IMG/VR virus record: IMGVR_UViG_3300043444_000198
Span: 1 to 28,942 of that record
From: a virus
Reading direction: 5' to 3' (one strand)
DNA length: 28,942 nucleotides
Shown: positions 1-28,942 of the stretch, piece by piece
Layout of the letters: each line of letters starts with the position of its first letter
How positions within the stretch are numbered: the stretch's first letter is position 1
Notes under the pieces: model-generated
Told to the model about the DNA's origin: nothing
Databases searched by the model: none
The model's input: the letters and a program-made list of their open reading frames with translations, nothing else
Translations under genes and position numbers: made by a program

Positions 1-127
1 CTCTATATTTACTGAGTGGGTCCATTAGTTCTGCGTTTGCGTTTTGGTTTAGTTACTTTCGGAGCTTCCGTCTGCTCATCAGCCTCGATACCCTCGTAGC
101 GGATTGGTGCAGTCGTTGTTTCCTTTT
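1..127. repeat. Terminal direct repeat, left copy (circular closure overlap)
   Basis: Bases 1-127 are identical to 28816-28942. The exact identity, and a length equal to a common assembler k-mer, suggest a circular contig rather than a biological terminal repeat. The unique genome would then be 28,815 bp. The repeat contains the last 39 codons or so of the 84-aa gene and the start of the 113-aa gene that precedes the small terminase, so both genes are intact on the circle. Confidence 0.93.
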
Positions 128-263
128 CGAACAAATAGCCGAATCCTATGCTGACATAGTACTGATATCTGTTCATATCTATATTGTCAACAACAACAGT
201 CATGTTTCCGAGCGAGGTGTTCTTGACGATAGTCTTGCCCTTGTATTCATCTTTTATTTTCAT
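9..263 (-). CDS. Conserved-looking phage protein with basic C-terminus, 84 aa
   Basis: An 84-aa protein that begins MKIKDEYKGK at 263. It overlaps the end of the sigma-like gene by 17 nt, and its stop overlaps the start of the next gene (ATGGACCCACTCAGTAA) across the circular join. The N-terminal two thirds look like a small beta-rich domain ending in YQYYVSIGFGYLFE. The tail has a KPKRKRR cluster that could bind nucleic acid. Its place directly before the packaging genes suggests a DNA-packaging or virion-assembly role, but this is inference from position. I do not recognise a named family. Confidence 0.8.
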   Translation of the reverse strand: MKIKDEYKGKTIVKNTSLGNMTVVVDNIDMNRYQYYVSIGFGYLFEKETTTAPIRYEGIEADEQTEAPKVTKPKRKRRTNGPTQ

Positions 264-780
264 TGTGTATGGTTTTTAGTGTGCTTTTTATGTCAGAGAT
301 TAGGTAGTGTGCTGACGTAACTGGGATATTGAAATACTGCGCCATTGATCGTGCTGTTGTGAGCCCTTTGTCGAAGTATGCCTTTGCGACTGCAATCTTG
401 ACATTGTCTGTCAGCCCATCTCGATAGATGTCCACCGATGACTTCCATCCCTGGTACTGCTGCTCGATTGCGATTTTGTAGTTTAGGTCCTCCTCATCAT
501 CGTATCTGTCCGGCACTGCTGTCTCATTAGCCAGGATTCTCTCATCCTTGAAGCTGTTGACGTTCTTCCAGATGACTTGCCGCTTGATTGAGTTGAGGAT
601 ATAGCTCTTGACCTTGCCGACATCCTCGGTGTTGTCATTGATTTCGAGGCAGTGAAGGTATGCGTTGGAGATGACCGTGTCGATAGTGAGTTTCGGATTG
701 TACTTGGAGCAGAAGTACCTGGTGTATCGGTACAGCTCCTCATAGTGGGACGATATGTAGCGGTCAAGAGTTGCCTTCAT
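247..780 (-). CDS. Divergent sigma-70/ECF-like RNA polymerase sigma factor
   Basis: A 177-aa protein; the start MKATLDRYIS at 780 is preferred over an upstream in-frame ATG at 852 because that extension lies inside the preceding gene. Residues 5-75 (HYEELYRYTRYFC ... ISNAYLHCLE ... IKRQVIW) resemble a sigma region 2 helical bundle. Residues 140-172 (LTTARSMAQYFNIPVTSAHYLISDIKSTL) look like a region 4 helix-turn-helix. An acidic linker (DRYDDEED) joins them. Small phage sigma-like proteins usually redirect host RNA polymerase to middle or late promoters. The gene lies at the early/late boundary, directly before the terminase and virion genes, which fits that role. An alternative is a non-sigma HTH transcription factor or small terminase-like protein. 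The assignment is by motif and context only. Confidence 0.5.
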   Translation of the reverse strand: MKATLDRYISSHYEELYRYTRYFCSKYNPKLTIDTVISNAYLHCLEINDNTEDVGKVKSYILNSIKRQVIWKNVNSFKDERILANETAVPDRYDDEEDLNYKIAIEQQYQGWKSSVDIYRDGLTDNVKIAVAKAYFDKGLTTARSMAQYFNIPVTSAHYLISDIKSTLKTIHNENKR

Positions 781-964
781 ACCAGTTGGTGAAATCTTTG
801 TACCAGATTTTGCGTCTGATTTGCGAGCAGAAGCACTCTCTGTCGGGCACACCGGTCACGCTGACCTTGATTGCCTTGAGTTTGTTCAGCACTTTCTTGG
901 TGAGACGTTCTTTCTCATCCATTAGTTGCACTGCTTTGACGTATTCTATTTGCTCTCTATCCAT
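764..964 (-). CDS. Small basic protein with CxC motif, 66 aa
   Basis: A 66-aa protein beginning MDREQIEYVK. An in-frame ATG at 1060 is ignored because it would run far back into the membrane protein gene. The N-terminal half is a charged, probably coiled helix. The second half holds DRECFCSQIRR (Cys 44 and 46) and a KDFTNWYE end. Arrangements of this kind occur in small phage proteins, but I cannot name a function. It overlaps the upstream gene by 19 nt and the sigma-like gene by 17 nt, so it is translationally embedded in the same operon. Confidence 0.72.
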   Translation of the reverse strand: MDREQIEYVKAVQLMDEKERLTKKVLNKLKAIKVSVTGVPDRECFCSQIRRKIWYKDFTNWYEGNS

Positions 965-1194
965 TCGCTGATGATGTAGGCACCCATCGCTGTGATTGCT
1001 GCCGTATATATATTGCCTGAAAGTATCAGAGCAGTCCAAAATGAGGTGCATTTCCAGCATCCGAATCCAGCGTGAATGTAATCACCGAGCTTGGAGCTTG
1101 GGATGACTCTCATGAATGTGAAGTCGATGACCCAGTGCAGAGGCTCGAAGTTGGCGATGAGCCACCCGAGTGCGAGGTATTGTATCAGTTCCAT
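946..1194 (-). CDS. Small membrane protein with CWKC motif, 82 aa
   Basis: An 82-aa protein with two to three hydrophobic segments, around residues 4-28 and 50-76. Between them is GCWKCTSFWTAL (Cys 46 and 49). A CxxC followed by an aromatic-rich helix at a membrane boundary resembles DUF1360-like small membrane proteins of bacteria and phages; the match is by pattern only. Its start overlaps the end of the preceding 38-aa membrane peptide by 10 nt, so the two are likely translated together. It may act in the inner membrane (superinfection exclusion or envelope modification), but nothing in the sequence decides this. Confidence 0.72.
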   Translation of the reverse strand: MELIQYLALGWLIANFEPLHWVIDFTFMRVIPSSKLGDYIHAGFGCWKCTSFWTALILSGNIYTAAITAMGAYIISEWIESK

Positions 1195-1301
1195 AGGTCA
1201 AAGATAGTTTTAATTACTAAAATGATAGCAACTGCTGTCAAGAGTATCATGGTGCCGATTGCAGCCATCTCCTCACGTTGATCGTTTTGATTTAGTTTCA
1301 T
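1185..1301 (-). CDS. Single-pass membrane peptide, 38 aa
   Basis: A very short ORF beginning MKLNQNDQREEMAAIG. A hydrophilic N-terminus is followed by one hydrophobic helix (residues 14-32), then a short FDLWN end. Its ATG overlaps the stop of the upstream 52-aa gene as ATGA, and its TGA lies inside the start of the 82-aa membrane protein. This chain of overlaps supports a real gene despite its size. A degenerate copy of the junction repeat (1296-1314) covers its start. Function unknown; a partner of the CWKC membrane protein is plausible. Confidence 0.6.
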   Translation of the reverse strand: MKLNQNDQREEMAAIGTMILLTAVAIILVIKTIFDLWN

Positions 1302-1456
1302 TGTTCTTCGTTTACTATTTCTAATGTTCCATCAAAATGGTATCCCGTTAGTCTAATCAGCTTTTCAAGGTGATAAATCAAGTCCTCAAGCTCCACATCC
1401 TCGTGGTCGAACTCATAGCTGGCTTTGTGTCCGTAGTGGGTTATTTGTATTTTCAT
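1298..1456 (-). CDS. Small acidic hypothetical protein, 52 aa
   Basis: A 52-aa ORF beginning MKIQITHYGHKASYEFDHED and ending in EIVNEEQ. It has a beta-strand-like start, a central acidic helix (VELEDLIYHLEKLIRL) and a closing strand, which suggests a compact alpha/beta fold. The start sits in the junction repeat at 1454-1472, and its stop overlaps the next ATG by 4 nt. I recognise no family. Confidence 0.62.
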   Translation of the reverse strand: MKIQITHYGHKASYEFDHEDVELEDLIYHLEKLIRLTGYHFDGTLEIVNEEQ

Positions 1457-1659
1457 TGTTCTTGTTGTTTAAATGTTTGGCTGTAGTATTCTTCCGCTGA
1501 ACAATATTTACCCATTGTTGGAGACTCCCACCAAGCCTTAACTATCTGTTCCTTCTCCATTTCTTTGGCTTTATGTATAGCCTCGTATAAAAGTTTATTG
1601 TCAAAAGGTGAGTAATGTTCTAACATCTCACTCTCCAACCATTCTACTGCTGTTTTCAT
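1453..1659 (-). CDS. Hypothetical protein, 68 aa, in repeat-flanked cassette
   Basis: A 68-aa protein beginning MKTAVEWLESEMLEHY and ending QTFKQQEQ. Its last codons are encoded by the junction repeat itself, and its stop overlaps the next ATG as ATGA. The sequence KAWWESPTMGKYCSAEEYYSQTF resembles short phage ORFs of unknown role that vary in presence among related phages. The gene is visibly AT-rich compared with the replication and structural genes. Confidence 0.65.
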   Translation of the reverse strand: MKTAVEWLESEMLEHYSPFDNKLLYEAIHKAKEMEKEQIVKAWWESPTMGKYCSAEEYYSQTFKQQEQ

Positions 1660-1671
1660 TGTTCTTGTTGT

Positions 1672-1851
1672 TTAAGTAATTGAGTTAACAAATTTTTTTG
1701 CCTCTTCCAAAGTATCAAATTCATCTTGTGTGTACTGAAAGAAATCACCTCCAAACATAGGAGTTACAAATACTACATACTTTTTGTTAGGTGTTAGCCT
1801 TACTTCTGCATAGGTTTCCATACCTAAATCTTGTTCATATACTACTTTCAT
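1672..1851 (-). CDS. Hypothetical protein, 59 aa, in repeat-flanked cassette
   Basis: A 59-aa ORF beginning MKVVYEQDLGMETYAEVRL and ending EEAKKFVNSIT. Strands at the start and middle (KKYVVFVTPMFGG) followed by a C-terminal amphipathic helix (LEEAKKFVNSI) suggest a small alpha/beta protein. The stop codon TAA is the first part of one junction repeat and the start codon is the end of another, so the gene is a discrete repeat-bounded unit. Function unknown. Confidence 0.62.
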   Translation of the reverse strand: MKVVYEQDLGMETYAEVRLTPNKKYVVFVTPMFGGDFFQYTQDEFDTLEEAKKFVNSIT

Positions 1852-1863
1852 TGTTCTTGTTGT

Positions 1864-2070
1864 TTAAAGTTCTGCCCCAATAGCTTCTAAATCATCTATT
1901 GTTTGAGCTGAGTTAATAATTGAAGGAATGTTAATAACATCTACTCCATTTCTAATTGGGAAGAATAATGTTTGAAAATCAATTCCATTGCTATAAATAG
2001 CCTTGTATCCTGTTTTTCCTTGTTGTTCGTTTGTGTATCTCTCTACACTTTGTAAAAATTTTGTTTTCAT
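1864..2070 (-). CDS. Hypothetical protein, 68 aa, first gene of repeat-flanked cassettes
   Basis: A 68-aa ORF beginning MKTKFLQSVERYTNEQQGK and ending IDDLEAIGAEL. It is bounded on both sides by the junction repeat (2065-2086 and 1846-1867). It is the first gene after the terminator at 2111-2137, so it needs either read-through or a promoter within 2071-2110; no convincing promoter is visible there. AT-rich; no family recognised. Confidence 0.6.
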   Translation of the reverse strand: MKTKFLQSVERYTNEQQGKTGYKAIYSNGIDFQTLFFPIRNGVDVINIPSIINSAQTIDDLEAIGAEL

Positions 2071-2110
2071 TGTTCTTGTTGTTTAAAGGTTTTACATTTC
2101 GTGTTTAGTT

Positions 2111-2137
2111 AAAAAAGCCTTTTTCGCTCAAGAAGGC
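2111..2137 (-). terminator. Rho-independent terminator between early gene blocks
   Basis: On the minus strand the RNA forms GCCTTCTT-GAGCG-AAAAAGGC (an 8-bp stem with one mismatch), followed at once by TTTTTT. It lies after the MazG-like gene and before the block of small repeat-flanked genes, so it would separate the replication operon from the small-gene block, or make expression of the latter depend on read-through. Confidence 0.7.
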
Positions 2138-2198
2138 AATAACTCTATCTCCCTACGATGAGAACCGACACTTACTCGGCAGGCTACGTTCCGCACGT
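2111..2198 (-). ncRNA. Possible structured RNA or 3' UTR ending in terminator
   Basis: This 88-nt interval between two minus-strand genes has no ORF and is noticeably more GC-rich than the small genes next to it. Reading minus, it contains a small hairpin CCGA-GTAAGTG-TCGG, a second possible hairpin TCTC-ATCGTAGG-GAGA, and then the terminator. Every other gap in this region is only a few bases, so a retained 88-nt spacer is unusual. It could be a small RNA, a structured 3' UTR or an attenuator. It is not a tRNA: no T-loop TTCRA is present. Confidence 0.3.
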
Positions 2199-2405
2199 CT
2201 ACGGCATTTGTTTTACATCTTGTTTCAGCTTTTCAATATACAGCGTGGCATCCATCATCTCTTCCTGGAGGTGATTTAGCCAATCGGTGATGCTCAGGTC
2301 GTCACGATCTAAAGTGCGCCCATATTTTTTGATGCCGAGCTGGCTGCGCTCATAATACTTTGCCAGTACCTTGAGCAAGATTGGGTCTTGTATTTGCTGT
2401 TTCAT
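2199..2405 (-). CDS. MazG-like nucleotide pyrophosphohydrolase-type protein, 68 aa
   Basis: A 68-aa protein, nearly all helical. Residues 12-60 (AKYYERSQLGIKKYGRTLDRDDLSITDWLNHLQEEMMDATLYIEKLK) match the pattern of small phage MazG-like/all-alpha NTP pyrophosphohydrolase proteins, with the EExxD (EEMMD) metal-binding helix. Such proteins hydrolyse non-canonical or excess dNTPs or ppGpp-like nucleotides. This one is shorter than full MazG domains (about 100 aa) and lacks a clear second acidic motif, so it may be a reduced or non-catalytic member. Its start overlaps the stop of the upstream gene by 1 nt. Confidence 0.55.
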   Translation of the reverse strand: MKQQIQDPILLKVLAKYYERSQLGIKKYGRTLDRDDLSITDWLNHLQEEMMDATLYIEKLKQDVKQMP

Positions 2406-2593
2406 TAGTTAAGGCTTGACCATTGTTCATAAAATTCCTCTGGAGTCACTTCCGAGATGTGTACTTCATCTGAGAAGGTGAGCACGATGCAAGTGTTGAC
2501 ACCTGGCATCATGTTGAATAAGTCGTGCACCCTTGCAACCAAGCTATCGAGGTTGTCATTTTTGGTGCCTATGTATGCGATGAAGTACTTCAT
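2405..2593 (-). CDS. Hypothetical protein, 62 aa
   Basis: A 62-aa ORF beginning MKYFIAYIGTKNDN and ending FYEQWSSLN. The pattern strand-helix-strand (FIAYIG, LDSLVARVHDLFNMM, CIVLTFSDEVHISEV) suggests a small alpha/beta fold. Its start lies 4 nt inside the end of the HTH gene, so it is in the same operon. No family recognised. Confidence 0.65.
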   Translation of the reverse strand: MKYFIAYIGTKNDNLDSLVARVHDLFNMMPGVNTCIVLTFSDEVHISEVTPEEFYEQWSSLN

Positions 2594-2799
2594 TTCATTA
2601 GAAAGTTGAAGGCTTGAATGTAGAACTCATCACCCACCCCATTGCCTCTCATAAATCGATTGACAGTGTAGTAGTTGAGATTCATATCTTCAGCCAAGTG
2701 AGTCATCTTATATCGACTTGAGAGTCGGGACCTCAACTCTTTGTGGATGAAGTCCCGAATGTTCTCGCCATCAGAAAGGTAAATCGTCATCGATTTCAT
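2590..2799 (-). CDS. Small helix-turn-helix DNA-binding protein, 69 aa
   Basis: The likely start is MKSMTIYLSDGENIRDF at 2799, or the second ATG at 2790 (66 aa); longer versions run deep into the SSB-like gene in another frame. Residues 31-66 (SRYKMTHLAEDMNLNYYTVNRFMRGNGVGDEFYIQAFNFL) look like an XRE/Cro-type helix-turn-helix in which LAEDMNL is the first helix and YYTVNRFMRG the recognition helix. It may be an early transcription regulator acting on one of the repeat-rich intergenic regions, but no target is shown. It overlaps the SSB-like gene by 29 nt. Confidence 0.6.
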   Translation of the reverse strand: MKSMTIYLSDGENIRDFIHKELRSRLSSRYKMTHLAEDMNLNYYTVNRFMRGNGVGDEFYIQAFNFLMK

Positions 2800-3094
2800 C
2801 TGTGATTGGTTTTGATGGTGCTGCTGCTGATTCGATGCGGATATCCCATGCATTGAGGCTGACATAATATCTGCCATTGTACTCACGACCTCGAAGGTCG
2901 AACTTGACCTCACATTCTTGACCGACTCTTGCTGTCTCCAGGAACTTCACTCGCTCATTGACTGCTTGAAATTGTACCAGCTGCGGATACTTGTCCCCGA
3001 TTGAGAGCACGAACTCTCTGATGTTCATTTTCTCACTCACTTGTTTGGCTTCACCGAGTAGGTGAATGGTGCCTTTTGCTTTTAGCTCTTCCAT
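2771..3094 (-). CDS. DUF3127 family single-strand DNA-binding-like protein
   Basis: A 107-aa protein beginning MEELKAKGTIHLLGEAKQVSEKMNIREFVLSI. The pattern KGTIHLLGEAKQVSEK ... REFVLSIGDKYPQ ... VGQECEVKFDLRGREYNGRYYVSLNAW is that of DUF3127, a family common in Bacteroidetes and their phages and predicted to form an OB-fold. The C-terminus is an acidic tail ending DDDLPF (102-107), the same kind of tip that bacterial SSB uses to recruit partner proteins. It probably coats ssDNA during phage replication or recombination. The gene lies directly after the exonuclease and annealase genes, as an SSB partner would. Only 2 nt separate it from the exonuclease gene. Confidence 0.82.
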   Translation of the reverse strand: MEELKAKGTIHLLGEAKQVSEKMNIREFVLSIGDKYPQLVQFQAVNERVKFLETARVGQECEVKFDLRGREYNGRYYVSLNAWDIRIESAAAPSKPITDEIDDDLPF

Positions 3095-3096
3095 TT

Positions 3097-3714
3097 TTAT
3101 TTGTTATTTAGTTGTTCGTAATATTCATGATATAGATCGGATGCTTCTTTAAGGCGAGCAACCATCTTGGCCTCGATGTCTTCATCTCTGTCATACCAGA
3201 GAGCTGTGATGCGCTTCTCAGGATTGATGTGGTCAACTCGATGCAGCTGAAGATTCTCGTATTCGTTGAGGAATTCATCCCAGGTAGTCACCATGCAGTA
3301 GATGAGCTCGGCACATGGCTTGTCATATAGCATCATGTATGCTCTGAGCTGCCATTCATAGAGTGGATTGACTGCATCTTCCACAAGTGCCGGGAATGTA
3401 TCGAGTGACCAGGATGTTTTGACATCAATCACTCGCTGCTCGATGATGATATCAGCAGTTCCGATGAGATAGTCATTCTCGATTGTCACTTCATTCTTGA
3501 CATAGTCAGTGAATCTCACCGAGTTGATGAGGTTGATTGATTCCAGCTCTTGCTCTCTACCCTTCCAGATGTATTTGTTATTGAGTTCTGTGGTGTAGTT
3601 ATAGAAGTCTTGCTTCGCACACTCCTTGATGTAGCTCTTGGCTGTTTCTCCCATGCTGTCCTTGGCTCTGCCATTGGTCATCAGCTTACCGATTTGCGAT
3701 GGATGCCATTTCAT
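3097..3714 (-). CDS. YqaJ/lambda-exonuclease-like PD-(D/E)XK recombination nuclease
   Basis: A 205-aa protein beginning MKWHPSQIGKLM. Motifs fit the lambda-exonuclease/YqaJ group: GETAKSYIKE (22-31), an acidic GREQELE (52-58), GTADIII (85-91, catalytic Asp 88), VIDVKTSW (95-102, the D-x-K pair at 97 and 99) and a YEWQLRAYMMLY helix (119-130). Such enzymes resect dsDNA ends 5' to 3' to expose ssDNA for an annealase. The start overlaps the stop of the ERF gene by 4 nt (ATGA), so the annealase-exonuclease pair is translationally coupled. It most likely serves recombination-dependent replication and repair in the cytoplasm. Confidence 0.85.
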   Translation of the reverse strand: MKWHPSQIGKLMTNGRAKDSMGETAKSYIKECAKQDFYNYTTELNNKYIWKGREQELESINLINSVRFTDYVKNEVTIENDYLIGTADIIIEQRVIDVKTSWSLDTFPALVEDAVNPLYEWQLRAYMMLYDKPCAELIYCMVTTWDEFLNEYENLQLHRVDHINPEKRITALWYDRDEDIEAKMVARLKEASDLYHEYYEQLNNK

Positions 3715-4244
3715 AGTGCGAGCATTTTGGATTGAGCTTCAGTGAGTGAATAGTTGGAAGCCAACTGTTGTGCTGTGTACTTGCCAGCTTCGATTGCTTC
3801 AAGTGCTGATTTGAATCGCTCTGCATTAATCGTTGGCTTTCCTTTCTGTGAATCTGCTGCACCATTGCCATCATCATCCACAGCTTGAAGTGATAGCAGT
3901 GATTGCAATGTACCTCTTCTGAAGTAAGTGACAGCAGCGAGCACCTTTTGTGGGTCTGTGATGACTGGAAGGCTCATGAATGATTCGATGACCTCACCAG
4001 AATCGATGTCGATGATACGAGTCACCACATCATTTCCCACCACTGGCTGCAATAAAAGCAGTCCATGCTCGTGGAGGATAGGCTCCACCGTTGTGAGCAG
4101 CGCATTGATGTCAGCGTAGCTCTTTTTAAAATGAGGATTCGTTGCATTCTTAGCAACCTTTCCGATTTGCTGCTTGGCAGCGTGCAATTTTTGCCAAATG
4201 TTCATTGGCTCTGCGAGTGTAGCCTCCGCTTTCTTTGTAGTCAT
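3711..4244 (-). CDS. erf: ERF family ssDNA-annealing recombinase
   Basis: A 177-aa protein starting MTTKKAEATLAEP at 4244; a longer frame to 4295 is rejected because a promoter core lies in that extension. The ERF core is clear: KNATNPHFKKSYADINALL (32-50), VEPILHEHGLLLLQP (53-67) and DPQKVLAAVTYFRRGTL followed by LQAVDDDGNGA (97-129). The C-terminal 40 residues (ERFKSALEAIEAGKYTAQQLASNYSLTEAQSKML) form a small helical domain. ERF proteins promote annealing of homologous single strands. With the exonuclease and SSB-like genes this makes a full phage recombination module. It has its own early-type promoter just upstream. Confidence 0.9.
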   Translation of the reverse strand: MTTKKAEATLAEPMNIWQKLHAAKQQIGKVAKNATNPHFKKSYADINALLTTVEPILHEHGLLLLQPVVGNDVVTRIIDIDSGEVIESFMSLPVITDPQKVLAAVTYFRRGTLQSLLSLQAVDDDGNGAADSQKGKPTINAERFKSALEAIEAGKYTAQQLASNYSLTEAQSKMLAL

Positions 4245-4263
4245 AAATTGTTGTTTTGAATTG

Positions 4264-4296
4264 TAAATATACGCATTTATTTGATTGATTCGCAAA
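4264..4296 (-). promoter_or_regulatory. Early promoter for the ERF-exonuclease operon
   Basis: On the minus strand: TTTG (4296-4293), a 21-bp spacer, then TATATTTA (4271-4264). This fits the Bacteroidetes primary-sigma pattern TTTG-N19-21-TAnnTTTG except for the last base. The core TGCGTATATT is shared with the promoters at 7469-7478 and 9819-9828. It ends 21 nt before the ERF start codon. The upstream half overlaps the end of the nuclease gene. Confidence 0.68.
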
Positions 4297-4735
4297 ACTG
4301 CTCATAAAATTGCAAGAATCCTTCAAAATCTCTGGCAATAACGTACACACCACCAGCCTCTTCGATTGCTTTCTGGTATGCTTTCTGTGCATCAGACTGT
4401 CTATCTTTGCCATACTTGACCTCAATCTTAACTGAACGTCCCTTAATCGTGGCGGAGATATCTGCCGAGCCTGGTGTGCCGGTGCCCTTGGTCCACTGCC
4501 CACCGATGGCCACTCCATCTGTGCGGTATTTCTTTCGATAGACTCCCATGGTGTTGATTCGCTCCGCTTGGCATCCACTGAACTGAAGGAATCCGATGAT
4601 TGATTTGGTCAGCGCATTGGCTCCGTTGTCATTCCATTGGTCCAGGGCAATCAGATGCGGTGGGATGGTTGGATACTTTTCCATTTTGTGCTTTAGCTGG
4701 AGGTCTTTGAGTAGTTGTCGGTGTTGTCTTGTCAT
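4277..4735 (-). CDS. Holliday-junction-resolvase/VRR-NUC-like nuclease
   Basis: A 152-aa protein with start MTRQHRQLLK at 4735, chosen because it gives a 4-nt ATGA overlap with the gene before. The second half has a PD-(D/E)XK core: GTPGSADISATIKG (86-99, Asp 92), KIEVKYGKDRQS (103-114, Glu 105 and Lys 107), then SDAQKAYQKAIEEAGGVYVIARDFEGF. This layout is typical of VRR-NUC and archaeal-type resolvase folds in phages. It probably resolves branched intermediates before packaging. Its place between the primase and ERF genes supports a replication/recombination role. Substrate specificity cannot be read from sequence. Confidence 0.75.
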   Translation of the reverse strand: MTRQHRQLLKDLQLKHKMEKYPTIPPHLIALDQWNDNGANALTKSIIGFLQFSGCQAERINTMGVYRKKYRTDGVAIGGQWTKGTGTPGSADISATIKGRSVKIEVKYGKDRQSDAQKAYQKAIEEAGGVYVIARDFEGFLQFYEQFCESIK

Positions 4736-5049
4736 ATTATTTTTGTTAGTATTGCTGTACAATTATAATGAGTTGGATTTAGAAAACCATATCTTTTGTC
4801 TCTGTTCAAATGGTCCAAAAACAAATGACTATTTTCGACATAGTTTACAACCATAACATCTGTGATTGAATATCCGTAATTCATGCACACATCAATCAAC
4901 TCATCCTCACATTCAATCATCATCTTGTATGCTTCTGCTTTTGATATGTCGTATTTTTGACACCATTCATCCATTTCATATCTGCAAACTCGCCTCAATG
5001 TTTTCAGCTTGATTCCATCTTTGAGTTGTTTTTTAGTTACTAATTTCAT
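4732..5049 (-). CDS. Hypothetical protein, 105 aa, in replication operon
   Basis: A 105-aa protein beginning MKLVTKKQLKDGIKLKTL and ending AILTKII. It starts with a basic segment, followed by helices (RRVCRYEMDEWCQKYDISKAEAYKMMIECEDELIDVCMNYG). KYDISKAEAYKMMIE could form part of a small helical DNA-binding domain, but no canonical motif is clear. The start overlaps the primase stop by 4 nt and the stop overlaps the nuclease start by 4 nt, so the three are one translational chain. Function unknown. Confidence 0.68.
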   Translation of the reverse strand: MKLVTKKQLKDGIKLKTLRRVCRYEMDEWCQKYDISKAEAYKMMIECEDELIDVCMNYGYSITDVMVVNYVENSHLFLDHLNRDKRYGFLNPTHYNCTAILTKII

Positions 5050-7445
5050 CCCTTCGCTTGTTCATTAAGTTCATCCCAAATATCATCAGCTTCTGGAGTC
5101 GGTTTGGGAGTTCCCGAATCAAGAATGAAGTATCTGCCGTTGTGATTGCGTCCTTTGGTGATGTTGTATCCCTTATAGTCGGCATACGACTGCACCCATT
5201 TAAGGAATCTGCGTGGCTCGAGCTCCTTGAATGAGGTGAATTCCGATGTGAATTCTTGAATCTTGCTTCCGTTGTAGTAGTAAACATCGAGAGCGATGTT
5301 GCCTTCTTCAGCCCAATCAAAGAAGTCCTTGCACGTTGCCTGGATGAGTCGCTTGGCATCTGCGTTGATGCTGATGGCTTTCATCAATCCATTTGTCAGG
5401 TACTTTTGGAGGTTCTTCACCATGTAGTTATCGAACTTCAACCAATCTTCATCGGTCCAAGAGTCGAATAATAATCGACCATACTCATCGAGTGGGCTGC
5501 GCTTGCTGTGAAAGTACTGATAGAACTCCAGCTCATGCCTTCTGCGATCATGAGAAGAGCCAGCACCACTGATGACATAGTTGGTTGTGATGACAATCTT
5601 TGGTGAGCGGTTGAATGGAATAAATATCTCATCCTTATTCTTGCGGTTGACAGTGATTCCCTCGGTGATGAGGCTGAATAGTTGCTCGAAGTCGAATGCT
5701 TTACGCACGTCATCGAATGCAAGAATCTGCGTGTCCAGGTTGACTCGCTGATAAACGAAATCAGACTTCGATGGATTGAAGCTCTTGCCATCTATCTTGA
5801 CCACTCTGCGCAGATTACCGAGTGCTGCCAACATGAGTGACTTGCCTGACCCTCCATTCGGGTTGTCATCGATTTCTTGGTCATTGAAGATGATTGCTTT
5901 CTGGTCAGTCTTGTCTTTGAAGGTGTGCATCAAGTATCCGAGTGTTGTCTCAAGGGCATCCACTCTGCCGCTGTCATCTGCTGAGACCTTGCTGACGAAA
6001 TCTTGAAAGTCATTGGTGCAGTCATCCAGTAGAGTGAAATCTCGCTCGATGATTTGATTCTCCCAGATGTAGCCATCCACATCGATGTAGCTCTTGAGCT
6101 CCACTTTGCTCTTGGATATCTTAGCCACTCCATTCTTGAATGGGATGTACGATGCATCCTTGCTATCCTGGAGCATCAGTATGTTGATGCTGTCAATCAT
6201 ATTGATGAAGTTCTCATTGAATAGGAATGCATTTCTGGAGCAGTAGTTCCATACATCCATTTCCCCCTTGCTTTGGAGATAGTTCAGCACAAAGTCCTTG
6301 ATTTGTTCTGCTGAGGATATTCGAACCTTGTTCTCTTTGACTCTTACAAAGGTTGGCTTCTCAGCGTTCTCAGGATAATACTTATTGAATCCATTCTTGA
6401 CCAAGAATTCAGCGTAATTGGATGGCTGAATTGTTATCTTTCCATTCTCATTGACTGACCAAAAGATGTCATCGCCAGTTTGAATCTCTTTTTTGATATC
6501 CTCAATGACATCCTCTCGCACATTCAGCTGCTTCTTGATATCATCGTCAGGGATGCCGCTCTTGAGCTTCTGACGCACCCTTTGAAAGGTATCTTTATCC
6601 TCAAAGTATTTGATGCCGTAGGAGGCTTTTTTGTAAGCCGAGCGAATGGTTGTTACCATCTCTTGCTCACTGAAGCTGGTGCCTTGAGCATACCTGGTGT
6701 ATATGTACTGTTCTGCTGTATCCTTACTGATTCCATACTCGCAGAGCACAGCTGCCAATTTGAACACGAATTCATTGCGACTACCCTCCACAAACTGACA
6801 GCCATGGTCGAATCGCTCAATCAAGTTGATGATTTTGTCCTCATCGGATAGGATGCAGATGGGAGTGCGCTCAGTGTAGCTGAAGCCTTGGTCTTGCTCG
6901 ATGCCTTCGAATACTTGGCAGAACTCATTGAAGTAGATGTCTGGGTCGTATGACTCGAAGCACACCCGGCTGACGTTGCTGTTCTTGGTATCGAAGTATT
7001 CGCTGTCGAAGTACTTGCCGAATGCAGTGAATCTGCGCTTGTGCTCAACCTTGTCAGACTTTGGAATTCTGATGACAGCTTTCAAGCCATTGCCACTGGG
7101 AGAGGTGAACACCATCATCACATGGGGGTCAGCAATCAGCCGCTTCCGTTCCTCCATCATCAGCTTCTTTGTTGGATATTGGTCGAAGTCCAGGATGCAC
7201 AGACCTGAATGCTCAACCAGACTGCTGTCGTTTCTCTCGGTGAAGGTACCATTGAACATGATGGCATTGAGTGATGACTTGAGGCGGTCATGCTCGGGGT
7301 CAGCCTTCTCAAGTGATCGTATGGTTGTGACCTTTTTGATGAGCTCAGGATTGCCGAGTCTGATGCGGTTGTATACCTCTTGAATGGACAGTTCAAAAGG
7401 TGTCTCTTTGATGTTAAAGAGTGATTTAAAGATTGAAACTTTCAT
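5046..7445 (-). CDS. Primase-helicase: BT4734-type primase domain fused to SF3/D5-like helicase
   Basis: A 799-aa replicative protein. The N-terminal part (about 1-180) has LCILDFDQY (83-90, metal-binding Asp pair) and VFTSPSGNGLKAVIRIP (112-128), typical of the BT4734/BF3469-like primase-polymerase domain of Bacteroidetes elements. Residues 200-280 look like a primase C-terminal helical domain. The C-terminal part is an SF3-type helicase: Walker A GGSGKS (531-536), Walker B ILAFDD (574-579), motif C PKIVITTNY (615-623) and a likely arginine finger in RRRHE (634-638). It would prime and unwind at the phage origin while host polymerase III extends. It has its own early-type promoter, and the GTGACGAT repeats lie directly upstream. 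Confidence 0.9.
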   Translation of the reverse strand: MKVSIFKSLFNIKETPFELSIQEVYNRIRLGNPELIKKVTTIRSLEKADPEHDRLKSSLNAIMFNGTFTERNDSSLVEHSGLCILDFDQYPTKKLMMEERKRLIADPHVMMVFTSPSGNGLKAVIRIPKSDKVEHKRRFTAFGKYFDSEYFDTKNSNVSRVCFESYDPDIYFNEFCQVFEGIEQDQGFSYTERTPICILSDEDKIINLIERFDHGCQFVEGSRNEFVFKLAAVLCEYGISKDTAEQYIYTRYAQGTSFSEQEMVTTIRSAYKKASYGIKYFEDKDTFQRVRQKLKSGIPDDDIKKQLNVREDVIEDIKKEIQTGDDIFWSVNENGKITIQPSNYAEFLVKNGFNKYYPENAEKPTFVRVKENKVRISSAEQIKDFVLNYLQSKGEMDVWNYCSRNAFLFNENFINMIDSINILMLQDSKDASYIPFKNGVAKISKSKVELKSYIDVDGYIWENQIIERDFTLLDDCTNDFQDFVSKVSADDSGRVDALETTLGYLMHTFKDKTDQKAIIFNDQEIDDNPNGGSGKSLMLAALGNLRRVVKIDGKSFNPSKSDFVYQRVNLDTQILAFDDVRKAFDFEQLFSLITEGITVNRKNKDEIFIPFNRSPKIVITTNYVISGAGSSHDRRRHELEFYQYFHSKRSPLDEYGRLLFDSWTDEDWLKFDNYMVKNLQKYLTNGLMKAISINADAKRLIQATCKDFFDWAEEGNIALDVYYYNGSKIQEFTSEFTSFKELEPRRFLKWVQSYADYKGYNITKGRNHNGRYFILDSGTPKPTPEADDIWDELNEQAKG

Positions 7446-7466
7446 AAAATGTTGTTTTGTGGGGTG

Positions 7467-7478
7467 TAAATATACGCA
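7467..7478 (-). promoter_or_regulatory. Early promoter core for primase-helicase gene
   Basis: On the minus strand TGCGTATATTTA, the same core as at the ERF promoter, 23 nt before the primase start codon (counted from the TGCGTATATT core). The TATATTTA part matches a Bacteroidetes -7 element in 7 of 8 positions. No good TTTG -33 element is visible; instead GTGACGAT repeats lie directly upstream, so a bound protein may replace or block it. Confidence 0.6.
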
Positions 7479-7480
7479 TT

Positions 7481-7595
7481 TCGTGACGATGTGTGGGCGA
7501 TTATGACGATTCGTGACGCAAATTAAAAGCTATCGTCACGCTTCTATCCTTTACTGGTATTGACTTTGAGCGAAAGCGTGACGATGTGACGATAG
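7481..7595. other. Candidate replication origin: GTGACGAT repeat cluster
   Basis: This intergenic stretch holds repeats of GTGACGAT or close variants: 7483-7490, 7503-7510 (ATGACGAT), 7513-7519 (GTGACGC), 7531-7540 (inverted), 7578-7585 and 7586-7593. The copies at 7532-7543 and 7574-7585 form a perfect 12-bp inverted repeat (ATCGTCACGCTT / AAGCGTGACGAT). T-rich DNA follows at 7596-7622. Repeats next to an AT-rich patch, flanked by a DnaA-like gene and a primase-helicase gene, are what a phage origin looks like. The repeats could also be operators of the primase promoter. Bases 7596-7658 show no ORF. Confidence 0.5.
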
Positions 7596-7658
7596 AAAAA
7601 CTTTTTTTCAATTGGTTTTTTTGGTGCCTATCTCCTACTCGGTATAATAGAGCGATTG

Positions 7659-8063
7659 TCATTCCGTCACACCATAAAAGCCTTTTTTGATGTCACGCTG
7701 TATGATTCGCATCTGATAAAATGAATCACATTCCATCACATCGTGAATGATATTTCTGTTGATAGGATAATTTATAGCGGTATAGTTCTCAAATTTTTGG
7801 CGCAGCTCATCGGTCACCTTGAGAAACATCCTATCCTTTTTCAACCATTCAGCTTGTTGCACTCCATAAATAACTGTGCAGTGCTTTAGACCAAATAAAT
7901 CACCAATTTCTTCAAAGGTCAATTTATGTTCCCTTAAGAAATTCATTAGATAGTATTTCTGATACACTTTTATTCTGATTCGATTATCCCCTCCATGGCG
8001 ATATGCCAGATCTCTTGTTTCAATTTCTTCCTTTACCTGGTCAATTAGTTCTTGTATTGTCAT
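7659..8063 (-). CDS. DnaA domain IV-like DNA-binding protein (probable replication initiator)
   Basis: A 134-aa protein with start MTIQELIDQV at 8063; the ATG at 8087 lies inside the preceding gene. Residues 34-92 resemble DnaA domain IV. VYQKYYLMNFLREHKLTFEEIGDLFGLKHCTVIYGV holds the helix-turn-helix and the DnaA-signature-like LKHCTVIYG (59-67), followed by WLKKDRMFLKVTDELRQKF. No AAA+ domain is present, so it binds DNA but would not itself form the DnaA filament. It could bind the adjacent GTGACGAT repeats and recruit the primase-helicase or host DnaA. The C-terminal 40 residues are unfamiliar. Confidence 0.68.
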   Translation of the reverse strand: MTIQELIDQVKEEIETRDLAYRHGGDNRIRIKVYQKYYLMNFLREHKLTFEEIGDLFGLKHCTVIYGVQQAEWLKKDRMFLKVTDELRQKFENYTAINYPINRNIIHDVMECDSFYQMRIIQRDIKKGFYGVTE

Positions 8064-8065
8064 TG

Positions 8066-8305
8066 TTAAAAGTTTTGCTCCACCCATTGGCGGAATGATT
8101 GTTGAATCTCGATTTGTTGCTGGAAGATATCCATGTTGCCACCTTCCAGTATGGCTGCATCCACTCGCTGAATCTCTTGCAGCAGCATGTTGGCCTTCTG
8201 CTTGATAACTCGCTTGAATACACCTTGATCGTTGAGGTCCTCTATGAAGTCACCGAGCACTGGAAGTACTCCGCATAGTGCGAGAAGTTTTTGTTGTTTG
8301 GTCAT
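8066..8305 (-). CDS. Hypothetical helical protein, 79 aa
   Basis: A 79-aa protein beginning MTKQQKLLALCGVLPVLGDF, predicted almost entirely helical with a heptad-like stretch at residues 29-76 (FKRVIKQKANMLLQEIQRVDAAI). LPVLGDFIEDLNDQGVFK is a distinctive N-terminal segment but I cannot name the family. It ends 2 nt before the DnaA-like gene and overlaps the gene before by 4 nt, so it is probably co-translated with the initiator and may be a partner of it. Confidence 0.68.
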   Translation of the reverse strand: MTKQQKLLALCGVLPVLGDFIEDLNDQGVFKRVIKQKANMLLQEIQRVDAAILEGGNMDIFQQQIEIQQSFRQWVEQNF

Positions 8306-8484
8306 TTTATTGCCTCCTCGAATTCTTCTTTTGTTACTGATTTGACATCAAATTGTCTCTCATTGGTTGTGATGTTTACTGAAAAATAGTCATCATTTTT
8401 CTTGAGTATTTTGCAATACTCCTCAGCTAAATCATAATATGCGTGATAGCAATCAATCAATATGTATCTTCTTTCTCTTTTCAT
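8302..8484 (-). CDS. Hypothetical protein, 60 aa
   Basis: A 60-aa ORF beginning MKRERRYILIDCYHAYYDLAEEYCKI and ending TKEEFEEAIK. The strand-helix-strand-strand order (RYILIDC, DLAEEYCKIL, YFSVNIT, QFDVKSV) suggests a small alpha/beta protein. It overlaps both neighbours by 4 nt. No family recognised. Confidence 0.6.
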   Translation of the reverse strand: MKRERRYILIDCYHAYYDLAEEYCKILKKNDDYFSVNITTNERQFDVKSVTKEEFEEAIK

Positions 8485-8627
8485 ACCGGTGTCACTTTGA
8501 ATTTTCCATCATTATAGCGACCCGTCTCTATCAGGTCCATCTTTTTCCAGTATGCCAATGACTTGCTGGTGAATATCCACTCTTGCACGACTGCGAGCCC
8601 GATGTGGTAGGTGAGTTTGAATCTCAT
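8481..8627 (-). CDS. Hypothetical protein, 48 aa
   Basis: A short ORF beginning MRFKLTYHIGLAVVQEWIFTS and ending KFKVTPV. ATGA overlaps at both its start (with the 62-aa gene) and its stop (with the 60-aa gene) close a gap of about 140 nt in an otherwise gapless operon, which supports it as a real gene. Mixed strand content with two basic stretches; function unknown. Confidence 0.58.
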   Translation of the reverse strand: MRFKLTYHIGLAVVQEWIFTSKSLAYWKKMDLIETGRYNDGKFKVTPV

Positions 8628-8812
8628 AATGTTATTAATACGTTTTTTTCTTCACTTATTTCTATCTCATAGTGCACAGATTCATTAACACCCTCACAGA
8701 GTTGATACAAATGCCCGTGCTCAGTTATTCTGATTTGAGTTACTATTCTTTCAAGTTGCCTTTCATCCGTTTTTAAGTAGACTATTTGACCAATTTTGTA
8801 TTTAAATTTCAT
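8624..8812 (-). CDS. Hypothetical SH3/KOW-like small protein, 62 aa
   Basis: A 62-aa ORF beginning MKFKYKIGQIVYLKTDERQLERIVTQIRI. The pattern KIGQIVYLKTD ... RIVTQIRITEHGHLYQL ... HYEIEIS is that of short SH3/KOW-type beta barrels often found as single genes in phage early regions. Overlaps both neighbours by 4 nt; AT-rich. No specific role can be given. Confidence 0.62.
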   Translation of the reverse strand: MKFKYKIGQIVYLKTDERQLERIVTQIRITEHGHLYQLCEGVNESVHYEIEISEEKNVLITL

Positions 8813-9027
8813 AGCTTTTCTAATTCTTGTTTAACTTCTTGCCAATAGCCATAAAATTCATCACAATCTTCTTCAAAAATAGGTAAGTCCATTTCTAATA
8901 TCTCATCAACTGCAATCAACGCACATTGCTTTGCAGTCATTTTATGCCACCATCCATTAAACATTTTATGTGTTTTTACTTTTAAGTATCTTAATAATAA
9001 CTCTTCTGCTTTTTCTTTCGGTGTCAT
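8809..9027 (-). CDS. Hypothetical protein, 72 aa
   Basis: A 72-aa helical protein beginning MTPKEKAEELLLRYLKVKTHK and ending QEVKQELEKL. The motif MTAKQCALIAVDEILEM and the YWQEVKQELEKL end recur in small early proteins of Bacteroidetes phages as I recall them; function is not known. AT-rich. It overlaps the next gene by 4 nt. Confidence 0.62.
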   Translation of the reverse strand: MTPKEKAEELLLRYLKVKTHKMFNGWWHKMTAKQCALIAVDEILEMDLPIFEEDCDEFYGYWQEVKQELEKL

Positions 9028-9131
9028 ATCTCTTGCATTTTGATTTCACAAATTCGGTTGTATAAGTCGTGGTTGAATGATGTCCAGAATCGGTCAACCT
9101 GGTACTTGTTAAATGAACCAACCAAGTTCAT
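9024..9131 (-). CDS. Possible very small ORF, 35 aa
   Basis: Beginning MNLVGSFNKYQVDRFW and ending CEIKMQEI, this ORF fills the only gap between the 98-aa and 72-aa genes. Its stop overlaps the next ATG by 4 nt, as is the rule in this operon. Its first 8 codons overlap the end of the 98-aa gene, and an alternative start two codons earlier (9137) exists. The longer same-frame ORF up to 9323 would be a shadow of the 98-aa gene. The coding call rests on operon geometry only. Confidence 0.38.
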   Translation of the reverse strand: MNLVGSFNKYQVDRFWTSFNHDLYNRICEIKMQEI

Positions 9132-9405
9132 TCTCATTGATGGCTTCGATGTATCTATATTCGAAGAGGCATTCTTCATGCATTTTTTCGAGGTACGCAT
9201 CGCATTCTTTAGTGTCTCGGATAGTGAGTTTTTCATTGTATTCTTTTTTAGTTGTTTTGTAATCGTCATAGTATTCTCCAAACTTGAGCTCGTATTCAGC
9301 AATGTGCTCGTGAGTTTCTTCATCTCTCATTCGCACAGTCAGCATCACATAGTTAACGTCTCCAGGATTGTAGAACTCGAAGTCATAGATTTCTGGTGAT
9401 ATCAT
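9109..9405 (-). CDS. Acidic hypothetical protein, 98 aa
   Basis: A 98-aa protein beginning MISPEIYDFEFYNPGDVNYVML, strongly acidic, with an N-terminal beta segment (DVNYVMLTVRMRDEE) and a long charged helix ending ENELGWFI. Its start overlaps the stop of the preceding membrane protein by 4 nt. A competing ORF in another frame over the same bases has low-complexity Thr/Ser/Asn content and is rejected. Acidic early phage proteins of this size can be inhibitors of host proteins or DNA mimics; that is only a possibility. Confidence 0.62.
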   Translation of the reverse strand: MISPEIYDFEFYNPGDVNYVMLTVRMRDEETHEHIAEYELKFGEYYDDYKTTKKEYNEKLTIRDTKECDAYLEKMHEECLFEYRYIEAINENELGWFI

Positions 9406-9632
9406 TGCTTTCCGTATTTATCGTTATACACATGGTTGACATACTTATCAAATGAAGCTGGCAGCTCGTAGCTCTTCTCATGATAGATTTGTTGGTCGAT
9501 GGTTGGGTGGTCCATCACTGGTCTTGATACGGTTGTGGAAAGCCAGAATAGGAATGCGAGTCCAGCTACCATCACAGCGGCACCACCAAGGGTGTCACGT
9601 TGGTCTTGTGTTAGGTTCTTAATTGTTTTCAT
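9402..9632 (-). CDS. Small single-pass membrane protein, 76 aa
   Basis: A 76-aa protein with a hydrophilic N-terminus (MKTIKNLTQDQRDTLG), one hydrophobic helix (17-35, GAAVMVAGLAFLFWLSTTV) and a polar C-terminal half rich in Tyr, His and Lys. The topology cannot be fixed; the C-terminal part probably faces the periplasm. It overlaps the first early gene by 14 nt and is the second gene of the early transcript, so it may act on the host envelope soon after infection. Confidence 0.62.
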   Translation of the reverse strand: MKTIKNLTQDQRDTLGGAAVMVAGLAFLFWLSTTVSRPVMDHPTIDQQIYHEKSYELPASFDKYVNHVYNDKYGKQ

Positions 9633-9795
9633 TTTCTTCGATTGTTTCTAATAAATTTAAAACTGAGCCCCAAGCACCAAAAGAAAAACGAGTGTGCTTG
9701 TGTTCTACGCCGTATTGCATTTCGCAATGTTTGAAATCAGCATACAATTCTTTTTCTTTGCTGCGGATTAGGTCTAAAATTTGTTGTTTGTCCAT
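9619..9795 (-). CDS. First early gene, hypothetical protein, 58 aa
   Basis: A 58-aa ORF starting MDKQQILDLIRSKEKELYADF and ending LETIEENENN. It is mainly helical, with a central FSFGAWGSVLNLL segment. It is the first gene after the early promoter core at 9819-9828 (23-nt spacing), with the A-rich leader AACAATTTATTATG. First early genes are usually host-takeover or regulatory proteins; no family is recognised. Its stop lies inside the start of the membrane protein gene. Confidence 0.62.
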   Translation of the reverse strand: MDKQQILDLIRSKEKELYADFKHCEMQYGVEHKHTRFSFGAWGSVLNLLETIEENENN

Positions 9796-9816
9796 AATAA
9801 ATTGTTTTTGTTTCTG

Positions 9817-9828
9817 CGAATATACGCA
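9817..9828 (-). promoter_or_regulatory. Leading early promoter core
   Basis: On the minus strand TGCGTATATTCG, in which TATATTCG matches TAnnTTTG in 7 of 8 positions. The TGCGTATATT core ends 23 nt before the first early start codon, the same spacing as at the primase gene. It is probably the main promoter for early transcription. Confidence 0.6.
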
Positions 9829-9845
9829 ACATTTGCAAATATGTT
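9828..9845. promoter_or_regulatory. Operator-like palindrome at early promoter
   Basis: AACATTTGCAAATATGTT is an inverted repeat with one extra base: arms AACAT and ATGTT around the perfect 8-bp palindrome TTTGCAAA. It lies directly upstream of the early promoter core, where a -33 element would be, so a bound regulator would control early transcription. Possible binders include the small HTH protein at 2590-2799; this is speculation. Confidence 0.42.
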
Positions 9846-9926
9846 CACTTTTCTAAACATTTTTTTTATTTTTTTTCACATTTATTTTTTGAACGTAAGG
9901 CTTTACCCTTATTTTGTAACATAACG
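9846..9926. other. AT-rich non-coding tract
   Basis: No ORF. A run of T-rich DNA (9859-9890 is almost only T and A, with long T tracts) lies between the operator-like palindrome and the tandem repeats. It may be bent or easily melted DNA serving an origin or a promoter. It ends with an imperfect palindrome GTAAGGCTTTAC (9895-9906). Confidence 0.5.
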
Positions 9927-10022
9927 TACCCTATAAGGTACAAAACACCACTTTAAAGTGCGTTTTAATACCCGTTAAGGTGTAAAAATTCAACTATAAA
10001 GTCGGTTTATGTCCGATTAGGT
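9927..10022. repeat. 42-bp tandem repeat carrying alternating short palindromes
   Basis: Two full copies (9927-9968 and 9969-10010) and part of a third (from 10011) of a 42-bp unit. Each unit has a 12-bp palindrome of type ACCCnnTAAGGT (9928-9939, 9970-9981, 10011-10022 as GTCCGATTAGGT) and a 10-bp palindrome of type ACTwTAAAGT (9950-9959, 9993-10002). Centres are 21, 21, 22 and 19 bp apart, about two helical turns, so the sites face the same side of the DNA. This looks like an operator array or iteron-type origin. Confidence 0.75.
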
Positions 10023-10036
10023 ATAGTATATTCAAC

Positions 10037-10060
10037 AAAAAAGGGAGCCCGAAAGCTCCC
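10037..10060 (-). terminator. Terminator at end of late transcript
   Basis: On the minus strand GGGAGC-TTTCGG-GCTCCC followed by TTTTTT: a perfect 6-bp GC-rich stem and a U run. It lies 33 nt after the metallophosphoesterase stop and closes the late operon just before the repeat array and early promoter, so it keeps late transcription out of the early region. Confidence 0.88.
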
Positions 10061-10092
10061 CTAAAACAACGTATTATGAATACGGCACTAAA

Positions 10093-10971
10093 TTACAAAG
10101 GAAATTTGATTGAGTCGATAGACTTGGCGGTTTTTTTCGCTCCATCCACATCATATCTTCCACACTCAATGGTAAGGATGCGCCCTCCAGTTGGCTTCAC
10201 TGGAGCACCACGCTCAACGTGCCATCCTTTGGACCCATCACCATACTCTTCCTTGTATGTGCCTGTGAGCATCATGTGAAGTTCTTTGTGATGATGGCGA
10301 TATCCCGTCTTTGAATGGAAGGTAATGGTATCACGCACATCATTTCGAGCTGCATTCTCGTGGATGTGTCCCATGGTGAACACATCAAAGTCCTCATACA
10401 TCTCCAAAGCACGAGTCAAGTTGATGGCACCACGGGTCACTATACCCCCTCCTCCCCATCCATGCATATATTTGATTTTGGTAGCCATCTGCACGTTTCC
10501 GTTGAATGTCTGACGAACAATCAGCCAACCACCATAGCCACCAGTGAACACATTGCTTCCAGCTTTGTAGTTGAGAAGGTCAACGAATCGCTGAAGGATA
10601 TCAGTCTCTTGATACTTAATGATTGCGGTCTCATGGTTGCCGTATCCGATTACCGTCAGGATGTGAGCATATGGTAGAAACCACTCAACAGCGGTCTCAA
10701 CCACACTATCCAGGTACTTTGCATTGTTGTGCTCTGGTCGGATGTCTGACTTGTTTCCTCTACGATCACCACGCCCTTGCATGAGGCAGAACATATCTCC
10801 ATTAATCATGACGGGAATGTTGTGCTCCAAACAATAGTCGAGGTCACGCTTGAGCAGCTTCCAATCGCTTTTTGGATTGTCCCAATGGACATCTGATAGC
10901 ATCGCTATCTTGACCAAGGTGCCATCGAGTTGAAGCTCGTGGATGTTCTTGGCGTGCTTTTTTAATATCAT
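10093..10971 (-). CDS. Calcineurin-like metallophosphoesterase
   Basis: A 292-aa protein with all motifs of the dinuclear metallophosphoesterase fold: SDVHW (26-30, D27 and H29), NGD (57-59), GNHE (111-114), H170 in YMHGWGG, and GHIH (201-204). The core is near full family length, with a glycine-rich C-terminal part (GTYKEEYGDGSKGWHVERGAP). It is cytoplasmic by lack of a signal peptide. Phage members may act on nucleic acid ends or cyclic nucleotides, but the substrate cannot be read from sequence. It is the last gene before the terminator, overlaps the spanin gene by 4 nt and is thus expressed late, which is unusual for a DNA repair nuclease and suggests a role in DNA processing for packaging or in counter-defence. 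Confidence 0.87.
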   Translation of the reverse strand: MILKKHAKNIHELQLDGTLVKIAMLSDVHWDNPKSDWKLLKRDLDYCLEHNIPVMINGDMFCLMQGRGDRRGNKSDIRPEHNNAKYLDSVVETAVEWFLPYAHILTVIGYGNHETAIIKYQETDILQRFVDLLNYKAGSNVFTGGYGGWLIVRQTFNGNVQMATKIKYMHGWGGGGIVTRGAINLTRALEMYEDFDVFTMGHIHENAARNDVRDTITFHSKTGYRHHHKELHMMLTGTYKEEYGDGSKGWHVERGAPVKPTGGRILTIECGRYDVDGAKKTAKSIDSIKFPL

Positions 10972-11378
10972 ATATTTGATTTAGAGTATCTGAACAGATA
11001 CATTGTTGCCATCCCAATCACAAAGCCGAGAATCAACACCCAAAATGCGGGCTTTTCTTTTTGTGATTTGTACTTTGCCACCTCAATCTTCTGCACCTGG
11101 CGAATGGTGTCACGCTTGAGCTTATAATGAATGCGCTCCTGGTACTTTGTCAAGGGCACAAAAGACGTCTTATAACGCACGATTGTGTCTTTGGTGGTGT
11201 GGTAGTACTCGTACACAATTTTGTTGTCTACAATCACGGGAAATGAGTCCACTGACGTGATGCGAATGGTGTCAGCCACGCTGTCGCAGCGATATCCTTT
11301 CTTGATTGCTTTGTTGAGGTGATAGTTGGCGGTGCAACTTGTCACAAGAATCAGTAAAATAAGTGACTTAAAATTCAT
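10968..11378 (-). CDS. Probable unimolecular spanin (lipoprotein with C-terminal TM helix)
   Basis: A 136-aa protein with an N-terminal lipoprotein signal (MNFKSLILLILVTSC, lipobox LVTSC with Cys 15) and a C-terminal membrane helix (about 111-129, FWVLILGFVIGMATMYLF). The middle is a periplasmic charged beta/coiled segment (DTIRITSVDSFPVIV ... KYQERIHYKLKRDTIRQVQKIE). An outer-membrane lipid anchor plus an inner-membrane helix in one chain is the defining layout of u-spanins, which fuse the two membranes at the end of lysis. It lies after holin and endolysin genes and overlaps the endolysin gene by 11 nt. An ordinary Rz1-like lipoprotein is the alternative. Confidence 0.72.
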   Translation of the reverse strand: MNFKSLILLILVTSCTANYHLNKAIKKGYRCDSVADTIRITSVDSFPVIVDNKIVYEYYHTTKDTIVRYKTSFVPLTKYQERIHYKLKRDTIRQVQKIEVAKYKSQKEKPAFWVLILGFVIGMATMYLFRYSKSNI

Positions 11379-11943
11379 TTATCAGACAATAAGAGGTGAA
11401 TTTCTGTGGCTTGCAGAGCTTGATGAACTCTTTGTATTTGGTTACGTTGTTGACCACTTGGCAACCAGCTGACCACCAACCAATGGAAGTGCCTGAAGGC
11501 TTGCTCAAGTCGTATGTGTTTGGGTGGAAGTTGATGCCGAAGTATCCGGTGTCAAGCTTGCCTTGCTGCTCGCTGTTATCATCCTTGTCAGTGTCACGAT
11601 ACACCTGGACAGCTGCTCCGAGCTGAAGCAGTGCCTCTACCTTGCCATTGTGCTTGCCGAACTTCCAAACATCATAATACCATTGGTCGGATTTGAGCAC
11701 AGCAGCACCCTTCTTGTTGACCTTCTCGAATTGCTTGAGAGTCGGTGTGCCAGGATTGGTGGTGCCAGATGTGACCCAGATGAATTCCTCGCCCTTGAAT
11801 AGGTAGAATTTATCGTCAAAGCTGTTGGCTGTATCTTCAGCGGAGCGCACTCCAAGAATCCAGTGCTCGGTTGGAATACCAATATAGTTGCCGAGTGATT
11901 TGACTCGGTCAAGTAGTTGCTTATCGGTGTAGCTTTTTACCAT
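11368..11943 (-). CDS. Probable endolysin, L,D-transpeptidase/YkuD-like
   Basis: A 191-aa protein with no signal peptide. The C-terminal half has YFGINFHPNTY (134-144, His 140), then IGWWSAGCQVV (154-164, Ser 158 and Cys 161). His followed about 18 residues later by S-x-G-C is the active-site order of the YkuD-like cysteine fold, here with Ala in place of the usual His of SHGC. Such enzymes remodel or cleave peptidoglycan cross-links. The N-terminal half (TDKQLLDRVKSLGNY ...) is unfamiliar and may bind the wall. Position between holin and spanin genes supports lysis. Alternative: a different peptidase family with a chance S-x-G-C. Confidence 0.65.
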   Translation of the reverse strand: MVKSYTDKQLLDRVKSLGNYIGIPTEHWILGVRSAEDTANSFDDKFYLFKGEEFIWVTSGTTNPGTPTLKQFEKVNKKGAAVLKSDQWYYDVWKFGKHNGKVEALLQLGAAVQVYRDTDKDDNSEQQGKLDTGYFGINFHPNTYDLSKPSGTSIGWWSAGCQVVNNVTKYKEFIKLCKPQKFTSYCLINEF

Positions 11944-11982
11944 TTGTCAAGTTTTTTGTCCAATAAACTGGACTTTAATAAA

Positions 11983-12005
11983 CCCCGACAACAGTATCAT
12001 CGGGG
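11983..12005 (-). terminator. Weak terminator-like hairpin between holin and endolysin
   Basis: CCCCGA and TCGGGG form a 6-bp stem with an 11-nt loop; on the minus strand it is followed by TTTATTAAAG, a weak U run. A second palindrome GTCCA-ATAAAC-TGGAC lies at 11958-11973, so the 101-bp gap 11944-12044 is mostly hairpin-forming. It may attenuate or protect the message between holin and endolysin. Confidence 0.4.
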
Positions 12006-12044
12006 GATTCTCGGTGTTCAGTTATCGTGAGCAGTCGAGTGGAG

Positions 12045-12470
12045 TCACTTCCAGTTGTCGAGCTCGGCTTTTGATCGTGTGACAAATTTACGCATCGCAG
12101 CCAGGATGTTCTTGCCGGTCACGCTCTCATAAGATTCGTTGATGCTTTTGACTTCCACTATTACGCAAAAGAAAGCTACAAATTTTGTCATGATGAGCTC
12201 AACTGCGATGAAGTGAGCGATGATGTCACCAGCAATGTACTTCTCGATGAGGAAGGTGAAGATGATGCCACCACAATAGAGCAATGACTTGCCGATTGTG
12301 TCGGATAGTCTGCGAGATTTGAATGCTTGCCAGCCTCCTTTCTTTACGCTTCTCCATACTCCGAATATGGTGTCAATGAATATGGCAAGAATGGCAACCA
12401 ATACCATGGGTTGCACTGGTGCGAGTATAGTTAAGAATGAAGCGGTCAAAATGAAGAGGCTGTTTTTCAT
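12045..12470 (-). CDS. Phage holin (holin family 4-like)
   Basis: A 141-aa membrane protein starting MKNSLFILTASFL at 12470. A longer frame to 12527 lies inside the connector gene. Several hydrophobic segments (5-17, 22-38, 68-83, 89-111) surround the characteristic FIDTIFGVWRSVKKGGWQAFKSRRLSDTIGKSLLYCGG stretch, which matches the phage holin 4 (PF05105-like) pattern of D-x-x-x-G-x-W with a basic loop. Holins open the inner membrane to release the endolysin. The gene precedes the endolysin and spanin genes in the late transcript. Confidence 0.82.
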   Translation of the reverse strand: MKNSLFILTASFLTILAPVQPMVLVAILAIFIDTIFGVWRSVKKGGWQAFKSRRLSDTIGKSLLYCGGIIFTFLIEKYIAGDIIAHFIAVELIMTKFVAFFCVIVEVKSINESYESVTGKNILAAMRKFVTRSKAELDNWK

Positions 12471-13036
12471 CAGATAACAAGAATTTGATTGTTGTATCCG
12501 TTGTTGCGTGGATATCCGCAGTTCCATACACCATCCATGAAGCAGTCACCGATGCATTGGTTGCATTCGATTTGTGGGCGAAGGTCGGTGTCACGATTCT
12601 CATGGCTGATGAAGATAGGATATTCTGCTCGGTTTTTCACCAGGTATCTGATGAGGCGCATCTCAAAGAATGAAGCCTTCTGAGCGAAGTGCTCCATGCC
12701 GAATGCCACCTCACTGCGCCCTACTGGCTGCGAGAAGTCACCACTCTGCTGCTGGAGCCCCTTGTTCTTGAGCTGATATGTCAAGCCAAAGACAGCATCT
12801 TCAGCAGACCTCCAAGCGATGACCGGCTGAATGAACAATACAAGCTGCTCCTCTTCAGGGGTCAACGTTTGATTGTTGTATGCCTCGAGCAAATGGTTGT
12901 AGAATACGGTGCCCAATATCGGCATCACTCTGAGCTGTGCTTGAGTGGCTACATATGGGAACACATCAGTCACATCCACATTGGCGGTGATTGGTGTGTT
13001 GGTCTTGAGGTAGTTTTCAGTGATAAAATACAACAT
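12470..13036 (-). CDS. Head-tail connector/adaptor (DUF6712-like)
   Basis: A 188-aa protein beginning MLYFITENYLKTNTPITANVDV. The pattern FITENYLKTNTPI ... VMPILGTVFYNHLLEAYNNQTLTPEEEQLV ... WRSAEDAVFGLTYQLKNKGLQQQSGDFSQPV is typical of DUF6712-type proteins that follow portal genes in Bacteroidetes phages; they probably complete the head-tail joint. The C-terminus is Cys-rich (ECNQCIGDCFMDGVWNCGY). It overlaps the portal stop by 1 nt and the holin start by 1 nt. Confidence 0.68.
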   Translation of the reverse strand: MLYFITENYLKTNTPITANVDVTDVFPYVATQAQLRVMPILGTVFYNHLLEAYNNQTLTPEEEQLVLFIQPVIAWRSAEDAVFGLTYQLKNKGLQQQSGDFSQPVGRSEVAFGMEHFAQKASFFEMRLIRYLVKNRAEYPIFISHENRDTDLRPQIECNQCIGDCFMDGVWNCGYPRNNGYNNQILVI

Positions 13037-14376
13037 TACGCTTGAGGTATTTGAGGTTGTGCGGCAGCTTGTGCTTGATTTGACGTGATGTCACCACCTT
13101 CAATCGGTGGAAGTGATGCGAGTGCTCTGACCTCATTGATGGTCATTGTCTCAAGAACCTTGGTAGCAACCAATGGGCTGAGTGAGTTGAGCGCATCAGA
13201 TGTTTTGCTTGCATCTCCTTCGATTTCAACGATGGTCTCATTGATGATTTGGAAGTTGTTGATGGTGAAGTCAGCGAATCCGAGCTTGGCGATGTGTAGA
13301 ATCTCGTTGAAGATATCTTGCACTTGCTCACGCAATGGCATCACGACATTCTTTTCGAATATGATATAGGCTTGCTTGATATCGCTACCAGAACCAAGTG
13401 AGCCAGTGGTGCGGACACCCATCAAGATTGGGTCAATGGTATGAGCGAAGCAGATTTGTTCTGTGTTCAAACCAGATGCTTCCTGGAATAGCTTGTCATT
13501 CGAGTTGGTTGGAATGCTCTCAATCTTTGGTAGCTGGTCTTGTGAGTTTGCAAAAAATGCAGCAGTCTTGCCAGCGTTCTGTGCACCTTTGAGCTTGTCG
13601 ATGGTATTACGTAGCACGTTCTTTTCCTCCTCCGATTGCGGACGTTTTGGGAACATGATTGCAAACGATGGGAAGATGCTGTTCTGGATGTTGGATTTGG
13701 CGAAGTACGAAAGCTCACCAGATAGGAATGCGAAGTTCAAAGCACTTGAATACTTCGGCAACGGATACCAATCTTGACCAAGGGTCTCTACCTCATAAAC
13801 AAACAACTGTTCTGTGTCAGTGCAAGTCGGATGGTGCTTCTTGATTTCTTGCACATTGATTCGAGCCGACCAATCCTCACAGATGAAGTATTGATTTGGT
13901 TGACGACCACGTCTCACCTTCTCTGGCGATACGTTGTGCACTCTCTTGAGCTTCATTTTCTCATCAAATACCAGGCGAAAGTAAACACGATTGTGCACGA
14001 TCAACTGCTCGGTGACTGCTCGTGAAATCTTTTTGATGTTGACTTTCTTTTCGAATGTGTAAAGGTCAAGCAAATCCTTTGCAGTTGCGCCCTCAACTTT
14101 GATATCGAAGCCACCACCAATGACAGCGTTGGTCTTGTAGTCCACAATAGCACCATGAAGAGGCGAGCTGAACACCATCTGGTTGAGCAGCTCTGGATAC
14201 ATATTGTCTTGACCGAATGGAATCCATCCAGCGGTGGTGTATCTTCCGTTGACATATGGCAAAGAGAGGTTTGCGCCACCAACTTTCAAGAATGGTGTGC
14301 TGAATGCCTCGTAATTTGGAGAGATGACTTCCATCTCTGCTGGTTTTTGTGCTCTGAATCTATCGTACCAAGCCAT
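13036..14376 (-). CDS. Portal protein
   Basis: A 446-aa protein beginning MAWYDRFRAQKPAEMEV. Portal-like features are the early GWIPFGQDNMYPELLNQMVFSSPLHGAIVDYKTNAVIGGGF, the central stem region and the clip/crown part FAHTIDPILMGVRTTGSLGSGSDIKQAYIIFEKNVVMPLREQVQDIFNEIL, the classic C-terminal portal motif of PBSX/SPP1-type portals. It forms the dodecameric ring at one capsid vertex through which DNA is packaged. The C-terminal tail is rich in Gln, Ala and Pro. It is followed by the connector gene and preceded by the 113-aa virion protein gene. Confidence 0.87.
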   Translation of the reverse strand: MAWYDRFRAQKPAEMEVISPNYEAFSTPFLKVGGANLSLPYVNGRYTTAGWIPFGQDNMYPELLNQMVFSSPLHGAIVDYKTNAVIGGGFDIKVEGATAKDLLDLYTFEKKVNIKKISRAVTEQLIVHNRVYFRLVFDEKMKLKRVHNVSPEKVRRGRQPNQYFICEDWSARINVQEIKKHHPTCTDTEQLFVYEVETLGQDWYPLPKYSSALNFAFLSGELSYFAKSNIQNSIFPSFAIMFPKRPQSEEEKNVLRNTIDKLKGAQNAGKTAAFFANSQDQLPKIESIPTNSNDKLFQEASGLNTEQICFAHTIDPILMGVRTTGSLGSGSDIKQAYIIFEKNVVMPLREQVQDIFNEILHIAKLGFADFTINNFQIINETIVEIEGDASKTSDALNSLSPLVATKVLETMTINEVRALASLPPIEGGDITSNQAQAAAQPQIPQA

Positions 14377-14378
14377 AA

Positions 14379-14720
14379 TTAGTCATAAATTGATGATGTC
14401 GATGCACCACTCACAACCATTCTACCCTCTTCAATGACAACACCAGTGGTATCCTCGATTGATGTGGGTGGTATGGTGGATTCGTACACCGAGTATGTAT
14501 ATTGTCCCTTCATTAGCTCGACATCAACGGGCTCATCCAGGTAGAATAGGTTGAATCTCTCTGGATAGTCGGAGTCATCGGGTGCGGTGAAGAGTATTGG
14601 GTCGGATGTCGGGTTCATTTCGTTCTGAAAAACGAACAAATAATATGGCGAAGTCAATGTCGACACCTCTGTCAGTGTCAGCACAATTGAATTCACCTCT
14701 CCCTTGTTAATGTAAATCAT
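14379..14720 (-). CDS. Small virion protein, beta-rich, 113 aa
   Basis: A 113-aa protein starting MIYINKGEVNSIVLTLTEV. The repeated strands (NSIVLTLTEVSTLTSPYYLFVFQNEM ... GQYTYSVYES ... GVVIEEGRMVVSGASTSSIYD) resemble a beta-sandwich protein found among structural genes of Bacteroidetes phages. It is probably a minor virion or tail protein; the exact part is unknown. It starts a separate transcriptional unit: the tail-tube terminator and the TTGCAATATAAG motif lie just before it, and the portal gene starts 2 nt after it ends. Confidence 0.62.
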   Translation of the reverse strand: MIYINKGEVNSIVLTLTEVSTLTSPYYLFVFQNEMNPTSDPILFTAPDDSDYPERFNLFYLDEPVDVELMKGQYTYSVYESTIPPTSIEDTTGVVIEEGRMVVSGASTSSIYD

Positions 14721-14723
14721 TTA

Positions 14724-14735
14724 CTTATATTGCAA
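14724..14735 (-). promoter_or_regulatory. Start-proximal structural gene motif, copy 1
   Basis: TTGCAATATAAG on the minus strand, 3 nt before the ATG of the 113-aa virion gene. It is identical to the motifs at 17296-17307 and 19002-19013. It stands directly downstream of a terminator, so a new transcript or re-initiation has to begin near here. Confidence 0.6.
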
Positions 14736-14755
14736 TAGGGTCAAATTTTGTTCAC

Positions 14756-14783
14756 AAAAAAAAGCCACCCGTTATGGATGGCT
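14756..14783 (-). terminator. Terminator after probable tail-tube gene
   Basis: On the minus strand AGCCATCC-ATAAC-GGGTGGCT (8-bp stem with one G-U pair) followed by TTTTTTTT. It lies 23 nt after the tail-tube stop. Strong terminator. Confidence 0.9.
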
Positions 14784-14806
14784 CTTTGTAGTAGGTTGAT
14801 TTTTGA

Positions 14807-15328
14807 TTAAGCAATGACAGCATTCACAGCAGCCTCTTCAATCTCGTATGCAAGGAAGTCATTCTCTGCGATCAATGTCACAGAGTACTTGCTACCATCT
14901 GCACGAGTAGTACCTGAACCTTCACCAACAGCACTCAACTGAAGGAATGGGAAGTACCAGTACTTGCCGTTCATATCCTTAACGATTGCGTTGAGGTATT
15001 GTTGACCAGCACCCAAGATTTTGATTGCTTGAGATTTGTCTTGGTCACGGCGGTGGAACATCAAAGAGATTGTCGCAGTCACATAAGATGAACCGTTCAC
15101 GAGGTCGATGGCAGCATCTTCAACATAGCTTCCAGTGTTTCTGCGTATCTCGAATGGAGTATAGTCAGGAGCGCCACCAGCTAAAGTGATTGCATCGATT
15201 GTCCATGTGTTGGTTGCATCTAAAGTGAATGACGCAATGTTGTCTTGCTGATTAATCCAAATCTTCTCGATGCCACCACTGTTGTTGTCGCACGATTTTA
15301 CGATTGTTTCTAAAGCTTCACAAGCCAT
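14807..15328 (-). CDS. Probable major tail (tube) protein
   Basis: A 173-aa, beta-rich, Thr/Ala/Ser-rich protein beginning MACEALETIVKSCDNNSGG. The segment FPFLQLSAVGEGSGTTRADGSKYSVTLIAEND matches the final hairpin of phage tail-tube folds. The gene is a single-gene unit with strong terminators on both sides, as expected for a protein needed in many copies per virion. It sits next to the major capsid gene. Alternatives are a head decoration or another major virion protein. The start ATG at 15328 follows an A/T-rich leader. Confidence 0.58.
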   Translation of the reverse strand: MACEALETIVKSCDNNSGGIEKIWINQQDNIASFTLDATNTWTIDAITLAGGAPDYTPFEIRRNTGSYVEDAAIDLVNGSSYVTATISLMFHRRDQDKSQAIKILGAGQQYLNAIVKDMNGKYWYFPFLQLSAVGEGSGTTRADGSKYSVTLIAENDFLAYEIEEAAVNAVIA

Positions 15329-15351
15329 AATATTTTTGATTTATCAGTTTG

Positions 15352-15377
15352 AAAAAAAGGGGGGAATTTCACCCCCC
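15352..15377 (-). terminator. Terminator after major capsid gene
   Basis: On the minus strand GGGGGG-TGAAATT-CCCCCC followed by TTTTTTT: a 6-bp all-GC stem with a 7-nt U run, 8 nt after the capsid stop codon. Strong intrinsic terminator. Confidence 0.92.
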
Positions 15378-15385
15378 GAAATCTA

Positions 15386-16306
15386 TTAAGAGTAGAGAAC
15401 TACTTCAGCGCCGTTAACGTGAACGAAACCAACTTTCATGTTGGCACGAGTACGGATGTAAGGCTCTGCAACTGTGTCAGAAAGGTTGACAGCTTTCAAC
15501 GCTTTGTCATCACCTTCAGCATCGAATGCATAGATAAGGTTGTCTTTCAAAGTCAATACAGCTGTATCAACTGGCATACCTTCACAAACAACAACTTTGA
15601 CACCAAGGTAAGTCAATGCCAATGGAGTAGTCACATAAGTCATGGTGTTGCCAGAAGCAGCAGCCAATTCGTATGCGTTTGCTACGTTTGTAGAAACATA
15701 CAAGCGAAGGTCAGCTTTTTTGCGGATGATGTCAGCTGGAGCAGCAGCGAATACTTTCGCTAATTCAGCCAATACATTCGAAGCAGTTACAGTTGTGTTT
15801 GCAACGTCAACAACAGTAGCGTCAGCCAATAAGCCTTTGATGTAACCATCACAAAGAGCCAAAGTAGCGTTTGCACTTGTTGTGTCACCTTGCCAACGGA
15901 TAAGCTCGATGTCCTCACCAATTTGCTTCGCCATTTCATTCCAGTAGAAATCCATGAAAGATGCAACTGTGAAGTCACCATTTGAACCTTTAGCCATTTG
16001 AAGGGCGAGGAATGATTGCTCAAGGTCGAATTGACAGATTTGAGCCATAGCACTCAATGCACATACATCGATTTCAACTGCGCTCAAGTCATCAGTTGGA
16101 GCATCGAATGGGCAAGAAGATGCTTGCAATACATTACCAAAAAGCACAGTCGCTAATTTGGTTTTAGATTTCACACCTGGTAAAAGGCGGTAGTTGTCAG
16201 CGATTGATTCTTCTGCTAAATATGCTTTAGAGTAGAATGCCTCTGGGTTCGCTGCCAATAAAGCGGATGCGTCAACATCCAAATCGAAACGGAGTTTTCT
16301 TGACAT
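15386..16306 (-). CDS. Major capsid protein
   Basis: A 306-aa protein starting MSRKLRFDLDVDASALL at 16306; the longer frame to 16351 would enter the protease gene. The sequence is Ala-, Val- and Thr-rich with balanced acidic residues, as in capsid proteins. An N-terminal arm is followed by LLPGVKSKTKLATVLFGNVLQ, and a C-terminal half with DLRLYVSTNVANAYELAAASGN, then LTYLGVKVVVCEGMP and ANMKVGFVHVNGAEVVLYS is consistent with the HK97 A-domain and P-domain order. It follows the protease-scaffold gene by 13 nt and ends in a strong terminator. Several Cys (SSCPFDAP, VCALSAMAQICQF) are unusual but not decisive. Confidence 0.82.
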   Translation of the reverse strand: MSRKLRFDLDVDASALLAANPEAFYSKAYLAEESIADNYRLLPGVKSKTKLATVLFGNVLQASSCPFDAPTDDLSAVEIDVCALSAMAQICQFDLEQSFLALQMAKGSNGDFTVASFMDFYWNEMAKQIGEDIELIRWQGDTTSANATLALCDGYIKGLLADATVVDVANTTVTASNVLAELAKVFAAAPADIIRKKADLRLYVSTNVANAYELAAASGNTMTYVTTPLALTYLGVKVVVCEGMPVDTAVLTLKDNLIYAFDAEGDDKALKAVNLSDTVAEPYIRTRANMKVGFVHVNGAEVVLYS

Positions 16307-16319
16307 TTTTATTTGTTTT

Positions 16320-17294
16320 TTATTGATTACTGAATTGTTTGAATGCGGCAAATTTTTGGCTCATTGTAGCCTCGGCAATTTGCTCCTCTGCCTTGTCTTC
16401 TTCTTTCTCTGCGTACATTTCCTCCAATTGATTGCGGAGGTCAGCGATAATGGCAATCAATGCCTTCTCACGTTCCTCAATCACTGGCATCACGATTGCA
16501 AGGATAGCTTCTGCGTCTGTTGCTGGGTCGATAGCCATTTCCTCCTCGGTAGTGGTTGACTCTTCAGTTGTCTCTTCAACTGTTGTGTCTTCCATTGCTA
16601 CTGGCTCGGCAGCCATTTCTTCCTCAACTACTTCAGCAGTTGGTTCTTTTTCCACCTCTTTGATTTCAACAACCTCGCCGTCTTTCACGACATAGATTTT
16701 GTCCTCAATGGTGTGTTCTCCATCAGGTAACTTCATGTTATTTAGTTTAATTTGTTCCGATAACTTGAGACCAAGAAAGCCTTCAATGGAGAAACCAACT
16801 TGACCCTCTTCAACCAATTTGTTGTAGTACTCTGGGTCAGTCACTTGAGCAGTCACCATGAGAGTTCCTTCCGGTACTTCGATACCAAATGTGCTGAATG
16901 CTTTGTCTTTGGTTGGGTTGTCCACGATCCATGTTTCAAGGATGTAGGCTGGCACCTTCTTATCTGTGTCATGCTCCAGGTTGAAGATGTCACGATTGCG
17001 TAGGTCAGCCATAAACTTGGCGTGAATCTTCTCAATGACATCAGCGGTGAACTGCACATAATAGTCACCCTCCTCAGAATCTCTGCGATAGATGTCCATC
17101 GGTATCATGGCTGGTGCAGTGATGCGGTACTTCACATCGTCAGCAAAAAGCATTTTCTTCTCGCTACTGAATGCAAGACCCTTCACCTTTATGGCTGGCA
17201 TATTGGTGAAAGCAATCATTTCAATCCCCAAATTCTCGCCATCGGAGTATTCGTCATCGATAGTGATTTTGTAAATTGGAAGGTCTTTGGTCAT
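16320..17294 (-). CDS. XkdF-like prohead protease fused to scaffold
   Basis: A 324-aa protein. Residues 1-180 match the XkdF-type phage serine protease pattern: YYVQFTADVIEKIHAKFMADLRNRDIFNLEHD (78-109, His 108) and VGFSIEGFLGL (166-176, Ser 169), the likely catalytic His and Ser. Residues 205-265 are a long Glu/Thr-rich linker (EEMAAEP, TTEEEMAIDP). Residues 266-310 form a probable coiled coil (IVMPVIEEREKALIAIIADLRNQLEEMY), typical of a scaffold. A protease joined to its scaffold directs capsid assembly and is then digested. It is the first gene of the head block and starts divergently from the plus-strand chaperone pair. Confidence 0.82.
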   Translation of the reverse strand: MTKDLPIYKITIDDEYSDGENLGIEMIAFTNMPAIKVKGLAFSSEKKMLFADDVKYRITAPAMIPMDIYRRDSEEGDYYVQFTADVIEKIHAKFMADLRNRDIFNLEHDTDKKVPAYILETWIVDNPTKDKAFSTFGIEVPEGTLMVTAQVTDPEYYNKLVEEGQVGFSIEGFLGLKLSEQIKLNNMKLPDGEHTIEDKIYVVKDGEVVEIKEVEKEPTAEVVEEEMAAEPVAMEDTTVEETTEESTTTEEEMAIDPATDAEAILAIVMPVIEEREKALIAIIADLRNQLEEMYAEKEEDKAEEQIAEATMSQKFAAFKQFSNQ

Positions 17295-17295
17295 G

Positions 17296-17307
17296 CTTAT
17301 ATTGCAA
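17296..17307 (-). promoter_or_regulatory. Start-proximal structural gene motif, copy 2
   Basis: TTGCAATATAAG on the minus strand, 1 nt before the ATG of the protease gene. It lies in the 43-bp divergent region shared with the plus-strand promoter of the chaperone-like genes. Confidence 0.62.
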
Positions 17308-17313
17308 ATTATT

Positions 17314-17321
17314 TATCTTTG
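17314..17321 (+). promoter_or_regulatory. Host-type promoter for plus-strand chaperone genes
   Basis: TATCTTTG is a perfect TAnnTTTG Bacteroidetes -7 element, 16 nt before the ATG at 17338. A TTTG lies at 17286-17289, 24 nt upstream, somewhat further than the usual 19-21, so the -33 half is uncertain. Confidence 0.55.
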
Positions 17322-17337
17322 TTCAAAAATTAGTATT

Positions 17338-17886
17338 ATGATACAGATATTTGACCAGGAAATCCCTAACAAAATGAGTGAACTGACCATCGAGCAGTTC
17401 GAAAAAATCAGCCAAATCCTTAACAACCAAGACTTCGACAACATCGAAAAGTATGTTGAGATGTTCAAATACCTTGGCATCAAGGAAGAGATGTGGGATG
17501 ACTACCCATTCAGCGAGTTCATCAAGCTCGTGCAAGATTTCAACATTGACTCATACACACCCAATGAGGCGCAGACAACAATCGAGTTGGATGGCTACAC
17601 CTACGAGGCGCAGCTGAAGCTGTCAGTGAAGGAGACCAAGCTCATCGAGAAGATTGTCAACACGAAGCCGAATCACTACATCAGTGATATCTTGGCGATC
17701 ATGTTCAAACGAACTGACCTATCCAACACCGAGCACTTCACCGATGCTCACCTCAAGCACAAAGCAAAACTATTCCGCACACAGAAAGCAGAGCTCTGCG
17801 TTCCTTACATTGTATTTGTCACCGAGAAGATAGCTGAATATGCCCAAGCCAACGCTGCCCAAGGGGTGGAATCAAGTCAGTCTTGA
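17338..17886 (+). CDS. Tail assembly chaperone-like protein 1 (opposite strand)
   Basis: A 182-aa protein; the start MIQIFDQEIPNKMSEL at 17338 is preferred to an upstream in-frame ATG at 17287, which lies before the promoter. The N-terminal part IPNKMSELTIEQFEKI (9-24) is repeated in the following gene (LPKGWNQVSLEQFIEL), so the two share a domain. The C-terminal part holds LKHKAKLFRTQKAELCVPY. Position just before the tail completion and tape measure genes (read on plus) and the two-gene layout resemble gpG/gpGT-type tail assembly chaperones that load on the tape measure. It is one of only two plus-strand genes in the genome. Its last 47 nt overlap the next gene in another frame. Confidence 0.7.
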   Translation: MIQIFDQEIPNKMSELTIEQFEKISQILNNQDFDNIEKYVEMFKYLGIKEEMWDDYPFSEFIKLVQDFNIDSYTPNEAQTTIELDGYTYEAQLKLSVKETKLIEKIVNTKPNHYISDILAIMFKRTDLSNTEHFTDAHLKHKAKLFRTQKAELCVPYIVFVTEKIAEYAQANAAQGVESSQS

Positions 17887-18577
17887 GCAGTTCATTGAGC
17901 TGCGCCAACTCAAAGCAGAGGATGGTGCATTCAACCACAACATCGATATCCTCTGTGCGCTCACAGATGCTGTACCAGATGACTTCGATGACCTCGATAT
18001 TGCAGAGGTAGCCGAGATATTCAAGGACCTTCAGTGGCTCTACACCGAGCCGAGCAAATTGTATACCGATAGGATTGGCAAGTTCTATCTCAAGCAAATG
18101 AATGACCTGACTCTCGGTGAGTTCATCGACCTTGAGTACTATTTCACCAGTGACTACATCCAATATCTTCCAAACATCTGCACTCTGCTGTATCGCATAC
18201 CATCACTTGTGGAGGACAATGTGGTCGCAAAGTGGGAGTCAACTGATTTCAAGACCTCAAGTCGTGTGCATTACTTCCTGGACCAACCAATCACCAAGAT
18301 GTATGGTGTGCTGACCGAGTATATCAAGTTCAGAGATAACTTCATCACCAGCCACAAGAATCTGATGACCGAGCAAGTGGTGGATGACATCGATGACATC
18401 ACTGACCCAGAAGAAAAAAAAGAAGCGGAGCGTGAAAAGTCCTCACAGAAATGGGGATGGGAGCAGCTCATCTGGTCTATGTGCAATGGTGACCTTACCA
18501 AATATGACCAAGTGATTCAGATGAAGCTCGTGCTTGTGTTTAATTTCTTGGCGATGCGTAAAGAGCTGGAGATTTAG
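17840..18577 (+). CDS. Tail assembly chaperone-like protein 2 (opposite strand)
   Basis: A 245-aa protein starting MPKPTLPKGWNQVSL in the +1 frame relative to its partner. It shares the LP-x-x-W-x-x-(V/L)-(S/T)-(L/I)-EQF domain start with the preceding gene. The C-terminus WGWEQLIWSMCNGDLTKYDQVIQMKLVLVFNFLAMRKE resembles the conserved end of tail assembly chaperone or tape-measure-associated proteins in Bacteroidetes phages. An acidic, Lys-rich linker (DDIDDITDPEEKKEAEREK) lies between. It has its own ATG; a GGGG slip at 17863-17866 could also fuse the two frames. It ends head-on with the minus-strand neighbour, the stop codons overlapping by 4 nt. Confidence 0.7.
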   Translation: MPKPTLPKGWNQVSLEQFIELRQLKAEDGAFNHNIDILCALTDAVPDDFDDLDIAEVAEIFKDLQWLYTEPSKLYTDRIGKFYLKQMNDLTLGEFIDLEYYFTSDYIQYLPNICTLLYRIPSLVEDNVVAKWESTDFKTSSRVHYFLDQPITKMYGVLTEYIKFRDNFITSHKNLMTEQVVDDIDDITDPEEKKEAEREKSSQKWGWEQLIWSMCNGDLTKYDQVIQMKLVLVFNFLAMRKELEI

Positions 18578-18999
18578 TAGTCCAGTGCGTAGTTGAAATC
18601 TCCATACAGCGGCACAAAGTCATATATCACCTTTGGCTTTCTGCGCAACAAATTGCCGAGCTCTAAGATAGGGAACTTCTGAGCCAAATCAGCCACATAA
18701 AGTCCATACATCTCAGCAATCAATCCATTCATCTCAAGAGAATCATTGAATTTTCTAACCAAATGGAATGGTGCAATGGTTGCGGTGCCGTTATTTAGAT
18801 ACCCAAAATAGTAGGCAGCGAGAATCTCGACACGAATGTTGCCCTCTGTGGTCACCTTGGCATTGATACGCACTGAATCATACAGCGTATATGTGTCGAT
18901 GAGTGCTTCATCCTTGATGACTTTCTTGAGTGTGTTGGCGACTCGCCTTCTGAGAGGATATTTGAAGTTATATTCGCCAGTGTTTTTGTAACGTGCCAT
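18574..18999 (-). CDS. Probable head-tail joining/tail completion protein (gp10-like)
   Basis: A 141-aa protein beginning MARYKNTGEYNFKYPLRRRVANTLKKVIK. The order of a basic N-terminal helix, TLYDSVRINAKVTTEGNIRVEILAAYYFGYLNNGTATIAP and a C-terminal segment resembles HK97 gp10-like proteins, which sit at the head-tail neck. The motif TTGCAATATAAG lies just before its start. It lies between the tail-terminator candidate and the chaperone pair, matching the usual neck-gene position. Fold assignment is by pattern only. Confidence 0.52.
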   Translation of the reverse strand: MARYKNTGEYNFKYPLRRRVANTLKKVIKDEALIDTYTLYDSVRINAKVTTEGNIRVEILAAYYFGYLNNGTATIAPFHLVRKFNDSLEMNGLIAEMYGLYVADLAQKFPILELGNLLRRKPKVIYDFVPLYGDFNYALDY

Positions 19000-19001
19000 T
19001 A

Positions 19002-19013
19002 CTTATATTGCAA
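19002..19013 (-). promoter_or_regulatory. Start-proximal structural gene motif, copy 3
   Basis: TTGCAATATAAG on the minus strand, 2 nt before the ATG of the gp10-like gene. It begins directly after the TGA of the tail-terminator-like gene, so the whole intergenic gap consists of the motif. Confidence 0.6.
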
Positions 19014-19463
19014 TCAGTTGCCGATTTGTTTAGGAATCTGACAATCGGTCCAGGAATCCATGGTGAATGTGATGGTCATCAACCAACCAGCAGCGTAGTC
19101 GAGAAGGTCATTGTTGAGCGGCACCAAAGCTGGAACACCAACCACATCAAAATCGCGATCATTGTCATTGAAAGTATAGTTCAAATACAAGTCCATCAAT
19201 ATCTGATGGCAATCACTCAAGATGGTGTTGATATTTGCACGGTCCTTTTGGATGATGTCGAAGCAATAAATCTCAAGCGTGAAGTCATTGGTGTTCTCGG
19301 TTGGAATCGCATCCACTGGCACGATGTACACAATCGGATACTTCTCATCCTTGGTGGCGAAGTTGAAGAGCTGCTCTTTGAAGTCAGAGCCCACCTTTTT
19401 GACTTGGAGATGGGCGTTATAGAATGCAATGATTTCGTTGACGAGTGCTTGATAGCTTATCAT
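19014..19463 (-). CDS. Probable tail terminator protein
   Basis: A 149-aa protein beginning MISYQALVNEIIAFYNAHLQ. An alpha-then-beta order (helix 3-18, then YPIVYIVPVDA, DFTLEIYCFDIIQ, INTILSDCHQILMDLYLNY, then LLDYAAGWLMTITFTMDS) is the pattern of tail terminators (gpU-like), which cap the tail tube under the neck. It overlaps the tape measure stop by 4 nt. Alternative: another small neck or minor tail protein. Confidence 0.58.
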   Translation of the reverse strand: MISYQALVNEIIAFYNAHLQVKKVGSDFKEQLFNFATKDEKYPIVYIVPVDAIPTENTNDFTLEIYCFDIIQKDRANINTILSDCHQILMDLYLNYTFNDNDRDFDVVGVPALVPLNNDLLDYAAGWLMTITFTMDSWTDCQIPKQIGN

Positions 19464-21370
19464 AGTACTGAATTTTTCATGATTTTGTTGACCTTGTTCT
19501 GTGTGGCTGTTATCTCGGTCTCAGATACCACAGCGGTGACAGTGATGTTCTGACTTGACTCCATAGATTGAGGAGCTCCAGCGTTGTTGGCTGCGTTGCC
19601 TTGACCGAATAGGTTACCAGGTACGAATGAAGGAACGGCTGAGTTGCCTACATTGGCAGAACCTCCACCTCCACCTCCAGCACTTGGAGTCTGAACCGAT
19701 GCACCACCACCACCCATGAATTTGGATATTGATGATGCCACGATTGTACCGATTGAAGTTGCTGCACGAATCTTGGCACCGGCAGCAGCAGCTGAAGCGA
19801 GTGCGAGACCACCATCAGGCAATGCTTTCCACAATGGGTTGGCATAGTATCCAGATATCTCCTTCTGTGTGTTGACTATGATTTCACCGATGGCGAGTGC
19901 TTTGTCAACCAAGAAGAGTGCGTTGGCGAGCTTCTTGTTCTCACCAGCCAATTCAGTGAGTCCAGCGATGAGGCCTTTTGCTGCTCCGAGTTTAGCTTGA
20001 GCGAGCTCTTCCTCTGCTACGAGGACAGCCGCATTGTATTTCTGCTGTTCCTCAAATGAAGCCATGTTCCCCTCACCTTGAATCTGAAGAGATTTGGTTC
20101 GGGTGTCGACCAATGTAGATACGATGCTTCTCGCTGTCTTGGTAGCAAGCATCTCATTGTTTTCAGAATCTTCCTTTCTGATGTTATTTATCTCAAGAGA
20201 TTGAGCTTTCTCAAGTGCTGTGATATCAAGATTATATTTTTTAGCCTCTGCAATCAGTGCTGCATATTTGGCTTTTGTATCATCGATTTCAACTTGAGTT
20301 TGCGTCTTGGTTGAGTCAGTCAGTAGTTTGTTGGCTGCTGTGATTTCTTTTTGAATCGCTGCTCTTCCTTCCTTGTATGCTTTAGCTGCTGCCTCTCTCT
20401 TGGCTTTTGCTTCTTCTGCTGCCTTGTCAGCCGCCGCTTTTGCTTCAGCTTGGTCAGCAATCTCAATCAGCTTGCGCTCTTTCGAACCATCCTTGATGAT
20501 TTTGTTCTCCTCCTCGATGCGCTTACGTAATGCCTTTCGTCTCTCGATGCTGTCTTTGTCAGACAAGCCCTTGAGTTCTGCGTATTCACTGCGAGCATCT
20601 GCCAATCTTTTCTTGGCTGCATCGCTGATGGATTTGGATTTGTCAAGCTCGAGCTTTGTGGTATCCTTACCAGCTGCTTTGGCTTTTGCAATCTCGATAT
20701 CGTACTGGTCTGAGATGGCAGCAGTGCGCTTCTCTGATGACTTGAATGCCTTCTCATTGGCTTTCTCCATCGTGCGAGCGTTCTCCTCTGCTGCATAGCT
20801 TGTGAGCCCGAGCCAATCGGTCAGCTCCTTGAATGCATCGATGAGCAAGTTGATGGGAGTCATCAAGAAGTCAATGGCTTTTTGTAGCACACCAATCTTA
20901 TTCAACCATACACCAATGGCAACCACAATGGCTGTGATTACAGCAGAGAGCAAGAAGATGGGGTTGGTTAGAATCTGCGCTCCGAGCTTAACGAATGCGC
21001 CACCCATAGTGGTAACAGTACTCGTGAGCCCTTTCATTGATTTGCTGATGTCCTGAGCATTCAATCCGCCAAGTGACTTGCTGAATACCTTCGCTTTTTC
21101 AGATGCCTCTTCGAAGTCGAGTGACATCAATGAGTCACGGATGCCACCAAATGAGTTGCTGATTTGTTCGAATTTCGAACCAGATGCGAACACATTCACA
21201 GCATCATTTGCATCCTTAATCCTATCCGCTACCTCACCAGCTCTGGCAGCGAGAGCCGCCATTTGTTCCGGGTCAGATGCTTCAGCAATGGCTGCCTTGA
21301 GTGATCGTAGCTCTGCCTTTAGTGACTGAACACCCGAGAGCTTGAGAGGTATTTCTATTTCATTAGCCAT
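19460..21370 (-). CDS. Tape measure protein
   Basis: A 636-aa protein with the usual tape measure layout: N-terminal helices rich in Ala and Leu (residues 10-60), a hydrophobic segment (133-156, ILTNPIFLLSAVITAIVVAIGVWL), a long Lys/Glu/Ala-rich coiled-coil region (about 190-480) and a Gly/Ser/Ala-rich C-terminal region (SISKFMGGGGAS ... AGGGGGGSAN). At about 0.15 nm per residue this predicts a tail of near 95 nm (family rule, not measured). It supports a siphovirus with a moderately short tail. It overlaps its neighbours by 4 and 8 nt. Confidence 0.9.
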   Translation of the reverse strand: MANEIEIPLKLSGVQSLKAELRSLKAAIAEASDPEQMAALAARAGEVADRIKDANDAVNVFASGSKFEQISNSFGGIRDSLMSLDFEEASEKAKVFSKSLGGLNAQDISKSMKGLTSTVTTMGGAFVKLGAQILTNPIFLLSAVITAIVVAIGVWLNKIGVLQKAIDFLMTPINLLIDAFKELTDWLGLTSYAAEENARTMEKANEKAFKSSEKRTAAISDQYDIEIAKAKAAGKDTTKLELDKSKSISDAAKKRLADARSEYAELKGLSDKDSIERRKALRKRIEEENKIIKDGSKERKLIEIADQAEAKAAADKAAEEAKAKREAAAKAYKEGRAAIQKEITAANKLLTDSTKTQTQVEIDDTKAKYAALIAEAKKYNLDITALEKAQSLEINNIRKEDSENNEMLATKTARSIVSTLVDTRTKSLQIQGEGNMASFEEQQKYNAAVLVAEEELAQAKLGAAKGLIAGLTELAGENKKLANALFLVDKALAIGEIIVNTQKEISGYYANPLWKALPDGGLALASAAAAGAKIRAATSIGTIVASSISKFMGGGGASVQTPSAGGGGGGSANVGNSAVPSFVPGNLFGQGNAANNAGAPQSMESSQNITVTAVVSETEITATQNKVNKIMKNSVL

Positions 21371-24098
21371 ATATTCTGACTTCGATTGGTGAGTTGTTTA
21401 AAAAATCATCTGACAGCTCATATCCTATCTCTCCGCTCATTTCGAATCCATTCGCCAATGTGCTGACAGATATGTTGCCATCGCTGTTGATATATGCTGT
21501 GACGTTTGCACGCCTATCTACATTGCCAATTATGACAAAAGTGTTTAGAGCATCGAATGGGTTGGTCGGTGTGCCGAGATATTCTCCAGCTCCGACTCGA
21601 GTCCAGGTGATTTCTCCGATGTTGTCAGCCAATACCACTGCGCTCGGTACATCAGTTCCGCTCTGCGTTAGTAGTGCCACATAAGTCTGCGCCACAGCAG
21701 CCGCTCCATTGATTCGAGGTGTGATGATTCCGTCCTCCTGAAGCGTCTTGTTGTCACCGATGACCAAGCCACGCAGACCATCACCGATGTTGTTGCCGGT
21801 ACCACGCACGATGACATCGATGCCAGAGAGGTTGACATTCGCCTCTGTTGATCGTGTTTCGAGATTTGACTCACGAGATGCAGCAGTGATGGGTGGTGAG
21901 ACGGGTGTGCCTGGATTCGTTACGAATGGAGCGAGCTCAATCTCGGTGTCGATGCTGATGAGTTCCACCTTGGTTGGCACCTCTGCGTTGGCATCATAGT
22001 CGATGACCTTGTTGATGTTCCACCATGAGTTGTCGATGCGAATCTTGTCATTGAGCTTGAGCGTCTGAATGTCTGCCTCGGTCAAATGGAAGTAAGCCAC
22101 CAACATCTTGCCCACATTTATTTGGTTGACTGTTCTGCGCCAGTACAGATTGTACAGATTGTTGGCAGTCAGTGTGCTCGGTGTATAATAGTAGTAATCG
22201 CACGTTGCGAAGTTGATGTCGAAGGTCGGTGTGAGCGCATCATCGAAGTGACCGAGCATCGGGTAAACAGTGAGACCGAGCTCACCAGTTGTGCCGTATT
22301 CAATCAAATCCCATGAGCCGCACGATTGCTCGCCACCATCATACAAGATGCGGATGTTGGTCTTTGGTGCTTCACCATTCAAGGATGGCACATAGGCATC
22401 GAATGAAGTGGCAACCACTGGAGTCGGTGAGAAGATGAGCTCCTTGGTGTCGGTATCCTTCACATACTCGTTGTCAAAGGTGTACTCGAGCTGACCATAA
22501 ATCTCATCGGTCATTTGAGTGTACACCACATTCGGAGAGTCATTGTCTGCCTTGTAGGTGAGCTTGAGCTTCTTGCTCGTTAGGTCTGGAAGGAAGATGA
22601 GATTCTGCTCTCTGTCCTTCATCAGCTTCTGCGACCAATCCTTCTCTGCTCCGCTGTCATAGTATTCGTCACGATGGCGAAGGATGAGCTTGTTGGGTTG
22701 GTCTGTGTCCGTATCAGCGTACAGATTGTACATCTGGAAGATAGACTTCACATAGTCGCTCTGCTTGATTTTGAGCGGCACATATTGGTTGATGTCCAGG
22801 ATGCCACCAATCACTTGGATGTTGGCTGTTGGAAGGATGCGCACTCGAAGGCTGTTGACCTTGAATACCGAGTATACTGGGTCGGGTGCTGGTGTGTATG
22901 GGAAGGTTGTATTTGTGAACCACGCAGTGAATTGCTGCTGCACTCCGATTTGAATCTTGAGCTCATCGGCTGCAAGAATCTCTTGAGAGCCAGATGCGTT
23001 CTGCATTGCAATCAAGCCTCCCGTTTTTATGCCTGATGCTGCTGGTGTGAAGTTATGGATGCCTGGAGCAAGTGTAAATTGCGTGCCTATGATTTGAGTA
23101 TTTGCAACATTCGATACCTGGTCTTGATATCCTTCCACGCTCACAGCTATTCTTGGTCTTGCAGTGTATGCGTTGTACATATTGTACACATCCACGGTAT
23201 TGGTGTTGTCAACATAGAACTCATAGTTGACTTCATACTCGATGGTGTATCCCTCTCCAGCTGCCGAGCTCGTGGTGATTGGTATGGTGTAGACTCCAGT
23301 TGTTGGATTGAATGAGCCTTGCACGTCAGTGATTTCAGTCCATCCGGTGACGTCATCATAAGAGCCGAATGAGTTGGTGAGAGTCTGCTGCTCTATGCCA
23401 TTGATGGTTGCCTCCACCAAATAATCAGCGGTGTCTAATGTGTTGCTGTCCCCATTGTATGGGATGAGCAGCTTGTCGAATCGAGCCGCAGCCAAGTCAC
23501 TCCACTCGTACTGAAAGCCAGCAGTGGCGAAGATGCGGTCAAGGTATGTCTTAGCGTAGATGGCTGGCTTCATCTGGCGCACGTTGTAGATGTTGTCGGT
23601 GTCGTATGGCAGCACATACTTGAAGCCGTCAGTGATCGTGTTGTTGAATGTGTTCACGATGTCAGCAGCCGAAAAGGTATGGTTGAGGTCAGTGAAGTCC
23701 AGGTCAGTCAGGTCCTTGTTGGCGATGGCTGTGAAGAACTCCACCCTCGTGTCCTTGATGAGGACCTCATACTCGACAGCTTGCTCATAGGCATCTGTTT
23801 GCTGATTCTTGTTGACCGATAGCAACTGAAGCAGCGCATCCTCCATGATGGGAACGTTGTTCTGAATCACACTGCACTTTGTCAGTGCATTGATGTCGAA
23901 TGTACCAGCGGAGATATTAACATCATAGTAGTGATTGAGCAGCTCGTGGTTGTTCTTGCTGCCAACCAAAGTGATGGTCTTGGAGAACGCTCCGCTGCGC
24001 TTGGTGAGGTCACGAATGTCCCCGACTGCGAAGTTCAAAGGAAAGACAGTTCCCTCCTTCACATCGAGGAATCCATTCTCAAGTTGTATTCTAACCAT
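21363..24098 (-). CDS. Large distal tail/baseplate protein
   Basis: A 911-aa beta-rich protein beginning MVRIQLENGFLDVKEGTVFPLNF. The N-terminal GTVFPLNFAVGDIRDLTKRSGAFSKTITLVGSKNN is a marker of tail proteins that follow the tape measure gene in Bacteroidetes phages. The middle has tail-hub-like segments (RRTVNQINVGKMLVAYFHLTEADIQTLKLNDKIRI near 710-745). The C-terminal 150 residues (SNLETRSTEANVNLSGIDVIVRG ...) look like a fibre or collagen-like beta domain. It probably combines tail hub and baseplate roles. It overlaps the tape measure by 8 nt, and its start codon lies inside the end of the 482-aa gene. Confidence 0.78.
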   Translation of the reverse strand: MVRIQLENGFLDVKEGTVFPLNFAVGDIRDLTKRSGAFSKTITLVGSKNNHELLNHYYDVNISAGTFDINALTKCSVIQNNVPIMEDALLQLLSVNKNQQTDAYEQAVEYEVLIKDTRVEFFTAIANKDLTDLDFTDLNHTFSAADIVNTFNNTITDGFKYVLPYDTDNIYNVRQMKPAIYAKTYLDRIFATAGFQYEWSDLAAARFDKLLIPYNGDSNTLDTADYLVEATINGIEQQTLTNSFGSYDDVTGWTEITDVQGSFNPTTGVYTIPITTSSAAGEGYTIEYEVNYEFYVDNTNTVDVYNMYNAYTARPRIAVSVEGYQDQVSNVANTQIIGTQFTLAPGIHNFTPAASGIKTGGLIAMQNASGSQEILAADELKIQIGVQQQFTAWFTNTTFPYTPAPDPVYSVFKVNSLRVRILPTANIQVIGGILDINQYVPLKIKQSDYVKSIFQMYNLYADTDTDQPNKLILRHRDEYYDSGAEKDWSQKLMKDREQNLIFLPDLTSKKLKLTYKADNDSPNVVYTQMTDEIYGQLEYTFDNEYVKDTDTKELIFSPTPVVATSFDAYVPSLNGEAPKTNIRILYDGGEQSCGSWDLIEYGTTGELGLTVYPMLGHFDDALTPTFDINFATCDYYYYTPSTLTANNLYNLYWRRTVNQINVGKMLVAYFHLTEADIQTLKLNDKIRIDNSWWNINKVIDYDANAEVPTKVELISIDTEIELAPFVTNPGTPVSPPITAASRESNLETRSTEANVNLSGIDVIVRGTGNNIGDGLRGLVIGDNKTLQEDGIITPRINGAAAVAQTYVALLTQSGTDVPSAVVLADNIGEITWTRVGAGEYLGTPTNPFDALNTFVIIGNVDRRANVTAYINSDGNISVSTLANGFEMSGEIGYELSDDFLNNSPIEVRIYG

Positions 24099-25539
24099 TT
24101 ACGTTGTCCTGGTTTGCGAAGCGCACGCTAATTGAGTGGCGCATCAAGTTCTTATTGCGTTGATTGAGCATCTCATAGCTGTTGTTTTCAACAATGACTG
24201 GTTGATAACTGCTGCTCGATGGCACCAAATCATCTCCACAAGTGTAGGTCACTGACTTGATGAATACTTGAGGTGATGTGACCAGCTCTTCAAAGTAGGT
24301 CGCCATCTCTTGAGTCATCCAGTTGGTGTTGAGGTCCATGCGCTTGATGACGTTGATGTTGTATGTGTTGAAGCCAAAGTCCTCTGTGGTGTATGTCCAC
24401 TCATCTGATGCGTTGACATAGCCTATCACATCTCTATTGTACATCTCACGAGTCACATCTCCACGCTCGTATGCTCGAAGCTGGAAGGCAAATGATGACC
24501 ATGAGCCGAGTCGGTCCAAGAATAGCAAGTGATGCTCTGTGATGGATGCACGTCTGTCCAGATAGATGCGGTACTTGACCGAGTCTTGCTGTGACAATGT
24601 GGCTCCGTTGTTGAACCATACGTCATACCACTCAACTGTTGCATCGATGAGCGAGCCAGTGCCGACCAATGTGCCATAGTTATTCGGACCAACTGGCACC
24701 TGGAGGATGTCATCCAGCGATGCTGTTGCCTTATAGAATGAAGCTCCATTGCTGTTCTCAAATAGGATTCTGTCAGAGCCTTTCGGGTTGACCAGGTTGA
24801 GATACAAGTCTTGACCGAGAGTGCAATAAAAATTTGTTTGCGGTTGGTTCGTCAGCCACATCGATGTCGATGCATTGAGCTTGTAATCGAGATAGTCATA
24901 TGCTGTCCAATCTGCCCATCTGAAGGCTCCATTGAACACCATCTTGTTAACAAATGTAGTGATATCCCTGGTGATTGTCTTGCGCTTGTCAGCGTAGCTC
25001 ACCGAGCCATCGATTGTCGCACTTGTGATCGTGGACCAGTTGACGTTGACAACGAATGCCGAGCCCGTTGCGCTGACCACGGTGTGCAGTCCTTCGAGCT
25101 GTGGGTTCGCCACTCCACCATCAGCTTGTGTGATGATGACCTGGTCTCCAGCAGCGAATGAGTTGGTGACGTTTATCTGCACGCTACCACTCGCATCAGT
25201 GAGGCTGCTCGTATAGGCTACCTCATAGACGTACTCTTCACCGACCTTGACATCGTATGCATAGAATGAATTCGGTGCGCCATAGTTGGATGTGAGCTCT
25301 GTATCGAGGTCCCAGCTCACTTGGTTCTGGAGCAGCTTGGAGAGGTCCTCCTCGCCATAGCCAGTGCCATAGGTTGGAAGAACTTTGTACTCTGCTATCT
25401 TGTTGGCAGTGCCTGACTCATAGACATCGAAAATGTAGCGGAAGCCAGTGAGGTTCTTGTTGGTTGAATCAACGATGAACTTCACCGGGTTGTATGCCGG
25501 TGTGATGACTTGAGGAGCTGCTATTGTTGTTTGCGCCAT
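24091..25539 (-). CDS. Tail/virion protein with inserted beta domain, 482 aa
   Basis: A 482-aa beta-rich protein beginning MAQTTIAAPQVITPAYNPVKFIVDS. It is rich in Asn, Tyr, Thr and Trp, and has recurring aromatic strands (EWTYTTEDFGFNTYNINVIKRMD), as in baseplate or fibre proteins. Residues about 113-190 (ASGSVQINVTNSFAAGDQVIITQ ... TIDGSVSYADKRKTI) read as a separate small beta domain inserted in the chain, a likely variable module. The gene lies between the tail fibre block and the large distal tail gene. Exact virion position is unknown. Confidence 0.72.
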   Translation of the reverse strand: MAQTTIAAPQVITPAYNPVKFIVDSTNKNLTGFRYIFDVYESGTANKIAEYKVLPTYGTGYGEEDLSKLLQNQVSWDLDTELTSNYGAPNSFYAYDVKVGEEYVYEVAYTSSLTDASGSVQINVTNSFAAGDQVIITQADGGVANPQLEGLHTVVSATGSAFVVNVNWSTITSATIDGSVSYADKRKTITRDITTFVNKMVFNGAFRWADWTAYDYLDYKLNASTSMWLTNQPQTNFYCTLGQDLYLNLVNPKGSDRILFENSNGASFYKATASLDDILQVPVGPNNYGTLVGTGSLIDATVEWYDVWFNNGATLSQQDSVKYRIYLDRRASITEHHLLFLDRLGSWSSFAFQLRAYERGDVTREMYNRDVIGYVNASDEWTYTTEDFGFNTYNINVIKRMDLNTNWMTQEMATYFEELVTSPQVFIKSVTYTCGDDLVPSSSSYQPVIVENNSYEMLNQRNKNLMRHSISVRFANQDNVNG

Positions 25540-25694
25540 TACTCACCTTTTAGTGCTTTCAACTCATTGTACATCGCAAGAAGTTCAGCCTCTTTTTGGG
25601 CAATCAATTCCTCTTGAGTTGGTTCGTTTACCTCGATAAACTCAACTCTTACAAGTCCGTTCTCATCGTATATTTCATTTCTTACTTGTGCCAT
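25539..25694 (-). CDS. Small coiled-coil protein, 51 aa, in tail fibre block
   Basis: A 51-aa protein beginning MAQVRNEIYDENGLVRVEFIEV and ending YNELKALKGE. A short beta start is followed by a helix (TQEELIAQKEAELLAMYNELKAL) that should form a coiled coil. Its stop TAA shares one base with the start of the 482-aa gene. Such small proteins often lie next to tail fibre genes and may serve as fibre chaperones or trimerisation parts; the role is inferred from position. Confidence 0.7.
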   Translation of the reverse strand: MAQVRNEIYDENGLVRVEFIEVNEPTQEELIAQKEAELLAMYNELKALKGE

Positions 25695-25698
25695 AGTA

Positions 25699-26391
25699 TT
25701 ATGCTATAATTAATTGAACTCCAGGTACTGCACCACTTACAACTTCTGTAGGTGTGCCAAATGTAGATGGAAAACTACCAAATGTTTGGTCTGTTCTATA
25801 AGCATATACACACCCTATTGGAGACGCTGTGCTGCTTTTTATATTTATTAAAGCTGTTGGAGTAAAACCTGCAATAATTTGATTGGAGCTATAATGTACT
25901 GCCAACCAGTAAACCGTGCCTGCTGTAAATGTTTGAGATGTTGTGGCTGTTTTTAAGCCAGTTGTAGAACAGTCTAAATTTGAACTTTCGTAAATTTTGT
26001 TATTAGGCACATTTATTAAATTATCAAATATCAAAATCCTTGCATTTGAGCCGATCATTAATGTATTTACCTTTAATCTTATTGCGCTTATAGTTATGGT
26101 TTTGCTTGGTATAAAAGGAAATGTGAAACATCTATTGGCAACACCAGTTGCGTTTGTTTCACTATTTATTGGTATTGATGTGGGGTTGATAGCTACTCCA
26201 GAAGCAGTAGGGAAAATATAATTTCCAAAAGTAATGCCCCCTCCACCACTCGCAGCGGCAATAATTTCAGCTCCTGTGATTGACTTGGTTGTATACGTTC
26301 CACCTCCAGCATCCTCACTAATTTCGAGTAGGTCAGTGCTTGCAAGGTTCGCTCCTTTGGGCGTTAGTTCACTTATTTTAATGTTTGCCAT
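25699..26391 (-). CDS. Probable tail fibre/receptor-binding protein
   Basis: A 230-aa protein. The N-terminus MANIKISELTPKGANLASTDLLEISEDAGGGTYTTKSITGAEII is the typical adaptor segment of phage fibres in Bacteroidetes phages, followed by a Gly-rich hinge (AASGGGGITFGN). Residues 55-230 form a beta-rich tip with many Ser, Thr, Ile and Asn, with no recognised enzymatic motif. The tip DNA is clearly more AT-rich than the flanking tail genes, which suggests horizontal exchange of the receptor-binding end. It probably sets host range. Confidence 0.72.
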   Translation of the reverse strand: MANIKISELTPKGANLASTDLLEISEDAGGGTYTTKSITGAEIIAAASGGGGITFGNYIFPTASGVAINPTSIPINSETNATGVANRCFTFPFIPSKTITISAIRLKVNTLMIGSNARILIFDNLINVPNNKIYESSNLDCSTTGLKTATTSQTFTAGTVYWLAVHYSSNQIIAGFTPTALINIKSSTASPIGCVYAYRTDQTFGSFPSTFGTPTEVVSGAVPGVQLIIA

Positions 26392-26392
26392 C

Positions 26393-26533
26393 TTATTCTA
26401 TTATTCGTTTTCCGTTATATTCTGTTAGTCTGTGGTCGCCACTTTCGGTCAGCCTTATGCCCAAACCATCAGCAGCCGTATGGTAAAGCCATCGAGTGGT
26501 GTTGTATAGCGATATTGCGAAGCCGTACATCAT
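26393..26533 (-). CDS. Small protein with LTESGDHRLTE motif, 46 aa
   Basis: A 46-aa ORF starting MMYGFAISLYNTTRWLY (second Met 3 nt later). The end GIRLTESGDHRLTEYNGKRIIE has a repeated LTE pattern like short ITEDG/LTE-type repeats in small phage tail-fibre-associated proteins. It overlaps the stop of the upstream 90-aa gene by 4 nt and ends 1 nt before the fibre gene start. The tight spacing supports a real gene that is probably attached to or needed for the fibre. Confidence 0.6.
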   Translation of the reverse strand: MMYGFAISLYNTTRWLYHTAADGLGIRLTESGDHRLTEYNGKRIIE

Positions 26534-26802
26534 CCAAGTACCAAAGCTACTGAACCACTTGTGAGCTGAAGTCCGCTGAACTGAACGTCATTGATTGGGG
26601 TGATGATGGTGCCTGGCTTGATTGCGATGGCAGCATTCTGAATGTATGTTGACTTGGCATCTGTGCCAGCCACTTTGATTGAGCTGAAGATTGTATCCTC
26701 CAACACAACAATGGCATCAATGGTCTTAGTGACTTCATCTGTGCCATTGACCACATATGTGCCCATGTTGCCAGCGATTTCTCCGAGTAGGTTTGTTGAC
26801 AT
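26530..26802 (-). CDS. Small virion-associated protein, 90 aa
   Basis: A 90-aa protein beginning MSTNLLGEIAGNMGTYVVNG. The pattern DAIVVLEDTIFSSIKVAGTDAKSTYIQNAAIAIKPGTIITPINDVQFSGLQLTSGSVALVLG is a beta-rich repeat-like fold resembling small proteins found near tail fibre genes of Bacteroidetes phages. It probably forms a trimeric or decorating part of the tail or head. It is the first gene after the large terminase and is preceded by the start-proximal motif. Confidence 0.66.
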   Translation of the reverse strand: MSTNLLGEIAGNMGTYVVNGTDEVTKTIDAIVVLEDTIFSSIKVAGTDAKSTYIQNAAIAIKPGTIITPINDVQFSGLQLTSGSVALVLG

Positions 26803-26809
26803 AGTTTTC

Positions 26810-26820
26810 TTTATATTGCA
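26810..26820 (-). promoter_or_regulatory. Start-proximal structural gene motif, copy 4 (variant)
   Basis: TGCAATATAAA on the minus strand, 7 nt before the ATG of the 90-aa gene. It shares the TGCAATATAA core with the other three copies but is CTGC- instead of TTGC- and ends in A before G. Confidence 0.5.
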
Positions 26821-26837
26821 GAAAGGCAGCCAAATGT

Positions 26838-27998
26838 TTAGAAGGCGAAATACGAGTCATCGGTGTAGTACTCCTGGCGGATGTGCGTGGCAGCGTAGCG
26901 GATGGCATCCATGGCATCATCGAAGAGCTTCACGGGCTCATCGGTTATGATGTCACCGACCTTTTTCCATTTGTAGTTCTCGTATTCTTTCTTGATGCGT
27001 GGGTCATCCTCACATACCACTCCGAAGGTCTTGATGTTGTCGATGCCCTTCTTGACCACCTTGTTGGCGTTCTGCACGTCATAGCCAGCATTGTTCATCT
27101 CGGCAATTATCTCGGGTCGTGCGTAGTCAGCCACGATGGTGACGTGCTTCTCGATGCCGAGGTTGCCCATCTTGTCGATGAGGTTGGTGGTGGTCAGGTA
27201 GCTCTCGTATATCACCGGCTCGATGTATATGTCATTGTCGCACCAGTAGACTCGCACCAGGGCAGTCGGGTGATTGTATCCGAAGTCAAGCCCATAGACG
27301 TAGTTGACGAACCGAGCAGGGCGATGCTTGACGAATGACCAGTTGGAGTAGATGTTGCTCTTGCTGATGGCTTTCTCTCCGAGCGCATAGATTTGATACA
27401 AGGCTTCATCGGTGCGCTTGAGGTCTTCAATTTGTCGCTTGATGCTGTCGGGCAGAAATGGGTTGTCCTTGTACGTTGACTTGATAATGATGCTCTCCTC
27501 CATTGGCAGCTCATAGAGCCAGGATGATGACTCACTCGGGTTGTAGTCGAAGATGAGCTTTTGCTCGGTCCTCATGTTCAGCTGCTGAAAGTCTTCGAAC
27601 CACAGCTCATTGGCTTCATTGCACCACCCAAGGTCACGCTTGCGCCCTCGAATCTTCTGCTCGTCATCCACGCTAAAGAACTCCACGATGGAGCCATTGC
27701 TGAAGGTGTAGATGTGCTCTGACTTGTTGTGGCTCTGCACGTCATATATCTCCATCGCCTTCATGATTTCAAAGAAGTCACGCATCACCGTTGCCCTCAA
27801 AGCTGGGAAGGTCTTGCGCACGATGCTTACCACCTTGCCAGGATGTTGGAGGCAGTACACCACGATCATTTGGCAGAGCGAGTAGGTCTTGCTCGAGCGG
27901 CTTCCACCCTCATTGATGATGAAGCGGATGCTCGGGTCTGCCAGTGCGGTGTAGTTCTTTTCGAAGATGACAGTGCTGTCTATTGTGATTTCAGCCAT
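26838..27998 (-). CDS. terL: Terminase large subunit (PBSX/Terminase_3-like)
   Basis: A 386-aa protein with an N-terminal ATPase and C-terminal nuclease. Walker A-like EGGSRSSKTYS (30-40), Walker B region DLGWCNEANE (122-131, catalytic Glu 128), coupling FDYNP (150-154), then nuclease Asp residues in YGLDFGYNHP (235-244, Asp 238), IVADYARPE (288-296, Asp 291) and FDDAMDAIRYA (359-369). This order fits the PBSX/Terminase_3 family. It drives headful or sequence-specific packaging into the prohead via the portal. It follows the small terminase gene after a 78-bp gap with a promoter-like element. Confidence 0.95.
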   Translation of the reverse strand: MAEITIDSTVIFEKNYTALADPSIRFIINEGGSRSSKTYSLCQMIVVYCLQHPGKVVSIVRKTFPALRATVMRDFFEIMKAMEIYDVQSHNKSEHIYTFSNGSIVEFFSVDDEQKIRGRKRDLGWCNEANELWFEDFQQLNMRTEQKLIFDYNPSESSSWLYELPMEESIIIKSTYKDNPFLPDSIKRQIEDLKRTDEALYQIYALGEKAISKSNIYSNWSFVKHRPARFVNYVYGLDFGYNHPTALVRVYWCDNDIYIEPVIYESYLTTTNLIDKMGNLGIEKHVTIVADYARPEIIAEMNNAGYDVQNANKVVKKGIDNIKTFGVVCEDDPRIKKEYENYKWKKVGDIITDEPVKLFDDAMDAIRYAATHIRQEYYTDDSYFAF

Positions 27999-28059
27999 GG
28001 GTCAAAGTTTAGGAAATAGGGATGCTATACGAGTATTTCTCTCATATAGCCACTTCCCA

Positions 28060-28067
28060 CAAATATA
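28060..28067 (-). promoter_or_regulatory. Promoter-like element upstream of terL
   Basis: On the minus strand TATATTTG, a perfect TAnnTTTG element, preceded by TTGC. A TTCG (one mismatch to TTTG) lies 22 nt upstream. It is 61 nt before the terL start, in the only sizeable gap of the packaging block (27999-28076). An imperfect hairpin CTATA ... TATAG (28025-28049) lies in the leader. Confidence 0.5.
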
Positions 28068-28076
28068 GCAATAATA

Positions 28077-28499
28077 CTATTCAGTAGGTCGAATAATATT
28101 CACCTTCACCTCGGAGATGCTCTGCCCTCCAGAAGTGATGTCAGTCTTTTCTGTGAGACCATTCAGTCGCTGAGTGATGGAAGGGTTGTACTGTCCAGCC
28201 ATGCCTCCCTCGATTTGGTCTTGCTTGATGGTTGCCTCTATCGTGCGACAGATTGTGGTATACGCAGAATATCTCCCATCCGTATTTGCGAAATAATCTT
28301 CCACGCTTTTATGCTTCTCTGCTGCCCATGAACGGAATCCAACCATTGTAAGTGGTCTCTCGAGCGGTACCGGAACTGGCTCTCCAGTCTTATTTGAGAG
28401 CTGATACTGGTATCTCGGATTGTCTTTGACCCATTTGCGGAACTCAACAAAGAGTTGCCACATATCTTCAGGTGTTTCGATGTGTTTTACTCTTCCCAT
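28077..28499 (-). CDS. terS: Terminase small subunit
   Basis: A 140-aa protein beginning MGRVKHIETPEDMWQLFVEFRKWVKDN. The features PRYQYQLSNKTGEPVPVPLERPLTMVGFRSWAAEKHKSVEDYFANTDGRYSAYTTICRTIEATIKQDQIEGGMAGQYNPSITQRLNGLTEKTDI match small terminases of Bacteroidetes phages: an N-terminal helical DNA-binding region with ERPLTMVGFRSWAA, a middle helical oligomerisation region and the QRLNGLTEKTD end. It recognises the packaging site and stimulates TerL. It overlaps the 113-aa gene by 1 nt and precedes terL. Confidence 0.82.
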   Translation of the reverse strand: MGRVKHIETPEDMWQLFVEFRKWVKDNPRYQYQLSNKTGEPVPVPLERPLTMVGFRSWAAEKHKSVEDYFANTDGRYSAYTTICRTIEATIKQDQIEGGMAGQYNPSITQRLNGLTEKTDITSGGQSISEVKVNIIRPTE

Positions 28500-28840
28500 T
28501 ATATCAATCCTAATCCTTTTAATTTACTTTCTGCCCAATCGAGCCCCGTCTTGCCTCCCCATAAAAGAAACGAAACGTATCCGCAGTCCTCTGGTGCTGA
28601 ATCCTCGAATGTAGGTTCTGCCCTGGATAGGTATGAATACATTCTCTTGATCGTGTCCACTGAAATGGGCTCTTTATTTGCCAGCTGCTGTCCTCTCACC
28701 TTCCCTACTTGCGTTGCGCACTTGTTGCCGAGTTCTTTGTTGAGCTCAATTCCTCTGCGTGCGTTGTTGCGCACCGAGTCAGGATAGTCGGAGTATGTTT
28801 TCTCTGCGAATGCCTCTCTATATTTACTGAGTGGGTCCAT
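28499..28840 (-). CDS. Conserved phage domain protein, 113 aa
   Basis: A 113-aa protein beginning MDPLSKYREAFAEKTYSDYPDS. The core YPDSVRNNARRGIELNKELGNKCATQVGKVRGQQLANKEPISVDTIKRMYSYLSRAEPTF ... GYVSFLLWGGKTGLDWAESKLKGLG follows a domain that I recall as standing alone or fused to other phage packaging or head proteins; its function is not known to me. Its start ATG lies in the terminal repeat and overlaps the end of the 84-aa gene on the circle. Position before terS suggests a head or packaging role. Confidence 0.75.
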   Translation of the reverse strand: MDPLSKYREAFAEKTYSDYPDSVRNNARRGIELNKELGNKCATQVGKVRGQQLANKEPISVDTIKRMYSYLSRAEPTFEDSAPEDCGYVSFLLWGGKTGLDWAESKLKGLGLI

Positions 28841-28942
28841 TAGTTCTGCGTTTGCGTTTTGGTTTAGTTACTTTCGGAGCTTCCGTCTGCTCATCAGCCT
28901 CGATACCCTCGTAGCGGATTGGTGCAGTCGTTGTTTCCTTTT
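28816..28942. repeat. Terminal direct repeat, right copy
   Basis: Identical to bases 1-127 (see left copy). It carries the first 25 bases of the 113-aa gene and repeats the end of the 84-aa gene. Confidence 0.93.

Follow-up and report, generated by a model that had tools for sequence, protein, structure and literature searches.

What is a row of phased palindromes doing between the early and the late genes of a phage? The window, by which we mean the whole stretch of DNA analysed here, is a 28.9-kb contig of an uncultured phage whose replication genes are of the Bacteroidota type and whose cultured relatives are distant only. The initial annotation had placed the palindromes at the early/late boundary, and this was borne out: they lie between the terminator of the late operon and the early leader. 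On the early side, TATATTCG is probably the -7 element of the early promoter, following the Bacteroidota consensus, and TTTG-N19-TATCTTTG stands at this position in some relatives. The gap that holds the array, from the late terminator to the early promoter, is probably not transcribed. The array is made up of three HipB-type operators in a 41-42-bp ladder, one box of the PDC-S01 type and two short palindromes of the ACTTTAAAGT type (Table 1).

Table 1. Coordinates of the array, its borders and the endonuclease fusions found in other phage loci (positions in the window unless a locus is named).
Feature	Position	Strand	Remarks
Candidate -7 element of the early promoter, TATATTCG	9817..9824	-	Based on sequence and relatives
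PDC-S01-type box, TTACCCTTATTTTGTAACAT	9903..9922	+	Single copy; best of 57,846 positions, 22.8 bits, next 11.0
HipB-operator-like box 1, GTACCCTATAAGGTAC	9926..9941	+	Second-best distinct site of the window, 15.4 bits; first long palindrome of the initial annotation
Interleaved short palindrome, CACTTTAAAGTG	9949..9960		Perfect, 12 bp
HipB-operator-like box 2, ATACCCGTTAAGGTGT	9968..9983	+	Top site of the window, 17.6 bits; 42 bp from box 1
Interleaved short palindrome, ACTATAAAGT	9993..10002		Imperfect; 43 bp from the first short palindrome
HipB-operator-like box 3, ATGTCCGATTAGGTAT	10009..10024	+	Fourth-best distinct site, 11.8 bits; 41 bp from box 2
Intrinsic terminator of the late operon	10041..10062	-	Borders the array
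GIY-YIG + HipB-like HTH fusion, L123	~134-673	-	
GIY-YIG + HipB-like HTH fusion, L192			
GIY-YIG + HipB-like HTH fusion, L261	10471-11013		
GIY-YIG + HipB-like HTH fusion, L287	4377-4862		
GIY-YIG + HipB-like HTH fusion, L305	1214-1699		

Five palindromes, alternately long and short, had been described inside a 42-bp repeat. Two of them are clear and two are weaker, but the fifth (10009-10024) is degenerate and hardly palindromic. Box 1 pairs at 7/8 positions, box 2 is a weaker palindrome, and the distances from centre to centre are about 21, 21, 22 and 19 bp. Palindromes with at least 6/8 pairs numbered 4 against 0.89 expected (25/2000 shuffles). The 42-bp periodicity is above chance, with a lag identity of 0.50 that was reached in 2/2000 dinucleotide shuffles, but Tandem Repeats Finder gave no call on the array, indicating that the array has diverged. 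The asymmetric box at 9903-9922, just beyond 9927-10022, is part of the same array and was missed at first. As a possible RNA element, for instance a mimic of a type III TA antitoxin RNA, the array gave no Rfam match above the threshold. Boxes occur in both orientations at one locus, and the box pairs of freshwater phages show, by inspection, arm changes without covariation. The reading as phased protein-binding sites with conserved spacing was right in kind, although the sites are predicted from sequence.

Which proteins could bind the long sites? We scanned the window with a matrix built from chromosomal HipB operators of Bacteroidota HipBST-type toxin-antitoxin (TA) loci, which may not be those of the window's own host. 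Among 57,854 positions on both strands, the sites at 9968, 9926 and 10009, which carry the TACCCGnnnnGGTA box sequence, ranked 1, 3 and 6, corresponding to the first, second and fourth distinct sites. All three lie on the plus strand at distances of 42 and 41 bp, and the bacterial operators are 41 bp apart. In a search of 247 Bacteroidota genomes allowing up to 3 mismatches, 17 carried ACCTnnTCGGGTA in a 41-bp ladder, perfect cases included (20 sites among the matches listed); a reversed-pattern control matched a few times. In 12 of the 15 bacterial loci examined, the 41-bp ladder of ACCnnTCGGGTA lay directly before the gene of a small HTH protein, always from a single HipB-like family, and this gene was followed, where readable and checked, by those of HipS-like (Couple_hipA) and HipT-like (HipA_C) proteins. 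At several bacterial loci the boxes sit at about -26, -67 and -108 relative to the hipB start. Known hipBST operators have this layout: in Legionella HipBST, three evenly spaced operators, the first of them 24 nt upstream of hipB, have been shown to be bound (PMC10653801). The HipB matrix is partly circular because a pattern taken from the phages served to retrieve the bacterial hip loci; the position of the ladder before hipB is not circular.

The window shares with the HipBST/HipBA operators the palindromic boxes, their sequence and their even spacing. It differs in that its sites are mixed with other operator types and the phage has no hipB, hipS or hipT downstream; the window ladder is therefore an operator copy and not a hip locus. 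The long sites resemble operators of host HipB and not sites of a phage regulator. We know of no work that establishes HipBST as an anti-phage system.

The single box ahead of the ladder agrees almost perfectly with the tandem box found in front of PDC-S01 genes, which encode AAA_14-DUF4143 ATPases and are PADLOC defence candidates. When 395 Bacteroidota genomes were scanned for the 33-bp pair, it turned up in one place, with three copies directly before an ATPase gene; the product is an AAA_14-DUF4143 protein that matches PADLOC candidate PDC-S01 (E 7e-195). This is the one chromosome with the exact phage-type pair; a further match, L461, has the appearance of a phage contig that was binned into a MAG. 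PDC-S01 homologues collected by protein search alone have 2-4 tandem boxes before the start codon, and the best repeat lag was 32-33 bp in 48 of 55 nonredundant upstream regions vs 17% in shuffles. The box sequence varies by subfamily, and one common type, TTACCCTTnnTTTGTTACAA, is the reverse complement of the phage box. When the pattern-found locus was left out, so that the training set came from protein homology alone, the 9903 box still ranked first (21.6 vs 11.8 bits). With this matrix the top match fell inside the array in 13/13 array-bearing genomes (15.4-27.4 bits), whereas six array-less relatives reached just 10.0-14.4 bits and had no strong site. At thresholds of 14 and 15 bits, 8/11 HipB sites and 19/20 PDC sites of array-bearing genomes lay inside the array; of the two matrices, that for HipB is weaker and gave 8 sites in shuffled genomes. 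The phages have in common with the PDC-S01 upstream repeats the TTACCCTTnnTTTGTTACAA box and, in many of them, the 33-bp period; they differ in having no ATPase gene. The window holds one copy and so lacks the 32-33-bp tandem spacing, but many relatives carry exact 33-bp pairs.

The C-terminal part of PDC-S01 has a conserved D..ExK, which fits a PD-(D/E)XK nuclease. A nuclease of this type has also been stated for PDC-S01, which is reported to rank fourth in frequency among the defences of all prokaryotes and described as being without experimental validation (PMC12988326). In the GPRQSGK-type DUF4143 subfamily (bacterial loci L364-L393), the 33-bp repeats were not seen; a palindrome of about 35 bp often lies just before the start codon. 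Weak PDC-S01-like boxes occur upstream of a phosphoesterase gene in the array-less relatives L316/L317 (G004, position 21239) and L319 (G005, position 24006), possibly as a decayed or alternative element. The arrays of L028, L070 and L017 contain a further 33-bp tandem pair, seen by eye, ACTTTwwAGyTsAAAAAACTkGAC, which is possibly the operator of a further PDC-S01 subtype.

Given the resemblance to both operator types, the long sites are very probably host-type HipB operators and the 9903 box a host-type PDC-S01 operator. The array would then be a modular set taken over from the operators by which host TA and candidate-defence systems regulate themselves, or else convergent on them, with the two short palindromes outside this assignment. 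Across phages, the modules outside the two types are ACTTTAAAGT, TTGACCGATAATT, TTAAGYG and GTATAnAAAACG. Pairs of TTGACCGATAATT and of TTAAGYG were looked for in 133 and 136 bacterial genomes and not found. Single boxes as real sites in bacterial genomes were dismissed, since the 29 matches were scattered and chance-like. Searches of cultured phages and plasmids did not find the modules.

We compared the arrays of related and distant phages, of which about 140 are distinct. Their modules are reshuffled, sometimes inverted, and placed at different loci without cognate toxin or ATPase genes. In a comparison of 80 loci with the neighbouring gene, phages whose neighbouring protein is about 88-94% identical have very different module combinations, drawn from a limited set, in the same gap. 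Within the gap the ACC..GGGT and AGGGTAAA modules are over 200 times as dense as in the DNA outside it, and there is one array locus per genome. The direct-repeat module TTTGTNACAAARTMAGGGTAAAA forms pairs exactly 33 bp apart; of 111 upstream AGGGTA neighbours within 60 bp, 88 are at this distance. Among 142 nonredundant arrays, 67 show the lag of 33 bp, other module pairs are at 20-22 bp and ACCTnnTCGGGTA is at 41 bp. Almost no other lag was found, and shuffles gave 0.4 in total; the lags come close to 2, 3 and 4 helical turns. In phages with a portal protein of just about 20% identity the modules recur as well, and there they can be inverted, sit between tRNA genes or occupy other loci. Five distant array-bearing genomes have a protein of about 261 aa in common.

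Conservation in relatives had been proposed as a check, and it gave a divided answer: the box spacing is kept, but the modules are reshuffled and some full-length relatives have no array. Most of the more distant relatives carry no modules, and in the full-length array-less relatives no copy of the array was found elsewhere in the genome. This distribution bears on the suggestion that the array is an iteron origin, a partition site or an early/late switch, which turned out to be wrong or unsupported. If a phage protein, for instance the DnaA-C-like one, bound the array as a replication origin or as a site for partition or packaging, this would agree with the single locus per genome and with the DnaA-C-like gene that is often nearby. 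However, the array is missing in full-length relatives with a homologous primase, and the GC skew, checked for origin use, had no consistent turn at the array. The DnaA-C protein was rejected as array ligand, since it occurs in array-bearing and array-less phages alike. About six CGTCAC(G) boxes, direct and inverted, lie at 7446-7658 between the DnaA-C-like and primase genes, and array-less relatives that share this primase have the cluster too. By its sequence and position, this cluster is a good candidate for the origin, better than the array. An origin at the array was rejected on its absence in relatives, the inconsistent skew and the separate CGTCAC cluster, and we regard the whole group of origin, partition and packaging readings as highly improbable.

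The location of the array in most phages, directly upstream of the early promoter, raises another explanation. Host HipB and PDC-S01 regulators bound there could let the phage sense the host state or tune early transcription, and box pairs spaced near whole helical turns would suit such a role. But the promoter is kept in array-less relatives, the boxes are invertible and in other phages lie inside tRNA clusters or between genes, and the host-type orientation mostly points away from the early genes. This regulatory use of host proteins is unlikely. We also discarded the boxes as a phage promoter for the downstream gene, because they are inverted relative to the genes in L097, L104, L136, L150 and L280.

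The high mosaicism around the array and the recombination genes of these phages would fit a neutral origin, in which the boxes are promoter pieces left after the loss of captured TA or defence genes and kept as short homologies for Erf-like recombination. However, the box sequence and spacing are kept at about 20% portal identity while the linkers vary, and no leftover coding sequence was seen; we hold this reading to be very doubtful. At the 33-bp box, a small gene is flanked in L152 (4906, reverse strand) and missing in L142 (4134), which suggests gain or loss of cassettes at the repeats.

Across 3.1 Mb of phage loci we saw neither HipT nor PDC-S01 genes, nor any convincing HipS, and the boxes are therefore most simply read as sites for host proteins. 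The HipB-like sequence in the phage loci is found only inside GIY-YIG fusions, at five loci (Table 1). Such a fusion is possibly a homing element that targets operator arrays, and the arrays themselves might be landing sites or remains of selfish elements that home to the boxes by means of such GIY-YIG endonucleases with a HipB-like HTH. The fusions are inserted between HipB boxes in L123 and L192 and beside the 33-bp pair in L261, L287 and L305. Nonetheless, of several hundred loci only 5 have them, and the 33-bp boxes match operators of PDC-S01. Nor is it expected that several unrelated box families would gather in a target site. A selfish-element target is quite unlikely.

We return to binding by host proteins. 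The best explanation, somewhat more probable than its opposite, is that the array works as a DNA decoy, an operator sponge, against host TA and defence autorepressors. On phage DNA, which rises in copy number as it replicates, these sites would hold HipB-HipS-HipT complexes and PDC-S01 proteins on DNA, inactive or harmless, and toxin activation or nuclease attack would be blunted. The rapid reshuffling would make sense if each module were directed against a single host subtype. A decoy function would also account for arrays that combine unrelated operator types, are variable, can lie at any place and in either orientation, and keep to a single locus. Titration of the autorepressor could also raise toxin-antitoxin expression. 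The broader proposal, that many Bacteroidota phages carry a multivalent decoy locus of shuffled TA and PDC-S01 operator cassettes that neutralises these systems by titration, stands in our estimate at about even.

Our search of the literature on phage palindrome arrays and decoy operators found nothing that matches. The nearest precedent, at the RNA level, is the pseudo-ToxI of phage PhiTE, in which the phage copies the repeats of a host abortive-infection system as an RNA antitoxin mimic against one system (PMC3475682). Repeat number and content vary in both cases; the arrays, in contrast, look like DNA operators of several systems and occur in either orientation. Arrays of operators for phage repressors, with multiple sites in non-coding DNA, are represented by the stoperators of mycobacteriophages and the CIRs of phiC31. 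The arrays described here differ from these, since they are confined to one locus, comprise several families and match host rather than phage repressors.

If the decoy reading is true, the arrays would represent a DNA-based class of counter-defence, with DNA operator mimicry standing beside RNA mimicry and protein inhibitors. That phages gather PDC-S01 and TA operators in arrays resembling decoys independently points to a conflict of PDC-S01 with phages. The arrays also give a handle on the PDC-S01 mechanism, namely DNA-repeat binding by an ATPase with a nuclease-like domain. We predict that the remaining array modules point to further host systems. If the reading holds, it would point to a natural role of PDC-S01 and HipBST-like systems in restricting phages.
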